Position numbers and translations under genes: made by a program
Shown here: piece by piece, positions 1-64,000 of the stretch
Numbering within the stretch: the stretch's first letter is position 1
How the letters are laid out: each line of letters begins with the position of its first letter
Assembly (NCBI GenBank): GCA_002733575.1
Contig: NVWB01000004.1
Location: forward strand, 1 to 64,000
Source: Blastopirellula sp.
Lineage (GTDB): Bacteria > Planctomycetota > Planctomycetia > Pirellulales > Pirellulaceae
Direction: 5' to 3'
Length of the DNA: 64,000 nucleotides
Notes under the pieces: model-generated
What the model was told of the DNA's origin: nothing
Databases searched by the model: none
The model's input: the letters and a program-made list of their open reading frames with translations, nothing else

Positions 1-402
1 CGTTTTGGTTCGCCAGGGTTCGTGCATGTGGTTGATTGCCAGACACTTGCCTATCCCGAATATCGTGGCAATGGGGTCTTTGCCAGTCTCGGTAACATGT
101 TCGAGAACCCTCACATCGGCATCGTGTTTGTTGATTTCTTTGACACAACGGTTGGGCTACATGTGAATGGAGTGGCCACAAGTCACCATCTGAATGAACT
201 GCCTGAAAACTTGGTTGAGCATCTTGATACGTTTTCGATTGAAGCAGACTCGATGGTTCAGCGTTGGGTCACGGTGAGCATTGATGAAGCCTACATCCAC
301 TGCTCAAAACATGTGCCGCTGCTCTCGAAGCAAACCAAACAAATTCAATGGGGCACTGATGACCCCGTGGCGAAGTCGACCGATTACTTTGAAGCGAGCT
401 AA
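1..402 (+). CDS. PPOX-fold flavin-binding protein (pyridoxamine 5'-phosphate oxidase family), 5'-truncated by window edge
   Basis: The reading frame is open from base 1, so the true start lies left of the window; the GTG at 22 is internal. The visible 133 residues carry the PPOX split-barrel signature: a PGFV-V-D segment, LAYPEYRGNGVF, SLGNMFENPHIG and then VFVDFF, which in this family lines the FMN site. Members bind FMN, F420 or haem and reduce small substrates, or act in detoxification; the substrate cannot be read here. Family assignment is good, the specific activity is unknown. Confidence 0.75.
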   Translation, partial: RFGSPGFVHVVDCQTLAYPEYRGNGVFASLGNMFENPHIGIVFVDFFDTTVGLHVNGVATSHHLNELPENLVEHLDTFSIEADSMVQRWVTVSIDEAYIHCSKHVPLLSKQTKQIQWGTDDPVAKSTDYFEAS

Positions 403-435
403 GAATTTCCTGATTATAGCCAAGGCACTCACGCA

Positions 436-1008
436 TTGAAACGCTTGCATCAACTCATCCTGATCGGCTCGTTTCTACCACTCTGTTGGTTTGCGATGAT
501 GGGCGTACATGAACTGGGGCATGTGGTTGCTGCGTGGCTGACCGGGAGCACAGTGACTCAGGTTGTGCTCCATCCGCTTGCCATCTCTCGAACCGATGTC
601 GGGCCAAATCTTTCGCCACTGGCTGTGGTTTGGGCAGGGCCGCTTTTGGGCGTGTTGATGCCGCTGGTGCTCTATGGTTTGTTTCACGTGGCGAAGCTGC
701 CAGGCGTGTATCTGGCCCGATTCTTTGCAGGGTTTTGTTTGATTGCCAACGGAGCCTATATCAGCATCGGTAGTTTTGCAAAGATTGGCGACACTGGCGA
801 GATGATCGACCATGGTTCACCCATCGGATTGCTGTGGGCTTTTGGTTTGCTAAGCATCCCTAGTGGCTTTGTACTTTGGAACGGTCTTGGCCCAAGTTTT
901 GGTCTCGGCGATGCAGATGGAAAGGTAGAAACAGGAGCCGCTTATGTCAGTTTAGTGATGCTCATTACGATGTTCGTTGCAATGATTTCACTTAGCCCAA
1001 TGCGTTGA
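436..1008 (+). CDS. Small M50-like integral membrane metallopeptidase
   Basis: A 190-residue, strongly hydrophobic protein with an HExxH zinc motif (HELGH, residues 25-29) inside the first membrane segment, as in site-2-protease-like M50 families. A later Asp in IGDTGEMID is in a position where short M50 relatives carry the third zinc ligand; this is inference. There is no PDZ domain, so it is not an RseP orthologue (that gene is at 6537). The start is TTG at 436, chosen because no ATG precedes the first membrane segment. It follows the PPOX gene by 33 bases on the same strand, so the two may be co-transcribed. Substrate unknown. Confidence 0.65.
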   Translation: MKRLHQLILIGSFLPLCWFAMMGVHELGHVVAAWLTGSTVTQVVLHPLAISRTDVGPNLSPLAVVWAGPLLGVLMPLVLYGLFHVAKLPGVYLARFFAGFCLIANGAYISIGSFAKIGDTGEMIDHGSPIGLLWAFGLLSIPSGFVLWNGLGPSFGLGDADGKVETGAAYVSLVMLITMFVAMISLSPMR

Positions 1009-1277
1009 TGATTTCTTCATCGATATTTCGTTACTCTAAGTTACGCATGCTGACTGTAACGCTTTTGTCACGATGTTGTGCCGTAACCGCGCGGAATTTC
1101 TTGATTCCGAACGAGGTAATCATTTGGTTACCTAACGCACACTGTTGTTTTACGTGACTATTACCTCGATTCAGATGCGAATTCTTATTGCTTCCGTTAC
1201 AGTAAATAGACGGCCTGTGCAAAGCCCTTTTTCGGAACCAGTATCCCACATGATTCCAAGTTCTCAAGGAGATGCTG

Positions 1278-2783
1278 ATGGTACTAAGTCAAACCAGTCC
1301 AATGATTATCCAAGGTGGCATGGGTGTTGCGGTTTCTTCATGGAAACTAGCGAGCGCCGTTTCGAAGACGGGGCAGCTGGGCGTAGTTTCTGGAACGGCA
1401 TTGGATGTTGTCTTGGCCAGACGGTTGCAGTTGGGTGATCCCGCAGGCGAGATTCGCCACGCCATGGATCAGTTTCCTTGTGCTGAAATGGTCGCTAGAA
1501 TTCTTGATCGTTATTTCGTATCTGGTGGCAAATTGCCTGAGTCTCCATTTCGTTCCGTTCCCTTGGCAACCGACCAGTTATCACGCGATCATCTTGAACT
1601 CCTCGTTGTTTCCAACTTTGTAGAAGTCTTGCTTGCCAAGCAAGGGCACGAGGGGGTGGTCGGGATTAACTTCTTGGAAAAGATCCAGCTTCCAATGTTG
1701 CCATCGCTGTTTGGGGCGATGTTAGCTGGGGTTGATTATGTATTGATGGGTGCTGGAATTCCAAAATCAATTCCAGGCGTTCTCGACCAACTCAGCCAGG
1801 GTAAACCGGCCGAGTTGAATCTCGATATTCAAGACGCGCCGCGTGATAAACCGTTCGTAACTCGCTTTGATCCAGCGGAATTCTGGGACAATGATCTCTC
1901 ACAACTTCAGCGACCTCGATTCTTGGCGATTGTTTCGTCGGTTACCTTGGCAACCGTGCTCGCTCGCAAGGCCAGCGGGCATGTTGATGGCTTTGTGATT
2001 GAAGGACCGTCAGCGGGCGGACACAACGCGCCCCCGCGTGGTGCAATGCAACTGAACGACCGTGGAGAACCCATTTATGGAAAACGTGATCTTCCTGACT
2101 TAGAGGCAATTAAAAAACTTGGGAGACCATTCTGGCTGGCAGGGTCTTATGGAACGCCTGAGCGACTAGCCGAAGCGCTTGATTTAGGGGCAGTTGGTGT
2201 GCAAGTGGGAACGGCTTTTGCGTTTTGCGAAGAATCAGGTTTTCTGGCCAGTATTAAACGCGATGTAATCAACCAAGTTCGGCAGGAACAAGCGAGTGTG
2301 TTCACCGATCCCCAGGCTTCGCCGACCGGATTTCCTTTCAAAGTGCTGGAATTGCCTGATACATTATCGGATGACGACTGTTTCAATTGCCGTAAATCAG
2401 CGTGTGACCTGGGTTACCTAAGACGCGGATATCAACGCGAAGATGGAACCGTTGGATGGCGCTGCCCTGCAGAAAACGTGGAGACTTATATTCGCAAAGG
2501 GGGCGATCAAGAGGATACCCTCGGCCGCAAGTGCATCTGCAATGCCCTGTTCGCCAATATCGGGTTGGCCCAGGTACGTGCATCGGGCCAGCAGGAACTG
2601 CCACTGGTTACTTGTGGAGACGATTTGCATCAAATCATGAGATATCTTTCCACGCCTGATGCGGATGGATATTCTGCAGAATCCGTGGTATCGCAATTGC
2701 TGGCCGGGTTAGATGCATCCGAATTGGATTTACGCTCAAAGCCAGAGTGGATATTATCTGAAACAGAATTACCCGTAACATAA
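1278..2783 (+). CDS. Nitronate monooxygenase / 2-nitropropane dioxygenase-like FMN enzyme with Cys-rich C-terminus
   Basis: TIM-barrel flavoprotein of the NPD family: an N-terminal IIQGGMGVAVSSW motif at about residues 9-21 and a GPSAGGHNAPPRG phosphate/FMN loop near residue 245, whose His sits where the nitronate monooxygenase catalytic His lies. The C-terminal third (from about residue 365) adds a Cys-rich stretch (CFNCRKSAC, then RCPAEN and KCICN) that ordinary monooxygenases lack and that could bind metal. An ATG also occurs at 1272, but AAGGAG at 1266-1271 lies directly against it and is 6 bases from the ATG at 1278, so 1278 is preferred (501 residues). The family also includes enoyl-reductase-like members; the substrate is not inferable. 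Confidence 0.75.
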   Translation: MVLSQTSPMIIQGGMGVAVSSWKLASAVSKTGQLGVVSGTALDVVLARRLQLGDPAGEIRHAMDQFPCAEMVARILDRYFVSGGKLPESPFRSVPLATDQLSRDHLELLVVSNFVEVLLAKQGHEGVVGINFLEKIQLPMLPSLFGAMLAGVDYVLMGAGIPKSIPGVLDQLSQGKPAELNLDIQDAPRDKPFVTRFDPAEFWDNDLSQLQRPRFLAIVSSVTLATVLARKASGHVDGFVIEGPSAGGHNAPPRGAMQLNDRGEPIYGKRDLPDLEAIKKLGRPFWLAGSYGTPERLAEALDLGAVGVQVGTAFAFCEESGFLASIKRDVINQVRQEQASVFTDPQASPTGFPFKVLELPDTLSDDDCFNCRKSACDLGYLRRGYQREDGTVGWRCPAENVETYIRKGGDQEDTLGRKCICNALFANIGLAQVRASGQQELPLVTCGDDLHQIMRYLSTPDADGYSAESVVSQLLAGLDASELDLRSKPEWILSETELPVT

Positions 2784-2785
2784 AA

Positions 2786-2814
2786 AAGGCATTCTTGCGG
2801 AACAAGAATGCCTT
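2786..2814 (-). terminator. Intrinsic terminator of ftsH
   Basis: A perfect 12-bp inverted repeat (2786-2797 with 2803-2814, 5-base loop) lies between the convergent genes. Read on the minus strand it is followed by a run of T, so it fits a Rho-independent terminator for ftsH; the stem may also slow transcription arriving from the plus-strand gene. Confidence 0.85.
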
Positions 2815-2841
2815 GAGGGTTTTCATCTATTCAGACTAGAA

Positions 2842-4896
2842 TTAACTGGCCGATTCGCTGGAATTGCCGGTCTCTTCTGATTCGGTTGAATCGGAATCTC
2901 TGACGGAAGATCGTTTTTGAACATCGGTGCCAGGCACAATCCGTGGTCCGTCTGTGTTTGCTTCCATCACTCGCTTGAGTTCTTCCGAATCAATCACTTC
3001 GAGTTCCAATAATCGGGCCGACAAAGCTAAGAGGGTATCTTTACGATCTTCCAGCAGGCGTCTCGTTTTTTCGAGAAGTTCATCGATAATCCGTTTTACT
3101 TCGATATCGATTTCTCTTGAGGTTTGTTCACTATGAACACCTGATCTCTCTTCGGAACCATCCGGCAAAAATGCGCTGCGGCCGCTGCTGCGATAGTTGA
3201 CCCGGCCTAAGCGACTCATGCCGTAATCGGTGACCATGGCTCTGGCCATCGCGGTGGCTCGCTCTAAGTCATTCTGAGCACCGGTTGAGATTTCGTCGTA
3301 GATGATCTCTTCGGCCAAAGTACCAGCCAAAGCGATTTGGATATTGCTTTCTAGTTCTCCCTGAGTTTTCAGAAATCGATCTTCGGTAGGCCGACTCATC
3401 ACATAACCTAGTGCGGCCATACCACGAGGAATGATCGAAACTTTGTGAACAGGATCGGTATTCGGCAAGCAGTATGTTACCAGCGCGTGTCCACTTTCGT
3501 GATAGGCCACACGTTGCTTTTCGTCATCTTGCATGACCCGTTGTTTTTTCTCTAATCCGGCGGTGACACGCTCTACGGCTTCATCGAACTCCAGCATGCT
3601 CACGGCCTTTAGCCCTTTACGGGCAGCCAGTAGCGCGGCTTCGTTGACTAAGTTGGCCAAGTCCGCACCAGCAAAGCCGGCGGTGATTGACGCCACTTTT
3701 TTGATATCAACTGTTTCATCGAGCTTAACGGTTTGTACATGAACTGCCAAAATGTCAACTCGACCAGCAGCATCGGGTCGGTCGACTAATACTTGGCGAT
3801 CAAATCGCCCAGGTCGCAAGAGTGCCGAATCGAGCATTTCAGGCCGGTTGGTGGCCGCAACAACAATGATGCCAGCGTTGGAATCAAAACCATCCATTTC
3901 AACCAACAAGGCGTTTAATGTTTGTTCGCGTTCGTCATTACCGCCCATCATGCCATTGCCACGCGACTTGCCCAACGCATCCAACTCATCGATAAAAATA
4001 ATACAAGGGCTTTTTGCTGCCGCTTGTTGGAACATATCACGAACACGCGATGCACCGACACCAACAAACATTTCAACAAAGTCAGAGCCTGACATGCTGA
4101 AGAACGAAACATCTGCTTCGCCAGCAATGGCTTTGGCCAACAAGGTTTTTCCTGTTCCTGGAGGGCCCACCAGTAGAACTCCTTTGGGAATTCGGCCGCC
4201 GAGTTCTTCGTATTTCCCAGGGTTCCGCAGGAAATCCACGACTTCTTTTACTTCTTCAACCGCTTCTTCAATACCAGCAACATCATCAAAGGAGATATTC
4301 AAATCTTCTTGGACTTGAAGTTTGCCACGGCTTTTTCCAAACGCAACGGCACTGCCAGTTCCGCCAAGACGTCGCATCATCATGTAGAAGAGAAAGATCA
4401 GCAGTGCTGTGACGACAAAGAACATGCCGAACTGATCAATGAAACTTTTCTCTCCAGGGCCAGCGAAGTCGGAAATTCCATGCTTTTCTAATAACTTTTT
4501 CATATCGCTGGCCGCGTCTGGACCTGGAACCAACGCGGTTTTAAATGTGACTCCCTTGCTTTCTTCTTTTGGGGGATCTGCTGAAAGGTCTTTGACGTTA
4601 ATCTTGCCAGAGACGCTGTTCATACTGATGGTCAAATCTGTCAGATTCGATAATTGAAGTTTTTTATCTTTTGATACGGTAATGGTCCAACTGCCAGTTG
4701 CATTGCCATCTTCGTCAACTTCATACTCTTCGATCAAATCCTCTAAGTCCGAATACTTAATGGACATATGTGGCTGTTGAAATAGGTACATGATCACCAT
4801 AAAGAGTGCCATGCCTGCAAGAAAAATGTAGAGGATTGAACTGGAGTGGTTCCGGCCTTCACTAGGACGACGGGACGAGTCTTTTTTGTTGTCCAT
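2842..4896 (-). CDS. ftsH: ATP-dependent zinc metalloprotease FtsH
   Basis: Membrane-anchored AAA+ protease that degrades misfolded or short-lived membrane and cytosolic proteins as a hexamer on the inner membrane. The 684 residues show, in order: membrane segment about 21-39, periplasmic domain, second membrane segment about 158-175, Walker A GPPGTGKT (244-251), Walker [11 protein letters not shown] (about 299-308), second region of homology with RPGRFDR (361-367), and the zinc site HESGH (466-470). The acidic, Ser-rich tail after about residue 640 is typical for the family. The periplasmic part is larger than in E. coli FtsH. It is divergent to dxr across about 490 bases and has its own terminator. 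Confidence 0.97.
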
Positions 4897-5388
4897 TTAG
4901 TTTTTTCGGTAGATGTTCGGCGAAATTTTAGAATCGAGAGGGTTAAGCTCTATCAAAGTATAGGGTTCAACGCATTGATAGAGTGTGCTCTCGTATACTG
5001 TTCAAGCCATAGTATACATGGAGATGGCTTTAGGGAACGACTTGTATTTGGCGGTTTCTTCGGCAAAAAATTGCGATTTACCCTGAAAGTCGCTCTCTTG
5101 CGGTGTTTGAATTTGCGATAAACTGGCATTATATAAAGAGTTGAAGCACGATTGATTTTGAAGAATCTGAATTAGTTCTGAATAAATGGCCTGTAGTGGC
5201 TTTGTCTAATTGGGCGCTTATCCCTTACATTATTAGGTTGCTCGACTCTTGTCTGCCTGCCAAACATGCTGGGAGAGTTAAGAAAAAGCTATTAAAGATA
5301 AGCCTGAATCAAACGAACTCTTAACTGTCCTACTCAGTTAGAGTCTCCGCATTAATCGTATTTACCGAAAAACTATCCCCCTGTTTGA
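4897..5388. other. Divergent intergenic region between ftsH and dxr
   Basis: 492 bases with no credible gene. It must hold the promoters for ftsH (minus) and the dxr operon (plus). One sigma70-like candidate on the plus strand is listed separately; no clear operator or riboswitch is seen. Confidence 0.6.
5107..5135 (+). promoter_or_regulatory. Candidate sigma70-type promoter for the dxr operon
   Basis: TTGAAT at 5107-5112, a 17-base spacer and TATATA at 5130-5135. The match is fair, but it lies about 250 bases before dxr, so a long leader would result; other promoters may be used. Confidence 0.3.
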
Positions 5389-6555
5389 ATGACCAACTCG
5401 CCGAAAAAAATCGCAATACTCGGAGCTACCGGAAGTATTGGGCAAAGCACACTCGAAGTGATTTCTGGTTCGCCAGAACACTTTCAAGCGTATGCGCTCA
5501 CGGCACATCACAGTTTGGGCAAACTAGTAGAATTAGCAAAGACATTTCGCCCGCGATACATTGTGGCCACCGATCCCATTGCGGCCAAAGCATTCGATTG
5601 GTCGGAAGTCCCTGCTGATACTGAACTTATCATCGGTCACGAGGCCGTAAAACAAGTCGTTTCAGACAGCGAAGTTGATACGGTTGTCTCTGCAATTGTT
5701 GGAAGAGCCGGTTTAGAAGGCACCTGGGCGGCCCTAGAAGCTGGCAAACGTGTCGCGTTGGCCAATAAAGAGACATTAGTGCTAGCAGGCAGTTTGGCCA
5801 TGCAATTGGTTAATAAGCATGGCGGGGAAATCTTACCCATCGACAGCGAGCATAGTGCTGTTTTTCAAGGGTTAGAAGCTGGACGAAAGCAGGATGTGGC
5901 CCGTATTATATTGACTGCATCTGGCGGCCCATTTCGGAATCATACGCTGAATCAGCTTAAAGAAGTGACTGTTGAACAGGCTTTAGACCACCCTACCTGG
6001 GATATGGGCCCGAAGATCACCATCGACTCTGCCACGATGATGAACAAGGCCTTGGAGATCATAGAAGCCCGCTGGCTGTTTGACATTCCTGCCAATCAGA
6101 TCGATGTTGTGGTACACCCCCAGTCGATCATTCACTCGTTTGTAGAGTATATTGATGGATCGGTAATGGCCCAACTTAGCCCACCCGATATGAAACTACC
6201 GATACAATACGCATTATCGTACCCTGAGCGGCGTCCGTCTCCTGCCAGCAAGCTAGACTTTACCCAAAGTATGTCGCTTGAGTTCGAGACGCCTGATATG
6301 GAACGCTTCCCTGCTTTGTTACTTGGCAAAGAAGTGGCCGAGCGGGGCGGAACTACAGGAGCCGTGTTAAACGCAGCCAACGAGGCGGCGGTTGCCAGTT
6401 TCCTCGACAATAAAATTCGTTTTTTAGATATAGTGACTGCCAGTAGGGCAGCGCTTGACAATCATAATTTTGAATCAAACCCAACACTTGACCGGTTGCT
6501 TGAACTTGATGTTTGGGCACGTAGGGAGGTTTCTCAGTGGATAGCCTGTTGTTAG
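5389..6555 (+). CDS. dxr: 1-deoxy-D-xylulose 5-phosphate reductoisomerase
   Basis: Second step of the MEP isoprenoid pathway: converts 1-deoxy-D-xylulose 5-phosphate to 2-C-methyl-D-erythritol 4-phosphate with NADPH and a divalent metal. The 388 residues match the family's usual length. NADPH-binding GATGSIG is at 12-18; the metal/substrate loop IDSEHSA and the segment KITIDSATMMNKALE are intact. Its end overlaps the RseP-type protease start by 19 bases, so translation of the two is probably coupled; the dxr-rseP-lpxD order echoes that of proteobacterial envelope clusters. Confidence 0.97.
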   Translation: MTNSPKKIAILGATGSIGQSTLEVISGSPEHFQAYALTAHHSLGKLVELAKTFRPRYIVATDPIAAKAFDWSEVPADTELIIGHEAVKQVVSDSEVDTVVSAIVGRAGLEGTWAALEAGKRVALANKETLVLAGSLAMQLVNKHGGEILPIDSEHSAVFQGLEAGRKQDVARIILTASGGPFRNHTLNQLKEVTVEQALDHPTWDMGPKITIDSATMMNKALEIIEARWLFDIPANQIDVVVHPQSIIHSFVEYIDGSVMAQLSPPDMKLPIQYALSYPERRPSPASKLDFTQSMSLEFETPDMERFPALLLGKEVAERGGTTGAVLNAANEAAVASFLDNKIRFLDIVTASRAALDNHNFESNPTLDRLLELDVWARREVSQWIACC

Positions 6556-8639
6556 CAGCAAACGACCCAACTTTTATCGAAAACTTATTTGGCTACTTGC
6601 CCATCCTCGGAGGAATAATGGGCTTGGGGTTTGTAATTTTCGTTCATGAACTTGGCCATTTCTTGGTCGCCAAAGCGTGTGGTGTTCAGTGCGATAAATT
6701 TTATGTCGGTTTCGATGTGCCGATTGGTTTTGGCAAATACAAAATCTCTTCGCTCTGGAAAGTTCAGTGGGGAGAAACTGAATATGGTATCGGAACCATT
6801 CCACTCGGCGGCTACGTCAAAATGCTCGGGCAAGACGATAACCCAAGCAACGCCGATGAGGAAGGTGATCGTACTAAAATCACGACCACCAACGAAGCGG
6901 GCGAAGAAGTGGAAGTGGTTAATCCACGCAGTTACACAGCCAAAAATGTTCCACAACGAATGGCCATTATTTCAGCCGGTGTCATCTTCAATTTGATCTC
7001 AGGCGTGATCTTCGCAACCATTGCCTATAACATGGGCGTTAGTTATACGCCTTGTGAACTCAGTCTCACTCAACCAGGTTCACCAGCTTGGGTTGCCGGC
7101 CTGAGCCCTGGCGATGAAATTCTCTCGTTGACTGCGGATCGAGAAACCCGTGAACATTTGCGATTCTCGAAAGACCTGATGTTAGCTGTCGTTGTAGCAG
7201 GCGAAGATGGTGAACTACCTGTGACCGTGAAAAAACGTGATGGAGAAGTGATTGATTACACGATCTCGCCGTACAAAATGAACAAAGATGCCAAGATGCC
7301 GATCTTGGGCGTGTCGCCAATGAGTACACTGAAACTGCGTGGCCCTAGTCCTGTTCTGACCAATCTGAATGGGAGTGCTTTTGATGAGCCGATCACCGCA
7401 GGCGATACTTTGCTTTCTGTGAATGGAGAGACTTTTGATAACTATCTGGATTATCAAGCTTATGTGGCCAATCATCCTTACGATGAATTGAAATATGTCA
7501 TTGAAACCAAAGACGAAGATTCTTCAGGTACTTCAACCTATAATTTAGATTTTGCACCTCAGGCATTTCGCTCAACTGGGCTCGTCATGGAGATGACTCC
7601 CGTCTTGCATGTCCGTAAGGGATCACCTGCGGATAATGATGAAGGGATTCAAGTTGGAGATATCATTCAATCGATTCAAGGAAAGCCCGTTGGTGATCCT
7701 GCCACTTTGCCAAGTCGAGAGACACGCTGGGCTGGAGAAACGATAGAAGTCGTCGTTCATCGAAAGTCCGAAGATTTGACTCTGAGGATCGATACTATCA
7801 AACCCGAATCCTATGCCCGTATCTATGATTTAGGTTCGGAAATGGCGCTCCATTCTCTGGGGATAACATATTCAATAACGAATGTTGTTGCAGAAGTAAT
7901 ACCAGATAGCTCTGCTGCTAAAGCTGGTTTAAAATCGGGCTGTAAAATTATGGAAATAGAATTTATCGCTAGTAATGACGAAAAGAAAGAATTAGAAAAG
8001 TCACTTGGCTATAAAGATAATATCTATAAGGTGCATACAAAAGAAATCCCTTGGCAAGCGATCCAATCCCGTATTCAAATGGGCGCTGCTGATACCGAAC
8101 TAGAAATTGTTTACCAGAACTCTGACGAAGCGAAAGCGAAGACAATCAAACTCACTCCGGTTGCATCGGAAACTGAGTTCATTGCATATCGCGGTCTGTC
8201 TTTTCAATCGAAACAAGAAATCCACACCGCCCAATCCGTCGGCGAAGCCTTTTTCTTAGGTCGGCGTGAAGTTTGGGAAGGCATGGGGCAAGTTATTACC
8301 GTATTGAAGAAGTTAGCCACGGGCCAGCTTTCGCCAACGAACTTAGGCGGCCCTGGAACGATCATCGCCGTTGCCACAATGGAATCATCGGAAGGACCGG
8401 CTCGCTTGTTGCTGTTTCTCACTTTGATTAGTGCCAACTTGGCCGTGGTAAACTTCCTGCCGATCCCTGTACTCGATGGTGGGCACATGATGTTTTTGTC
8501 TTACGAAGGGCTCCGCGGCAAACCGATGAACGAGGAGATTCAATTCAAGTTGACCTTGGTTGGCTTGGTGATGGTGCTCACGCTCATGGTTTGTGTCATC
8601 GGACTCGATATCAATCGCTTCCTACCATGGTTCTTATAA
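6537..8639 (+). CDS. rseP: RseP-type site-2 protease (M50B) with enlarged PDZ region
   Basis: Intramembrane zinc protease that cuts membrane-bound anti-sigma factors or signal-peptide remnants. HELGH (37-41) lies in the first membrane segment and the second zinc motif LDG (646-648, in NFLPIPVLDGGH) in the C-terminal membrane part. At 700 residues it is well above the roughly 450 of E. coli RseP; the extra sequence holds about three PDZ-like modules (near residues 175-260, 360-430 and 445-560, each with a G-x-GD or SGC core). The GTG start at 6537 is supported by GGGAGG at 6524-6529, 7 bases upstream and inside dxr. The anti-sigma target is not visible in this window. Confidence 0.9.
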   Translation: MDSLLLAANDPTFIENLFGYLPILGGIMGLGFVIFVHELGHFLVAKACGVQCDKFYVGFDVPIGFGKYKISSLWKVQWGETEYGIGTIPLGGYVKMLGQDDNPSNADEEGDRTKITTTNEAGEEVEVVNPRSYTAKNVPQRMAIISAGVIFNLISGVIFATIAYNMGVSYTPCELSLTQPGSPAWVAGLSPGDEILSLTADRETREHLRFSKDLMLAVVVAGEDGELPVTVKKRDGEVIDYTISPYKMNKDAKMPILGVSPMSTLKLRGPSPVLTNLNGSAFDEPITAGDTLLSVNGETFDNYLDYQAYVANHPYDELKYVIETKDEDSSGTSTYNLDFAPQAFRSTGLVMEMTPVLHVRKGSPADNDEGIQVGDIIQSIQGKPVGDPATLPSRETRWAGETIEVVVHRKSEDLTLRIDTIKPESYARIYDLGSEMALHSLGITYSITNVVAEVIPDSSAAKAGLKSGCKIMEIEFIASNDEKKELEKSLGYKDNIYKVHTKEIPWQAIQSRIQMGAADTELEIVYQNSDEAKAKTIKLTPVASETEFIAYRGLSFQSKQEIHTAQSVGEAFFLGRREVWEGMGQVITVLKKLATGQLSPTNLGGPGTIIAVATMESSEGPARLLLFLTLISANLAVVNFLPIPVLDGGHMMFLSYEGLRGKPMNEEIQFKLTLVGLVMVLTLMVCVIGLDINRFLPWFL

Positions 8640-8647
8640 TCGACGAA

Positions 8648-8689
8648 GTGCTAGCAAGTAGAATCATGATGAGGTTTACTTGCTAGCAC
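8648..8689 (+). terminator. Strong hairpin after rseP (possible terminator or processing site)
   Basis: A perfect 13-bp inverted repeat (8648-8660 with 8677-8689) with a 16-base loop starts 8 bases after the rseP stop. No T-run follows, so it is not a textbook intrinsic terminator; it may protect the upstream mRNA end or set the ratio between rseP and lpxD. Confidence 0.4.
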
Positions 8690-8778
8690 AGCGAATCGCT
8701 CTTGTGACCCATTCGTGTCTTCGGATACGATAAGGCTCGATTAACCGAAAAAAACATACGCTTGGAAAGGACTCCACG

Positions 8779-9822
8779 ATGGGCTTCACATTAGCCGACT
8801 TGGCCCAATTAGTTGGCGGAACCCTGCATGGTGACGGTGATTTAGAAATCACTGGCGCGTCTATCATACGCGATGTGCAAGCAGGCGAAATCAGCTTGGC
8901 GGATCGGCCTGAGTTGGCCGGCGATTTAGGAGAATCTTCTGCGGTCGCTGCCGTTGTGTGTGAGAAGTATTTGCCTACACATATTCCCTATATCTTGGTC
9001 GACGATGTACACGCCAGTTTTGCTGAAATAGTAAAACAGTTTTTGCCTGAACCGATTCAAAAGCAGCCCGGCATTCATCCTGCGGCTTACGTCGCAGAGT
9101 CAGCGACCATCGAAGCCAATGTCAGCATTAGCCCTGGTGCGTACATTGGCGAAGCAGCCATCATCCGCCAAGGGGCCGTGATTCATAGTGGATGCCAGGT
9201 GAATGATCGCTGCGAAGTGGGTGAAGGCTCAGTGCTTCACTCAGGGGCAGTTCTGTACGAAAGAACCATCATCGGCAAGCGTTGTATTATTCACGCAAAC
9301 GCCGTCTTGGGTGCTTATGGTTTTGGCTACGACTCCTCTTCCGGCAAGCATATTCTTTCAGCACAACTCGGCAATGTTGAACTGCATGACGATGTGGAAA
9401 TAGGTGCCTGTACAACCATTGATCGTGGAACTTATGGCACCACGGTCATTGGCGAAGGAACCAAAGTCGACAATCAAGTGCAGATCGCCCACAACTGCCT
9501 CATTGGCAAACACAACATGCTTTGCTCGCAAGTTGGTATCGCCGGCAGTTCAACCACAGGTGAATACGTGGTCATGGCCGGGCAAGCAGGTTTGCGAGAT
9601 CATGTCCATATCGCAGACAACGTTACCATTGGTGCCAAATCAGGCGTTGTCTGTGATTTAACTTCAGGGCAAACAGTCCTCGGTGCCCCGGCAATTCCGG
9701 CAAAAGATAAGAAACTGGAAGTGGCACTGCTAAGCAAGCTGCCAGAAATGCGCCGCCATGTGAAGTCACTACTGAACCGGATCGACAAACTAGAATCCGC
9801 ACCGATGAAAAAAGCTTCGTAA
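8779..9822 (+). CDS. lpxD: UDP-3-O-acylglucosamine N-acyltransferase
   Basis: Third step of lipid A synthesis: transfers a 3-hydroxyacyl chain from acyl-ACP to the amine of UDP-3-O-acyl-glucosamine. The 347 residues match the family. An N-terminal uridine-binding domain (about 1-95) precedes a long left-handed beta-helix of hexapeptide repeats (about 98-310); IAHNCLIGKHNML near residues 236-248 contains the conserved His region. A C-terminal helical extension follows. The start is ATG 8779, preceded by AAGGA. With lpxI downstream it shows that this organism makes lipid A. Confidence 0.96.
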   Translation: MGFTLADLAQLVGGTLHGDGDLEITGASIIRDVQAGEISLADRPELAGDLGESSAVAAVVCEKYLPTHIPYILVDDVHASFAEIVKQFLPEPIQKQPGIHPAAYVAESATIEANVSISPGAYIGEAAIIRQGAVIHSGCQVNDRCEVGEGSVLHSGAVLYERTIIGKRCIIHANAVLGAYGFGYDSSSGKHILSAQLGNVELHDDVEIGACTTIDRGTYGTTVIGEGTKVDNQVQIAHNCLIGKHNMLCSQVGIAGSSTTGEYVVMAGQAGLRDHVHIADNVTIGAKSGVVCDLTSGQTVLGAPAIPAKDKKLEVALLSKLPEMRRHVKSLLNRIDKLESAPMKKAS

Positions 9823-9877
9823 TATAATCTCAAGCGCGAAGCGTAAACGAGGAGGAACTGCAATAGCGGCGACTCCT

Positions 9878-9986
9878 CACTGGCTTCGCCAGTGCTGAAG
9901 TGTAGTAAGGCCCTAAAATCTATCCTTCAAAACGGAAAATAGACAAGTAGAAATACTGCACTTCACACTGGCGGAGCCAGTGGCAC
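9878..9986. repeat. REP-pair element, copy 1 (two palindromes in inverted array)
   Basis: A 109-bp intergenic element. The left end has the palindrome CACTGGC-TTCG-CCAGTG followed by a TGAAGTGTAGTAAGGCC tract; the right end has TGCACTTCACACTGGC-GGAG-CCAGTGGCAC, which is the left end inverted. A second copy with the same ends and a longer centre is at 46267-46441. The arrangement resembles bacterial interspersed mosaic (paired REP) elements. Just upstream, 9826-9844 (AATCTCAAGCGCGAAGCGT) matches 19914-19932 on the opposite strand, 19 of 19. Confidence 0.75.
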
Positions 9987-10038
9987 ACTAGGTGAAATTC
10001 AAGTTGCGAATCTTAGTACTCCCAAGTCATTAATAAAC

Positions 10039-10926
10039 ATGCAATCAAAACCTACCAGGATCGGACTCATAGCAGGCTGGGGAGACTTCCCGGTTCGGGT
10101 TGCAGAGTCTTTACGTGACCAGGGTCATGAAGTTTATTGCATGGCCATCAAGGGGCATGCCGATCCTGTGCTCGAAGAGATTTGTGTTTCCACAAAATGG
10201 ATAGGCATCGGTAGCATCGGGCGGTGCGTTCGCTTCTGCCGAAAACACCAAGTACAGAATGCCACGATGGCGGGCAAAGTTCACAAGGTGAAAATCTTTG
10301 ACCGCTATGTGTTTTGGAATCATTGCCCTGACTGGTTGACCCTGCGAACCTTTTTTTCGCACATGTTTGGAACCGCCGATTGCAAGGACGACACCCTGCT
10401 GTTGAAGGTGGTAAACACATTTGCCAGTCAAGGCGTTACCCTGCTTCCAGCAACGGACTTTTCTCCGGAGTTACTCGTGAAAGATGGACAACTGAGTGGG
10501 AAGCCGCTCACAAAAAAACAACAACTAGACGTCGCGTTTGGTTGGAACTTGGCAAAACAGATGGGCGGCCTCGATGTGGGGCAAAGCGTGATTGTAAAAA
10601 CGCAAACCGCCATTGCCATCGAAGCGGTAGAAGGCACCGATGAGTGCATCAAGCGAGCAGGTCAACTTTGTAGCTCAGGCAATATGACCTTGGTGAAAGT
10701 CTCGAAGCCGAAGCAAGACATGCGTTTTGATGTGCCAACCATTGGCCTCGGCACGGTCGAATCGATGCACGCTGCTGGGATTAAAACCTTGGTAATTGAG
10801 TCAGGGCTGACCATCATCGTCGACGAACAGGCCGTGATTAAGTTTGCCAATAAGCATGGAATGACAATCATCGCCACTTCGGAAGCTTGTATCGAACAAT
10901 TCACAGGCATCACCAAAGCGGCCTGA
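10039..10926 (+). CDS. lpxI: UDP-2,3-diacylglucosamine pyrophosphatase LpxI (DUF1009 family)
   Basis: Hydrolyses UDP-2,3-diacylglucosamine to lipid X and UMP, the step done by LpxH in enterobacteria. The protein (295 residues, typical) starts with the family signature RIGLIAGWGDFPVRVAES followed by an A-IKGHADP segment, and the C-terminal half carries the T-DE-I-RAG and SKP-QD-RFD-PTIG motifs of LpxI. It lies 216 bases after lpxD with the REP-pair element between them, so co-transcription is possible but not shown. Confidence 0.93.
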   Translation: MQSKPTRIGLIAGWGDFPVRVAESLRDQGHEVYCMAIKGHADPVLEEICVSTKWIGIGSIGRCVRFCRKHQVQNATMAGKVHKVKIFDRYVFWNHCPDWLTLRTFFSHMFGTADCKDDTLLLKVVNTFASQGVTLLPATDFSPELLVKDGQLSGKPLTKKQQLDVAFGWNLAKQMGGLDVGQSVIVKTQTAIAIEAVEGTDECIKRAGQLCSSGNMTLVKVSKPKQDMRFDVPTIGLGTVESMHAAGIKTLVIESGLTIIVDEQAVIKFANKHGMTIIATSEACIEQFTGITKAA

Positions 10927-11043
10927 TCTTCGAATTCTTTCGTAATTGTTTCTCTGCAAATTGCCAGCAAATGTTGACTGTGCGCTTCAGATACGTCATT
11001 CTGGAAAGATCACTAATCTACTGCATTTCTCTTAGGAATTGTC

Positions 11044-11754
11044 ATGATTGTTTCTCGCCTCTGGTCTATCGCACTGTTGTTCGTGTTTTCTGCTTCAATT
11101 CTTGTTGCACAAGAGCCAGAAAAAAAAGAACAGGCTCCTCCGGCACTTACGCATTATCAAGGCCGTCAGATTGCACGTACCATGCACTATAAAGGTGCCC
11201 CGTGGTTGATTCGTGAATCCCGTGAGGACGAAGAGAAGTGCAGTCTGTTGATGAAAGAGTTGGGTCTTAAACCTGGAATGACCGTTTGTGATATGGGTTG
11301 CGGCAACGGTTTCTATTCTCTGAAGATGGCCCAACTAATCGGCGATGAAGGCAAAGTACTGGCGGTCGATATTCAACAGGAAATGCTTCGACTGCTGAAA
11401 GCCAGGGCAGAGGAACAAGAAGTAAAGAATATCAAGCCAATTTTAGGCGACTTCCATGACCCAAAGCTTCCTGAAAATGAAGTCGACATTATTTTATGTG
11501 TCGATGTGTATCACGAGTTCTCACACCCTGTGCATATGCTGACCGCGATGCGTGAAGCGTTAAAACCGAACGGCTTTTTAGTGTTGCTAGAATACCGAGA
11601 AGAAGACCCCGAAGTACCGATCTACCCGCTTCATAAGATGAGCAAAAAACAAGTGCTCAAAGAAATGAAAGCGAATCAATTCGAGTTGGCCAAAGAGTTC
11701 GATGGTTTACCCTGGCAACATATGATGTTTTTTAAGCGGACCGATTTGAAGTGA
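11044..11754 (+). CDS. Exported class I SAM-dependent methyltransferase
   Basis: 236 residues. Residues 1-22 look like a Sec signal peptide ending in LVAQ, followed by a Rossmann methyltransferase: motif I VCDMGCGNGFYS (81-92), an acidic strand end VLAVDIQ (about 107-113) and DVYHEFSHP. Substrate unknown. A methyltransferase with a signal peptide is odd because SAM is cytosolic, yet such proteins recur in planctomycetes; the hydrophobic N-terminus might act as an anchor instead. The start is supported by AGGAA about 5 bases upstream. Confidence 0.75.
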   Translation: MIVSRLWSIALLFVFSASILVAQEPEKKEQAPPALTHYQGRQIARTMHYKGAPWLIRESREDEEKCSLLMKELGLKPGMTVCDMGCGNGFYSLKMAQLIGDEGKVLAVDIQQEMLRLLKARAEEQEVKNIKPILGDFHDPKLPENEVDIILCVDVYHEFSHPVHMLTAMREALKPNGFLVLLEYREEDPEVPIYPLHKMSKKQVLKEMKANQFELAKEFDGLPWQHMMFFKRTDLK

Positions 11755-11767
11755 TATCGACCGCCTT

Positions 11768-12883
11768 TTAAGCCACTGCTGATTTCTCACGTTGCCTGGC
11801 ACTGTACCAGTGTTTCAATCGCAGGGCCTGGGATCGTAGTGACGTTGCACTGTAGTGACAAATTCGCCAGCTTTGAACCATAGTGGACAGCCATTGTTGT
11901 TTGGCTTGCAGAGAGCCTGGGCCTAAGTCGAATTGTAGATCATCTCGGTTGCAACTGTCTCTTAGTTGTGTGGCATAGAGCAATGTGCCTAGACCGAGAT
12001 TTTTCTTTTCACTGTCATAACCGACTCGCATCCCTTGGATATAGTTTTCGTGATGATAGTTGTACCCAAACGCAATCGTTTCCTTGCCTTGGTTTAAGAT
12101 CGAGAGATCGAGCATTCCCCGCTTGGCCGCTATTTGATGAACATCTCGGAAGTAGCCCATCACGTTTTCGTGAGAAATAGTCGTTCCGGTAGTTGATGTG
12201 CCTTGCCAGCTTCTAGCTGCCAGATCAACACACTTGTCATAAAGTTCCCATTGGGGATCGTCATCACAAAATGCGGAACCGAGTGGTCGGATTCGTTCAA
12301 ACTGAATTTCACGCTCTTCGGCTCTGCGTAATAGTCGACGAATGTTTTGGCGGTTTTTCGATTTGCGTGTTGCTAAATACGCATCCCAAGATTGCGAAAC
12401 ATCAATCACAGGGATCTCTTTCCAAACCTGTTTTGCTGGCATCAAACCGGCCATTTGCATGGTTGTCGAAGTTCGGTCGTGATCGACATGAGCATCATCT
12501 ACCCAGCGTAGATCAAGCAAGTCCCAGTCTCTCTTTGTTCGAGAAATATACTGCATGCTGGCAAGCAGTGTCGCAGTAGGATTTGGGCCAATAGGGCCAA
12601 AGAACGATCCCCAGTCTGCAAGCGGATAAGTGAGCACTCGCATTGTGCCGAGCCGTGTTTGCTCTCGTCGTACTACCAACGGAAGAATTCCGATGATCGA
12701 TCCACCCGAGGATACAATCAAAACCCGTAACTGTTGATCTTCGCCAAAATGCTGCCAATACGTTTGCAGCCAGTCATACGTTTGAAAGATACTTGCTTGG
12801 CGAGTCTGAGCAAACAGGCTTCTCCACTGAAACCGATAAGCGTCTAGTTCTTCAATGCTGCGAATTTCGATGACTTCCGGCAT
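11768..12883 (-). CDS. GNAT/FemAB-like acyltransferase of the CelD/BcsL type
   Basis: 371-residue cytosolic protein. The N-terminal part has F-TYDWLQTYWQHFG and then LPLVV, typical of the CelD/BcsL-like acyltransferase family; the C-terminal GNAT half includes GKETIAFGYNYHHENYI and LGLGTLLYATQLRDS, where acyl-CoA would bind. Relatives act in cellulose or exopolysaccharide synthesis or in peptidoglycan and lipid modification; the substrate here is unknown. It stands alone, convergent with the methyltransferase (13-base gap) and divergent from the moxR operon. Confidence 0.7.
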   Translation of the reverse strand: MPEVIEIRSIEELDAYRFQWRSLFAQTRQASIFQTYDWLQTYWQHFGEDQQLRVLIVSSGGSIIGILPLVVRREQTRLGTMRVLTYPLADWGSFFGPIGPNPTATLLASMQYISRTKRDWDLLDLRWVDDAHVDHDRTSTTMQMAGLMPAKQVWKEIPVIDVSQSWDAYLATRKSKNRQNIRRLLRRAEEREIQFERIRPLGSAFCDDDPQWELYDKCVDLAARSWQGTSTTGTTISHENVMGYFRDVHQIAAKRGMLDLSILNQGKETIAFGYNYHHENYIQGMRVGYDSEKKNLGLGTLLYATQLRDSCNRDDLQFDLGPGSLQAKQQWLSTMVQSWRICHYSATSLRSQALRLKHWYSARQREKSAVA

Positions 12884-13447
12884 AATGGTTTCCTGCTGCT
12901 CTGCTTGATGAATCGTGCCCTAATAGATAGAAACGCAATCAGAGTGCCAATTATCTTGAACACTTGTGCAAGAATGACTTAGGTGCTTGCAGTGATTAGA
13001 CTTAGGAGAACAGCGGCCCTCAAGAGACGGATCTACTCCGTTGCCTATTTGCGGCATATAGCTAGCATGATGTTGAATTTTTTCAACATCATGCTGTGAG
13101 CCTCAACTTCGATCTAGAAAACAATGCGGTAGATTATTGCATTATTAGAGCTAGTTATTTTTTCGTGGCGATTTCATGTTTTTTTCCAAACTGATCTACA
13201 ATATTGCACGTAGTCGATACAATACAAATAGTAGGCTCTCTACCAGTTCTAACGGTCAACTTTGACTGGCTGCCGGAATTGATGGAGAGAAATCAAACTC
13301 ATCATGTTGGTTTTCATCCAACAGCATTATATAATACGTCAGATTGAGAACTCATCCTCGTTTCTTTTGAGATCAAATTTTCTCTAGGAACTCCACAGAT
13401 TTTGACCCCATTGCCTTTGAGTTCACACTAGCCAACAGGAGTGTTGT
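12884..13447. other. Divergent intergenic region upstream of the moxR operon
   Basis: 564 bases without a credible gene. The only strong structure is the hairpin at 13064-13095. The region is AT-rich towards moxR and should contain its promoter, but no sigma70 match with correct spacing is convincing. Confidence 0.6.
13064..13095. repeat. Perfect 14-bp hairpin, 4-base loop
   Basis: 13064-13077 (AGCATGATGTTGAA) is the exact reverse complement of 13082-13095, separated by TTTT. It lies between two divergent genes, 184 bases before the acyltransferase start and about 350 before moxR, with no T-run on either side. It could be an operator palindrome, the terminator of an unseen short transcript, or a repeat remnant. 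Confidence 0.6.
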
Positions 13448-14389
13448 ATGCCAGCGGAATCGACGAGTCTTATCTTAGACCTGGAAAACAACATCAATCA
13501 AGTTGTTCTTGGCAAAGAAGATGTGGTACGCATGTGCCTGGTAGCCCTGCTCTCCGGAGAACACATCTTGCTTGAAGATGTGCCTGGTGTTGGAAAAACC
13601 TTGGTAGGCCGGGCATTGGCCAAAAGCGTTTCAGGCGATTTCTGTCGCTTGCAATTTACGCCCGACTTATTGCCGAGCGATATTGTCGGCTCCAATGTCT
13701 TCAACTCAAAAACACATGAGTTTGTTTTCCATAAGGGCCCTGTCTTCTCAAATATCGTGATTGCTGATGAGATCAATCGAACCTCGCCTCGCACCCAAAG
13801 TGCTTTACTGGAAGCCATGAGTGAAAATCAGGTTTCAATCGATGGAACAACCTATGATTTACCTCAACCTTTTATGGTGATTGCCACGCAAAACCCTTTT
13901 GAGTATGAAGGAACCTATCCGCTGCCCGAAAGTCAGTTGGATCGTTTTTTAATGCGGATATCGATGGGCTATCCTTCTCGCCAAGCCGAAGCGGCCATCT
14001 TAGATTCGCACCGCAAAGGCGAGCCGCTAGCGCAGCTTGGCCCGATTCTTTCGTGTGAGCAGATCCATGGCTTGCAAGAAGCAGTAAAAGAAATTGCGGT
14101 AAGCGATTCCGTTAATGAGTACCTGTTAGATATTGTTGAAGGAACCCGCACCAGCGATGACCTTCAAGTCGGCGCAAGCACCAGAGCGGTGCTGAGTTTG
14201 TTTCGAGCCGCTCAAAGTTTGGCGCTAATCGAAGACCGAGAGTTTGTTGTACCGGATGATGTTAAACGGCTTGCGGTTTCGGTGCTGGCTCACCGCGTGA
14301 TCCCTAAAGGCTATCTCCATTCAGGCCAACGAGAGGCGGTGGAATCGATTGTGTCTCGAATCGTAGATGAAGTTTCTGTACCTACATAG
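13448..14389 (+). CDS. MoxR-family AAA+ ATPase
   Basis: 313 residues. Walker A GVGKT in a DVPGVGKTLVGRAL context (about 45-58), Walker B IVIADEINRTSPRTQSALL (about 101-119) and the sensor stretch VIATQNPFEYEGTYPLPESQ place it in the MoxR group. These ATPases work with DUF58 and membrane or von Willebrand-factor partners as chaperone-like remodelers. Here it heads an operon with a DUF58 protein (63-base gap) and a membrane transglutaminase, a conserved trio. AGGAG precedes the ATG. Confidence 0.93.
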   Translation: MPAESTSLILDLENNINQVVLGKEDVVRMCLVALLSGEHILLEDVPGVGKTLVGRALAKSVSGDFCRLQFTPDLLPSDIVGSNVFNSKTHEFVFHKGPVFSNIVIADEINRTSPRTQSALLEAMSENQVSIDGTTYDLPQPFMVIATQNPFEYEGTYPLPESQLDRFLMRISMGYPSRQAEAAILDSHRKGEPLAQLGPILSCEQIHGLQEAVKEIAVSDSVNEYLLDIVEGTRTSDDLQVGASTRAVLSLFRAAQSLALIEDREFVVPDDVKRLAVSVLAHRVIPKGYLHSGQREAVESIVSRIVDEVSVPT

Positions 14390-14452
14390 AAGGATAAACT
14401 TTTCATTTCGCTGTGTAATTTCTCTTCCGCCAGATAGCCAAGGATCAGCCTG

Positions 14453-15685
14453 ATGCGTTTGTTTCGATTCCGTGGAGTCTCTATTACTCCCGAAGGTGTC
14501 TACTACGTGCTGGTGCTATTGTTTATTGTCACCGGGGCGCTGATTCGCAACTTCCAGCTTCTGATGATTTTGGCATGTATGATGGTCGGCCCGCTGGTCT
14601 ATAACATGACGGTTGTCTTTCGCGCATTAAAACGACTGCGGTTTTCTCGCAAACTTCCTCATTCCGTTTGTGCCGGCGATCCTCTGTTGATTGAACTCAT
14701 GGTGGAAAATACGACACGCAAGAATACCTATGCGATTGTAGTGGAAGATCAAGTGCGGCTGCTGGAAGGCGGCGCGATTAAATCAAGTGAAACAGTCGAC
14801 ATTTTTTTTGCCCGAATTGGAAATCATGCAACGGTTGTCTCTACCTATCGTGGGCAAATCAACCAACGTGGCAAGTATCGAATTGGCCCCTTGCGCACGA
14901 CCACGGCATTTCCCTTAGGATTATTGCGGAACTCATTTTCAGTCGACGTGATTGATGAACTTCTCGTGTACCCCAAGATGGGCCGATTGACTCCTCAATG
15001 GAAACGCTTGATCGAAATTGAGCAAACCGGTTTTGCCGCTTCACGTCGTCAACATGGATTGTTAGAAGGCGACTTCTACGGGATTCGTGATTGGCGTGCC
15101 GGTGACCCTCGGCAATGGATTCACTGGAGAACGAGTGCCAAGCGTGGACAACTAGTCGTTCGACAATTTGAGAAACAAAATCAACAAGATATCTCGGTGA
15201 TTGTTGATGCTTGGATTCCCAAAAAACCGAGTGACGAAGACCTGGACCGCGTTGAAACGGCCATTAGCATGGCCGCTACGATTGTGTCAGATCTGGCCGC
15301 AATCGGCGGCTGTCACTTGATGCTGGTCTGCAATGGAACAAAAACTTCCATCGTCTCAGGCACCGTCTCTCAATCGATGATCCTTGAAGCATTGGGAAAC
15401 CTGGCAACTTTGACGCCTGTTAGCAGCAACCAATTAAATGATGCATTGAGCCAAACCCTGCAAGAATCGAAACACAGCTCGAAAGTGTTCATCTTAACTC
15501 CGCGGTATGTTGATATCTCGGATACGGAAATGTTCGAGGGAATCTGGCGAGACACACAACTGCGATCCGAGTTGGGACGTGTCAATGTTCTCTCATCTGC
15601 TGAGGAGAAACTAGACACTTATTTTGTGATGCACACAGAGGATGGTCTCGATGAAGACAGCACATTATGGGAGGCCCAGGCATGA
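14453..15685 (+). CDS. DUF58 domain protein, membrane-anchored partner of MoxR
   Basis: 410 residues. Two N-terminal membrane segments (about 16-52) are followed by a beta-rich region and the DUF58 core, with GDFYGIRDWRAGDPRQWIHW followed closely by RTSAKRG, the family's hallmark, then a von Willebrand-factor-like fold beginning near VIVDAW. It probably acts with the MoxR ATPase at the membrane. The TGA stop overlaps the ATG of the next gene (ATGA, 15682-15685), implying translational coupling. Confidence 0.92.
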   Translation: MRLFRFRGVSITPEGVYYVLVLLFIVTGALIRNFQLLMILACMMVGPLVYNMTVVFRALKRLRFSRKLPHSVCAGDPLLIELMVENTTRKNTYAIVVEDQVRLLEGGAIKSSETVDIFFARIGNHATVVSTYRGQINQRGKYRIGPLRTTTAFPLGLLRNSFSVDVIDELLVYPKMGRLTPQWKRLIEIEQTGFAASRRQHGLLEGDFYGIRDWRAGDPRQWIHWRTSAKRGQLVVRQFEKQNQQDISVIVDAWIPKKPSDEDLDRVETAISMAATIVSDLAAIGGCHLMLVCNGTKTSIVSGTVSQSMILEALGNLATLTPVSSNQLNDALSQTLQESKHSSKVFILTPRYVDISDTEMFEGIWRDTQLRSELGRVNVLSSAEEKLDTYFVMHTEDGLDEDSTLWEAQA

Positions 15686-18123
15686 AAGTAGAACGTCTTC
15701 TGCAATTTAGTGTCGCTGTGCTCGTGACTTTAGGCGCCATGCTGCTCGGTATTGGGCAACAGGGAACAACCATTCTCCCAGTGCTGGCCACACTCGCAGC
15801 ATTTAGTTCTGTCTATGTCACAGACATCTATCGATACTTCAGCCTGAATCGCAACTTGGCCAACATTGCAGCCCTCGGTGCGGTTGCGCTTTCAGTCTCC
15901 GGTTTTATTTACGGCGGACCTACCGACAAGCTACATGCCATTGCCAAACTGTTAATCTATTTACAAATTGTCCTACTCTTTCAAATCAAAACAACCCGCG
16001 TCTATTGGCACTTGAGTGTGCTTAGTTTGTTGCAAGTAGTAGTTGCTGCGGCGCTAAATATGAATATCTCTTTTGGCATCATGCTGGTTGCTTACATGTT
16101 TGCCGCGTTGGCCACGCTCAGCCTGTTTTTCATCTATCGAGAAACCGTTCGTGTCGACCCGATATTAAAGGCCGAACACGATGCGTTGGATCAACCTCCG
16201 ATGTTTACGATCTCGTTTTTCTCAAGTCATCATAAAAATGGTGCCCGGAATGGCAAAGAAGCGATTATGCTACAAAGTTTTTTGCCAGGCAATCTCTCGA
16301 AAGTATTTTCCGGTCGACAGGTATTTCTGCAAGTATGCAGAATGAGCTTTGTCACAGTGCTGACAACGATTGCTGTTTTTTATACCATTCCACGCCTTGA
16401 TAATGATAGCATCAATAAAGCATTTCCGATGGGGAAGAATCAAACTGGTTTCACAGATAAAATCTCATTAAATCAAATGGGACAAATTCTTCAAAGTAAT
16501 GAATTAGTGATGCGTGTTTCTTATAGCAACAAAGATGATGGCAAGTTGCTGGAACTCCTGTACGAACCTTATTTTCGTGGTGCAGTACTCAACACTTATG
16601 CAGGTAATGGAATCTGGAACACTGGCACACAAGGTTTTAATTCCAACGAACTGCCAAAACCTCCCCCCCCAGGGAAAGCTGTAATCCGGGAAACGATTAT
16701 CCCCAGCCCAGCCGCACGGTTTATTCACTCTGGCAATAGTTTAGTACTGTTTGGCGGAAACCCTATCTACAAAGATGAGAAGACGACGCCCGAGCTCAAT
16801 GTCAGTCGCCGATATGGCTATATCACTTATAGCGATGGCAGTAAAGAAACAGACAAACCACCTCATCAATACAATATGCTTGTGCCATGGAGCAATAGTC
16901 AGTTGCTTGGCGCTTGGGCTCCAATTTCTGATACGGTCACCAACGAAGATCGTTTCTGGGGATACCTGTATCGTCAGCTTACCACTTTAAGAAATGATGA
17001 AATTGATTTTAAAGATTTTAAAGACTTAATGGATCAGACCGACGAGATTGTCATCGAGTCTGGCGTAGATTCCTCTGATCATTATAAAATCGCGAAGGCA
17101 CTAGAAAAACATTTCGTGATAGATGGGGGCTACACTTATTCTCTAACCAACTACGACCGCGCATTGGCTTCCCAGCACGATGACCCAATTGTTGACTTTG
17201 TCGTAAATCATCGGACCGGGCACTGCGAATACTTTGCCAGCGGGCTGACCATGATGCTCCGACACAAAGGAATTCCTGCACGCATCGTCGTAGGCTACAA
17301 GGGAGGGGAATTTAACACGGTCGGTAAATTCATTACGGTAAAACAACTGCATGCCCATGCTTGGGTTGAAGCCTATATTCGGCCAGAAGATCTTCCCGAT
17401 TCAATCAATGCTGCCGAGTATCTCAATGGGGCCTGGTTGCGATTAGACCCAACTCCCGCTTCACGTGTTTCTCCTGGAAATCTAAACAAGGACCGTAGTG
17501 GTATCATTAATTCTGCGCTCCAATGGTTTGATTATCTTGAAGCGATGTGGCGAGAGCATGTTGTCGAGATGAGTTCCGAACGCCAAGAAGAAGCGATCTA
17601 CAAGCCCTTCGCAGAGAAATTCTTTGCACCGATTGCCCATTGGTTTGATAAAGATAAATGGACCGCGTTTATCAACAAACAATTAGCTTTCGTGGGCATT
17701 CAAATGGATAGTAAATGGTTTAGCTGGTATGCCAGTGGGCTGACAATTGTTGCTTGTATTGCATTGATATTCTTGTTCAAAGCCGCTCGCTGGTGCTGTA
17801 GCAAGGCCTGGATTTACCTGAGGCCGATATGGAAAAACTTCTGGACACCCGGCCATTCTCGCGTGGCATTTTACCACCAGCTAGAATTAATGCTCTCTCG
17901 TAAAGGATGGAAGCGAGAAAAAGGTCAGACTCCACAAGAGCTCATGACGCGAGTCGAGCAGGACGTCGCAGAAACGGAAAATGCCTCTCAAATCTCGAGC
18001 ATCCTCAATTCTGTGGTGAAGACCTACTATCAAGTTCGCTTCGGAGGCATACAACTCGATGAAGCCAAACGAACAGAAATCGGAACCAAGCTCAGCCAGC
18101 TACAACTGATGCTCAATAAATAA
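15682..18123 (+). CDS. Membrane-bound transglutaminase-like protein (TgpA type)
   Basis: 813 residues. Several N-terminal membrane segments, an extended periplasmic domain, then a transglutaminase core with the triad Cys in RTGHCEYFASG (about 515), His in HAHAWVE (about 557) and Asp in RLDPTP (about 589); another membrane segment near 680-700 precedes a DUF4129-like cytoplasmic tail with YHQLELMLSRKGW. An ATG at 15667 is also in frame, but GGGAGG at 15669-15674 sits 7 bases before 15682, which gives the ATGA overlap with the DUF58 gene. In Pseudomonas TgpA is essential; the substrate is unknown. Confidence 0.9.
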   Translation: MKVERLLQFSVAVLVTLGAMLLGIGQQGTTILPVLATLAAFSSVYVTDIYRYFSLNRNLANIAALGAVALSVSGFIYGGPTDKLHAIAKLLIYLQIVLLFQIKTTRVYWHLSVLSLLQVVVAAALNMNISFGIMLVAYMFAALATLSLFFIYRETVRVDPILKAEHDALDQPPMFTISFFSSHHKNGARNGKEAIMLQSFLPGNLSKVFSGRQVFLQVCRMSFVTVLTTIAVFYTIPRLDNDSINKAFPMGKNQTGFTDKISLNQMGQILQSNELVMRVSYSNKDDGKLLELLYEPYFRGAVLNTYAGNGIWNTGTQGFNSNELPKPPPPGKAVIRETIIPSPAARFIHSGNSLVLFGGNPIYKDEKTTPELNVSRRYGYITYSDGSKETDKPPHQYNMLVPWSNSQLLGAWAPISDTVTNEDRFWGYLYRQLTTLRNDEIDFKDFKDLMDQTDEIVIESGVDSSDHYKIAKALEKHFVIDGGYTYSLTNYDRALASQHDDPIVDFVVNHRTGHCEYFASGLTMMLRHKGIPARIVVGYKGGEFNTVGKFITVKQLHAHAWVEAYIRPEDLPDSINAAEYLNGAWLRLDPTPASRVSPGNLNKDRSGIINSALQWFDYLEAMWREHVVEMSSERQEEAIYKPFAEKFFAPIAHWFDKDKWTAFINKQLAFVGIQMDSKWFSWYASGLTIVACIALIFLFKAARWCCSKAWIYLRPIWKNFWTPGHSRVAFYHQLELMLSRKGWKREKGQTPQELMTRVEQDVAETENASQISSILNSVVKTYYQVRFGGIQLDEAKRTEIGTKLSQLQLMLNK

Positions 18124-18131
18124 TGATGTTC

Positions 18132-18486
18132 GTCGATTAGAGGCCAGACCATTTTCCATTCGCAGAAACAATCTTAACCCGAAGCGTAAGTTTTGAAGTT
18201 GCGCGGTTTTAAATATTGGGTGGCCGCGATGTTGGTTTTGGCGAACGCTGGCCACTCAATCACGGATATTCAAAACGACGTCGGGGTCGACGCTAGTCGA
18301 TCAGAGGTAGCAACTAAGTTCGCCGAGCGATGAGCGAGGATGAAGAACGAAGGCGGTAGTGATTGAACTACAATTGGATGAATCTTGGCCGCTGTAACCT
18401 CTGATGGCCTAACGGCCACACCGACGACGTTCCGAATACGTTTGATCCCGAAGCAGAGCCAACTCCGGAATCGTCGGCGGTGCTAC
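18132..18486. repeat. Mosaic dispersed repeat, copy A (3' side of ychF)
   Basis: The stretch from the transglutaminase gene to ychF is a patchwork of sequence found elsewhere in the window: 18181-18214 is about 30/34 identical to the reverse complement of 19887-19920; 18268-18308 is about 35/41 identical to 23329-23369; 18415-18486 matches the reverse complement of 19807-19878 and of the 23240 region. No convincing gene is present. Confidence 0.7.
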
Positions 18487-18507
18487 ACGATATAAAAGCA
18501 TCCGCCC

Positions 18508-19599
18508 TTAAACATTAAACAAGAAGTGACAGATGTCGCCATCTTGCATTTCGTACGTCTTGCCTTCGACTCGCAACTTGCCTGCTTCACGGATGGCTCT
18601 TTCTGATTCGTATTCGACTAAGTCATCCAGTGTGAAGATCTCGGCACGAATAAACCCGCGTTCAAAATCGGTGTGAATCACACCTGCCGCCTGAGGTGCA
18701 GAGGCACCAATTAAAATCGGCCACGCTCGAATTTCTTTTTCACCTGCGGTGAAGTAACTTTGCAAACCGAGTAGCTTGTAAGTCGCCCGGGCCAATACAG
18801 CAAGCGCTGGTTCTTCTAGCCCAACGCTCTCTAACATTTCAGCGCGATCTTCTTCGTCTAGTTCGATTAACTCAGCTTCAATACTCGCACAAACCGAAAT
18901 CACTTCGCCCCCTTCGGCTTCTGCTCTGGCCCGCACTTTGGCAACCAGTTCGCCTTCGCCATCTAAGTTGTCTTCATTTACATTCGCTATGTATAAAACT
19001 TGTTTGGCAGTTAACAGACCAAACCCTCGCAAGGTTTTCATCTGCTCAGGGTCTTGTGAAGTCATGCTGCGTACTGGCTTACCATCGGCCAATACTTTCT
19101 CACATTTCTCAAGCAGCTCAAAGCGTGCTTTGGCTTCTTTATCGCCAGATTTAGCATTTTTGGCGGCCCGGTTTTTGGCAGATTCTACCGTTTGCAAATC
19201 GGCCAGCATCAACTCGGTATCAATCGTTTCGATATCACGAATCGGATCGACATCGCCATCAACATGAATCACATCGCCATCTTCAAAACAGCGGACCACA
19301 TGAATAATGGCGTCGACTTCACGGATGTGCGAAAGAAATTTGTTGCCGAGCCCTTCCCCTTCTGAAGCCCCACGCACGATGCCGGCGATATCTACTAACT
19401 GCAAAACAGTCGGAATCACCTTTTCCGTTTGGATGAACGACTGTATCTTTTGCAGCCGAGGATCAGGCACAGGCACCATACCCACGTTGGGTTCAATCGT
19501 GCAGAAGGGATAATTCTCGCTGGCAATTCCCGCAGCGGTCAAAGCGTTAAACAGGGTCGATTTCCCAACATTCGGCAGTCCAACAATTCCAGCTTCCAT
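18508..19599 (-). CDS. ychF: Redox-regulated ATPase/GTPase YchF (Obg family)
   Basis: 363 residues, the usual length. P-loop GLPNVGKST (about 7-15), switch [16 protein letters not shown], and the base-recognition segment IANVNED in place of NKxD, which is why YchF prefers ATP; a coiled coil and a C-terminal TGS domain with [13 protein letters not shown] then follow. It binds ribosomes and takes part in translation and stress control. The gene is flanked on both sides by inverted copies of a dispersed repeat. Confidence 0.97.
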
Positions 19600-19806
19600 C
19601 TGACGATTATTTCCCAGCAGGTTTTAAGGGCAAAATACAAACAACCCATTGTACTGGAAAACCCAATTCTAGTAAGCGGGAGTTATCGGGCCGTACAAAA
19701 ACGGCCTAAACAAGCTCAGATTGACTAAGAAACAAGTTTTAAACTTGCGTTATATTGTGCATAGAATGGACTTAAATGATTAATGCCTATAGCCTTAAAA
19801 CCTTGG

Positions 19807-19932
19807 CTAGCACCATCGACGATTCTGGCGTTGGCGATGCTTCGAGTACAAACGAATTCGGAATGTCGCCGGTGCGGACACCCGAAATTTAAAACTACGC
19901 AACTTTAAAACTCACGCTTCGCGCTTGAGATT
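19807..19932. repeat. Mosaic dispersed repeat, copy B (5' side of ychF, inverted)
   Basis: Two modules lie next to each other in inverted orientation relative to copy A: 19807-19878 (pairs with 18415-18486) and 19887-19932 (pairs with 18181-18214; its last 19 bases also match 9826-9844 exactly on the other strand). The remaining bases between ychF and the sulfatase terminator show no gene. Confidence 0.7.
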
Positions 19933-20041
19933 GCGCTTTCTAATTCATGAATATTCATTCTTTTGACTTAAAAACCAAACAAGAGACAACACGATAAACA
20001 GGCGACTGACCTCTCGGCAGTCACCCTACGAGTCCTAATAA

Positions 20042-20080
20042 AAAAACGGTGGACAGGCATCTGGCCTTTCCACCGTTTTT
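20042..20080 (-). terminator. Intrinsic terminator of the sulfatase at 20109
   Basis: A 12-bp stem (20042-20053 with 20069-20080), with a further short pairing in the loop, runs into seven T on the minus strand, 29 bases after the sulfatase stop. Confidence 0.85.
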
Positions 20081-20108
20081 GTTTCTTGCGAGATTATTCA
20101 ATCGGACG

Positions 20109-21557
20109 TTAGTCCAAGGTTCTAAACTTAAATATCTCAGAAGGCGTTCGGCCTTCTTTCATGATCTTGGTAAACTTGGCAACTAGATCAGGATGGTCAG
20201 AGGCAACATCGGTTGATTCGCCTGGATCTTTGTCTAGATTGTACAACTCAATTTTCAACGGCGTCTTGCTGTTCTTGGCAAGCATGTTTTGACGAATGGC
20301 TTTCCATTTGCCTTGTCGTACCGCTTGTTGGCCACCGTACGATGCAAACTCCCAGTACAAATAATCGTGGGGCTTTTGTTTTTTACCCAACAACGCAGGC
20401 ATCAAACTAATTCCGTCAATGTCGGTGGGAGAGTCAACGCCTGCTACGTCACAGAAAGTCGGTAGCAAATCCCAGAAGGCCGAGATGTGATTCGACTCTG
20501 TGCCTGGTTTGATTTTGCCTGGCCAACGTGCCACTAGTGGAATACGAATTCCGCCTTCGTACAAGCTCCCTTTGAGTCCTTTGAAGACGCCAGCCGATTC
20601 AAAGAAATCGGAGTCTGAACCGCCGAGACGATCATAAGTTGGCCCATTGTCGGACGAGAACAAAACGAGGGTGTTGTCGTCGAGACCATATTTTTTAACA
20701 CGGTCAAGAATCTGGCCGATGTCACGATCTAAATGCGTGATCATGGCCGCGTAGCCAGCACGTGGAAATGGATGTTTTAGATAACCGTGATGTTTGTGCT
20801 CTTCTTCAGGAATGATTCCTTTATACTCAGCCAATGATTCTTCGGTCACTTGAATTGACAAGTGAGGAATCGCAAACGGCATGTACAAAAAGAAAGGGCG
20901 ATCTTTATTCTCATCGATGAACTCTAATGCCACTTCACGAAAACGATCTTGCGAATAAGTTTCGCCGTTCAGCGTGCGATCATTGCCAGGCAACACTTCT
21001 TTTTTGTCGTTGCGCCAAAGAAACTTCGGGTAATGATTATGGGCATGGCGTTGACAGTTGAATCCGTAGAACAAGTCAAAGCCTTGTTTGTTTGGGTCGC
21101 CGGTGGTGCCGACGTGGCCTAAGCCCCATTTGCCAATTGCGGCAGTCGCGTACCCTTTTTTCTTCAGAAGTTCAGCGATGGTAATCTCTTCATCAGGAAT
21201 CGGATTTTGGCCAGGGAACTCCCAACCAAATTTTGGAGCCAAGTGTTGTAGATAGCCAGGGTCACCATTGTTTCGTACATGGGCATGGCCTGGGTGTTTG
21301 CCGGTCATCAAGCAACAGCGAGAAGGCGCACAGACGGCATTTCCACTATAGTGATCGGTGAATTTGATCCCCTCTTTGGCCAAGCGATCAATGTTCGGGG
21401 TTTTGATCCATTTCTGGCCATAGCAGCCCAGCTCGTTGTAGCCTAAGTCATCGGCCAATAAATAGATGATGTTCGGCGGGCGTTCGGCCGCAAGTAAGCT
21501 GGTACAACTTACTAACAGAACCAATAGGGCGGACCATATACGTTGCGATGATTTCAT
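20109..21557 (-). CDS. Exported arylsulfatase-type sulfatase
   Basis: 482 residues. The signal peptide (about 1-24, ending SLLAA) is followed by the metal-binding [15 protein letters not shown] and the catalytic motif CAPSR (76-80), whose Cys is converted to formylglycine by a maturation enzyme. SSDNGP and the C-terminal metal residues (SSDNG, then [11 protein letters not shown]) are present. It hydrolyses sulfate esters, probably of polysaccharides, outside the cytoplasm. An in-frame ATG lies 8 codons upstream (21581), but the signal peptide begins cleanly at 21557. It is monocistronic with its own terminator. The substrate is not inferable. Confidence 0.92.
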
Positions 21558-21827
21558 GATGGGTTTCCAGCTAGAGGGCATTCTCTTGGAAGGTGTAATT
21601 TTGGGTAATTCTAGTGATTGTAATGTCGAGCTTCTGACGTAACGTATAATCGTTACCCTTGAACTTTAACTCAATCGTTCTCTAATATCTATTTGTTACT
21701 AGCGAATCGACCGTTTTTTGCTCGATTTTTCAGCAAAAATCACTCGATAATCCAACGGGCAAAGCATGGAATGCTAGTTGCAGTCATCTAATACGGAACT
21801 GAAAACAGTCACTTGTGGGAAGAAGGA

Positions 21828-22226
21828 ATGTCACGAACAACGGTCAATTTCTGGCTAGATATGCTGCTACTTTTGCTCTTTATTGCGCTGCTTGGTATTT
21901 CAGTGATCACGCACTTCTTGTTTCCCCCTGGCACCAATGCGGCTGGTTGGACCCTATGGGGAGCCGGGTACGATCGTTGGAGTGAATGGCAGTTTGGCCT
22001 GCTGGTGACCCTGTCGTTAGCCATCTTGATTCACGTAATGCTGCATTGGACTTGGGTCTGCGGCGTCGTCTCTGCGATGCAGGCACACCGCACCGGCAAA
22101 AAGAAAACCCAATGGGACAACGGCACAAAAACCATCGTCGGCGTGGCAGTCATTATTGTGATCTTAAACGTAGTCGGCGGAATCTTGGCCGCGGCGGCTG
22201 TGATGATCCAGGGGCCAGGGGTTTAG
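21828..22226 (+). CDS. DUF4405 membrane protein (flavinylation-associated cytochrome type)
   Basis: 132 residues with three to four membrane segments. FWLDMLLLLLF, FPPGTNAAGWTLWGAGYDRW and HVMLHWTWVCGV match small DUF4405 proteins, in which the paired His residues are thought to carry haem b. The ATG at 21828 is preceded by GGGAAGAAGGA; a TTG at 21813 would add five residues. A role in electron transfer is inferred from family knowledge only; no FMN-binding or ApbE partner is adjacent. Confidence 0.65.
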   Translation: MSRTTVNFWLDMLLLLLFIALLGISVITHFLFPPGTNAAGWTLWGAGYDRWSEWQFGLLVTLSLAILIHVMLHWTWVCGVVSAMQAHRTGKKKTQWDNGTKTIVGVAVIIVILNVVGGILAAAAVMIQGPGV

Positions 22227-22251
22227 AGGAATTTTACAATCGGCGTTGGGT

Positions 22252-22283
22252 GCCATGCCCTCGCGCTTTCGCGTGGGCATGCT
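22252..22283. repeat. Palindromic intergenic repeat
   Basis: CATGCCC-T-CGCG-CTTT-CGCG-T-GGGCATG (22254-22281): an 11-bp stem with one internal mismatch and a 4-base loop, REP-like in form. It belongs to a 410-base gene-free stretch (22227-22637) crowded with palindromes. Confidence 0.6.
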
Positions 22284-22445
22284 TTGGGCCCAGATATCCG
22301 GCTTGCTTCAACCGTATTCCACTCATCAATCAACCGTAGCTGAAGTCGTAAGACTTCAGGGAACCCTCGATGTCGATCCTACGAATTCAAAACCCCTGGT
22401 AGGTTGGCTGCTCGCCAGCCGACTTTTGAAGTGCAAAAAAGATTC

Positions 22446-22516
22446 TCACGCCAAGGCGCAAAGGCGCCAAGAGGTTTTGCTTCAAACTTTCTTGGCGCCT
22501 TTGCGCCTTGGCGTGA
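22446..22516. repeat. 27-bp perfect inverted repeat
   Basis: 22446-22472 and 22490-22516 are exact reverse complements separated by 17 bases; the arms carry the GGCGC/AAGGCGC rhythm (CGCCAAGGCGCAAAGGCGCC core). No T-run follows. Such arms are seen as dispersed repeats in planctomycete and other genomes; there is no coding content. Confidence 0.85.
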
Positions 22517-22637
22517 TATTAATTTCGTTTGCTTGAGGTTTAGTTGCAAATGGGTTTTCGAGACGGTAAGCTAATTGCTTAGCATTTTGCGGCACAGCAA
22601 CGAAAACCACGCGAATGGAGGAATAGCCGAGAGAATC

Positions 22638-23180
22638 ATGACCCGCGATAATTACGAGATACCAGCGCCGAAGCCCCAGATGATCGAATTCTATGAACAA
22701 CGCACGAAGGAGCACATTGCCAGAGTTGCCGCGAACCTGAGGTTGCTGGCGAAGGTTACGATTCACAGTGAAGAGTTGACACGGCGACAAAAGATCCATG
22801 ACGCATCCAAATTCGCGCCCGAAGAAAGAGATGCTTACGTCTGGCTAACCGAATACCATCGGTGCAGAAGGAGTGGAGAACCGTTTGATTATCCGCCAGG
22901 CGTTGAACAAGAGGTGAAGCGTGCAATTCAACACCATATGACAACAAATCGCCATCACCCACAATTCCATACAGACCCGAACGACATGACGGAAGTAGAT
23001 CTGATCGAAATGGTTTGCGACTGGACTGCAATGTCACAGGAATTCAATCAAGATGGCGGTAGTGCCCGCGGATGGGCAGACAAAACAATCGGCACACGTG
23101 TACATTTCAATGAACAGAGTTCTGAATTTATCTACCGAATGATCGAGGAACTGGACAAGCAAATTGCTGCCCAGGGATAG
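22638..23180 (+). CDS. DUF5662 family protein
   Basis: 180 residues, soluble. FYEQRTKEHIARVAANLRLL followed by IHDASKF-PEER-AY and AIQHHMTTNRHHPQ matches the DUF5662 pattern, a His/Asp-rich helical family with an HD-like look; D and H residues at KIHDASKF and QHHMTTNRHHP are plausible metal ligands. The biochemical role is unknown. The frame is open further upstream to 22575, but conserved sequence begins only after MTRDNYE, so the ATG at 22638 is chosen. Confidence 0.6.
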   Translation: MTRDNYEIPAPKPQMIEFYEQRTKEHIARVAANLRLLAKVTIHSEELTRRQKIHDASKFAPEERDAYVWLTEYHRCRRSGEPFDYPPGVEQEVKRAIQHHMTTNRHHPQFHTDPNDMTEVDLIEMVCDWTAMSQEFNQDGGSARGWADKTIGTRVHFNEQSSEFIYRMIEELDKQIAAQG

Positions 23181-23239
23181 CAGCCAGAGTAACGCCTCTT
23201 GGCGGTCATGGCCTGTGGTGTAGTGTGTTTTTAACATCG

Positions 23240-23406
23240 GGTGGCACCGATGACGATTCCGGAGTTAGCTTTGCTTCGGGAACAAACGTGTTCGGTTTTG
23301 GAAAACGCGAACCACTTCAAACCCACTTATTCAAAACGATGCCGGGGTCGACGCATGTCGATTAGGGGTTAGACCGAATTCCATTTACCTCGTGCAGAAA
23401 TAATCC
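23240..23406. repeat. Mosaic dispersed repeat, copy C
   Basis: Contains the module shared with 18415-18486 and 19807-19878 (23240-23292), the module shared with 18268-18308 (23329-23369) and a tail, GACC..ATTCCATT..GCAGAAA.AATC, shared with 18148-18173. The order differs from copy A, so the repeat is modular and rearranged. Read on the minus strand, all three copies of the first module could encode a similar PN-F-EA-TPESS peptide. Confidence 0.65.
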
Positions 23407-23536
23407 AACTTTGCTTCTCCAGTCAAATCGGCTATGCTAATACAACCTTCTATCGACTTTCCTTCGCAGTGATGTTTCGAAGCATTGATGGAGCTTGGAA
23501 GTAGGAGGGACGTTTTGTAGATTGAAAGGGACTGTA

Positions 23537-24115
23537 ATGAATCGTGTTGTAAAAATTCTAGTATGCATCTTCACATTACTTGCGTTTTTTGTGATTCTAG
23601 GAGTCGCAGTCTATCTGCGAACTTCTCAAGATAGCATTCAATTCGAGTTATTGAAAGAAGTTACATTTCATATCAATCCGCAAAAACCAGATAGTTCACT
23701 AGCGGAACAAAACGAAGACCCTAGTGATCTAAATGGGTGGGTGAGTGAGTCCTATTATTCCACTGAAGATTTCTATCTCGCTAAAGTACGAATCACAAAT
23801 ACAGGAAACCGATCAATCTTCGTATATAAAGGGGTTAATGCTATGAATCGTTATTTTGATCCCGGTTTTGAAGAGAGTTTCGATGAAGTGGAGTGGGTAG
23901 AATTGCCTTCGGGACATTCTCGAATATATAATTATACTGAAGAGGATAAAAGCAATTTGCAGAATTTGCAAATTAATTATCATAAAGGTAATGAAAAAAG
24001 TAATGAAAATCGATTTAAGGCAATGAGCATGCCTGTTAAGGAAGTGGGGAAAGTGTATAAGGCTAAATCATATAAATTGATTCCTTCGCTTGATTCAATA
24101 AGCACGCCAGAGTGA
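23537..24115 (+). CDS. Membrane-anchored hypothetical protein, AT-rich
   Basis: 192 residues. One N-terminal membrane segment (about 6-27, ILVCIFTLLAFFVILGVAVY) and a soluble outer part that looks beta-rich, with NTGNRSIFVYKG reminiscent of an immunoglobulin-like fold. I do not recognise a family. The codon use is noticeably AT-richer than in the neighbours, as in the 42.7-44.4 kb genes, which may mean recent acquisition. The start ATG is preceded by GAAAGGGA; the upstream in-frame codon at 23495 is less likely. Confidence 0.6.
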   Translation: MNRVVKILVCIFTLLAFFVILGVAVYLRTSQDSIQFELLKEVTFHINPQKPDSSLAEQNEDPSDLNGWVSESYYSTEDFYLAKVRITNTGNRSIFVYKGVNAMNRYFDPGFEESFDEVEWVELPSGHSRIYNYTEEDKSNLQNLQINYHKGNEKSNENRFKAMSMPVKEVGKVYKAKSYKLIPSLDSISTPE

Positions 24116-24262
24116 AACAGAGATCGCTGAAATCTTAGGCCTTTAACCTCTATCCCGCCCTCACTTTCCCCAAAAAATAACCAGATTTTACATATCCACA
24201 CAATTCAGCTATACTATTACTACCTTCTACCGCTTCCCTTCCCTCCTACTCCCTCCGCTGTT

Positions 24263-26464
24263 ATGTGTCGTTCCTGGCAAATTATTCTGCTGTTTGCTGC
24301 TGTGTTGGCTATTGGTGCGCAGTTGGGTGGGACTCGATTGCTGGCGGAGGAACCGGTTAGTTTTGAGTTGGAGATCCAACCGATTCTTACGGCCAACGGT
24401 TGCAACGCCGGGGCCTGTCATGGGAAGCAGCGGGGGCAGAATGGCTTTCAACTTTCGCTGTTGGGTTTTGACCCGGAGTTTGACTTTGCGGCACTCACCA
24501 AAGAAGGTCGCGGCCGGCGGGTCTTTCCGGCGGCACCAGGGCACAGTTTGCTGCTGCAAAAAACGGTCGGCCAATTACCGCATGGGGGCGGAGTGTTGTT
24601 CAAGCCAAACGGTGAAGACTACCAAACCCTGCACCGTTGGATTGCCCAGGGCTTGCCGCGAGAAATTGAAAACGAACCGAGCCTTGAACGAATCACAGTT
24701 GAGCCAGAGCAGATGTTGATGAAGCCGCTGGAAGAACGGCAACTTACCGTGACCGCCTATTATTCAGACGGCACTTCGGCAGACGTGACCCGGCGTACTT
24801 CGTTTCAATCGAATGAAACCGCGATTGCTTCGGTCTCTGAAACTGGCGCCATCAAAGCCGGCAAGATCCAAGGCGAAACCGCCGTGATGTGCCGCTACAT
24901 GAGTGAGATTACCGTTTCCAATATGGCAATTCCATTATTGGGCCAAGTGCCAAAAGCAATGTACGCTGAACTGCCGCGTAACAATGTGATTGATGAGCTG
25001 GTCTGGAAGAAACTGGAATCCCTACGCATCACTCCTTCGGCTCCGGTCGACGATTCCAAATATCTACGCAGGGTCTACATCGATATCATCGGGCGAACAC
25101 CCTCCGCGGATGAAGCCCGAGCGTTTCTAGAAAACAAAAGTGAAAACCGCCGGGCCGAATTGGTCGATGAACTGTTGAATCACCCCGGCTATGCCGATCA
25201 CTGGGCCAACAAATGGGCCGATCTGTTGCGACCGAATCCGTATCGCGTCGGCATCAAGGCCACGATGAATTACGATAATTGGATACGCGACCAGTTTCGT
25301 GAAAATCGCCCCTACGATGTTTGGGTGCGTGATCTGCTGACCGCTTCTGGCAGCACCTGGGAAAACGGCGCGGCAACCTTGTTTCGAGATCGACGTTCGC
25401 CGGATGAAGTGACCACGCTGGTCTCGCAACTGTTTCTCGGGATTCGATTGGAATGTGCCAAATGCCATCATCACCCGTTTGAAAAATGGGGCCAAGACGA
25501 CTTCTACAGCTTCGCGGCCTACTTTGCCCAAATCGGGAGAAAAGGTCCAGGTATTTCGTCGCCGATTTCCGGTGGAGAAGAAATGATCTTCACCTCGAAA
25601 AAAGGAAGCGTCAAGCATCCACTCACCGGCGAAGTCATGATGGCGAAACCGCTGTTTGGCGAAGCAAAACCGATTGCCGATTTTGATGATCCACGCGAAG
25701 CCATTGCCGAGTGGATTACTGCGGACGCGAACCCGTTTTTTGCCGAAGTCCAAGTCAACCGAATTTGGGTTGACTTGATGGGACGCGGCATTGTAGTGCC
25801 GGTCGATGATTTACGGTCGACCAATCCGGCCACCAATCAACCACTTTTGACCGCCTTGGCCGATCACCTGCGTCAGCACGATTACAACTTGAAAGAGGTG
25901 ATTCGCTTAATCACTTCTTCGCACGTCTATGCGTTGGGCTCGCTGCCGTCAGATCGCAACATTGCCGATACACGCAACTTTTCAAGGAACTATCGCCAGC
26001 GGCTTCGGGCCGAAGTGATGCAGAGTTCCATTGATGACATCACCGGCGTGCCGACCAGTTATTCCGCAATGGCACCTACAGCCAGAGCCAATCAAATCTG
26101 GACGCATCGCGTTGATTCCTTGTTCTTGGATACCTTTGGTAGACCGAACGAAAACGAAGACCCGCCGTGCGAACGGATTGAAGAGTCGACCGTAACGCAA
26201 GCGTTGCACTTGATGAATGCACCTTCGATCTACAAAAAAGTAACCAGCAGCAGCGGAACAGCGGCAAAGCTGGCCACTAGCGAAATGACCGCAGAAGCAA
26301 TCGTGGAAGAACTTTACCTGACGATTTACAGTCGATATCCCGATACACAAGAACAAGAGATCGGGCGATTGTTGTTCAACCAAGACAAAATAACACGACA
26401 GCAAGCGACCGAAGATTTAATGTGGGCACTGCTCAATACGTCCGAATTCATCTTAAGGGACTAA
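24263..26464 (+). CDS. DUF1549/DUF1553 exported protein with Ig-like (Big_2) domain and cytochrome-like Cys motifs
   Basis: 733 residues. Signal peptide about 1-30; a cytochrome-like region with CNAGACHG (CX4CH) near residue 48; a Big_2-like Ig domain at about 150-235; DUF1549 (about 240-440) including CAKCHHHPFEKW, a true CXXCH; and DUF1553 to the end. This is the planctomycete-typical partner of DUF1501 proteins. A role in extracellular degradation or electron transfer is suspected but unproven. The next gene starts 18 bases on, forming a three-gene operon. Confidence 0.88.
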   Translation: MCRSWQIILLFAAVLAIGAQLGGTRLLAEEPVSFELEIQPILTANGCNAGACHGKQRGQNGFQLSLLGFDPEFDFAALTKEGRGRRVFPAAPGHSLLLQKTVGQLPHGGGVLFKPNGEDYQTLHRWIAQGLPREIENEPSLERITVEPEQMLMKPLEERQLTVTAYYSDGTSADVTRRTSFQSNETAIASVSETGAIKAGKIQGETAVMCRYMSEITVSNMAIPLLGQVPKAMYAELPRNNVIDELVWKKLESLRITPSAPVDDSKYLRRVYIDIIGRTPSADEARAFLENKSENRRAELVDELLNHPGYADHWANKWADLLRPNPYRVGIKATMNYDNWIRDQFRENRPYDVWVRDLLTASGSTWENGAATLFRDRRSPDEVTTLVSQLFLGIRLECAKCHHHPFEKWGQDDFYSFAAYFAQIGRKGPGISSPISGGEEMIFTSKKGSVKHPLTGEVMMAKPLFGEAKPIADFDDPREAIAEWITADANPFFAEVQVNRIWVDLMGRGIVVPVDDLRSTNPATNQPLLTALADHLRQHDYNLKEVIRLITSSHVYALGSLPSDRNIADTRNFSRNYRQRLRAEVMQSSIDDITGVPTSYSAMAPTARANQIWTHRVDSLFLDTFGRPNENEDPPCERIEESTVTQALHLMNAPSIYKKVTSSSGTAAKLATSEMTAEAIVEELYLTIYSRYPDTQEQEIGRLLFNQDKITRQQATEDLMWALLNTSEFILRD

Positions 26465-26481
26465 CTACCCAGGTGACGAAA

Positions 26482-27807
26482 ATGGAAAATCAACCGAATA
26501 CAGCAAAGATGAGCCGCCGAAATTGCTTGAAGCTAGGGCTCGGCTCTTTGGCCGGTGGCGGGCTGGCTTCGGCCTTGCAAGCGAAGGCATTCGCCGCGAA
26601 ATCTGGCATCCGCAGTCAGGCCGACAGTTGCATCTTGATTTGGCTAGACGGTGGCCCTACGCACTATGAAACGTTTGACCCTAAGCCTGATGCTCCGGTT
26701 GAAATTCGTGGTGAATTTGAAGCAATCAAAACGAAACTGCCTGGCGTTTATTATTCCAAACACATGAAACGCCTGGCGGCGATTGCGGACAAATACGCGA
26801 TGGTTCGTTCCATTCGACACAATCAAGGCAACCACGGCGCCGGCAATCATTACATGATGACTGGAGCCCCGCCTCGTATTCCAGTCGGCTGTGGAGCTTT
26901 TGTCAGTTTTCATCCTAGCTTGGGTGCCACCACTTCGCATCAACTGGGCGCACCGCATGGTATGCCGGCCTATTTTTCACTGCCAAGCATGACACGATCT
27001 GGCGGGCCGAATTTCCTGGGCCAAAAACACGGGCCGTTTGTGGTGGCCGATGATCCGAACCGTTCGAGCTTTCGTGTGCGAGACGTAGTGATTCCGCGTG
27101 AACTGACGGATTCTCGCTTTGCTGATCGTAAACAACTGCGGGCACAAGTTGACCGCATGGTACGCATCAACGAAGAAGCGGCCGCTGATCCAGCCCTGGC
27201 GGTTGACGAGTTTTATCAGCAAGGCTACCAGTTAATCAGTTCGCCTGAAGCACAAAAGGCATTTGATATTCATCAAGAATCAGACGAAGTTCGCGACAAA
27301 TATGGCCGCCATGCTCTAGGCCAGCGAGCCCTGTTGTCTCGTCGATTGGTAGAAGCAGGCGTTCCGTTTATCACCATTGCCGAAGGTGGCTGGGATCATC
27401 ATACCGACATCTTTAATGCACTCAATAAACGCTTACCCACGTTCGACGCTACTATCGCCACGTTGATTGAAGACTTGGAAGAGCGTGGCATGTTAGAACG
27501 AACTATGGTGATTGTGTTAGGCGAATTTGGTCGCACTCCAAAGATCAACGAGCGTGGAGGGCGTGATCATTGGTCCAGCGCGATGAGTGTGTTGTTTGCT
27601 GGCGGTGGCACACCTGGTGGTGTCGTGGTCGGAGCCACAGATCGACAAGGTTACTCGGCAATTGAAGATGTGCTTTCGCCTGAGAACTTTGTTTCGACCA
27701 TCTATCGTAAACTGGGCATCGATCCAAATATGGTGCTGTACACTCCACAAGGCCGCCCGGCTCACTTGGTAAGCAACGGTGCTCCCATCTCGCAGTTGAT
27801 GGGGTAA
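26482..27807 (+). CDS. DUF1501 domain protein with Tat signal
   Basis: 441 residues. The N-terminus has SRRNCLKLG followed by a hydrophobic stretch ending ALQAKAFA, a twin-arginine signal for folded export. The DUF1501 body is a sulfatase/alkaline-phosphatase-like fold, with WLDGGPTHYETFDPK, NHGAGNHY, EGGWDHH and LGEFGRTPK as likely metal-binding loops. It is encoded with DUF1549/1553 proteins across the phylum; the substrate is not known. ATG 26482 is preferred to the upstream in-frame codon at 26422 because the Tat motif follows directly. Confidence 0.9.
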   Translation: MENQPNTAKMSRRNCLKLGLGSLAGGGLASALQAKAFAAKSGIRSQADSCILIWLDGGPTHYETFDPKPDAPVEIRGEFEAIKTKLPGVYYSKHMKRLAAIADKYAMVRSIRHNQGNHGAGNHYMMTGAPPRIPVGCGAFVSFHPSLGATTSHQLGAPHGMPAYFSLPSMTRSGGPNFLGQKHGPFVVADDPNRSSFRVRDVVIPRELTDSRFADRKQLRAQVDRMVRINEEAAADPALAVDEFYQQGYQLISSPEAQKAFDIHQESDEVRDKYGRHALGQRALLSRRLVEAGVPFITIAEGGWDHHTDIFNALNKRLPTFDATIATLIEDLEERGMLERTMVIVLGEFGRTPKINERGGRDHWSSAMSVLFAGGGTPGGVVVGATDRQGYSAIEDVLSPENFVSTIYRKLGIDPNMVLYTPQGRPAHLVSNGAPISQLMG

Positions 27808-27811
27808 CGGA

Positions 27812-29440
27812 ATGAATCGTTTGCGTTTATTTTCACTGATGGTGCTCTGTTTGTTCGTTGCTGGCTTGGGAACTCATTTTCCAAGTAGATCAGCAGCAGC
27901 CGAACCAAAGCTGAACTATTTCTTTCCCGCTGGTGCAACACGCGGGAAGACAACCCAAGTGAACGCCTCTGGCACATTCGGCAACTGGCCGGTACAAGCT
28001 TGGGTCAACCGGCCTGGGTTGACCGTGACTGCTGCCGAGAAAAAAGGGCAACTTCAAATTGAAGTCGACGCCCAAGCAACCGGTGGAATCTATTGGGTCC
28101 GGCTGTTTGACAAAGAAGGTGCATCGAGCCTACGTCCATTTTTGGTAGACAGCTTGCCGGAACAGCTAGAGACCGAGCCGAACGACAGCCCTAAAGACGC
28201 TCAAGCGATTGTACTGCCGCAAATTGTCAACGGCAAGCTTTCAAAAAAAGGTGAAGTCGATGGCTTTGCAGTGCAACTCAAGCAGGGTGAAACACTGGTC
28301 GCTTCGCTCGAAGGCAACTTCTTCTTGAACTCTCCGATGGATAGCGTGCTGCAACTGACAGACGCACAGGGCTACGTGATTCAACAAAACAACGATGCCC
28401 GAGGACTTGATCCACAAATTATCTATACCGCAAAAACAGATGGCACGTACTTGGTCCGCGCGTTTGCGTTTCCTTCGGCGCCTAATAGCACGATTGGTTT
28501 TGCCGGGGCCGATACTTATTTGTATCGACTTACGTTGACGACAGGCCCTTATCTAGATCACAGTATTCCGTTGGTTGCACTGACTAACGAACCAACAGCC
28601 GTGGAACTCGTCGGCTGGAATTTACCAAAGACGCTGACCAAGAAGTTGCTGAGTGCAGACGAAGCGGCCCACGGATTCGTCTCTCACCCAGATGTTGCCG
28701 GTTACTGGCCGCTCTCGAATTCAAATTCGTTCAAGATGATTACCGAGAGCAAACCCGAGGATGATCAAGCACAGTTGTTAAGCCTGCCGGTGATTATCTC
28801 CGGCAAGCTTGCTTTGAAAGGCGAAAAAGACCGTTATCGATTTCAGGCCACCAAGGGACAGAAAATTTCGTTCAAACTGCGATCCCACTCGATTGGTTTT
28901 CCGTTGGATGCAGTGATCGAGATCATCGACCCTGCTGGCAAATCGGCCGAGTATGATGACGCCTCGAAACTGAAAGACCCTGTGGTTAGCTACACGGTAA
29001 AAAGTGATGGCGAGCTTCAGGTTGTGGTCAAAGATCTGCATGGTCGCGGTGGCTTGCGTTTTCCGTATGAGTTGACCGTGAGCGAAGTCCGGCCAGATTT
29101 CACACTGACTGTAGATTCTGACTTATCGAAAATCAAATCAGGCGAGTCACAAGAGATCACTGTCAAAGTGAATCGAACCGATGGATTTAAACTGCCGATA
29201 GAGATTCAAGCGATTGACTTGCCGGAAGGAATTACGATGACACCAGTCACTTCTTCCGGTGAAGGCGATACGGCAAAGGAAGTCAAGTTAAAACTGACCG
29301 CCACGAAAGAATCGGCAAGCGGCGCATTCCGAATTCAAGGGAAAGCGACCGCTGAAGAATCAACAATTTCTCACAACGCACGATTCACGATCAAAGACCG
29401 GTCTGATACATTAGACTGGCTGTGGGTCACGGTTGAATAA
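27812..29440 (+). CDS. Exported PPC-domain (pre-peptidase C-terminal) protein
   Basis: 542 residues. Signal peptide about 1-30 (ending RSAAA), a beta domain, then two PPC-like beta-sandwiches: ETEPNDSPKDAQAI with GKLSKKGEVDGFAVQLK (about 110-230), and a repeat with SGKLALKGEKDRYRFQA (about 325-420); the C-terminal part is Ig-like. It starts 4 bases after the DUF1501 stop, so it is the third gene of the operon. PPC domains often bind ligands or help secretion; this copy has no protease domain, so it is probably a structural or binding partner. Confidence 0.82.
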   Translation: MNRLRLFSLMVLCLFVAGLGTHFPSRSAAAEPKLNYFFPAGATRGKTTQVNASGTFGNWPVQAWVNRPGLTVTAAEKKGQLQIEVDAQATGGIYWVRLFDKEGASSLRPFLVDSLPEQLETEPNDSPKDAQAIVLPQIVNGKLSKKGEVDGFAVQLKQGETLVASLEGNFFLNSPMDSVLQLTDAQGYVIQQNNDARGLDPQIIYTAKTDGTYLVRAFAFPSAPNSTIGFAGADTYLYRLTLTTGPYLDHSIPLVALTNEPTAVELVGWNLPKTLTKKLLSADEAAHGFVSHPDVAGYWPLSNSNSFKMITESKPEDDQAQLLSLPVIISGKLALKGEKDRYRFQATKGQKISFKLRSHSIGFPLDAVIEIIDPAGKSAEYDDASKLKDPVVSYTVKSDGELQVVVKDLHGRGGLRFPYELTVSEVRPDFTLTVDSDLSKIKSGESQEITVKVNRTDGFKLPIEIQAIDLPEGITMTPVTSSGEGDTAKEVKLKLTATKESASGAFRIQGKATAEESTISHNARFTIKDRSDTLDWLWVTVE

Positions 29441-29473
29441 TTTCTTTGTGCTTGGCGAATCGAGATTGATGAT

Positions 29474-30007
29474 ATGGCGAATGAACTATCGGGTTTGAAG
29501 TTCTTGTTTTTTGTCGGCGATATCTATGAAGACTTAGAGCTTTGGTATCCCAAGCTCCGCTTGATCGAAGCCGGCGCCAAAGTCGTTATCGCCGGACCTG
29601 AAGCGGGCAAAAGTTATTCTGGAAAAAACGGATACCCGTGCGTGTCAGACGCCTCGATTGATTCGGTAAAAGAGGCCGACTTTGATGGGCTCGTTGTGCC
29701 TGGCGGTTTTATGCCAGACAAGCTGCGTCGTGATCCACAAGTGCTACAGCTAGTCAAAGACTTTAACACCAGCGGCAAACTGATCGCGGCAATCTGTCAC
29801 GGCGGCTGGATTCCGATTTCGGCCAAAGTCTATGACGGAGTAAAGGTCACCGGTTCGCCAGGCATTAAAGATGATCTAGTAAACGCAGGTGCTATTTGGG
29901 AAGACGCCGCCGTGGTGATCGATGGCAATCATGTCACCAGCCGCAAGCCGGACGATTTACCCGATTTCTGTCAGGGTATTTTGCAAGTGATGCTTGGGCA
30001 GAAATAA
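29474..30007 (+). CDS. DJ-1/PfpI family protein (type 1 glutamine amidotransferase-like)
   Basis: 177 residues. A Rossmann-like fold with the nucleophile elbow AAICHGGW (Cys108) and an acidic partner in the N-terminal DIYEDLEL, as in PfpI/DJ-1 proteins. Relatives include glyoxalase/deglycase enzymes and stress proteins; activity here is unproven. It sits 33 bases after the PPC gene, so it could be the last gene of that operon. Confidence 0.88.
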   Translation: MANELSGLKFLFFVGDIYEDLELWYPKLRLIEAGAKVVIAGPEAGKSYSGKNGYPCVSDASIDSVKEADFDGLVVPGGFMPDKLRRDPQVLQLVKDFNTSGKLIAAICHGGWIPISAKVYDGVKVTGSPGIKDDLVNAGAIWEDAAVVIDGNHVTSRKPDDLPDFCQGILQVMLGQK

Positions 30008-30217
30008 GCTCTCAATGTCAACTCATTCTGTTGAAGGCAGTGACTGAGCGCCCTTATGCCACGGTTAAGGAGCCTTTGTTTCTCTTCCTCCTCACACTTC
30101 TTTCGCTAAGCGGCGGAACCCAGTACATTAAAGAATTCAGCATCTCAGGTATTCTGTGGATGTTGTAAAACTACCCTTTCACACTTTCTATTATTTCTAC
30201 AGGAGTGGCGAGTTAGT

Positions 30218-31405
30218 ATGGCCAAGCAGACGATTGCAGACATTGATGTTGCCGGTAAAAAAGTTCTGATGCGAGTTGATTTCAATGTGCCGTTAGACAA
30301 GCAAGGCAATATCACCGATGACCGCCGCGTTCGTATGGCGATTCCCTCGATTGAATCGGTGATCTCTCGCGGTGGGCAAGTCATTCTGATGAGCCACTTA
30401 GGCCGACCGACGCCAGGCGAAGACAATTCAAAATACAGCTTGAAATCAGCGGCTGAAAAGTTGGCTGAGATATTGGGCAAGCCTGTTGCCTTTGCAGCAG
30501 ATACCGTGGGCGAAGACGCCACTGCCAAAGTGGGCGAACTGGCCGATGGCGGAGTCGTGGTTCTCGAAAACTTGCGATTTGAGCCGGGCGAGAAAAAAGG
30601 GGATGCCGAATTCGGTGCCCAACTGGCCGCGTATGCTGATATCTATTGCAACGATGCCTTCGGTACTTGTCACCGCACTGATGCTTCGATGGTGGCCGTT
30701 CCAACTGCCATGGGCGACAAGCCGAAAGTGGTTGGTTTTTTGGTTGAGAAAGAAATCAAGTATCTGACCGAAGCGATCGGAAGTCCTCAGCGTCCCTTCA
30801 TTGCCATTCTAGGTGGGGCCAAAGTCTCGGACAAAATCATGGTCATCAAAAACCTGCTAGGCATTTGCGACAAAGTGCTGATCGGCGGAGCCATGGCTTA
30901 TACTTTCTCGTTGGCCAAAGGTGGCAAAGTTGGCAAGAGCTTGGTTGAGCCAGATAAAGTTGATTTAGCCAAAGAGCTGATTGAACTGGGTGGCGATAAA
31001 CTTGTCCTTCCCGTTGATACGCATTGCGGCGATGATTTCAACAGCAACTGTAACAAGCAAGTTGTCAAAGCGGGTGAAATTGCGGACGATTTTGAAGGGC
31101 TTGATATCGGACCAGAGACCGCCAAGCTTTATGCAGACATCGTAGCAAGTGCCAAAACCGTGATCTGGAACGGACCGATGGGCGTGTTCGAAATGGAACC
31201 GTTTGACGCCGGAACTAAAGCAGTCGCACAGGCCTTGGCCGATGGCGATAGCATCAGCATCATCGGTGGTGGTGACAGTGCCTCCGCGATTGGGCAATTC
31301 GGCTTGGCCGACAAAGTTTCCCATGTTTCAACCGGCGGCGGTGCCAGCTTGGCAATGCTCGAAGGCAAGCCATTTGCTGCGGTTGATCTGCTAGACGAAA
31401 AATAG
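30218..31405 (+). CDS. pgk: Phosphoglycerate kinase
   Basis: Glycolysis/gluconeogenesis: 1,3-bisphosphoglycerate + ADP to 3-phosphoglycerate + ATP. 395 residues, the usual size. [11 protein letters not shown] (about 16-26), SHLGRPTPG, the hinge region with [21 protein letters not shown] and GGGDSASAI are all intact. AGGAG lies about 12 bases before the ATG. It is followed by a strong terminator. Confidence 0.98.
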
Positions 31406-31432
31406 GATCGAAAGACTCTCTTGACCCAACAC

Positions 31433-31466
31433 AAAAAACGGCCTGTACTTATGCAGGCCGTTTTTT
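31433..31466 (+). terminator. Intrinsic terminator of pgk
   Basis: A 13-bp stem (31433-31445 with 31454-31466) and an 8-base loop, ending in eight T, 28 bases after the pgk stop. Confidence 0.92.
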
Positions 31467-31541
31467 TTATCAATGGTACGCTCACCCAAAATCACAATTT
31501 CAAGCAAGCAGCTTGATGTATTCTCGTTGAATCTCTCTTCA

Positions 31542-32051
31542 TTAAAACACAGGGCTATTACCGAACAGTCTTCTTAATAATGCAATTTGGCCGAAGTGCA
31601 TCATGTGGTGTGAGGGCATGAAGACTAACGCTTTGAATTTGGTGTCAAACAGCGGATGCGGAGGGTCGAGTTTTTCATCGAGACCTGCAATGTCGTACTG
31701 CTCGATGGCTTTCGCTACGTGTTGATCGACCCGTTTGTAAACCGCGTGGATTTCTTCTGCCGATGGATAGAGACTTGCGTCTGCCGAGGGCGTGGAGCCT
31801 TTGCCGAAGAGCTTTGGAAACGAAGCGGGCAAAATGTCGGCATCTTCAGGGCCTAGCGATCTTTGCTTCGTGATGCCTAGGCCAAAGTTGGCGATTGCCA
31901 AGTGGCCTACTTGCCAGGCAATATGCGTCACGCCTTCGCTGGGCATGCGAAACCAATCGGCTTTGTCGATGCCGTGGATAAAATCGCCGACTAATTTCTG
32001 GGTGAAGATAATTCGTTCTTTGGTTAATTCCCACTGTCCATTTTCTGGCAT
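31542..32051 (-). CDS. DinB-like four-helix protein
   Basis: 169 residues, all helical by appearance. The three His characteristic of DinB/YfiT metal sites are visible: VGHLA (about 48), and HHMMHFGQIALLRR near the C-terminus. Relatives include bacillithiol or mycothiol transferases and metal-dependent hydrolases; function not assigned. It lies 35 bases after mobA on the same strand, so it is probably co-transcribed. Confidence 0.75.
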   Translation of the reverse strand: MPENGQWELTKERIIFTQKLVGDFIHGIDKADWFRMPSEGVTHIAWQVGHLAIANFGLGITKQRSLGPEDADILPASFPKLFGKGSTPSADASLYPSAEEIHAVYKRVDQHVAKAIEQYDIAGLDEKLDPPHPLFDTKFKALVFMPSHHMMHFGQIALLRRLFGNSPVF

Positions 32052-32086
32052 GGTTTGCTTCTTTCTCTGTTATGTGTAATGAGCGT

Positions 32087-32767
32087 TTATGGCTTCGCTT
32101 GCTGCAACGCGGCTTGATACTGCTGCGGCGTGTTGATGTTCAACAGTAAGCCTAGCTGTGGATCTGCCATTTTCAATTCGTCCGATTCAACTTGTACAAT
32201 CTCTGCTTGTTGGATGACCGACATTAATTTCAAGTTACACAACTTGATCTGATTTTCCAAAGTTTTTGAGAAACTTCTGGGATACACGGCCGCTAGTGGC
32301 TGTAGCCGCTTTCCATCGTACGGCACAACCAGGGTGCCGGTTCGATCCGATTTCTCAGCCAGTGAAAACAGTTGCTCAACTGACTTACAAGAGAGCAGGG
32401 GCGTATCGCAGCCACTGACGAACACGTGTTGGTAATGTTCTGGCAGAGAAGAAAAACCGGTCCGCATGCCTTCTACCGGACCGCAATCAGGCGTCTGGTC
32501 TTCGACAATTTCCAAACAGGCATCAACCGCTGGAAGTTTGGGTAGCAGTTGGCCGTGGGCTTTGACAAGCACGATGTGTGAAACAGTGGAAGCGACCGCT
32601 TCCAGAATAAGAGCCAGCATCGACTTCCCATGAAACATCAACGAGGCTTTATCTTGCCCCATCCGGCGGCTTTTTCCTCCGCATAGAAGTATGGCCGCGC
32701 GTTTCTTATGCCGTTGGCTAGTCAATGATCGGCTCCACAGGTTTCCGAAGGCCAACGTTTGGCACAA
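32087..32767 (-). CDS. mobA: Molybdenum cofactor guanylyltransferase
   Basis: Attaches GMP to molybdopterin to make the MGD form of the cofactor. The nucleotide-binding signature LLCGGKSRRMGQDKASL (about 28-44) is a close fit to LxGGxSxRMGxDK; SGCDTPLLS and the C-terminal NINTPQQY match the family. The first 20 or so residues are not conserved, so the start may lie further in (a non-ATG codon); 226 residues as given. No other molybdenum cofactor gene is nearby. Confidence 0.85.
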   Translation of the reverse strand: MCQTLAFGNLWSRSLTSQRHKKRAAILLCGGKSRRMGQDKASLMFHGKSMLALILEAVASTVSHIVLVKAHGQLLPKLPAVDACLEIVEDQTPDCGPVEGMRTGFSSLPEHYQHVFVSGCDTPLLSCKSVEQLFSLAEKSDRTGTLVVPYDGKRLQPLAAVYPRSFSKTLENQIKLCNLKLMSVIQQAEIVQVESDELKMADPQLGLLLNINTPQQYQAALQQAKP

Positions 32768-32947
32768 CTTAGTAGCAGACTCATTATTCTAGATATTCAA
32801 CAGCGGATCACAAGCGGAGAACCATTTTCGTAGCGTTCTGGCCGCTCTTCAAAGATGCGTGCAGGCTGGAGAAGTGCACAAAAAATCTCGCCCACGCAGT
32901 CCAACATGAATCTGGAACTACGCGAGCGAGAAAGGCTGCACGGGTTT

Positions 32948-33484
32948 TTAGGAGTCTTTGATCATGCGAAGCACCGCATCTTCGGAGATACTGCGTTCCA
33001 TGATTTTTCCATACTCGTCTAACGAGCGACGTTGTCCTACATTGTTCCATGAATTAACGTCTGCCAACTCAGGCATCAATTGCGTTAATTGATTGAGCAA
33101 TGTTTGTGCCAAGATACGGATATTCGGTTCCGTAGCGCGTTCAGAAATCGACTTGGCGGTTTTCATGATACGAACCATTTGGGCTCGTTCTCGAACCGGA
33201 GACGATAATTCGTTTTCCGGTTCTTCCATCAAGTCAGCCACAGGCACATCGAGTGCTTGCTGCCAACGATAAACTTGACTGAGCAGCAGATCGCTATCTG
33301 TCCGCTCTTCTTCCCGAACTTGTGATGTGCCAATGCCTAGGCGTCTGGCAGCAGTTCGGACAGAAATCCCTTGTTCTTTGCGTACTTCCTTGATCCGATG
33401 TAGTGGTTTGTCATTCTGACGATGCAAACCGGTCGACGCGAAGGCAAATGTGCCCCGTGTCATCTTGAAGGGTACCGTAGCCAT
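32948..33484 (-). CDS. XRE-like helix-turn-helix regulator
   Basis: 178 residues. A helix-turn-helix near residues 40-65 (KEQGISVRTAARRLGIGTSQ) is followed by a helical C-terminal domain with ALDVPVADLMEE and an acidic tail. GGGGAG stands 10 bases before the ATG at 33484; an in-frame ATG 30 bases earlier has no such site. Target genes are unknown. The large gene-free region upstream (33485-34112) would be a natural autoregulatory site, which is inference. Confidence 0.75.
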   Translation of the reverse strand: MATVPFKMTRGTFAFASTGLHRQNDKPLHRIKEVRKEQGISVRTAARRLGIGTSQVREEERTDSDLLLSQVYRWQQALDVPVADLMEEPENELSSPVRERAQMVRIMKTAKSISERATEPNIRILAQTLLNQLTQLMPELADVNSWNNVGQRRSLDEYGKIMERSISEDAVLRMIKDS

Positions 33485-33514
33485 AATGGAGATTCTCCCC
33501 AATTCCAACGGCAT

Positions 33515-34112
33515 TAGGCAGACTCAAGAGCAAACAGCAATCTACTTAAAGGCAGGAATGCGCACAGACCAACCTTTAATGGATAGGTAGACTTAGAGAA
33601 TTTCGGTAGAGATTATCCCACAGGAATATCCAAGGGTGAAATCTTTACGAAATTAACTGATGTTCCTTTTGACTCAACGAAATGAACCCATTACCCCAAT
33701 TGATGAGCGAGGAATAAAATTCAAATCTAACCGTAGCCTAGTTTTTTGGTATTGATTTCGGCGGAGAAGAGATATAAATAACCGTCACAATACACGAATG
33801 ATGGGACCACCTGAAAACATTTCAGGCACAACTATAAATCCGAAGTGCCTCTGTATCGAATAATAGAGTTATGAAATTTGTGCTGAAACTCTCACAGGTA
33901 ATTTTGGATTCTAGCGGATGTACTCAAACAACTCAAGACTTTTGTTGAAATAATTATCGGATACCCACCTTAGAAACATGAGTTAGGGTTCAATATTTTC
34001 CTTAGCAAGTTCTGAAAAGGTTTGTAGCTTAACTATCAGCCTGTAAAGCTTCTTGGCTGCTGCAATTTGGCTAAAACCTTAGCTACCAAACGATACGAGC
34101 AATTACTTTGGG
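33515..34112. other. AT-rich intergenic region
   Basis: About 600 bases with no gene I can support. It is AT-rich, has no strong hairpins and no recognisable RNA gene. It separates the start of the HTH regulator from the end of a short glycosyltransferase gene. Confidence 0.6.
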
Positions 34113-34664
34113 CTACTCACCCAAGGCAAAGTTGGTTAAATTCGATAAAAAGTTGGGGCGTTTGGCAGGGCTCTGTGGTGCAGATTTTTTTTCTGAAGAT
34201 TCTTTGCCTTGCTGTAATCCTGCTCCCCATTGCGTTAATCGTTCGATCAAAGCAGGGTCTAGCGGCTCGGGCATGACTGGGAATGTAAGGTCCACAGCAA
34301 CCTCTTGTTTTGACTTGGTTAGTCGCTCTTGGTGCATTGCCCATAACGACCGTAAGTCATTGCTATTAAGAGGATTGGATAGATCTTGAAGGATCACAAT
34401 TTCACCCTTTGCGTCCGACATTCCTATGCTGATCGCGGCGGCGGTTCCATGCTGAATGCCTTGTCTGCGGGCCCGGACTTGCGGATAGCGGGCTATTAAG
34501 TCGCAAACAACCTCTTCCGTCTGATCAGTTGAGCCATCGTCAACAATGACGATTTCAAATTGACTGGTTAATTCAGCCGCTTGCTCTAGCAACCAGTTTA
34601 CCTGTGGGCTAATTATTTGGGCGGCATTATGAACAGGTAATATGATGCTAAGTGAAGTATTCAA
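34113..34664 (-). CDS. Short GT2-fold glycosyltransferase-like protein
   Basis: 183 residues. The N-terminus is a good GT-A nucleotide-binding start (SIILPVHNA, then IVIVDDGSTDQTEEV). The expected DXD motif is replaced by ILQDLSNPL, and the region past about residue 120 has no acceptor-binding part. It may be a non-catalytic or truncated family 2 glycosyltransferase. No polysaccharide genes flank it. Confidence 0.65.
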   Translation of the reverse strand: MNTSLSIILPVHNAAQIISPQVNWLLEQAAELTSQFEIVIVDDGSTDQTEEVVCDLIARYPQVRARRQGIQHGTAAAISIGMSDAKGEIVILQDLSNPLNSNDLRSLWAMHQERLTKSKQEVAVDLTFPVMPEPLDPALIERLTQWGAGLQQGKESSEKKSAPQSPAKRPNFLSNLTNFALGE

Positions 34665-35002
34665 AGGTCACCTTTTTCGCTTCGTAAGAAATTCGTTCAT
34701 TGATTTGAGTGCAAGCCAAGTAGTTCATGCAAAAGTGATAGCACTCGTTGAAGAGATCATCGGCAGAACTGATTAAGACATTCCATCATCCCCCAGAGGT
34801 TGCCTGTTGGATGACTCATACTGCCGATGCCGATCATTCGGCCTAGAGATGTCTTGGGGAAAATGCGGGAGAATGGTAGCGATTATGTTGGTATTCCTGC
34901 CTGGTGGAGCCAGTCATCGCAATCGATCCGTTTGTGGTAGAATTCTGTTCCTAGATTGATCACTTACAGGCCAGAGACGGAAAACGGATAAGGAGAACTT
35001 GA
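34665..35002. other. Intergenic region between GT2-like gene and hisI
   Basis: 338 bases between divergent genes. No hairpins or small genes are convincing; the hisI promoter is expected near the right end. Confidence 0.5.
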
Positions 35003-35395
35003 ATGACAATTGAACTGCCACGAGTGCCTGATTTTGAAAAGGCCGGGGGGCTAGTGCCAGCCATCGCTCAAGATGCCGAGAATGGCCAAGTTTTGATGAT
35101 GGCCTGGATGAACCGTGAAGCGTTTGACGAAACACTGGCCACGGGCCAGGCAGTTTATTTTAGCCGCAGCCGCAATAAGTTATGGCGTAAGGGAGAAGAA
35201 AGCGGGCACCAGCAGCAAGTGGAGTCGATCTTTATCGACTGCGATGCGGATACTGTGCTGATGAAAGTTCATCAACACGGGGCCGCTTGCCACGAAGGTT
35301 TTCGCAGTTGCTTCTTCCGCCAGATCTCTCAAGATAAGACCGAAATTATCGGCCAGCGATTGGTCAACCCAGATGATGTCTACGGTAAGAAGTAA
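35003..35395 (+). CDS. hisI: Phosphoribosyl-AMP cyclohydrolase
   Basis: Third step of histidine synthesis: opens the adenine ring of phosphoribosyl-AMP. 130 residues, the single-domain form without a HisE fusion. [29 protein letters not shown] and the zinc/magnesium site [15 protein letters not shown] then [11 protein letters not shown] are complete. No other his gene is adjacent, consistent with scattered biosynthetic genes. AAGGAGAA stands before the ATG. Confidence 0.97.
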
Positions 35396-35510
35396 GCCGG
35401 ATTTTGTTCTAAGCCATTATTTTATCATTTCCACCACAGTGATATACTGTACTAAATTCATCAATTCAATAACCAAAGATTCACATCAACATATACATAG
35501 GAACTCTGTT

Positions 35511-35972
35511 ATGAGCGCTGACGCTAAAATCTCTGAACTCAATCTAGAACTACCACCTGCTCCAAAAGCGATGGGCGTTTATAAGCCACTGGTTGTCGCT
35601 GGCAACATGGCGTACGCCTCGGGTCACGGGCCTTTGCTTTCGGATGGAACACTGTTGAGTGGTAAAGTTGGTTCCGACGTCGACCAACAAGCGGGCTACG
35701 ATGCAGCGCGTCAAACAGGCCTGGCCATGCTGGCAACCTTACATGCCAGTTTAGGCAGTCTGAATCGTGTCAAACGTATCGTAAAGACCTACGGCATGGT
35801 CAACTGCACCGACGACTTCGCCAACCAACCGCAAGTCATCAACGGTTTCTCTGATCTCATGGCCGAAGTCTTCGGCGATGAAAATGGGATCGGCGCCCGC
35901 AGCGCAGTGGGGCATAACGCCTTGCCGGGGAATATCACAGTTGAGATCGAAGCGATCTTTGAAGTCGAGTAA
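35511..35972 (+). CDS. RidA/YjgF family enamine/imine deaminase-like protein
   Basis: 153 residues. The family core is clear: ASGHGPLLSDG, then VKTYGMVNCTDDF and the C-terminal GARSAVGHNALPGNITVEIE, with the Arg that binds the carboxylate of the substrate (in ARS). RidA proteins hydrolyse reactive enamines from PLP enzymes. Start ATG 35511 is preceded by AGGAA; the frame is open upstream to 35373 but that part overlaps hisI and is not conserved. Confidence 0.9.
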   Translation: MSADAKISELNLELPPAPKAMGVYKPLVVAGNMAYASGHGPLLSDGTLLSGKVGSDVDQQAGYDAARQTGLAMLATLHASLGSLNRVKRIVKTYGMVNCTDDFANQPQVINGFSDLMAEVFGDENGIGARSAVGHNALPGNITVEIEAIFEVE

Positions 35973-36009
35973 ACTCTTACTTGAACGCCCTGCGACAGGA
36001 GTCACCTTG

Positions 36010-36044
36010 GAGCCACGAACTAATAAGAGGAGTTCATGTGGCTC
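36010..36044 (+). terminator. Weak hairpin terminator after the RidA gene
   Basis: GAGCCACGAACT at 36010-36021 pairs with AGTTCATGTGGCTC at 36031-36044 with a two-base bulge; only TTT follows. Possible terminator, 38 bases after the stop. Confidence 0.4.
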
Positions 36045-36175
36045 TTTGGTCATTCGTGTAAGTCCAAAGAGAGCCAGTTATCTCAGTTTTGTTTTCAAAA
36101 AATACTGGTAAGCCCCATATAGATTGATAAACTAGAACATAAAGCTAGTTTTACAAAAATCTTTGGGGCATATTG

Positions 36176-37867
36176 ATGATCGTTTGGCACAGACTTTTTA
36201 TTCTTGCGTGGCTACTTCTTCTCTTCTCCATGAAGCACTCCTTCGCGGATGACCTTTATCCGCTAGAGCCTGCCGATACTTCAAGCCCTAGAGCGACACT
36301 CATTAGCTTTCGTGACGCCTGTGAAGAAACGTACGAGCTGTTCTTTCGAGTAGGCCGTAGTGATTTTGATGAAAGTAACTCAGCTCACATCCTGACTAAA
36401 ATCATTGACTGTCTTGATTTAAGCCAAGAACCGGAATTTAACCGAGACTACACCGGCAGAGAAGCGGCCGCTTGCTTAAAGGAAGTATTGGATCGAATCG
36501 AATACCCGGCTGATGAAGAGATTCCTGGAGCGGACGAGATACGTGACGAAAACGGAGAGATCATCATTGAAGAGTGGCGTATCCCACACACCGAAATCGT
36601 CATCGCCAGAATCGCTGAAGGACCGAAAGCAGGCTCCTATCAATTTAGTGCCAACACGGTCCGCAGAGCAACGGAATTTTATAGCAAGGTTAAACACCTT
36701 GAGCCTCTAGCCGAGTCGACGCCTGGCCTTTATCAGCATTTTCTCTCGGCGCCTAAATCTCGCTGGATGTCAGGCATCGTATATCAATTGCCAGAATGGA
36801 CTAAAAAACGTTACTATGGGCAAGCGATATGGCAGTGGGTTGGGCTAGTGACCGTAGTTGTTGTGGGACTGGTCCTTATGTTTTTCGCCCATCGAATTGG
36901 ACAAGCGAATAAAAACAAAATTGAGAAATTGGGTGTCGTGCGTTACATTCTCAATATCGCCTTTCCCATTGCAGCCATGTTGGTTCCGTTGTTGGCACGT
37001 GAGTTTATCGCAAACGATCTTTCGATCTCAGGCGCTTTGCTGGCAACCACTAAATTTTCGTGCAATGTTGTCTTTTTAATCTCACTAATAATCGTCATCT
37101 TTAGTGCCAGCAATCGCATTGCAGAAGTTATTATTTCGTCACCCGGATATCACCCCAAAGGCTTAGATGCCCAGTTGATTCGTATCGTGAGTAGGATCGG
37201 CGGCATTGTGTTGGGCACAGTGGTCTTTTTAGAAGGAGGTCAGTTTCTTGGGGTTCCACTCACTACATTGTTGGCTGGTGCTGGGGTCGGAGGTCTGGCA
37301 GTTGCGCTGGCAGCCCAAGACACGCTTAAAAATGTTTTCGGCAGCATCATGATCATTCTCGATAAACCGTATCGCGTTGGCGAGAGAATTGTAACGGGAA
37401 GTTACGATGGCGTGGTGGAAGAGATCGGTATTCGTTCCACAAAAATCCGGTTACTAACCGGGCATCTGGCCACGATCCCCAATGAAGAAATGGCCCGCAG
37501 TGACATCGAAAATGTCGGTCGCAGAACGCATGTCCGACGTGTTTCAGACATCGCGATTCGGCTTGATACTTCGCCAGAAAAAACAGAGCAAGCGGTTGAA
37601 ATTATTCGCGAGATATTAAAAGACCATGAAGGACTAAACGAAAACTTTCCACCGCGAGTTTACTTCTCACAGCTAGATCGAGATTGCTTAATGATTCGCA
37701 TGATGTACTGGTATCATCCGCCAGAATACTGGGACTATATGGCATTTTCTGAAAAGGTGAACTTACAGATCACACGCCAATTTGCCGCAGCCGGAATTGA
37801 ACTTGCCCTGCCGAGTCAAAATCTGATGCTTACCAATGAGCCAGGTCAAGAAACGCCAGGGCCTTAA
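36176..37867 (+). CDS. MscS-family mechanosensitive channel
   Basis: 563 residues. An N-terminal signal or anchor (about 1-24) and a periplasmic domain of about 190 residues precede four membrane segments (about 220-390). The pore helix is the Gly/Ala-rich LLAGAGVGGLAVALAAQDTL at about 362-381, followed by the MscS beta-domain entry IMIILDKPYRVGE and the C-terminal mixed domain. It would release solutes on hypo-osmotic shock. The ATG at 36176 is preferred to the TTG codon just before it. The large periplasmic domain is unlike the small E. coli MscS. Confidence 0.92.
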   Translation: MIVWHRLFILAWLLLLFSMKHSFADDLYPLEPADTSSPRATLISFRDACEETYELFFRVGRSDFDESNSAHILTKIIDCLDLSQEPEFNRDYTGREAAACLKEVLDRIEYPADEEIPGADEIRDENGEIIIEEWRIPHTEIVIARIAEGPKAGSYQFSANTVRRATEFYSKVKHLEPLAESTPGLYQHFLSAPKSRWMSGIVYQLPEWTKKRYYGQAIWQWVGLVTVVVVGLVLMFFAHRIGQANKNKIEKLGVVRYILNIAFPIAAMLVPLLAREFIANDLSISGALLATTKFSCNVVFLISLIIVIFSASNRIAEVIISSPGYHPKGLDAQLIRIVSRIGGIVLGTVVFLEGGQFLGVPLTTLLAGAGVGGLAVALAAQDTLKNVFGSIMIILDKPYRVGERIVTGSYDGVVEEIGIRSTKIRLLTGHLATIPNEEMARSDIENVGRRTHVRRVSDIAIRLDTSPEKTEQAVEIIREILKDHEGLNENFPPRVYFSQLDRDCLMIRMMYWYHPPEYWDYMAFSEKVNLQITRQFAAAGIELALPSQNLMLTNEPGQETPGP

Positions 37868-37896
37868 TCAGCATCAAGTCACAGCCTTGGTCGCTG

Positions 37897-39360
37897 CTAC
37901 TTCTTCAACTTCACTTGCTTCATCATCTGCTGCACGATTTCTGGATTCTCTGCGGCAATGTTTGTCGTATTGTCTTGATCGTTTGACAAATCATACAAAT
38001 CGGTTTGTGTCACTTTGCCATTTTTGTGTTTCACAATCAAACGGTGGGTGTTGTTGCGCACACTGATGGCATCGCCCCAATAACTGATTGCTGACTTCGC
38101 GTCTTCATACGGTTTCCCTTGAAGCAAAGCGGCAAAGCTTCGCCCATCCAGGGCATGCTCGGTCTGTTGAAACTTGGGAGCACACAATTCAATCAAAGTT
38201 GGATACAAGTCAATCGTTTCGACCAAAGTATCAGTCTTCACACCGGCCGCTTCCATGCCAGGTGCGCGGACCATTAACACGCTGCGGTTGGCTCGTTCCA
38301 AGGGTGTATGTTTGGCCCAAATTTGTTGTTCGCCTAAGTGCCAACCATGATCTCCCCACACCACCACGACGGTGTTATCGGCCATGTCTAAATCATCCAA
38401 CGCTTTGAGCACTCTGCCCACCTGTCGATCTGAATATCGAACACAGGCCAAATACGCACGCCGGGCCATGCGATGTGCATCGGGCGAAAGAGGATTCGTC
38501 TTTTTATAAGGCGTGCTGTACTTGTAGAATTCTCCGCTGCCATGCCAATACGATTCTGGCTTGACTGCATCTGCGGCAATATCAATGTCGACACCTTCAA
38601 ACGCGTCCCAATCTTGCTTGGTCGCCACAAACGGGAGATGGGGTTTAAAGAAACCGAGCCCCATGAAGAACGGCTTGTCCCCTTTTTTGAATTCTTTTAG
38701 TTGTTCAATCGCCGTATCGGCCAGCATGCCATCCGGCAAGTCAGAATCATTTTCAGCGGTGAACTCCATCAGGTCTTTGTGTCCGCCTCCATCTTCACGA
38801 TGTTTGCCTCCTTCATACGCAAAGAAGATTCCCCAGCCCCGCTTCCATGGACCGAACGGAGTCGGCAAGTGATCCCAAGCATGCGGCACTTCGTCCCGTC
38901 CATCGCCTTGCCCGTTGTATGCGTAAACACGCCCATCGGCAGTGTGCGATATTTTTCCGATACAACTGGTCACATAGCCACTTCGCCGAAACAGTTCCGG
39001 CAACGACTGTGCCCCAGCAGTTTGGGTTTGCTTTAGCGCTGAAGCCCCTGCATACAAACCCGCATTGCTACGAGTCACGCCGCTGGCCGCCGGACTTCGC
39101 CCGGTCAACAACGCATATCGCGAAGCCCCACAGGTAGCGACCTGAACATAATGCCGCGTGAACAAGCAGCCCTGCTTGGCTAACCGATCCAAATTTGGAG
39201 ACTGCGCGTCTTTGATCCCATAACAACCAAGCTCTGGCCGCAGGTCATCAATCGCGATGAATAACACATTGAACTTGTTCTGTGCTGGCTCAGCCGCAGC
39301 CTGCTTGACCGACAGAAAGGATAAACAGCCAACGATGCACAAAGAGAATATTCGATTCAT
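37897..39360 (-). CDS. Exported sulfatase, iduronate-2-sulfatase-like
   Basis: 487 residues. Signal peptide about 1-23; metal residues in FIAIDDLRPELGCYG; catalytic motif CGASR (77-81), the C-x-A-S-R form seen in iduronate-sulfatase-like enzymes rather than the C-x-P-S-R form; VVWGDHGWHLGEQQIWAKH near residue 345, also typical of that group. The Cys needs conversion to formylglycine. It is convergent with the MscS gene across 29 bases. Substrate probably a sulfated glycan; inference. Confidence 0.92.
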   Translation of the reverse strand: MNRIFSLCIVGCLSFLSVKQAAAEPAQNKFNVLFIAIDDLRPELGCYGIKDAQSPNLDRLAKQGCLFTRHYVQVATCGASRYALLTGRSPAASGVTRSNAGLYAGASALKQTQTAGAQSLPELFRRSGYVTSCIGKISHTADGRVYAYNGQGDGRDEVPHAWDHLPTPFGPWKRGWGIFFAYEGGKHREDGGGHKDLMEFTAENDSDLPDGMLADTAIEQLKEFKKGDKPFFMGLGFFKPHLPFVATKQDWDAFEGVDIDIAADAVKPESYWHGSGEFYKYSTPYKKTNPLSPDAHRMARRAYLACVRYSDRQVGRVLKALDDLDMADNTVVVVWGDHGWHLGEQQIWAKHTPLERANRSVLMVRAPGMEAAGVKTDTLVETIDLYPTLIELCAPKFQQTEHALDGRSFAALLQGKPYEDAKSAISYWGDAISVRNNTHRLIVKHKNGKVTQTDLYDLSNDQDNTTNIAAENPEIVQQMMKQVKLKK

Positions 39361-39552
39361 GAGCCTTGGTTCTTCGTAAGTTCAGTGAATAACGTATGGA
39401 ATGGGGAATCATTATAACCTAGAGAAGAAAGAAGTTGAACGCAGGAGCCTCAATTAATGAGAAAAGTGTTGACACCGCTCAGTTTGGGCGTAAAAATGTG
39501 GCATTGAGAGCCTGTTTTCTAGAATTGCCATTCATCAAACCGGAGGTCCGCC

Positions 39553-40161
39553 ATGGGTTACATGCATATGTTTTACGGTGTCGATCTTGATCGAGTACAA
39601 GCTCTGTTCGGATCAAACGACGAGGCGTTTGTGGAGGATTTCCTCAAAGCTCAGGCCGAAGAGCTTGAAGATAACGATGCTTTTTTTGAGGATGAAATTG
39701 AGGAAGGCGATTGCCCTAGCTCCGAGACCGCGCTGCGAGAGATTGTCGCTGGCAAGATTCTGCATGAAGGGAGCCCTGCTATGTATGGCTATGTGTTGAA
39801 GATCATTTGCGAACACCTGGGCGAGTCGATCATGTATGACGTGTACGCGGTGAGCGATCATCCGTACAAATCGCAGTTGGCCAGTTCAGGCCCGCCGATT
39901 GCGATTCCTGATGACCCCGCAGATTTCCCAGATATAGGGCATCTCTCGATCAAAGACATTCCGGCCGAACTCCAGAGGATTGATGCGGCTCCACAAAAAG
40001 CGAAGAAGTCGCTCGTGTTAAGTCTAATTAATTGGGCTTCCAAAGGAATGATCGCTCGACAAATGGACGATGACGAAGCGATTGAAGACATGAATGCCTA
40101 TCGCGATACGTTAAAAGAGGCCCAAAGTAAAAACCTCTCTCTGGTGTCCTTTCGACATTGA
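39553..40161 (+). CDS. Hypothetical cytosolic acidic protein
   Basis: 202 residues, no signal or membrane segment. The start MGYMHMFYGVDLDRVQALFG is reminiscent of small conserved planctomycete proteins (possibly DUF7691-like), but I cannot assign a family with confidence. The N-terminal third is very acidic (EELEDNDAFFEDEIEEGD). A clear GGAGG at 39542-39546, 6 bases before the ATG, supports it as a real gene. It converges with the next gene across 4 bases. Confidence 0.6.
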   Translation: MGYMHMFYGVDLDRVQALFGSNDEAFVEDFLKAQAEELEDNDAFFEDEIEEGDCPSSETALREIVAGKILHEGSPAMYGYVLKIICEHLGESIMYDVYAVSDHPYKSQLASSGPPIAIPDDPADFPDIGHLSIKDIPAELQRIDAAPQKAKKSLVLSLINWASKGMIARQMDDDEAIEDMNAYRDTLKEAQSKNLSLVSFRH

Positions 40162-40165
40162 TCAC

Positions 40166-41467
40166 CTACTTCTTACTCGCCCAATACTTCGGCAAGTCGT
40201 CCTTCGTCTCACGCAAGATTTCTAGAATGGCTTGGCGGTCTTTGGGCGACAGGTGGGCGTAGTCTTCGTCGGTGTTTTTGCCCGTAAGGATTTCCCACAG
40301 TTGCCGGTAGATTGGCCCTGTGGCCGAATCAGGCAATGCGTCGAACGCTTCGCTGTAGATCAAATAACTACAAGGGTATTTGAACAACCGGGTTTGCAAG
40401 TCAAGCTGACGCAATGTTCGTCCCTGGGAATCAAAAGGGCCCAGTGCGGCAAACTCTTCTGTGTATGCAGACGTGCCAGTTACCGGAGATTTCAGCCGGT
40501 ATTCGTCGACCATCAACAGGTGGTCAACCACATTCTTGGCACCACTTTCGTACCGGCGAATGGTCGATTCACTTTGAAAGTTTTCCGGTCGTTCTAATGC
40601 TTCATTCAACACATCGCAATCCCGAGCAGTCCAAATCGCTTGGTAGTTGGCTTTGGTAATGGCGTTGTGTGTTTGGGTTTGATGCTCCATGACCATCAAC
40701 GAAACTATGTCACTATGCTTCGAGAGATAGCGCGACGTGGCAAAATAATCTTCCAGCGATACCACATTCGAGCCCCGCTCGCGGTCTAACGATTCAGGAG
40801 TTTCGGTCGAGCGAATCGAACTGTTGCCCATGTGGTGGTCGTCGCCATGCGTTCCAGTTACATACCAACCGCCCCAACGCTGCTTGAAGGGGCTTTCGTG
40901 CGTGCTGATAAATGAACCATGTTGCAATTGAGCCCGGCCATCGGCACCAGGGTAAACAGATCGTACCGTGTGCCCTGGCACGCCTTGGGTCATCGAACCA
41001 GCATGACACTGGGTACATTCATACGTGTGGCGTTTGAACTGAGGCCGGCGAGTCGGGTTTTGATCAAGCGAATAAAACACTGCCCCTAGTTTTGGATCAG
41101 CCGCGGCAATTTCTACCACAGTACCCCCAACGACAAAGCCGACATAGACATCGTCGTTAAAGTAAACGGCCCTCGGGGTGTTCGGTGAGATGCGGCGAAG
41201 TTGGAAACTGGTTTTTGAGAAGACGAGCCCTTGCGAGTTCACCGGTACTTCCAATGCTTCAAGCACTGCCTTCAAGTAGCCAGTTTTGGCATCGTAACGC
41301 ATTTTGACATCGTCCGAGTCAATCTTCTCTTGCAGCCGCGAGATGACGTTGTCAACTTCGGCAGTGTTGTAGTTGATCGGCGGGTCTTCAAAGTCGTATT
41401 GTGCCAGGGCGGCAGATGCGAGAATCGAAAGTAGGACCGGCACGCTTAGTAGTGATTTACGGTTCAT
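40166..41467 (-). CDS. Exported protein with single CXXCH haem motif
   Basis: 434 residues. Signal peptide about 1-22 (ending ALAQ), then one CTQCH motif (151-155), the c-type haem attachment pattern, in a His-rich protein (HGDDHHMGN, HESPF, MVMEHQTQTHN). I do not recognise the family beyond cytochrome-like; the length and lone haem motif suggest a cytochrome-fused oxidoreductase or peroxidase-like protein. The start at 41467 is used because it yields a clean signal peptide; the frame extends to 41560. Confidence 0.65.
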   Translation of the reverse strand: MNRKSLLSVPVLLSILASAALAQYDFEDPPINYNTAEVDNVISRLQEKIDSDDVKMRYDAKTGYLKAVLEALEVPVNSQGLVFSKTSFQLRRISPNTPRAVYFNDDVYVGFVVGGTVVEIAAADPKLGAVFYSLDQNPTRRPQFKRHTYECTQCHAGSMTQGVPGHTVRSVYPGADGRAQLQHGSFISTHESPFKQRWGGWYVTGTHGDDHHMGNSSIRSTETPESLDRERGSNVVSLEDYFATSRYLSKHSDIVSLMVMEHQTQTHNAITKANYQAIWTARDCDVLNEALERPENFQSESTIRRYESGAKNVVDHLLMVDEYRLKSPVTGTSAYTEEFAALGPFDSQGRTLRQLDLQTRLFKYPCSYLIYSEAFDALPDSATGPIYRQLWEILTGKNTDEDYAHLSPKDRQAILEILRETKDDLPKYWASKK

Positions 41468-41698
41468 GATTTTCGAGGTGGGAAAGTGGGTTGTGTTCTT
41501 AAATAAGACTTGTTTGTCCAGTTTAACCAAAGATCGACCAAAAATCAACCAGAAAAACATGATTTCTTGGGTGAAAGTTCGACTATTTTCGGTTAGAATG
41601 TGACGAAACGTGTGTGTGCAGCGTGCTCCACCGCACAGTGCGGCAATCTTCTTCGTTTGGGTAGTTTATTCCTGTTTTTAGTATCGAGAGTAATAAAG

Positions 41699-42604
41699 AT
41701 GCGTCACTTGATTACGGCCATTTGTCTTACGGCTATGTTGATTTCTACCAGCACTCTTTTTGCACAAGCGAAAAAGAAGCAGGCCCAGCCGCCAAAGCCG
41801 GAGCCAACACGGACTGAAGTTTATAAAACGATTGGCGATGTCGAACTGCGGATGCACATCTTTGAACCAGCCGGTCACAAGCCGAGTGACAATCGCCCGG
41901 CGATTGTTTTCTTCTTCGGCGGTGGTTGGAAGGGTGGAACACCCAACCAGTTTTACACACACTGTAAGCACCTGGCCGACAAAGGGATGCTGGCCATGAG
42001 TGCTGAGTACCGTGTTTCATCAAGGCACAACACCACCGCTGATAAATGTGTGGCCGATGCGAAAAGTTCGATGCGTTGGATTCGCAACAATGCCGTGAAG
42101 TTAGGTGTGAACCCTGACATGGTTGCCGCCGGTGGTGGATCGGCAGGCGGACACTTGGCCGCCTGCTTGGGAACCATCGAAGGCTTCAACGAATCAGGCG
42201 AGTCGACCGCCACATCTTCTGTGCCGCAAGCCCTGTTGTTATTCAACCCAGCCTGTGTGTTAGATATGGTTGATGGAGAGACACCGATTGATAAAGAAAA
42301 ATACGCCGGACTCGAAGCCCGCATGGGCACCAAGCCGGTCAACTTGTCGCCCTATCATCACGTAAAAAAAGACGCCCCGCCTACGATCATCTTCCACGGC
42401 ATCGCCGACACGACCGTGCCTTACCGAACGGCAGAACTGTTCACCAACGCCATGAAAGAACACGGCAACCGCTGCGAACTCAAAGGCTACCCCGGCCAGG
42501 GGCACGGCTTTTTCAACTACGGCCGCGATAAGAACAAAGCGTACGATAAAATTGAGAAGCAGGTAGATGCGTTTTTAGTGAGCTTGGGTTTCTTGGAAGG
42601 GTAG
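41699..42604 (+). CDS. Exported alpha/beta hydrolase (esterase, BD-FAE/acetyl-esterase type)
   Basis: 301 residues. Signal peptide about 1-23 (ending LFAQ). Oxyanion region FFGGGWKGG (73-80), nucleophile GGSAGG (Ser148), acid in HGIADTTVPY and His in GQGHGFFNY make a full triad. The type suits removal of acetyl or other ester groups from polysaccharides. ATG 41699 is chosen for the signal peptide. It is divergent from the CXXCH protein. Confidence 0.88.
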   Translation: MRHLITAICLTAMLISTSTLFAQAKKKQAQPPKPEPTRTEVYKTIGDVELRMHIFEPAGHKPSDNRPAIVFFFGGGWKGGTPNQFYTHCKHLADKGMLAMSAEYRVSSRHNTTADKCVADAKSSMRWIRNNAVKLGVNPDMVAAGGGSAGGHLAACLGTIEGFNESGESTATSSVPQALLLFNPACVLDMVDGETPIDKEKYAGLEARMGTKPVNLSPYHHVKKDAPPTIIFHGIADTTVPYRTAELFTNAMKEHGNRCELKGYPGQGHGFFNYGRDKNKAYDKIEKQVDAFLVSLGFLEG

Positions 42605-42699
42605 AAGGAAGAACTTTTGTCAGCTAAATTTTCAGCTTGTATTAGTCAGCACCCCATTCCACAGCATTAATACTAGTTGTTTGCAATTAGTTCTTCGGC

Positions 42700-43182
42700 G
42701 TGGTAAACTTCAGTTTTGGTCTGATTATTCATCCGAATTTTCTGCATCTAAAGCAATGGTCGCCGTGTGGCGATTACAGAATAAATAATCAAGTACTTAA
42801 CTTTGTGGTTGTTCGAATGTGGCTTGAAGCTTTACCTGAAAATTGTCCTTTACCTAATGCAATGGCCCCGGCAGATTTTCTTTGTTTCAGGTTAGTAACA
42901 GAAATCCAGCCAATTGTAGAGGATTATTATTCTCTCCGAGAAATATTCCCAGATAAAAAATTTAATACCTGTGAGTGTCGAGCAAGGTCACTTTCAGTAT
43001 TTAGCGAAAAATCTGATTGTGAGATAATAAATAAATTACCTGCGCACCGTAATAAACATATGGTCGCATTAAGGTTATCGCCCGACTGTGGACTTATTAA
43101 GCAAACGGGAAATAAGAAGACACACTTTTCATGGTGGGTTCAGGAATGCTTTTTAAACCACCTTGTATTTGAAGGGGTATAA
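42700..43182 (+). CDS. AT-rich module, gene 1: unknown protein
   Basis: 160 residues from the GTG at 42700; a later start (e.g. the Met before WLEALPEN) is possible. No signal or membrane segment. Five or more Cys include CECRARSLSVF, and the C-terminus has LRLSPDCGLIKQTGNKKTHF with SWW, a pattern I associate loosely with small uncharacterised bacterial proteins, not with a known enzyme. The base composition is much more AT-rich than in neighbours. Its stop is one base before the next ATG, so the two genes are surely one operon. Confidence 0.6.
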   Translation: MVNFSFGLIIHPNFLHLKQWSPCGDYRINNQVLNFVVVRMWLEALPENCPLPNAMAPADFLCFRLVTEIQPIVEDYYSLREIFPDKKFNTCECRARSLSVFSEKSDCEIINKLPAHRNKHMVALRLSPDCGLIKQTGNKKTHFSWWVQECFLNHLVFEGV

Positions 43183-43183
43183 T

Positions 43184-44359
43184 ATGGGCACTCCAATATT
43201 TCTAAAGGATATATTGTTATATTACGATACACCACAGCTCTTTGCTGCGTGTGATCTAGTTGGCACTAATTATCTCTGCATGCTCGTTGAGCAGTCTTCA
43301 GATATTGATAAATTTGCATGCGTCTCATTGTCCGAACAAAAGTTAATTCATTTTACTACTGGCAAGGTAGATCTGAGAGAGATTTTTTTATATCCAGAAA
43401 TAAAACAGTTTTTTCAACTAGATGTCTTGGATTACCAATCAAATGATTTTGAGATCGAATCATTAAGTGCCCCAGAATTCCCTCTTCATTGGTTGCCTGA
43501 AGAAGGTGTTTTAATAAATAATATTCAATCTCAATCAGAAATTATTGTCGAATCAAAACAGAAGGCGAGAACAATTGTTCACTTGAGTCTTAATCCGCCA
43601 GAATCAATAAATGAACCGCGGATAAATGCACTAACTTTATCGGATGCACTTTTGTGTTTTCAAACGATGTTGAAATATGCATATAAAAGATCAATTGCAG
43701 TTCTACCGTCCGATAAGCGTAAGCAGTTGAATGTTAACGAAAACTATCAACTTGATGTGTTTGGCTTTGCGCACGGATCGTTTAGGGTAAAAATGCAATC
43801 ACAAGCTTACCAAAATCTGCTTGGAGAGACTGAAATAATTAAAGCTCTAGAACTAGTTGATAAACTTGTTGAGAATATCGACAATCCTGAGGAGTCTTTA
43901 CAGCTTTTATTAGAGAATAAGGGACACTTTGCAAGTAGCTATATTAGATTTCTAAAACACATCGCTGATGGGAAAAGCAAGATTTCATACTCTTGGGCAT
44001 ATTCGGCTCTCGAAGAACCTCTAACTAAACAAATTACCAGTGATCAAGCGCAGCGTCTATTCGAACTATTCAATCATCAAGACGAGCTAAAAGAAGAGGA
44101 AATCGAGTTAATTGGTTTCTTTGATAAGATAGACATAAAATTGGGAAAATGGAGACTTGTTGACCAAGGGAGAGAGATCCATAACGGAGAACTTGGAGAG
44201 GTTGAAGGGTTAACCTTGCAAGGGGTTGTCATCGGCACGGAGCTTTACAAGCTCAAATGTGTAGAAAAGATATTTGAAATTCATGGTACAAGTGAAGAGA
44301 AGAAATCACTTCAAATAATTGATCTTATCCCATTAAGCCCTCAAGAAGACACCGACTAA
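43184..44359 (+). CDS. AT-rich module, gene 2: DUF6575-like protein
   Basis: 391 residues, soluble. The N-terminus (DILLYYDTPQLFAACDLVGT, then YLCMLVE and REIFLYPE) resembles DUF6575 proteins; that assignment is from memory and moderate. The rest is helical with no catalytic motif I can name. AAGGGG at 43172-43177 overlaps the end of gene 1 and stands 6 bases before the ATG, giving coupled translation. AT-rich like gene 1. A fold-back repeat begins 9 bases after the stop. Function unknown. Confidence 0.65.
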   Translation: MGTPIFLKDILLYYDTPQLFAACDLVGTNYLCMLVEQSSDIDKFACVSLSEQKLIHFTTGKVDLREIFLYPEIKQFFQLDVLDYQSNDFEIESLSAPEFPLHWLPEEGVLINNIQSQSEIIVESKQKARTIVHLSLNPPESINEPRINALTLSDALLCFQTMLKYAYKRSIAVLPSDKRKQLNVNENYQLDVFGFAHGSFRVKMQSQAYQNLLGETEIIKALELVDKLVENIDNPEESLQLLLENKGHFASSYIRFLKHIADGKSKISYSWAYSALEEPLTKQITSDQAQRLFELFNHQDELKEEEIELIGFFDKIDIKLGKWRLVDQGREIHNGELGEVEGLTLQGVVIGTELYKLKCVEKIFEIHGTSEEKKSLQIIDLIPLSPQEDTD

Positions 44360-44368
44360 AAAAATTTG

Positions 44369-44680
44369 TAGGATGGATGGTCTACAAAAAGTCGGTGTGG
44401 GATTTGATTAGATTAGCCACTAATTTATCGTTCCGTTAATAATACCCGGCGTGCAGCCATCCATCTGTCTATGCGGATTGCTTTCAATAGAGCTACCCCA
44501 TCTGATCAACCACTTGCTTGGTACTGTGCCTGGGCAATCTATCGGAGATCCGTTTGCCGAATGTGATTGAGACCGGATAAACAGATGGATGGCGGCAATG
44601 CGATTGTGATTCAATTGAACGGGTTTACTGTGGACGTTACAATCGATTGGAGAAAGTTTTGGTATAGACCATCTATCCTA
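44369..44680. repeat. 312-bp fold-back element with nested inverted repeats (MITE-like)
   Basis: Outer ends: TAGGATGGATGGTCTA at 44369-44384 pairs with 44665-44680 (15 of 16). Inner pair: GCAGCCATCCATCTGT at 44453-44468 with 44581-44596 (15 of 16), and pairing continues for a few bases inward. It fills nearly the whole gap between the AT-rich gene pair and the next gene. A 64-codon frame on its minus strand has no recognisable product. It looks like a miniature inverted-repeat element or a structured RNA. Confidence 0.65.
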
Positions 44681-44726
44681 CCAGACTAAGTTCAAAAAGT
44701 ATCTAGAAAGCAAATTCAATAGCTCA

Positions 44727-45077
44727 ATGTTCGAAGAACAATTTACTATCGAAAGACCTTCTCACGCACTTGGTCCCATGGTAACCAAGATGGCGTTAAA
44801 GGGTGCCACGCGTGGGATGATTATTCAAAAGCTACGCTCAGAACGTCTCGATGAAATCACCGCAGAAACACTCGCGGACAATGCCTTTCGTGCAGTGGCA
44901 ATCCGCAAACGGATCAAGGGCATCGGAATCATGTTGATGGGCCTGATGATAATCGGGGCCGGGCTCTATTCGACTATCGACATTCGAGTTGACTCCTCAA
45001 TAAAGATCATCTTCTGCGGTGTGATCGTCTTGGGCCTCGGATTGGCGATGTTATTGCATCGGACGAGACTGACATAA
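44727..45077 (+). CDS. Small two-pass membrane protein
   Basis: 116 residues. A basic, amphipathic N-terminal half (ATRGMIIQKLRSERL, AVAIRKRIKG) is followed by two membrane helices (about 64-82 and 91-108) and a short basic tail. No known family. It starts 46 bases past the fold-back element. Confidence 0.55.
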   Translation: MFEEQFTIERPSHALGPMVTKMALKGATRGMIIQKLRSERLDEITAETLADNAFRAVAIRKRIKGIGIMLMGLMIIGAGLYSTIDIRVDSSIKIIFCGVIVLGLGLAMLLHRTRLT

Positions 45078-45135
45078 GTTGCTTGGCTGCACTTCATGGC
45101 GGCTGACGAGCAGTACACCCTACGGTGAATTAAAA

Positions 45136-45168
45136 AAAGGGGAACGAACTAGATGTTCGTTCCCCTTT
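45136..45168 (-). terminator. Intrinsic terminator of the SMP-30 gene
   Basis: Perfect 14-bp stem (45136-45149 with 45155-45168), 5-base loop, with TTTT following on the minus strand, 27 bases after the stop; probably also used by the convergent small membrane gene. Confidence 0.88.
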
Positions 45169-45195
45169 AAATTCTATTCATGTTTGCCGTGAACT

Positions 45196-46212
45196 TTACT
45201 TCTTAAAGTTCAAACCGGCGGCATTCGTTTTTACGCGGCAGAAGTACATGTCGGCGGTGATGTACAATGTTCCATCAGGGCCGAATGTGCAGTTGGCTGT
45301 TTTTTCGCCGGTGTTGAGTCGGCCGATCATTTTGCCTTTGGGGTTGAACACCAACACGCCGCCAGGTCCGGTGGCCCAGATGTTACCTTCGGTATCAACG
45401 GCCATTCCATCGGGCAAGCCAGGTCGGTCGCCAACCCATTTGGTGGCGTCAAACAAGATTTTCCCTTTGCCGAGTGTGCCATCTCTTTTCACGCGAAACT
45501 TTTTCCAGATGGCCGCTGCGGGATCGCTTTGGGCCACGTACAAAGTTTTTTCGTCAGGCGAAAATGCGATGCCATTAGGGCGGGTCATTTCTTTGGTCAA
45601 CAGTTCAGGCTGGCCCTTTTTGTTCAAACGATAAACACCGCACCAATCTAATTCACGAGCCGGGTCTTCATATCGTTTTGGCAGCCCATACGGAGGATCG
45701 GTGAAGTAGAGTTGCCCATTGCTGTGAAAAATCAAGTCGTTAGGGCTGTTGAGCTTTTTTCCTTCAAAGTTATCGACTAAGACTTTGCGTTTGCCATCGA
45801 CTAGTTTGATAATCATGCGGTCGCCATGACAGCACAAAACCAAGTTGCCATCGGAGTCGATCATCAGTCCGTTCGAGCCTGGTTCGCCACCGGTGAACTT
45901 GGCTTTGCCGGTGTAACCGCTCGGTTCTAGAAAGACACTATCGCCTTCGCCTTCTTTCCATTTAACGATGCGGTTGTTGGGGATATCACAGAACAAAACG
46001 TACTCGCCATCTGGTACCCAAACTGGTCCTTCTGACCATTCAAAGCCATCGGCCAACACTTCGATGACCGCGTCTTTGGCAACCAACTTATCAAACGCCG
46101 GATCAAGACTCTCGATCTCGCCAATTGTCTTCGGCTTCTCAGCATAAGATATTGAAGCTGCCAGCAACAAACAAATGCTGGCTAAGGAAAATATCGTGAA
46201 AGTATGTTTCAT
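45196..46212 (-). CDS. Exported SMP-30/gluconolactonase/LRE-like beta-propeller protein
   Basis: 338 residues. Signal peptide about 1-24 (ending SYAEK). Propeller motifs: EGPVWVPDGEYVLFCD, GGEPGSNGLMID, LNSPNDLIFHSNGQLYFTDP, RPNGIAFSPDEKTLYVA and PDGMAVDTEGNIW; the Glu, Asn and Asp at these sites are the usual calcium and substrate ligands, so a lactonase activity on sugar lactones is plausible. The ATG at 46212 is used; the frame is open to 46275 but that part overlaps no signal sequence. Confidence 0.9.
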   Translation of the reverse strand: MKHTFTIFSLASICLLLAASISYAEKPKTIGEIESLDPAFDKLVAKDAVIEVLADGFEWSEGPVWVPDGEYVLFCDIPNNRIVKWKEGEGDSVFLEPSGYTGKAKFTGGEPGSNGLMIDSDGNLVLCCHGDRMIIKLVDGKRKVLVDNFEGKKLNSPNDLIFHSNGQLYFTDPPYGLPKRYEDPARELDWCGVYRLNKKGQPELLTKEMTRPNGIAFSPDEKTLYVAQSDPAAAIWKKFRVKRDGTLGKGKILFDATKWVGDRPGLPDGMAVDTEGNIWATGPGGVLVFNPKGKMIGRLNTGEKTANCTFGPDGTLYITADMYFCRVKTNAAGLNFKK

Positions 46213-46266
46213 GGTGTAGGCTCCAGAGAAAGGATGTTGGGTAGGTTGATGATGGAATTGTGTTCT

Positions 46267-46441
46267 GGGTGCCACTGGCTTTGCCAGTGTTGAAGTGTAG
46301 TTAGGCCGGAAATGAACTTTTCATCAAAATCCAGAACAGCATTGTTGAGGAAAGTGTGAGTTGGCTGAGTCTGTGTTGTTCTGTACTGTGGGTACACAAA
46401 CAGTCTAATTGCACTTCACACTGGCAGAGCCAGTGGCACCC
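46267..46441. repeat. REP-pair element, copy 2
   Basis: Left arm 46267-46289 and right arm 46419-46441 are 22/23 identical as inverted repeats, each arm itself a palindrome (CACTGGC-N4-CCAGTG). Pairing continues inward through TGAAGTG/CACTTCA. Ends match copy 1 at 9878-9986, but the centre is longer and unrelated. It lies upstream of the SMP-30 gene, where it might influence expression. Confidence 0.8.
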
Positions 46442-46510
46442 GGAAAAGTGTTACTGCCCTTTATGTTAGCTTGATTTTGGCTCAGACGCAAATTCTTGTG
46501 CAGCGCAAAA

Positions 46511-46546
46511 AACTAGCCGAGACAAAACGGGTTGTCTCGGCTAGTT
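46511..46546 (-). terminator. Intrinsic terminator of ilvB
   Basis: Perfect 15-bp stem (46511-46525 with 46532-46546), 6-base loop; on the minus strand the stem runs into six T. It is 27 bases past the ilvB stop. Confidence 0.92.
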
Positions 46547-46573
46547 GAATTGAACAATGTTCTTAGAATAATT

Positions 46574-48355
46574 CTATTCTTTAATGATCTCTTTAACCGT
46601 CATGCCGCCTGGAATCATCGGCAATACGTGGGCCACATACGGCACTTCTACATCTAGCAAGTAAGGCCCATCGTAGTCGAGCATTTTTTGGATAGCAGCG
46701 GTCAGGTCTTCTTTTTTGCTCACAGTGGCAGCTTCCCAGCCGAATCCTTTGGCAACAGCCACAAAGTCAGGATACCGTTTTTTCACGAACGGTTTGCCCC
46801 CTTTGCCAGTCGCTTCCAGGTCATCGATTGGGCCCAAGTAGGTGTGAGCCCGATTGCCTTCCATGAATCGATCTTCCCACTGTACCACCATGCCCAGGTG
46901 TTGGTTGTTGACTAACAGCACTTTCACGGGCAACTTCTCGCAGTAGCAAGTGGCCAGTTCTTGGATGTTCATGGTGAAACTACCATCGCCTTCAACGTCG
47001 ACACACAACGCATCAGGGTGGGCCGCTTGTGCGCCCATGGCTGCTGGCAAACCAAAGCCCATGGTTCCCAAACCGGAACTACTCATCCAGGTTCTAGGTT
47101 CTTTGAACTTGTAGAACTGGGCCGTCCACATTTGATGTTGGCCCACGCCGACTGCCAAATAGGTTTCACGGTCTTGGGTCAAGCGAGACAATTCTGAAAT
47201 TGCGTGTTGCTGCAAAATTCCATCGTAGTCTTTATCGTAGGTCAATGGATCATCTTTTTTCCACTGCATACATTGATCAACCCAACCTGAAATATCTTCC
47301 GGGGCTTCAACCACCTTGTTCAACATTTGCAGGGCCGGTTTCAGATCGGCAACTATTGGAATATGGGCGATCTTGTTTTTGTTTAGTTCCGAAGGATCGA
47401 TATCGATATGAACAATCTTGGCATCTTTGGCGAACTCGGCCAGCTTGCCAGTCACACGATCATCAAATCGCACGCCCAACGCAACCAACAAATCACATTC
47501 GCTAACCGCAACATTGGCGTACACGGTTCCGTGCATGCCCAACATATCCATACAGAGTGGGCCTTCTGTTGGATAAGAGCCCAAGCCCATTACGGTCATG
47601 GTAATCGGAATGCCAGTCTTCTCAACTAGTTCTCGCAGTTCGTCACTCGCATTGGCGGTAATGATTCCACCACCGGCATAAATCAAAGGACGCTTGGCCA
47701 GTTTGATGGCAGCCGCTACTTGATTGATTTGCTCTGGCCGGGCCTTACGAGATTCTAGGTTGTAGCCTGGCAAGTTCATGGGGCCGTCCCAGTCTGGCAC
47801 GCATTGTTCTAGTTGAACATCTTTCGGAATATCAACCAACACAGGTCCAGGCCTGCCTGTAGAAGCAATGTGAAATGCTTCTTTCATGATGCGGGCCAAG
47901 TCATTGATATCGGTCACCAAATAATGGTGCTTCGTGATGCCACGGCAGACTTCAACAATCGGAGTTTCCTGAAACGCATCGGAACCAATGACTGGTCGTG
48001 GAACCTGAGCCGAGATCGCAACCATCGGGATACTATCTAGCTTGGCATCAGCAATGGCGGTGACTAAGTTCGTTGCACCAGGTCCACTGGTTCCCATGGC
48101 AACGCCAACCGTTCCTGTGGTGCGGGCAATTCCTTGTGCGGCGAATGCTCCGCCTTGTTCATGACGTGGCAAGATGGTGCGGATTTTGTCTTTGTAGCGT
48201 GTCAGTGCTTGGTGCAATGGCATGCTGCACCCGCCTGGGTAGGCGAAGATGATTTCGACTTCATGACGCACCAAAGATTCAATCACGATGTCAGCACCTA
48301 ACATGACTTGGGAATCGGTCGTGGTCGTTTTTGAAGTGGAAGTAGTCGTACTCAC
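46574..48355 (-). CDS. ilvB: Acetolactate synthase large subunit
   Basis: First common step of branched-chain amino acid synthesis, TPP- and FAD-dependent: joins two pyruvate, or pyruvate and 2-oxobutyrate. 593 residues. N-terminal [14 protein letters not shown] and [18 protein letters not shown] (catalytic Glu region), middle FAD-binding domain, C-terminal TPP motif [17 protein letters not shown] to NNQHLGMV. The first 16 residues are a Ser/Thr run. The start is GTG at 48355 with GGAG about 10 bases before. No ilvN (regulatory subunit) or ilvC lies next to it in the window, so the small subunit is encoded elsewhere. Confidence 0.95.
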
Positions 48356-48382
48356 CGGAAATCATCTCCATTGGCAAAATGC

Positions 48383-48401
48383 GGATTAGCAAGGCTAATC
48401 C
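48383..48401 (-). promoter_or_regulatory. Short hairpin in the ilvB leader
   Basis: GGATTAGC at 48383-48390 pairs perfectly with 48394-48401 around a 3-base loop, 28 bases before the ilvB start codon, close to the ribosome site. It might affect ilvB translation; no leader peptide rich in branched-chain codons was found, so attenuation is not supported. Confidence 0.3.
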
Positions 48402-48561
48402 CGTGAATTATAATTGTGCAAGCGCACAGCGAACCCTGGGAAACCAAGTCGCAACATATTAGGATAGGCAAGTCGGCCAAAACTATCAACCGATTCTTGC
48501 CGCAATCTCCACCTAACTTTAGTCGTCACCACGGTTTATTCATAAAAGAGAAAGCAGAAAA

Positions 48562-48969
48562 ATGCCAGATGTTCTTATAAAACTGGCTCTGATCGGTACT
48601 TTTGGAGCGGTTGGGGCCATGACCCGATTCGGCGTCAATCAGCTTTCGATTTATCTGTGGGGCGGAAACTTCCCGTACGGGACACTTACGGTGAATATTC
48701 TCGGTTGTTTCCTGATCGGCTTTATTTCGTATCTCAGTGCTAATTCCGAGCTAGTTTCTGAACATTGGAGAATCTGCCTAATCACCGGCTTCCTCGGCGC
48801 CCTCACAACTTTTTCCGCCTTCGGCCTAGAAACTTACGATTTATTTGAATTCTCCGGGTACGAGAAGGCGTTACTGGCCGCGGGGAACATTGCGGCGAAT
48901 GTTGGATTGGGGTTGTTGGCAGTAGTTGGCGGGGTGAGTTTGGCCCGGTTTTTTGTGGGTGGTGGGTAG
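48562..48969 (+). CDS. crcB: Fluoride channel CrcB/Fluc
   Basis: 135 residues, four membrane helices, the standard size. GAVGAMTRFGVN (about 11-22), NFPYGTLTVNILGCFLIGF (with the conserved Asn) and TGFLGALTTFSAFGLE (the Phe-box and Na-site region) are intact. It exports toxic fluoride as an antiparallel dimer. A single gene is enough for a homodimer. I see no crcB-type fluoride riboswitch upstream. Its last codons are duplicated at 52184. Confidence 0.94.
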   Translation: MPDVLIKLALIGTFGAVGAMTRFGVNQLSIYLWGGNFPYGTLTVNILGCFLIGFISYLSANSELVSEHWRICLITGFLGALTTFSAFGLETYDLFEFSGYEKALLAAGNIAANVGLGLLAVVGGVSLARFFVGGG

Positions 48970-48984
48970 TGAAATCAGCAATAA

Positions 48985-49013
48985 TTGACTCGGTCACCAT
49001 GGAGTAGTATAAT
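48985..49013 (+). promoter_or_regulatory. Strong sigma70-type promoter
   Basis: TTGACT (48985-48990), 17-base spacer, TATAAT (49008-49013), near-consensus. It would give a leader of about 40 bases for the gene at 49062. The matching promoter in the second copy is TTGACA-17-TAGAAT. Confidence 0.75.
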
Positions 49014-49061
49014 ACCCCATATGTGTCGTGTTATTGCAGGTGGTAATTCAGAGGAGCGGAT

Positions 49062-49364
49062 GTGTTAATTGGACTACTGATAGAAGCTTTGGTTTTAATG
49101 GCCTTATTAAAGACATTCAACGATGATGACCTCGGTCTAGGCTCTGCTTTTGCTCTCGCAATAGGGACATCGATCATCACTGCTCTCGCAATGGCTGGTT
49201 TTGTGAGTTTGATTGGGCTTCCAGGAATCATTGTTGCTGCGGTGCTCGCGGCCCTTTCTTTAGGAATCGTTATTTCGTTCTTCCTTGGTTCGGATTTAAA
49301 ACAGGCGTGTATAATCGGTGGAATTTTCATGGTTGTTCACATAGTGGTGGCGATTATTTTTTAA
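49062..49364 (+). CDS. Small membrane protein, paralogue 1
   Basis: 100 residues, GTG start with GAGGAG 5 bases upstream. Three or four membrane segments with a polar DDDLGLGSA loop after the first. It is a clear paralogue of the gene at 52307: both share ALAIGTSI or GLAIGTSI, LGIVISFFLG / LGIAISAFLG and IIGGIFMV / IIAGLYMV. No named family is recognised. Confidence 0.75.
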   Translation: MLIGLLIEALVLMALLKTFNDDDLGLGSAFALAIGTSIITALAMAGFVSLIGLPGIIVAAVLAALSLGIVISFFLGSDLKQACIIGGIFMVVHIVVAIIF

Positions 49365-49424
49365 TGGACGTTGTATTTCCACTTTTTTAACTATTCTCTA
49401 TCGCCGGTTAATGAGGTTCGTTGA

Positions 49425-51980
49425 ATGATTCGAATAACTGTATCTGCTCAAACTAATAAGTCAAAGATCGCATCACCTTTAGGCAGTCGATTGTTGCGAA
49501 ACGCTCTGCTCATTGTTTGCCTGTTGGGTAGTTTCTCTTATGCCATTGCTGAAACTATTTTTAAGGTCGAGGTCGATCAGGGAATTTTGGTGGTTGAAGT
49601 CACTGGCGAGGATTTTGAAACCCGAGTGCATGGGACGCAAGTCAAGTTTATCAATACAAAGACCAAGGCCGTATTTGAAATACAACTCCGTACCAAAAAA
49701 ACAATTCAGCGGTTAGCAAAAGGTGAGTATCAGTTTGATGTGACAACAAGTTCTGGTCTCAAATTTCAATCGGATAAGTTTACGATTCGCAGTGGAAAAG
49801 ATTCAAAAATCAATGTGCATTGGGAGCCTAAAGCTAAGCCCCGGACAAAAACACGTCCTCCTAAAATTAAACCCAAGAAAGTCGATATCCAGCCTGCGTT
49901 TCCTCTGATGTTCTCAGGGCAAAAAGTTGAGAGCAAGGCGATTACAGTTGATCAATCAGGGAATATCTACACAACCGGTCTATTTAGAGGAGCGGTAGAT
50001 TTTGACTCCGGGCTGGAGGAGCAATTCTTAAAGAATCTGCGAGGTAGCGTTTACATTACCAAACATGATGCTCTTGGAAAACTAATTTGGGTCAAAACAA
50101 TTGGCGCGTCTAATACTTATGGAATTGCAGTTGATATTTCGGGCAATGTTTACGTCACGGGATACTATCTGAACTCAAGTAATTTTGATCCTGGTCCTGA
50201 AACAAATATTCTTAAATCGAACGGAAAGTTTGATGTCTATTTGGTGTCGCTTGATAGCCATGGAAAATTTCGATGGGCCAAAACTATGGGCGGAAAAGGG
50301 TATGAATATGGTCATGATGTGGCCGTTGACAAAACCGGCAATGTTTTTCTGACAGGCAGAATAGAAGAGGCCGTTCAATTTGGGCCTGATTTAGGTAATG
50401 TTTCATTTACTAGCCATGGAAAGATTGACATTTTCATCATGTCACTTGACCGCAACGGAAAGTTTCGTTGGGTAAAACATATGGGTGGCAAGTCGACCGA
50501 TATACCACATGCCATGGCTGTTGATCACAGGGGCAATGTTTTTGTGACAGGTCGATTTTCTGAGGCCGTCGATTTTGATCCGGGGCCTAACATGACCATG
50601 TTAGAGAGCAGCGGAGGCGATGATATCTTCATTGTCTCGCTGGATAATCATGGCGAGTTTCGCTGGGCTAAAAGGATGGGTGGCTCGACTGCTGATACCG
50701 CAACCGATATTGCAGTTGATTATCAAGGCAATCTCTATCTGACAGGAGATTTTTGGACTTCTGCGGATTTCGATCCAAGCAAAAATATTGCTCGGCTTGA
50801 GAGCTCGGGGGCGGAAGATATTTTCATCGTTTCTCTCGATAATAATGGTAACTATCGCTGGGCAAATAAGTTGGGTGGAAAACCTAATGATCGCGGCACG
50901 AGTGTTGCTGTTGGCAGATCCGGAATTGTCTTCGCTACAGGATATTACCGAGGTGAATTGGTTGTGGATATCAGGGGAGAAAAAAAACATCTAAAAAGCG
51001 AAGGGGAGACTGATATTCTCGTCTATGCCTTGAATTCCAAAGGCGAGTTCTTGTGGGTTAATAGTTTCGGGGGTCGGGCAGCAGATACTTCATCTGGAAT
51101 CGCCTTCGACAATGCAGCTCATATCTATGTGACTGGCACAATCAAAGGTACGGTCGATGCACCTCATAATCCCAAGCATCCATTTTTGCTCAAAGGCGAG
51201 CAAGGCATGACCGCAATTACTTACAAGCTGACAGTCCGAGGTGACGTTGTCGAGTCAATCAAGAGTTTGAAATCTGCAAAAACTGAGGTATCAAAGTTTG
51301 CGACCATTCAGAACAGCATTGGAATGAAGTTCAACCCTATTCAACCTGGCACTTTCCGAATGGGGGACGGAGTTGATGCACATCAAGTGATCATGACAAA
51401 ACCATTTCACATGGGCATCTATGAAGTAACCCAAGCCGAACATCAACGCATCATGGGCACGCGATACACCAATGTCTCGAACTACCTGCCTCGCGGCTCT
51501 GTGATTTGGAGTAATGCCGCTGAGTTTTGTCAAAAGCTATCTGACTTGCCCGAAGAAAAATCTGCCGGAAGATCTTATCGATTGCCCACAGAAGCTGAGT
51601 GGGAGTATGCTTGCCGGGCAGGTTCCACTACCAAATATTATTTTGGTGATGACGATAAAGAACTGATCCAGTATGCTTGGCATGATGATGGAAGTTCGAG
51701 TAGATCATTGCATCCTGTTGGGCTAAAAGAACCGAATGCCTGGGGAATGTACGATATGCTCGGTAACGTAGGCGAGTGGTGTCAAGATTGGTATGGCACG
51801 TACCCCTTTGGTCCCATCACCGATCCACAAGGTCCAAAATCTGGCTCTGTGAAAGTCGTTCGCGGCGGATCATACATGTTTGATTCAACAAGGTGCCAAC
51901 CTGGCACCCGAGTCGGAGCCAATCCTCGCTACAATGGTGAAAATCAAGGTTTTCGTGTTGTGATGGAATTAGCTAAATAG
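49425..51980 (+). CDS. Exported fusion of a seven-bladed SBBP beta-propeller and an FGE-sulfatase-like domain
   Basis: 851 residues. Signal peptide or anchor about 1-40, an extended Lys/Pro-rich linker (about 135-165), then seven SBBP-type repeats of about 63-66 residues (about 180-620), each with VD-GN-Y-TG and an FRWAK/GG end; then a formylglycine-generating-enzyme-like domain from IGMKFNPIQPGTFRMG (about 630) to the end with RLPTEAEWEYACRAGST and GMYDMLGNVGEWCQDWYG. Of the two FGE catalytic Cys, only Cys824 is kept (in STRC); the other position is Phe819. It is therefore probably a binding or structural fold, not a working sulfatase activator. Confidence 0.85.
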   Translation: MIRITVSAQTNKSKIASPLGSRLLRNALLIVCLLGSFSYAIAETIFKVEVDQGILVVEVTGEDFETRVHGTQVKFINTKTKAVFEIQLRTKKTIQRLAKGEYQFDVTTSSGLKFQSDKFTIRSGKDSKINVHWEPKAKPRTKTRPPKIKPKKVDIQPAFPLMFSGQKVESKAITVDQSGNIYTTGLFRGAVDFDSGLEEQFLKNLRGSVYITKHDALGKLIWVKTIGASNTYGIAVDISGNVYVTGYYLNSSNFDPGPETNILKSNGKFDVYLVSLDSHGKFRWAKTMGGKGYEYGHDVAVDKTGNVFLTGRIEEAVQFGPDLGNVSFTSHGKIDIFIMSLDRNGKFRWVKHMGGKSTDIPHAMAVDHRGNVFVTGRFSEAVDFDPGPNMTMLESSGGDDIFIVSLDNHGEFRWAKRMGGSTADTATDIAVDYQGNLYLTGDFWTSADFDPSKNIARLESSGAEDIFIVSLDNNGNYRWANKLGGKPNDRGTSVAVGRSGIVFATGYYRGELVVDIRGEKKHLKSEGETDILVYALNSKGEFLWVNSFGGRAADTSSGIAFDNAAHIYVTGTIKGTVDAPHNPKHPFLLKGEQGMTAITYKLTVRGDVVESIKSLKSAKTEVSKFATIQNSIGMKFNPIQPGTFRMGDGVDAHQVIMTKPFHMGIYEVTQAEHQRIMGTRYTNVSNYLPRGSVIWSNAAEFCQKLSDLPEEKSAGRSYRLPTEAEWEYACRAGSTTKYYFGDDDKELIQYAWHDDGSSSRSLHPVGLKEPNAWGMYDMLGNVGEWCQDWYGTYPFGPITDPQGPKSGSVKVVRGGSYMFDSTRCQPGTRVGANPRYNGENQGFRVVMELAK

Positions 51981-52306
51981 CCACAACTACTCATGATTCT
52001 CCTCACGAATCACATGAAGAAGTTAAAAGCAAGCTGGCCATAAAAGCTGCCGAGCAAATGCAACGATGTGTGAATCGACCAGCGGTTCAAAAGTGCGACA
52101 GGAGACACTGATGAGAATTTACCAAAATAATCGATTTTCATTTGTGGCACAGAGTTTTTTTGAAAGTCTTCAGTGTTACCCAGCGCGGATTTTTTGTGGG
52201 TGATGGGTAGTTGGATTAGCAATAATTGACACGGGCATTATGGTGTTATAGAATAACTCAGATCGTGGTAATTGATTTTATGTTCTAACCTAGGACTTTC
52301 ATTAGT
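51981..52306. other. Intergenic region holding the second duplicated promoter
   Basis: 326 bases. The left 200 show nothing recognisable; from 52183 onward the sequence is the second copy of the crcB-tail/promoter segment. Confidence 0.6.
52226..52254 (+). promoter_or_regulatory. Sigma70-type promoter of paralogue 2
   Basis: TTGACA (52226-52231), 17-base spacer, TAGAAT (52249-52254). Conserved in place relative to the promoter at 48985, with a consensus -35. Confidence 0.65.
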
Positions 52307-52627
52307 ATGCTTGGTATTTTACTTAACGCGGTTGTTCTCATCGTTCTAGTTAAAGTCATTAATGAGGATGACGATCTCGGCTTAGGCACCGCAGCAGGGC
52401 TAGCTATAGGAACCTCTATTGTCTCGTTTGTTGCAATGCTCCCCTTTGCGGCTTTCGGATTGATCCCAGCAATTATAGCCGGGGCGTTCATTGGTTCCCT
52501 TTTATTGGGGATAGCAATTTCTGCATTCTTGGGAATCGAAATCAAGCGATCATTTATTATCGCTGGGCTCTACATGGTTATTAGCACTGGAATTGGTATC
52601 GCAATGCTGTCGATGCGAGGTGCGTAA
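52307..52627 (+). CDS. Small membrane protein, paralogue 2
   Basis: 106 residues, three to four membrane segments, NEDDDLGLGTAAGLAIGTSI after the first. Paralogous to the gene at 49062 along its whole length. Function unknown; the acidic loop and Gly-rich helices are the only shared features. Confidence 0.75.
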   Translation: MLGILLNAVVLIVLVKVINEDDDLGLGTAAGLAIGTSIVSFVAMLPFAAFGLIPAIIAGAFIGSLLLGIAISAFLGIEIKRSFIIAGLYMVISTGIGIAMLSMRGA

Positions 52628-52681
52628 TAGATTTGTCACACTAAAATGATTGGTCTTTAGATTATTCAACGAGACTAAATC

Positions 52682-52777
52682 ATGCAAGAAATTACCCACA
52701 CCTACCAAGACCCGTTGGAACTAATTTGGATTGCTGCGGCTGGTAATGTTGAGGAATCTGATCGACCAGAGCACTAA
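52682..52777 (+). pseudogene. 31-codon remnant (MQEITHTYQDPLELIW-)
   Basis: A short frame ending in TAA just before the sulfatase operon's end. Its start, with THTYQDPLELIWIAAA, resembles the first residues of a recurring planctomycete protein family as I remember it; the rest of the gene is absent. Probably the stump of a deleted gene; weakly supported. Confidence 0.25.
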
Positions 52778-52780
52778 GGC

Positions 52781-54184
52781 CTACTTCTTAGCCCGGGCCG
52801 CTTTTCGATCAGCTCGTTTTTTGGCATTTTTGTTATCGGCTGGCGCTTCGCCCCAGCGTTTGGCGTGGCCGTTGGCAGGTGGGGCCATTTGATTGAGCCA
52901 TTGATCGTATAGCTTTTCGATCTCGCGGGCCTTGGCCGGGTTTTCGCTGATCAGATCTTTCGATTCCGCCGGGTCAGCGGCCAGGTTGTAAAGTTCGCGT
53001 TTATCTTTGAAGGCCAGCAGTTTGTAGTCGCCAGATCGGACTGCCCACTCGCCTGTGGAGCCGCCTTCTGACCAGAAGAGATTGGTGTGATGGGTTTTGG
53101 TTTTGCCTTCGATCAGTGGTAGAAGTGACTTGCCGTCAAACTTATTGTTGGCTTTGAGTTGGCCAATGGAATCAAGCACGGTAGGCAGCACATCAAGCGA
53201 GATAATCGGATTATCAATCACGCGGCCCCCTTCGAAACGATCTGGCCAAGAGACGATAAACGGGGTGCGGTGTCCGCCTTCGTAGATTTGTGATTTGAGC
53301 CCGCGAAGCGGCGTGTTGTCGGCTTCCATGGCGCCGGCGCCGCCGTTATCGGTGAAGAAGAAAAGGAGCGTGTCGTCAAAGGTATCTGTTTCTTTGAGAG
53401 CCTTCACAACATTGCCGACACCGTTGTCTAGATGTTCGAGCATTGCCATGAGGATGGCCCGTTTCTCAGAGAGACCAGGGAATTGGTCCTGGTATTCTTT
53501 GATGTCTTTTTCAGGTGCTTGAGCAGGTGCATGAACCGCGTTGTAGGCAAGGTACAGGAAGAACGGTTTTTCGTGACGCTGGTGGATGAACTTCACGGCT
53601 TCATCCGAGAGGCGAGTGGTTAGATAACCTTTGTCATGGATACGCTTTTTGTCACGATACATAGGGTGCATGAATTTGCCTTCGGTATCGGATCGAAGAT
53701 TGAAGTAGTCGTGCGCACCGCGGCCCATGAAACCGTAGAAGGAATCGAAACCACGTGAAAGCGGGTGCCATTTGAGTTCGGGGTAATCATCGTCGAGCCC
53801 GAGATGCCACTTGCCAAAAGCGCCGGCGTAGTAGCTATCGGGTAGCATTGCAGGGAAGATGGGAATCGTAGGATCAAAGCCACTGCCGCCTGTGCCTGCA
53901 TCGTACACACCAACCCGTTGTTGATACTGGCCGAGCATCAGCCCGGCCCGGGTGGGCGAACAGACATTGCCGGTGATATAGGCTTGAGAGAAGAAGACCC
54001 CTTCGCGGGCCAGGGCATCCATGTGTGGTGTTGAAACTTCTTTGGGGTGATGCGGGTTGTAGGAGAAGTCGGCGTAGCCCTGGTCGTCAGTCAGGATGAC
54101 GACGATGTTGGGTTGGTCGGATGCGTATGCCGAAGCGATGAGGATGGTCGCAACGAAGCACGATAAAATGAATGTAGTCTTCAT
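52781..54184 (-). CDS. Exported sulfatase
   Basis: 467 residues. Signal peptide about 1-21, VVILTDDQGYADFSY metal site, catalytic CSPTR (75-79), FTDNGGAGAMEADNTPLRG and GHRTPFIVSWP. The tail is highly basic (KKRADRKAARAKK), which may aid binding to anionic glycans or cell surface. Last gene of the minus-strand operon 59337-52781, 51 bases after the fusion gene. Substrate unknown. Confidence 0.93.
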   Translation of the reverse strand: MKTTFILSCFVATILIASAYASDQPNIVVILTDDQGYADFSYNPHHPKEVSTPHMDALAREGVFFSQAYITGNVCSPTRAGLMLGQYQQRVGVYDAGTGGSGFDPTIPIFPAMLPDSYYAGAFGKWHLGLDDDYPELKWHPLSRGFDSFYGFMGRGAHDYFNLRSDTEGKFMHPMYRDKKRIHDKGYLTTRLSDEAVKFIHQRHEKPFFLYLAYNAVHAPAQAPEKDIKEYQDQFPGLSEKRAILMAMLEHLDNGVGNVVKALKETDTFDDTLLFFFTDNGGAGAMEADNTPLRGLKSQIYEGGHRTPFIVSWPDRFEGGRVIDNPIISLDVLPTVLDSIGQLKANNKFDGKSLLPLIEGKTKTHHTNLFWSEGGSTGEWAVRSGDYKLLAFKDKRELYNLAADPAESKDLISENPAKAREIEKLYDQWLNQMAPPANGHAKRWGEAPADNKNAKKRADRKAARAKK

Positions 54185-54235
54185 GATTTAGTTCCTGTTT
54201 TTGTATTGAATCGATTACGACTCCCATCCAGTTGC

Positions 54236-56500
54236 TTAACGCTCATTCGACGTCGTCGTCTTCTTATTCTTCAGATGTTTGGTAAAGAACGCATCTGCTT
54301 GTTTGAGCATTTCATCAAACCAAACTTGTTTGCCAAGAAACGGATGAGGGGCATCTTTGATCACAGTCAAGTCAGACTGAACGCCCAGCTCTTTCATTCG
54401 CTGGCGAAATTTATCGGCATGTGTACTAGGGTCATCGTGTTCGCCTGAAAAGAACCAGTAGGGTGGATCGTTCTTGTCGAGGTGATACAACGGCGATGCG
54501 AGCCGATACGTTGCCGGTTGTTCCTCTTGCGATCCGCCGAGAAACTGTTGCCAGATATCTCTCGTGCTCGACACTTCTCGCGTGCGTTCTGACTGTAAAT
54601 CGGTTTGGGCGCCCATGGGAACTGCTGCCTGAATGGTGCTGCTGAAGCTGGCGTTTCCGCCATTGCCTTCCAGTTCTTTTACATCATTCGATGTCCCGAG
54701 TAATGCCACTAGATGCCCGCCAGCAGAAAGCCCGATTGCGCCGATGTTTTCGGTGTCAATGCCGAATTCTTTTGCGTTGGCCCGTAAGAATCTTACCGCT
54801 GCCTTGCAATCTTGAATCTGTGCTGGAAACTGGGCTTCACCACTCAAACGATACGAAATGGTGGCCGCCACATATCCGCGAGCGGCGATTGCCTGAGCAA
54901 CATGTGCGTGATTGAGACGATTGCCATTTGCCCAACCGCCACCGTGAATGCAAACCACCGCAGGCAGTTCACCCCAAGCACCCTTGGGCCGGTAGATATT
55001 CATCTCCAGTGTGCGATCTCCATAGCGAGCATAGGTCACGTCTAGTTTTTCGTCTAAACTGTCTAGCGTTTGCTGCGAGATCACAGTTTTTCCATCGGCC
55101 CGAGGTTGCGACGAAGCCTCTCCAGCCGGACGAGCGTCGAGCCGCATTTCTTCTTGAAACAGAATAGCCATGCCACGCAGTTTGCGTGCAATCTCTTGAT
55201 TGCGTACTAGTTTCGATTCGCCTGGATCATTGGCCAAGTCGTACAACTGAGGCGAAGGGTTCAAGTAGAGTTTCCAATTACGCCAGCGAACAGCGGCCAG
55301 TGAACCTTGGCTGCCGTGGTAGAAGAACGCGTCATTGTACTCGGCGCGACTAATGAGGAGCTTCCATTCACCTGGTGGATTCCACCGACGACGAAGTGGA
55401 ACGGTTGCGTTCAGCGATTTTTTCATGCCAGGAGGCGGCACAAACTTGGTCTCGCCCTTTAACAGCGGGCTGATGTCGCGTCCATCGATGACGCGGCCCT
55501 CGGGAACTTTGATGCCTGCAAATGTGGCGAGAGTTGGATACCAGTCCATGGCCCGTACGACTGCTGCGGATTCAGCATCTGATTGTAATCCGAGCCCTGG
55601 TCCCCAGGCAATCGCCGGCACGCGAATTCCGCCTTCATAGGTTGAGAGCTTACGCCCGCGAATCTTTTGTTCCGGCGTGCGGCCTGGCCCGCGACCATTG
55701 TCCGAGGCGTAGATAACGATAGTGTTGTCGTCGATGCCTGTCTGTTTTAGTGTGTCGAAGATACGACCAACGTGGTGATCAAGTTCTTGAATCGCATCCC
55801 CATATTCGCCCCAGTTGGAACTTCCCTTGAATTCTTCGCTTACGCCAAGCGGGTTATGAAGCATTGTATGCGGCAGATAAAGGAAGAACGGTTCGTCTTT
55901 GTTTTTCTCAATAAATTCGATGGCTTCGTCGGTGTATAGCCTTGTTAATTCAGCAGGATCAGCCGGACGTTTAACAACATCATCATTCAGCATCAAGGGA
56001 ACACCACCTTGGTCCTCGAAATAGACGATTTCAACCGGGTCCAGATTATGCAGCAGACCGAAATAGTGATCAAATCCCTGGTTTTTTGGCAGAAACTCTT
56101 CGTGAAAGCCGAGATGCCATTTGCCGATACATGCGGTCGCATAGCCGTTCTCTTTAAACAACTCGGCAATCGTTAATTCGTCGGGATGAATACCAGAATT
56201 TGAATCTGCACGATGCACCCAAGTTTCGTTGCCAACTCGGCGTGGATAACACCCGGTCAATAAGCCCGCCCGTGACGGACTGCAAATTGGAGCCGCCGCG
56301 TAATAGTCTGTGAAGCGAGTTCCAGCGTCGGCCATGGCATCGATCCGTGGCGTTTTGATTTCCGTTGCGCCATAACAACCGAGATCGTAGTAGCCTTGAT
56401 CATCGACAAAGATGAAGACGATATTTGGTTTATCAGCGGCATGGCAATTCAATACCCAAATTAGTGAGAGGAGAATTCCTGCACTCAGTTTTGTATACAT
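54236..56500 (-). CDS. Sulfatase-esterase fusion protein
   Basis: 754 residues. Signal peptide about 1-21. Sulfatase domain about 22-460 with IFVDDQGYYDLGCYG, catalytic CSPSR (73-77) and YASDNGRGPG. A short linker leads to an alpha/beta hydrolase of BD-FAE type (about 482-745): HGGGW (519-523), nucleophile GLSAGG (Ser592), acid in GEHDDPS (about 689) and His719 in APHPF. Both active sites look intact, so one exported chain may remove sulfate and acyl esters from the same glycan. It lies between two stand-alone sulfatases in one operon (80 and 51 base gaps). Confidence 0.9.
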   Translation of the reverse strand: MYTKLSAGILLSLIWVLNCHAADKPNIVFIFVDDQGYYDLGCYGATEIKTPRIDAMADAGTRFTDYYAAAPICSPSRAGLLTGCYPRRVGNETWVHRADSNSGIHPDELTIAELFKENGYATACIGKWHLGFHEEFLPKNQGFDHYFGLLHNLDPVEIVYFEDQGGVPLMLNDDVVKRPADPAELTRLYTDEAIEFIEKNKDEPFFLYLPHTMLHNPLGVSEEFKGSSNWGEYGDAIQELDHHVGRIFDTLKQTGIDDNTIVIYASDNGRGPGRTPEQKIRGRKLSTYEGGIRVPAIAWGPGLGLQSDAESAAVVRAMDWYPTLATFAGIKVPEGRVIDGRDISPLLKGETKFVPPPGMKKSLNATVPLRRRWNPPGEWKLLISRAEYNDAFFYHGSQGSLAAVRWRNWKLYLNPSPQLYDLANDPGESKLVRNQEIARKLRGMAILFQEEMRLDARPAGEASSQPRADGKTVISQQTLDSLDEKLDVTYARYGDRTLEMNIYRPKGAWGELPAVVCIHGGGWANGNRLNHAHVAQAIAARGYVAATISYRLSGEAQFPAQIQDCKAAVRFLRANAKEFGIDTENIGAIGLSAGGHLVALLGTSNDVKELEGNGGNASFSSTIQAAVPMGAQTDLQSERTREVSSTRDIWQQFLGGSQEEQPATYRLASPLYHLDKNDPPYWFFSGEHDDPSTHADKFRQRMKELGVQSDLTVIKDAPHPFLGKQVWFDEMLKQADAFFTKHLKNKKTTTSNER

Positions 56501-56580
56501 AATTTTATTTTACTCATTAGTTGTCGTACTTATGGGAACTTCGAAACTAGAACTCGTTCATCGAGGTTCATCAGAAAATG

Positions 56581-58038
56581 TCACCGAGATCGCCCGCTGT
56601 TGCGCTGTTTTTCTAGCTGACCTGCCAATCGCTTCACTACCTCTGGACGTTCGCTGAGAAGATTTTTCTGTTCGCTAGGGTCGTCTTGTAGATTGTAGAG
56701 TGCGGTAACAAGTTCATCTCGCCGTGGGATCTTTTTCTTCAACGTCGGGCTTGCTTTACCTTCGATATACTTCCACGCTCCGCTGCGGATGGCAAAGTTA
56801 CCGTTGGGGCTGTGGACAATCATTGATGAACGAATGGGTTTGGAGATAGAGTCTCCGAGCAAGGCGGGCAGAACATTGAAACTATCCTCACCAGCCTCCT
56901 CTTTGGAAAGAGCCGGTTGGTCGAGCAAGGCACCAATCGTTGCAAACATGTCGACAAGACTAAGCGTTTCATCGCACACGGTTGCCGCAGGAACATGACC
57001 TGGCCAGCGAGCAATAAACGGAACGCGGAAACCGCCTTCATAAATGCTATGCTTACGACCACGCCAGTTGGCGTTGCATTTAAGACCTGCTCGATAGGCT
57101 ACAGCTTCCGGTCGGTCGCCTTCGGTCATTTGCACCCCGCCGTTATCGCTGGTGAAGATCACGAGCGTATTGTCAGTCGCCTTCATGCGATCAAGCTTGT
57201 CTAAGATACGACCAATCGATAGGTCGAGTTCATGAATCCAATCGCCGTACAGCCCGCTTCCGCTTTTGCCTTTGGTCTTGGAGGATGGCGTATAGGGGAA
57301 ATGGATTGCTACCGGGGCGAAGTAGAGAAAGAATGGCGTGTCGGCCTGTTGCTGATCCAGCCAGTGAATGGCATCCGTCGTCAGTTCATCCATGACGTTT
57401 TCGTCAACACGCTGCGGAGCATCAAAACCGTAGTAGGCTCGACCGTAAGGTGATTTGCCAACTGGAATCAATTTATTTGAACGTAAGCCGACTACCTTGG
57501 TGTTGCGAACATAAACACCGGAAGCATCGCCATGATTCTGCGGGACAGCGAAGTGATAATCGAATCCGAGATCTAAGGGGCCAGGGCTCAGTGGTTTTGT
57601 GAAGTCGGCCTTACCAGTCCCATAGCCGAGATGCCATTTTCCGATGGCCGCGGTTTGATACCCGGCCGATTTCAGAAGCGTGGCAATCGTTGGGCGAGAC
57701 GTTTTGATATGCAGTGGATCGGTCGTGTTGACCACTCCATGTTTTTGGTCGGTACGCCAATCATACCGTCCGGTCAATAATCCGTATCGCGTAGGAGAGC
57801 AAACCGAAGATGGTGTATTCGCGTCGGTGAAGCGTCTTCCATCTTTGGCTAATTGGTCAATGTTTGGGGTGCGTATATGTACTTCATCCGCACCATAACT
57901 GTTCAGGCTGCCGTGCCCTAGGTCATCGGCAAGAATGATCACAATGTTTGGTTTGTCGTTTTCCTGCGCAGCTTGTGCGGTGCTAACAAGTAGGGCGATA
58001 AACGTGGCCGTCAATATCTTTTTCATTAAAGTCATCAT
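56581..58038 (-). CDS. Exported arylsulfatase
   Basis: 485 residues. Signal peptide about 1-24; VIILADDLGHGSLNSYG; catalytic CSPTR (80-84) followed by YGLLTGRY; TSDNGGVQM; KHSIYEGGFRVPF. An ATG five codons in (58023) also begins a good signal peptide. Middle gene of the operon, 84 bases after the hydrolase. Confidence 0.93.
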   Translation of the reverse strand: MMTLMKKILTATFIALLVSTAQAAQENDKPNIVIILADDLGHGSLNSYGADEVHIRTPNIDQLAKDGRRFTDANTPSSVCSPTRYGLLTGRYDWRTDQKHGVVNTTDPLHIKTSRPTIATLLKSAGYQTAAIGKWHLGYGTGKADFTKPLSPGPLDLGFDYHFAVPQNHGDASGVYVRNTKVVGLRSNKLIPVGKSPYGRAYYGFDAPQRVDENVMDELTTDAIHWLDQQQADTPFFLYFAPVAIHFPYTPSSKTKGKSGSGLYGDWIHELDLSIGRILDKLDRMKATDNTLVIFTSDNGGVQMTEGDRPEAVAYRAGLKCNANWRGRKHSIYEGGFRVPFIARWPGHVPAATVCDETLSLVDMFATIGALLDQPALSKEEAGEDSFNVLPALLGDSISKPIRSSMIVHSPNGNFAIRSGAWKYIEGKASPTLKKKIPRRDELVTALYNLQDDPSEQKNLLSERPEVVKRLAGQLEKQRNSGRSR

Positions 58039-58122
58039 CTCGTGTTTGTATCAATTGCTCTTTTGTTGAGTTCTCAGTGTGCTAAATCTCTTATCCATAG
58101 TAACCACCAGCCAGCAATCCGT

Positions 58123-59160
58123 CTATTTCGGCAAGGGCGTGTTCGGAGAAACCGCATCTTTGGGATAGGGATTTTTCTTGCCATAGACCAGCATGACGCT
58201 TTTCTTTTCAACCACCACGAAAGACTCGTCGACCTTTCCATCGATCACTCGAACTTGACCGAGATCCAAGCCCAAGTGTTCAGCCAGAAACGGATACGCG
58301 GCCAATCGCTTTGAGATACCGTAATCGTGCCCTTCATCGGCGAAATGGGCGTTCTTTACTTTATCGCCAGCACCATACAAATCGTAAACGTGTTGGATAT
58401 ATGGGAATTCAATCTCAGGCATCATTTTCGTCCAGTCTTCACCATCCGAGATCACCATTTGAGCCCGAGGTGCCGCAAGTGCCGCGATCTCGGCGTTGTT
58501 GGTTTTGTGTAGATTACTCAAGTGAATCGGCATACCGCTCTCGCAATTGCATCCGCCAAAGAAGTGTGCCGAAACCTGACACGATGGAATGCTGACCGCA
58601 ACACGATCATCAATTGCCGCTAACAGGAAAGACTGCGTGCCGCCGCCTGAGTTGCCGGTGATGGCAAGTCGCTTGGTATCTACGTCGGGCAAGGACTCAA
58701 GGAAATCTAGTGCCCGGATGCTGTTCCATGTTTGCAGCCGCAGCACTTCTGGTACTTGCTTGTGCGACCACCCTGCCACTTCCCAATCGCCATAGCCTAC
58801 CATGTCGTACTGAAACACGACCGCTCCCATCCGGGCAAACACACCACAACGTGTTTGCCTGTTGCTAATGAATCGCCCGCCGTGTCCATGAGGGCACAGG
58901 ATACCTGCCAATTGGCCCTTGAAATTAGTCGGACGATACAGTGAACCAGTCACATAAAAACCGGGCGAACTCTCAAAAGCAACGCTCTCCACGGTGTATC
59001 CATCGTAAGTCCGTTTGCTAGTAAACTTCGCGTTCAAAGGAGTTCGCTCTGGCAGTGTGCTCAACCCGGCGCCACGCAAGATTCCTTTGCGGATAACCTG
59101 CTTCCGTTTCTCCCAGCCAGCTAAATCGGAATACGATGCTTTGAACTGCTCAAGTTCCAC
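58123..59160 (-). CDS. Alpha/beta hydrolase (acetyl-xylan-esterase/dienelactone-hydrolase-like), body of an amber-split gene
   Basis: 345 residues from the GTG at 59160, the first usable start after an in-frame TAG. Core: [10 protein letters not shown] (oxyanion side), nucleophile GNSGGG (in [12 protein letters not shown], about 185), and His in ADEGHDYG; the acid is likely Asp in VISDGEDW. The pattern [14 protein letters not shown] fits acetyl-xylan esterase relatives common in planctomycete glycan clusters. It lacks a signal peptide as written, while the other operon members are exported; the missing signal is encoded just upstream in the same frame (59191-59337). First gene of the sulfatase operon. 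Confidence 0.75.
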
Positions 59161-59190
59161 TCTCGATTCATCAATGGTAAGCGTATGTCC

Positions 59191-59337
59191 CTAACGCAAA
59201 ACCCGGCCTCTGTCTGCTTTTACTTCCCCAGTTTTTATGCCCGTCGCATCATCTGCATGTGTCGGCAAAAGTGAACATGAAAGCAATGCGATAGCAAACG
59301 ACACCGACAATACACGAGACCGCAATTTTCTATTCAT
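59191..59337 (-). pseudogene. Signal-peptide exon-like stub of the hydrolase, ended by in-frame TAG
   Basis: ATG at 59337 opens 48 codons, MNRKLRSRVLSVSFAIALLS then CSLLPTHADD, a typical exported signal peptide, and stops at TAG (59191-59193). The stop is in the same frame as the hydrolase body, 10 codons before its GTG start. A single base change (CAG to TAG would do) explains the split. Confidence 0.75.
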
Positions 59338-59340
59338 CGT

Positions 59341-59784
59341 TGTGAGTCTTTCTTAATAAGTATGAAATACAACCGCTTAGTTTAATTGGAAACCGGCGCG
59401 TTGTGAATCAGCGGTTTGATTGTTGGAGAGTAATCAGGAAGCATTCTCGGTGCATTGAGCCAAGCAGACCTGTATTCGGTCCTAAGTCAAATGCTCACTC
59501 GGGTTACGAAGATTGAATTTTTGCTGTCAAAATCGTATGACCAAAACACATCCATTGGATCAATGTATGACCATGGTTAAATTATCCAATCGGGCGTTCT
59601 CTTTCGTCTATAAACACCATCTTTCCCCCACTCCCAGCAGATAGCCGGTTTTGACAGTAATCAATCGCACGAATACAGGGTGAACCTCCCTTCATGTTTT
59701 GTGCCAGAAAATAGGAACCTTGCCCTGGTTCAATTTACATAACAAAGGTAAGGCATGTGGGCAGAATAACTTCCATCATCCATA
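59341..59784. other. Intergenic region between the sulfatase operon and the collagen-tailed gene
   Basis: About 440 bases with no supported gene. It should contain the promoter of the minus-strand hydrolase/sulfatase operon near the left end; no clear -10/-35 pair or operator is evident. Confidence 0.5.
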
Positions 59785-59789
59785 AAAAA

Positions 59790-59824
59790 AAGCAGCCCTT
59801 ATCTTGGTCGGATAAGAGCTGCTT
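59790..59824 (-). terminator. Intrinsic terminator of the collagen-tailed gene
   Basis: 14-bp stem with one mismatch (59790-59803 with 59811-59824), 7-base loop, then seven T on the minus strand, 28 bases after the stop. Confidence 0.88.
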
Positions 59825-59851
59825 CGGGTTGGAAAAGAGTGGCTTTTTTAG

Positions 59852-62800
59852 TTAACCTGCTGCTGCCGCTTGTGCTGCTGTTGGTCCTGGTGGTCCTGCA
59901 TCGCCTTTCGCACCTGGGTCGCCTTTGGAACCTGCATCACCCTTGGCTCCTGCATCGCCTTTGTCACCTGGTGGTCCCTTTGTTACTGCTACTACAGCAG
60001 CTTTTTTCTCCGTATCAGTGATTTTTATCGTCGTACGAATGAGAACTGAATCCCCTTCAATCTTCACCAAAGGAATACTACCAGCATCAGGTCCATCTAA
60101 CAAAAACCCATCTAGATGAAGATCTACCGATGTATCTTTGGGGTCTGCTTCCGCAATTGAATTAGCTTTCGCTATAGCAAGGGCAATTGCATGTTGAGCA
60201 ACACCCTTCTCTGGCTCTTTCAGACTAAGCAAGCTATCAAGCTCGCTGAATGAAATCGTATAGGACTTACGGACAGGATTATAATTGATTTCTCCGGTTT
60301 TATAACTTCCAAGTCGTTCAATCACTTTTTTGGCTTTGTTATTTACATCAAAACCAATTTCAACTTTTTTTTGCAGCAAGGTAACCTGTGGAGCTCTGAT
60401 AGTCAGACTAGTTGCTCCTTTAGAAAACTGATAAAGCGTAGCTTTAGTTGCCAACTTATCATAAGTACGTTTTCCATTGGCGTCTTTCGTATACTCTCGT
60501 GTGACTTTTGCTGAGAGTTCAATGATTTCAAGTCCTGTCCACTGATAATCGGTGATAATCGTAGGCTCATTGGGATCCTTGGGACTAACCTTTGGCGTAT
60601 TCACTGGAATCAATAAGTGCCCACTGATTCCATAAGGCGTGGCCAAGTGAACGTCGACAACATCGATCTCTTTGCCGTTAATTTTATCTTTAATGGTCAT
60701 GCATCCAGCAGGTATCGTGGCTTGCATCAGTTGCCGACTAATCAACGAGAACTCGACTTTTTTGCCGCCTGCTAAAACTCGCGTGTCATGCACGCTAAAT
60801 CCATCGCCCACAATATAAACTTCGGTCGATCCGTCTGGATCAAGTCCAGGCGGTCCATACCAGCCGACTAATTCTGGCGCCAGATCGGTGATTCCATTAT
60901 TGAATATCTCAAATCCACCGGCAGTATTCTCGTAAGGAATTTGTACTTGCATCGATTGTAGTGGCAGCTCTTTATCCAATTGATGAACACGACGTAGCAT
61001 GCGTTCAATTTCACCTTCTCGATAAAGATGCGCACATTGAGCACACTCAAACGCCGATTGACGCATGGCCGTGATCGAGCGACTCATCTTCATGGTGTCA
61101 CGCATTGTGATTTCTGTTTGACCAGGGTTGGTTAATTCATACCAATTGGTGCGAACATCAAACGTGGCATACGGCACAAACGAAGGCATCACAATAATCG
61201 CGGTACATTCACGCATACCCGGCTCAAGCTCTCGGGCCGCCATATCAGCATCGGTCGTTCCTCCGCCAAACAAGGTTTCAGCAAAGTTTTGTACATTGCC
61301 TTTAATCGGAGGCGATTGAAAGCGGGGTTGAAAACGCCACCCGAATGTATCATCGCCGTGCGAAAACGAGGTGATTGTACGATTCAATGCAATCGTGGCC
61401 ATGTCGGTTTCTAATCGACGAGCATATCGCATCATGGCCTGAGCATTCATGTTGCCCCCAGCAAACGCCAATGCCATGGCGACTTGTAATTCTCGACGAC
61501 GAGAATAAACATCGGCCACATTTTGATCAGCAGTCACAGGGTCCAACGCAAACACTTTGATGGGCCAACGACAGCCAACGTATTCATTAAAGATCGCTTT
61601 AGCATTTCCATTCGTTTCTGGATCTAGGGAGTAGAACTTTTCGTCATCACTGCAATAGCAGTTGCAGCCTTTGGAAGAAGAAGCTTCGTTGATGTCTTGG
61701 ATCAATCGTTCATTTAATAGTGCGGATTCAACCAGAACTGCCCAACCGAGAGCAATCGTGGTATTAACTCTAGGATCGATTGCATAATGCAAATTTGCAT
61801 CAGGGAAAGAATTGATTCCACCCTGGACAGCCCCTTGCATTCTTCCATTGACTGTAGTATCTAAATTTCCGTTTTTAAGAGAAAATCCAAGCTCTCCTTC
61901 AAGAGTTCCTTGAGCAGAGGTTTGAATACCGTTGCCTTGCCCAGGTGTTCCGATGCCAAAGTATGCCATATAACTGGCACGTAAAAAATCGAGTTGGTGA
62001 ACATCCCTGCGACGAATCGCATTTGCCAGTTTACCCTCGCCAATAATATGACTTCGTATAGTTTTGTATTCAGGTTGGTTCAGCATATTAAAGGCAGCGT
62101 TGAGTTCTTCTTTCAAAAATGTACCGACATCATTAATATGTACGATCTGTTGATTTGCTGGATGTCTTTTCAGACCAGCATGAGCATCTGCGGCAACATG
62201 GGCTAACAGCCCTATTCCATAAGTTTCTAAACCTTGAGTAGGGGCAGTGGGACGAGTTGCTCTGCGAGTTTTTGAGAAAGGTAGAGAGACTTCGACTTCG
62301 TCTGAAAAGGAGCTAAGAAGGCCAGATGCTCGTTCTTCCATACCTTCAATGATCCCCTTGACCACAGCAGGAGAAATAGCTGACTTAGATGCAATAGTTT
62401 CAATCTGCTTTTTGAAATCTGCAGGGTAAGCTAAAGCAAGTACAAAGTCTTCTTTTATATCGACAGGGATTTCTGATGTTGGATCTTTGAGTAAATCAAT
62501 GTTCTCGGGTATTTTTTTCACTAGCAAAGTGAAATCTGGCTTGCCACCAATTGAATGATAGTAGTGAATCTTTGCAATTCCCTTTAGCTGAGCCTCTAAT
62601 TTCTTATCAGCGGTATTCAAAACTCGCGTCATCGGAAACGCCAAATGATCGACCAGATCATTCATCACTAAACTACGAAACGTAATCGGTAGTAAATCAT
62701 CGCCCAAGTAGGGTGTAGCGGTGATCGTGATTTCTGCTCCGTAGCCGCGACGTGTTTTTTTGCCGGGTAGAATTGAAATCGGAATTCGGACTAAGTTTAA

Positions 62801-63484
62801 CGCGTAGCCTGGCGAATCAGAAATATCGTCGCCTTCGTTGATGCGACGCAACTCTTGCAAGTGATGGATATAGCGAGAGAGTTGATCGGCTTGAACGGTT
62901 GGTTCGAGAGAAATGGCTGTTTGTTTAAACGTAAATCCTTTTATTCCATTATTGGGTGCTGCATTCCCTAGAGTTGCACGATTAATAACAGCCTCAGTAT
63001 TTGGATCAGATACAAAAGTTCCAACAAGATTCGTAATATCAGACCGAGCGTCCGCAGTACCTGGAATGTCTGCTTTGGTTGCAGCCGCTTGCAAGGCAAA
63101 AGCCATTCCTAAAAAGGATTGATCACTACGACGAAGTGCGCCATTGATCAAAACTTCAAATTTCCCCATCTCGGCTTCAAGTAATTTTTCGTACTCTTCA
63201 CGATGACGGGTCAGTCGGCTTTCGCCCCAGACGTCGGGGTGTTTGGCGACGACGGTTCCGTAGTGATCTAGATGGTGTTCTAGCCAGTCGATCTCGGATG
63301 CCAAGCGTTCGACGACATTGTCTTTGCCTGTCTCTGGTGCTTTGCGATGCAGGTGGTCTTTCGCTTCTTTGAAGTAGTGAAACGGGTTGTACCAGTCTTC
63401 TGCATAGATGGCAGATGCGGCCGTTGATTGCGCGAACATCACGCCAATCAGTAACCAAATAAATGATCGTTTGTAGAACAACAT
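59852..63484 (-). CDS. Giant exported protein with C-terminal collagen-like tail
   Basis: 1210 residues. Signal peptide about 1-28 (ending AIYAED). The body (about 30-1165) has no family I know: a helical N-terminal part (VVERLASEIDWLEHHLDHYG), a Cys cluster KGCNCYCSDDEKFY, a second Cys pair FECAQCAHLY, and beta-rich later regions, one (GSTEVYIVGDGFSV) resembling an IPT/TIG-like fold. The end is 11 perfect Gly-X-Y triplets (1170-1202, GPPGDKGDAGAKGDAGSKGD then PGAKGDAGPPGPT), and only AAQAAAAG after them. Monocistronic with its own terminator. Probably a surface or stalk-like structural protein; inference. Confidence 0.8.
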   Translation of the reverse strand: MLFYKRSFIWLLIGVMFAQSTAASAIYAEDWYNPFHYFKEAKDHLHRKAPETGKDNVVERLASEIDWLEHHLDHYGTVVAKHPDVWGESRLTRHREEYEKLLEAEMGKFEVLINGALRRSDQSFLGMAFALQAAATKADIPGTADARSDITNLVGTFVSDPNTEAVINRATLGNAAPNNGIKGFTFKQTAISLEPTVQADQLSRYIHHLQELRRINEGDDISDSPGYALNLVRIPISILPGKKTRRGYGAEITITATPYLGDDLLPITFRSLVMNDLVDHLAFPMTRVLNTADKKLEAQLKGIAKIHYYHSIGGKPDFTLLVKKIPENIDLLKDPTSEIPVDIKEDFVLALAYPADFKKQIETIASKSAISPAVVKGIIEGMEERASGLLSSFSDEVEVSLPFSKTRRATRPTAPTQGLETYGIGLLAHVAADAHAGLKRHPANQQIVHINDVGTFLKEELNAAFNMLNQPEYKTIRSHIIGEGKLANAIRRRDVHQLDFLRASYMAYFGIGTPGQGNGIQTSAQGTLEGELGFSLKNGNLDTTVNGRMQGAVQGGINSFPDANLHYAIDPRVNTTIALGWAVLVESALLNERLIQDINEASSSKGCNCYCSDDEKFYSLDPETNGNAKAIFNEYVGCRWPIKVFALDPVTADQNVADVYSRRRELQVAMALAFAGGNMNAQAMMRYARRLETDMATIALNRTITSFSHGDDTFGWRFQPRFQSPPIKGNVQNFAETLFGGGTTDADMAARELEPGMRECTAIIVMPSFVPYATFDVRTNWYELTNPGQTEITMRDTMKMSRSITAMRQSAFECAQCAHLYREGEIERMLRRVHQLDKELPLQSMQVQIPYENTAGGFEIFNNGITDLAPELVGWYGPPGLDPDGSTEVYIVGDGFSVHDTRVLAGGKKVEFSLISRQLMQATIPAGCMTIKDKINGKEIDVVDVHLATPYGISGHLLIPVNTPKVSPKDPNEPTIITDYQWTGLEIIELSAKVTREYTKDANGKRTYDKLATKATLYQFSKGATSLTIRAPQVTLLQKKVEIGFDVNNKAKKVIERLGSYKTGEINYNPVRKSYTISFSELDSLLSLKEPEKGVAQHAIALAIAKANSIAEADPKDTSVDLHLDGFLLDGPDAGSIPLVKIEGDSVLIRTTIKITDTEKKAAVVAVTKGPPGDKGDAGAKGDAGSKGDPGAKGDAGPPGPTAAQAAAAG

Positions 63485-63648
63485 CGTAAGTGACCCCCTA
63501 TGTAAGAATGAAAACCGAACCTACCTTCAGGGCAATTCCTGCGGGTGTCCGCTTTATCTATCGGAGGGATTGCGGTAAATACGTTAGCAGAAGTGGGTGG
63601 CATTAGTTTTATCTGCCAGAGGGGTATGCTAGCAACCAGCATGCTAGC

Positions 63649-64000
63649 TTACCGAAGCCGGCACCGGTTCGCTTCATCTCCGTCACATAGTTCACACGGC
63701 ATTGCATCTTCGGTGCATTGAGCCAAGCACGTTTGTATTCGGTCGTTGATAATCTCACACATCTTGGGGTGAATGCCCAGCGGCGCGGTGACTAGGTGTT
63801 TGAGGTTGGCATGTTTTTCTGCAGCGGCAGCTGACAGCCGGGGAATGTCTATGCTCCAGTGGCGGCCTGGCAGCAGGAAGTATGGATGCACAATCACTAG
63901 TTCGGCCCCTTGTTCAGCGCAGCGATCCATCGCGGTTTGGATACTTGGTTCGGCCAGTTCCATGTGGGCCGGTTCGATGATGGTGTAGCTTGATTGTTGG
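63649..64000 (-). CDS. CbiX/sirohydrochlorin-chelatase-like protein, 5' part beyond the window
   Basis: 117 residues visible; the frame is open through the right edge (TIIEPAHMELAEPSIQTAM), so the start is missing. VHPYFLLPGRHWSIDIPRL and the two His-containing segments match CbiX-type chelatases, which insert cobalt or iron into sirohydrochlorin. The C-terminus adds five Cys in about 28 residues (CLAQC, MPCELCDGDEANRC), perhaps an iron-sulfur or metal site. No cobalamin or sirohaem partner is in the window. Confidence 0.75.
   Translation of the reverse strand, partial: QQSSYTIIEPAHMELAEPSIQTAMDRCAEQGAELVIVHPYFLLPGRHWSIDIPRLSAAAAEKHANLKHLVTAPLGIHPKMCEIINDRIQTCLAQCTEDAMPCELCDGDEANRCRLR

What the first reader, a model, noticed from the sequence alone, without database searches (positions are those of the whole stretch)
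42700..44359. AT-rich two-gene module of unknown function
Two tightly coupled genes (one-base gap, ribosome site of gene 2 inside gene 1) stand out by AT-rich codon use from everything around, except the orphan at 23537. Neither shows signal, membrane segment or known catalytic motif; gene 2 looks DUF6575-like. Coupled pairs of such composition beside repeats are often mobile cargo, such as defence, toxin-immunity or regulatory pairs. This is the best candidate in the window for an undescribed system.
Basis: partly seen in the sequence, partly recalled or inferred. Interest (0 to 1): 0.55.

Follow-up and report, generated by a model that had tools for sequence, protein, structure and literature searches.

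The report
PD-T4-10-like toxin–antitoxin defence pair
The two AT-rich genes are most likely a horizontally acquired antitoxin and toxin that make an infected bacterium shut itself down to stop a virus, a distant relative of a system tested in E. coli, and their relatives suggest that the antitoxin and its docking domain are a reusable 'safety lock' fitted to different weapons.

Summary
In detail: two genes, one base apart, with GC3 0.30 and 0.32 against 0.51 ± 0.06 for 43 other ORFs, beside a repeat. The interpretation (mobile defence or toxin-immunity pair) is largely right, but the kind is not undescribed. Gene 2 carries DUF6575 (E 3e-15) and matches the toxin profile PD-T4-10_B; three relatives of gene 1 match the antitoxin profile PD-T4-10_A weakly. 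PD-T4-10 is a validated E. coli TA/abortive-infection system with the same gene order. New here: (1) 23 of 31 DUF6575 loci found through gene 2 keep gene 1 or a remnant directly upstream, and the two co-evolve (Mantel r 0.83, 0 of 5000 shuffles); (2) DUF6575 is the constant part: alone, heading the toxin half, or once fused to a type I restriction HsdR; (3) the C-terminal half is homologous to proteins that pair with DUF6932 (PDC-M63 type). Gene 1's model resembles the ADP-ribosyltransferase fold (Z up to 7.3, tentative). Likely mechanism: gene 1 restrains gene 2 through DUF6575; infection releases the toxin. Toxicity, trigger and target are untested here.

The parts
42817..43182 (+). gene 1, likely antitoxin (PD-T4-10_A-like), 121 aa; longer GTG reading from 42700 possible
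   Evidence: relatives start here; conserved residues kept; three relatives match PDLC04023 at 9.3e-5 to 6.4e-3
43184..44359 (+). gene 2, likely toxin, 391 aa
43184..43603 (+). N-terminal DUF6575 domain of gene 2 (about residues 1-140), proposed docking site of gene 1
   Evidence: PF20215 residues 13-140, E 3e-15; PD-T4-10_B residues 11-128, E 1.2e-4; role inferred from co-occurrence
43553..44341 (+). C-terminal half of gene 2 (about residues 124-386), proposed effector, homologous to PDC-M63B-type proteins
   Evidence: hhalign 98.4%, E 8.6e-15, 250 columns
43171..43177 (+). possible ribosome site of gene 2 (GAAGGGG) inside the end of gene 1
   Evidence: sequence; not tested
44368..44681 (.). 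interspersed repeat with 17-nt inverted ends directly downstream; neighbour, perhaps not part of the module

Best explanation
The pair is a complete, horizontally acquired TA-type abortive-infection module of the PD-T4-10 kind. Gene 1 is the antitoxin and gene 2 the toxin. Gene 1's product holds gene 2 inactive by acting on its N-terminal DUF6575 domain; when a phage upsets this, the C-terminal half is released and stops growth of the infected cell. Shown here: sequence relationship, gene order and coupling, co-inheritance, domain swaps, defence contexts of some relatives. Shown by others for the E. coli relative: B toxic alone, neutralised by A, B needed for T4 resistance. Inferred: that these two proteins behave so, that DUF6575 is the contact, the trigger, and what the C-terminal half attacks.
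For: DUF6575 E 3e-15 and PD-T4-10_B 1.2e-4 for gene 2; three gene 1 relatives match PD-T4-10_A; PD-T4-10 biology from PMC9519451. A start codon of gene 2 lies -4 to +13 nt from the stop of gene 1 in 18 of 20 pairs, choosing the nearest candidate start. Gene 1 or a remnant upstream of DUF6575 in 23 of 31 loci, in 0 of 4 loci with only the C-terminal half and in 0 of 29 control loci. Co-evolution r 0.825 over 17 loci, 0 of 5000 permutations. Contexts: DruE next to the pair in L005 and L016, DISARM in L085, type I RM in L091 and L092, type IIG RM in L099, phiPV83 beside its att region.
Against: Gene 1 itself matches no family, PD-T4-10_A included. The PD-T4-10_B match covers only the N-terminal third of gene 2, and gene 2 relatives L003, L004, L005, L013 and L016 do not match that profile. 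The window copy has no recognised defence neighbour. A control with arbitrary regions was not clean. Two-gene PDC-M63AB, which shares the C-terminal half, gave no measurable defence in E. coli NILS69 (PMC12409345, passages). The pair is rare: gene 1 in 3 of 392 genomes of the phylum, own included.
Confidence: 0.72

Rival explanations
1. Sub-case of the best explanation: an enzymatic (type VII-like) antitoxin. Gene 1 is an ADP-ribosyltransferase-fold protein that inactivates gene 2 by modifying it, as MNT does with HepT (recalled). DUF6932, the partner of the same C-terminal half in PDC-M63, would be a second, unrelated modifying enzyme.
For: VIA-align of the gene 1 model: the twelve best rows are KptA/Tpt1, Z 7.3 to 5.6, rmsd 2.8-4.3, followed by other ADP-ribosyltransferase folds. 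S60 and H103 kept in 17 of 17, R25 in 13 of 16 with H twice and K once; in the model R25 lies in the first strand, S60 in the second and H103 at the start of a late strand. The swap with DUF6932 is shown for L087.
Against: Foldseek best E 0.16; only one of five AF2 models is fair (pLDDT 74.5, the others 51.8 to 32.6); Z below 8 can be a common arrangement (note). hhalign with RES and KptA profiles shows nothing, though it shows nothing for RES against KptA either. The third conserved residue is His, not the Glu of canonical ARTs (recalled). That DUF6932 is an enzyme is recalled or guessed, not tested.
Confidence: 0.3
2. Ordinary binding antitoxin: gene 1 blocks gene 2 by sitting on DUF6575, without chemistry (type II TA).
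For: Small upstream partner, coupled genes, strict association with DUF6575; neutralisation in E. coli needs only co-expression.
Against: Nothing direct; the strictly kept polar residues S60 and H103 (17 of 17) are more than a plain binder needs, but could be structural.
Confidence: 0.4
3. A sensor-effector defence pair without TA character: gene 1 and DUF6575 sense infection, and the C-terminal half acts only then; gene 2 is not toxic alone.
For: DUF6575 heads an HsdR in L091, where the effector is a nuclease and not a toxin in the usual sense; association with RM, DISARM and Druantia.
Against: E. coli PD-T4-10B is toxic alone and A could not be deleted.
Confidence: 0.15
4. A decaying or inert relic of a former mobile element.
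For: Several relatives are broken or truncated (L004, L017, L018, L026); no defence neighbour in the window.
Against: Both window frames are open and full length against relatives, and the residues conserved in gene 1 are kept.
Confidence: 0.1

Closest known systems
PD-T4-10 (E. coli; Vassallo et al. 2022, PMC9519451; PADLOC PDLC04023/PDLC04024)
   Same: two genes, A then B, coupled; DUF6575 in B; weak profile matches of both partners' families
   Different: match of gene 2 limited to the N-terminal third; gene 1 itself below detection; the C-terminal half is PDC-M63B-like, and whether E. coli B has that half was not testable here
PDC-M63AB (PADLOC candidate; PDLC04744, PDLC04746-04750)
   Same: homologous C-terminal half (also L003, L006, L012, L025 against PDC-M63B)
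   Different: partner there is DUF6932 (L087), here gene 1; no DUF6575 there; no defence seen for PDC-M63AB in E. coli NILS69
phiPV83 orf62-orf63 (S. aureus prophage)
   Same: same order, sizes 139 and 390 aa, DUF6575 3.6e-8
   Different: no PADLOC match for either; function unknown
HEPN-MNT (HepT/MntA) type VII TA (recalled)
   Same: possible analogy: small upstream partner that may modify the toxin
   Different: no sequence relation was looked for; analogy only
PrrC in a type I RM locus (recalled)
   Same: an extra toxin-like unit among hsd genes, as the L087 proteins lie before HsdR
   Different: no sequence relation was tested

Membership tests
PD-T4-10 | two coupled genes, A upstream of B | tested here: met
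PD-T4-10 | gene 2 matches PD-T4-10_B | tested here: met
   E 1.2e-4, residues 11-128, profile 23-138 of 353; N-terminal part only
PD-T4-10 | gene 1 matches PD-T4-10_A | tested here: inconclusive
   no match for gene 1 itself at E up to 10; relatives L005 9.3e-5, L003 7e-4, L006 6.4e-3, phiPV83 none
PD-T4-10 | C-terminal half of B homologous | tested here: inconclusive
   profile positions 139-353 not matched by gene 2; E. coli sequence could not be fetched
PD-T4-10 | B toxic, neutralised by A, phage defence | not testable with these tools
   needs bench tests
DUF6575 (PF20215) | score over the curated cut-off | tested here: met
   56.7 bits, cut-off 26.6
PDC-M63AB | M63B-type C-terminal half | tested here: met
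   hhalign 98.4% over 250 columns; no direct PDC-M63B match of gene 2 at E up to 10, and none of L087's protein at 1e-3
PDC-M63AB | upstream partner PDC-M63A / DUF6932 | tested here: not met
   gene 1 has no such match
ADP-ribosyltransferase fold (gene 1) | fold | tested here: inconclusive
   VIA Z up to 7.3, Foldseek E 0.16, hhalign without power
ADP-ribosyltransferase fold (gene 1) | R-S-E type catalytic residues (definition recalled) | tested here: not met
   R25 and S60 present, third conserved residue is His 103; the placement is topological only
type VII toxin-antitoxin | antitoxin covalently modifies the toxin | not testable with these tools
   needs mass spectrometry

The most novel reading that the evidence does not exclude
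Gene 1 plus DUF6575 is a portable safety-lock cassette: an ART-fold antitoxin and its receptor domain, grafted onto different bacterial weapons (a toxin half shared with PDC-M63, a type I restriction HsdR, an HTH-like protein) and holding each one off until infection, probably by modifying the receptor domain. The same toxin half is held elsewhere by an unrelated DUF6932 protein, so locks and weapons recombine.
Probability: 0.25. Interest if true: 0.78.

Novelty: new variant of a known kind. Interest (0 to 1): 0.5.

Why it matters
It extends a TA defence system, for which the one paper found tests E. coli, to distant bacteria, and splits its toxin into an exchangeable lock domain (DUF6575) and a weapon. 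That gives domains of unknown function a testable role, makes the unnamed phiPV83 orf62-63 a candidate defence pair, and predicts that a restriction nuclease (the HsdR fusion in L091) is kept in check by an antitoxin, which bears on how cells survive newly acquired restriction systems.

Tried and rejected
Close relatives of gene 2 by peptide patterns in genome contigs and viral contigs: none; L005's gene 2 in viral contigs: none. By sequence no PDB relative of gene 1's family at E up to 10, and for gene 2's family only a chance-level V-ATPase match at 0.11. Foldseek against PDB: best E 0.16 for gene 1 and 0.34 for gene 2. For gene 2 the VIA rows are mainly OB-fold-like at 304-387 and nucleotide-cyclase-like at 124-283, Z at most 5.7, on a model of pLDDT 61; I draw no mechanism from that. 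BFVD gave a phage DUF6575 protein (A0A8S5QA00, E 3.3e-18) and two short phage proteins at 8.6e-5 and 6.3e-4.

RNA antitoxin (type III TA): no Rfam match at gathering score in the window. Promoter-like and terminator-like sites: 9 and 1, against shuffle means of 5.9 (sd 2.3) and 1.5.

Empty site: around ten orthologues of the flanking gene 45196 the only sign of shared order beyond single paralogue-prone matches is 45196 with 46574 in L059, so no empty site could be shown.

Defence-context control: 65 neighbour proteins (250 aa or more) of 16 loci hit 148 PADLOC families at 1e-20 or better; 96 proteins from 20 regions that I picked without plan, 19 in the genomes that carry the loci or their C-terminal-half relatives and one the first 15 kb of the window, hit 62. 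Only 25 families are listed for each; the control's are mostly PD-T4-6/kinase models plus mad3, and the neighbours also contain a kinase, so this is suggestive, not a clean test. Among the 16 loci I identified RM or DISARM genes in 4 (L085, L091, L092, L099); only chosen proteins of L085, L091, L092 and L099 were scanned one by one.

ART by profile-profile comparison with RES and KptA: no signal, but the pair RES-KptA, held to be ART relatives (recalled), gives none either. 'Pns11_12' and 'PRK09071' matches are chance level.

A second HsdR fusion: none in 45 genomes of that family.

Full report
What is there. Two genes on the + strand are separated by one base. GC3 is 0.303 and 0.321 against 0.513 ± 0.061 for 43 other ORFs of the window; only the orphan 23495-24115 is alike. 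Downstream lies a repeat of about 314 bp with 17-nt inverted ends that has 41 other matches in this genome, all partial. The host phylum is not named by the tools; its gene content looks planctomycete to me (inference).

Identity of gene 2. Pfam DUF6575, E 3e-15, residues 13-140; PADLOC PD-T4-10_B, E 1.2e-4, residues 11-128. Among gene 2 relatives, L006, L012 and L025 (6.6e-6 to 6e-5) also match PD-T4-10_B at better than 1e-3, L028 weakly (0.0048); L003, L004, L005, L013/L014 and L016 do not. In the paper that describes PD-T4-10 (PMC9519451; passages, and section 8) the two ORFs overlap, B is toxic, A neutralises it, A could not be deleted, and deleting B abolished T4 resistance. The paper lists DUF6575 among domains never before reported in phage defence. 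It is the only paper found by full-text search for 'DUF6575' and for 'PD-T4-10' in the held library.

Identity of gene 1. No family matches it above chance. Its relatives from L003, L005 and L006 match PD-T4-10_A at 7e-4, 9.3e-5 and 6.4e-3; the phiPV83 one does not, nor does L091's at 0.01. So the link to PD-T4-10_A is transitive and weak, but it points to the same system as gene 2 does independently.

The pair elsewhere. Full pairs with a C-terminal half: L003, Oscillatoria plasmid (L005), Rhodococcus plasmid (L006), Arthrobacter plasmid (L012) and genome (L025), Nostoc (L016), phiPV83 (L013), and L093, L096, L099, L101 with a more distant C-terminal half (hhalign of their profile with gene 2's: 98.7%, 263 columns, DUF6575 included). 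L004/L085 has a truncated gene 1 frame and a weakly matching gene 2. A start codon of gene 2 lies -4 to +13 nt from gene 1's stop in 18 of 20 pairs, where I took the nearest candidate; not in L089 and L097. Co-occurrence was counted on 31 DUF6575 loci found by gene 2 queries (14, 12, L007, L008, L012, L013 from tblastn, L028); left out were the window, loci first found through gene 1 (L003-L006) and the phiPV83 copies L014, L015. Gene 1 is upstream at E below 1e-17 in 19, as a fragment or weak remnant in 4 (L007, L018, L092, L094), and not found in 8 (L008, L019, L024, L027, L028, L098, L100, L102); it is not found in 4 of 4 loci with only the C-terminal half and in 29 of 29 control loci, 355 kb. 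Cautions: the profile includes many of these sequences, and the cyanobacterial loci are close relatives. With the earlier nine-sequence profile, which held none of the loci but the window, 9 of the 14 already scored 1e-10 or better. Distances of gene 1 and DUF6575 over 17 loci correlate at r 0.825, and at 0.837 without L089 and L091; 0 of 5000 permutations reach either. The two parts are inherited as a unit.

Modularity. (a) DUF6575 alone with gene 1: L020, L022, L023 at one cyanobacterial place, and short forms in L095, L097, L103. (b) DUF6575 on a full HsdR: L091, 1137 aa, PADLOC REase_I over 121-1134 with 1441 bits, Pfam HSDR_N over 126-316, in the order hsdM, YhcG-type nuclease, an ORF that reads as hsdS (by eye), gene 1, fusion, with gene 1 overlapping the fusion by 4 nt. 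This fusion was found once; a search of 45 genomes of that family gave only itself. (c) DUF6575 with an HTH-like tail (weak, E 0.02-0.04) beside HsdM: L092. (d) The C-terminal half without DUF6575: L086-L088 and L090. In L087 the upstream gene is DUF6932 (2.2e-15) and PDC-M63A (3.5e-10), and a type I restriction subunit follows; L087's own C-terminal-half protein gave no PADLOC match at 1e-3. The match between gene 2's family and this group is 98.4%, E 8.6e-15, columns 139-401. Simplest reading: gene 1 belongs to DUF6575, not to the weapon; gene 2 of the window is a chimera of a PD-T4-10B-like front and a PDC-M63B-like back. Whether E. coli PD-T4-10B has the same back I could not test.

Context. 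DruE lies directly upstream in L005 and L016 (looked at because a helicase lay there). DISARM genes stand around L085, a type IIG enzyme by L099, type I RM genes in L091 and L092: 4 of 16 loci whose surroundings I fetched. The phiPV83 pair lies beside the att region. The window copy has no recognised defence neighbour: of nine window proteins, six of them directly flanking, only 36173-37867 gave a weak Cas3-helicase match (7e-4). A control with arbitrary regions was not clean (see Tried and rejected). The pair is rare: gene 1 in 3 of 392 genomes of the phylum, gene 1's profile in 2 of 241 of the family, one of them weak, gene 2's profile in 18 of 397 of the class, where 4 of 19 matches cover only the C-terminal half; these counts include the window's genome. 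The AT-richness is not a family trait as far as seen: L003's genome and pair look G+C-rich (by eye, not counted). That fits recent arrival from an AT-rich donor; I could not show an empty site.

Fold of gene 1. AF2 on 7 sequences: pLDDT 74.5 for the best model, 51.8 to 32.6 for the other four. VIA-align over Foldseek's candidates: the twelve best rows are KptA/Tpt1 (Z 7.3 to 5.6), followed by many other ADP-ribosyltransferase folds. S60 and H103 are kept in 17 of 17, R25 in 13 of 16 with H twice and K once. This is suggestive only: Foldseek's own E is 0.16 at best, and Z below 8 may be a common arrangement. The third conserved residue is His, so a canonical ART active site is not claimed.

Mechanism and verdict. 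Most likely a TA-type abortive-infection module: gene 1 restrains gene 2 via DUF6575, infection releases the C-terminal half. Shown: homology, order, coupling, co-inheritance, domain swaps, contexts. From the literature: neutralisation and defence in the E. coli relative. Inferred: trigger, contact and target. The negative result for PDC-M63AB in E. coli NILS69 (PMC12409345, passages) warns that the C-terminal half need not protect in every setting. I rate it a new variant of a known kind, interest 0.5; the portable-lock reading would deserve more if the tests hold.

Noticed in passing
44368-44681: Interspersed repeat of about 314 bp with 17-nt inverted ends and an inner inverted pair (44452-44476/44573-44597); 41 further partial matches in the same genome. 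MITE-like by its look; no transposase sought.
   Followed up: partly
23495-24115: AT-rich orphan of 206 aa (GC3 0.309) with no Pfam or PADLOC match; one weak tblastn match to an Ig-like-domain protein on a Pseudoalteromonas plasmid (E 3e-3).
   Followed up: partly
L091:929-9434: Type I RM operon with a YhcG-type nuclease gene, the gene 1 homologue and a DUF6575-HsdR fusion.
   Followed up: yes
L087:105-4033 and L088:2219-4140: DUF6932 gene (tested in L087, by eye in L088) and C-terminal-half protein directly before type I restriction genes: a PDC-M63AB-type pair among hsd genes.
   Followed up: partly
L013:250-1855 (phiPV83 orf62, orf63): Unnamed prophage gene pair beside the att region that is homologous to the finding; candidate prophage defence pair.
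   Followed up: partly
L020:4599-5408, L022:4599-5411, L023:4603-5411: Gene 1 plus a lone DUF6575 gene at one chromosomal place in cyanobacteria; related L019, L021 and L024 show loss or decay of gene 1. Perhaps domesticated or decaying locks.
   Followed up: partly
L028:3131-3613: Viral contig with a lone DUF6575 protein of 160 aa that ends in a hydrophobic stretch (by eye) and has no gene 1 upstream.
   Followed up: no
39553-40161 and 22575-23180: Window genes with DUF7691 (4.4e-31) and DUF5662 (7.7e-38); roles unknown.
   Followed up: no
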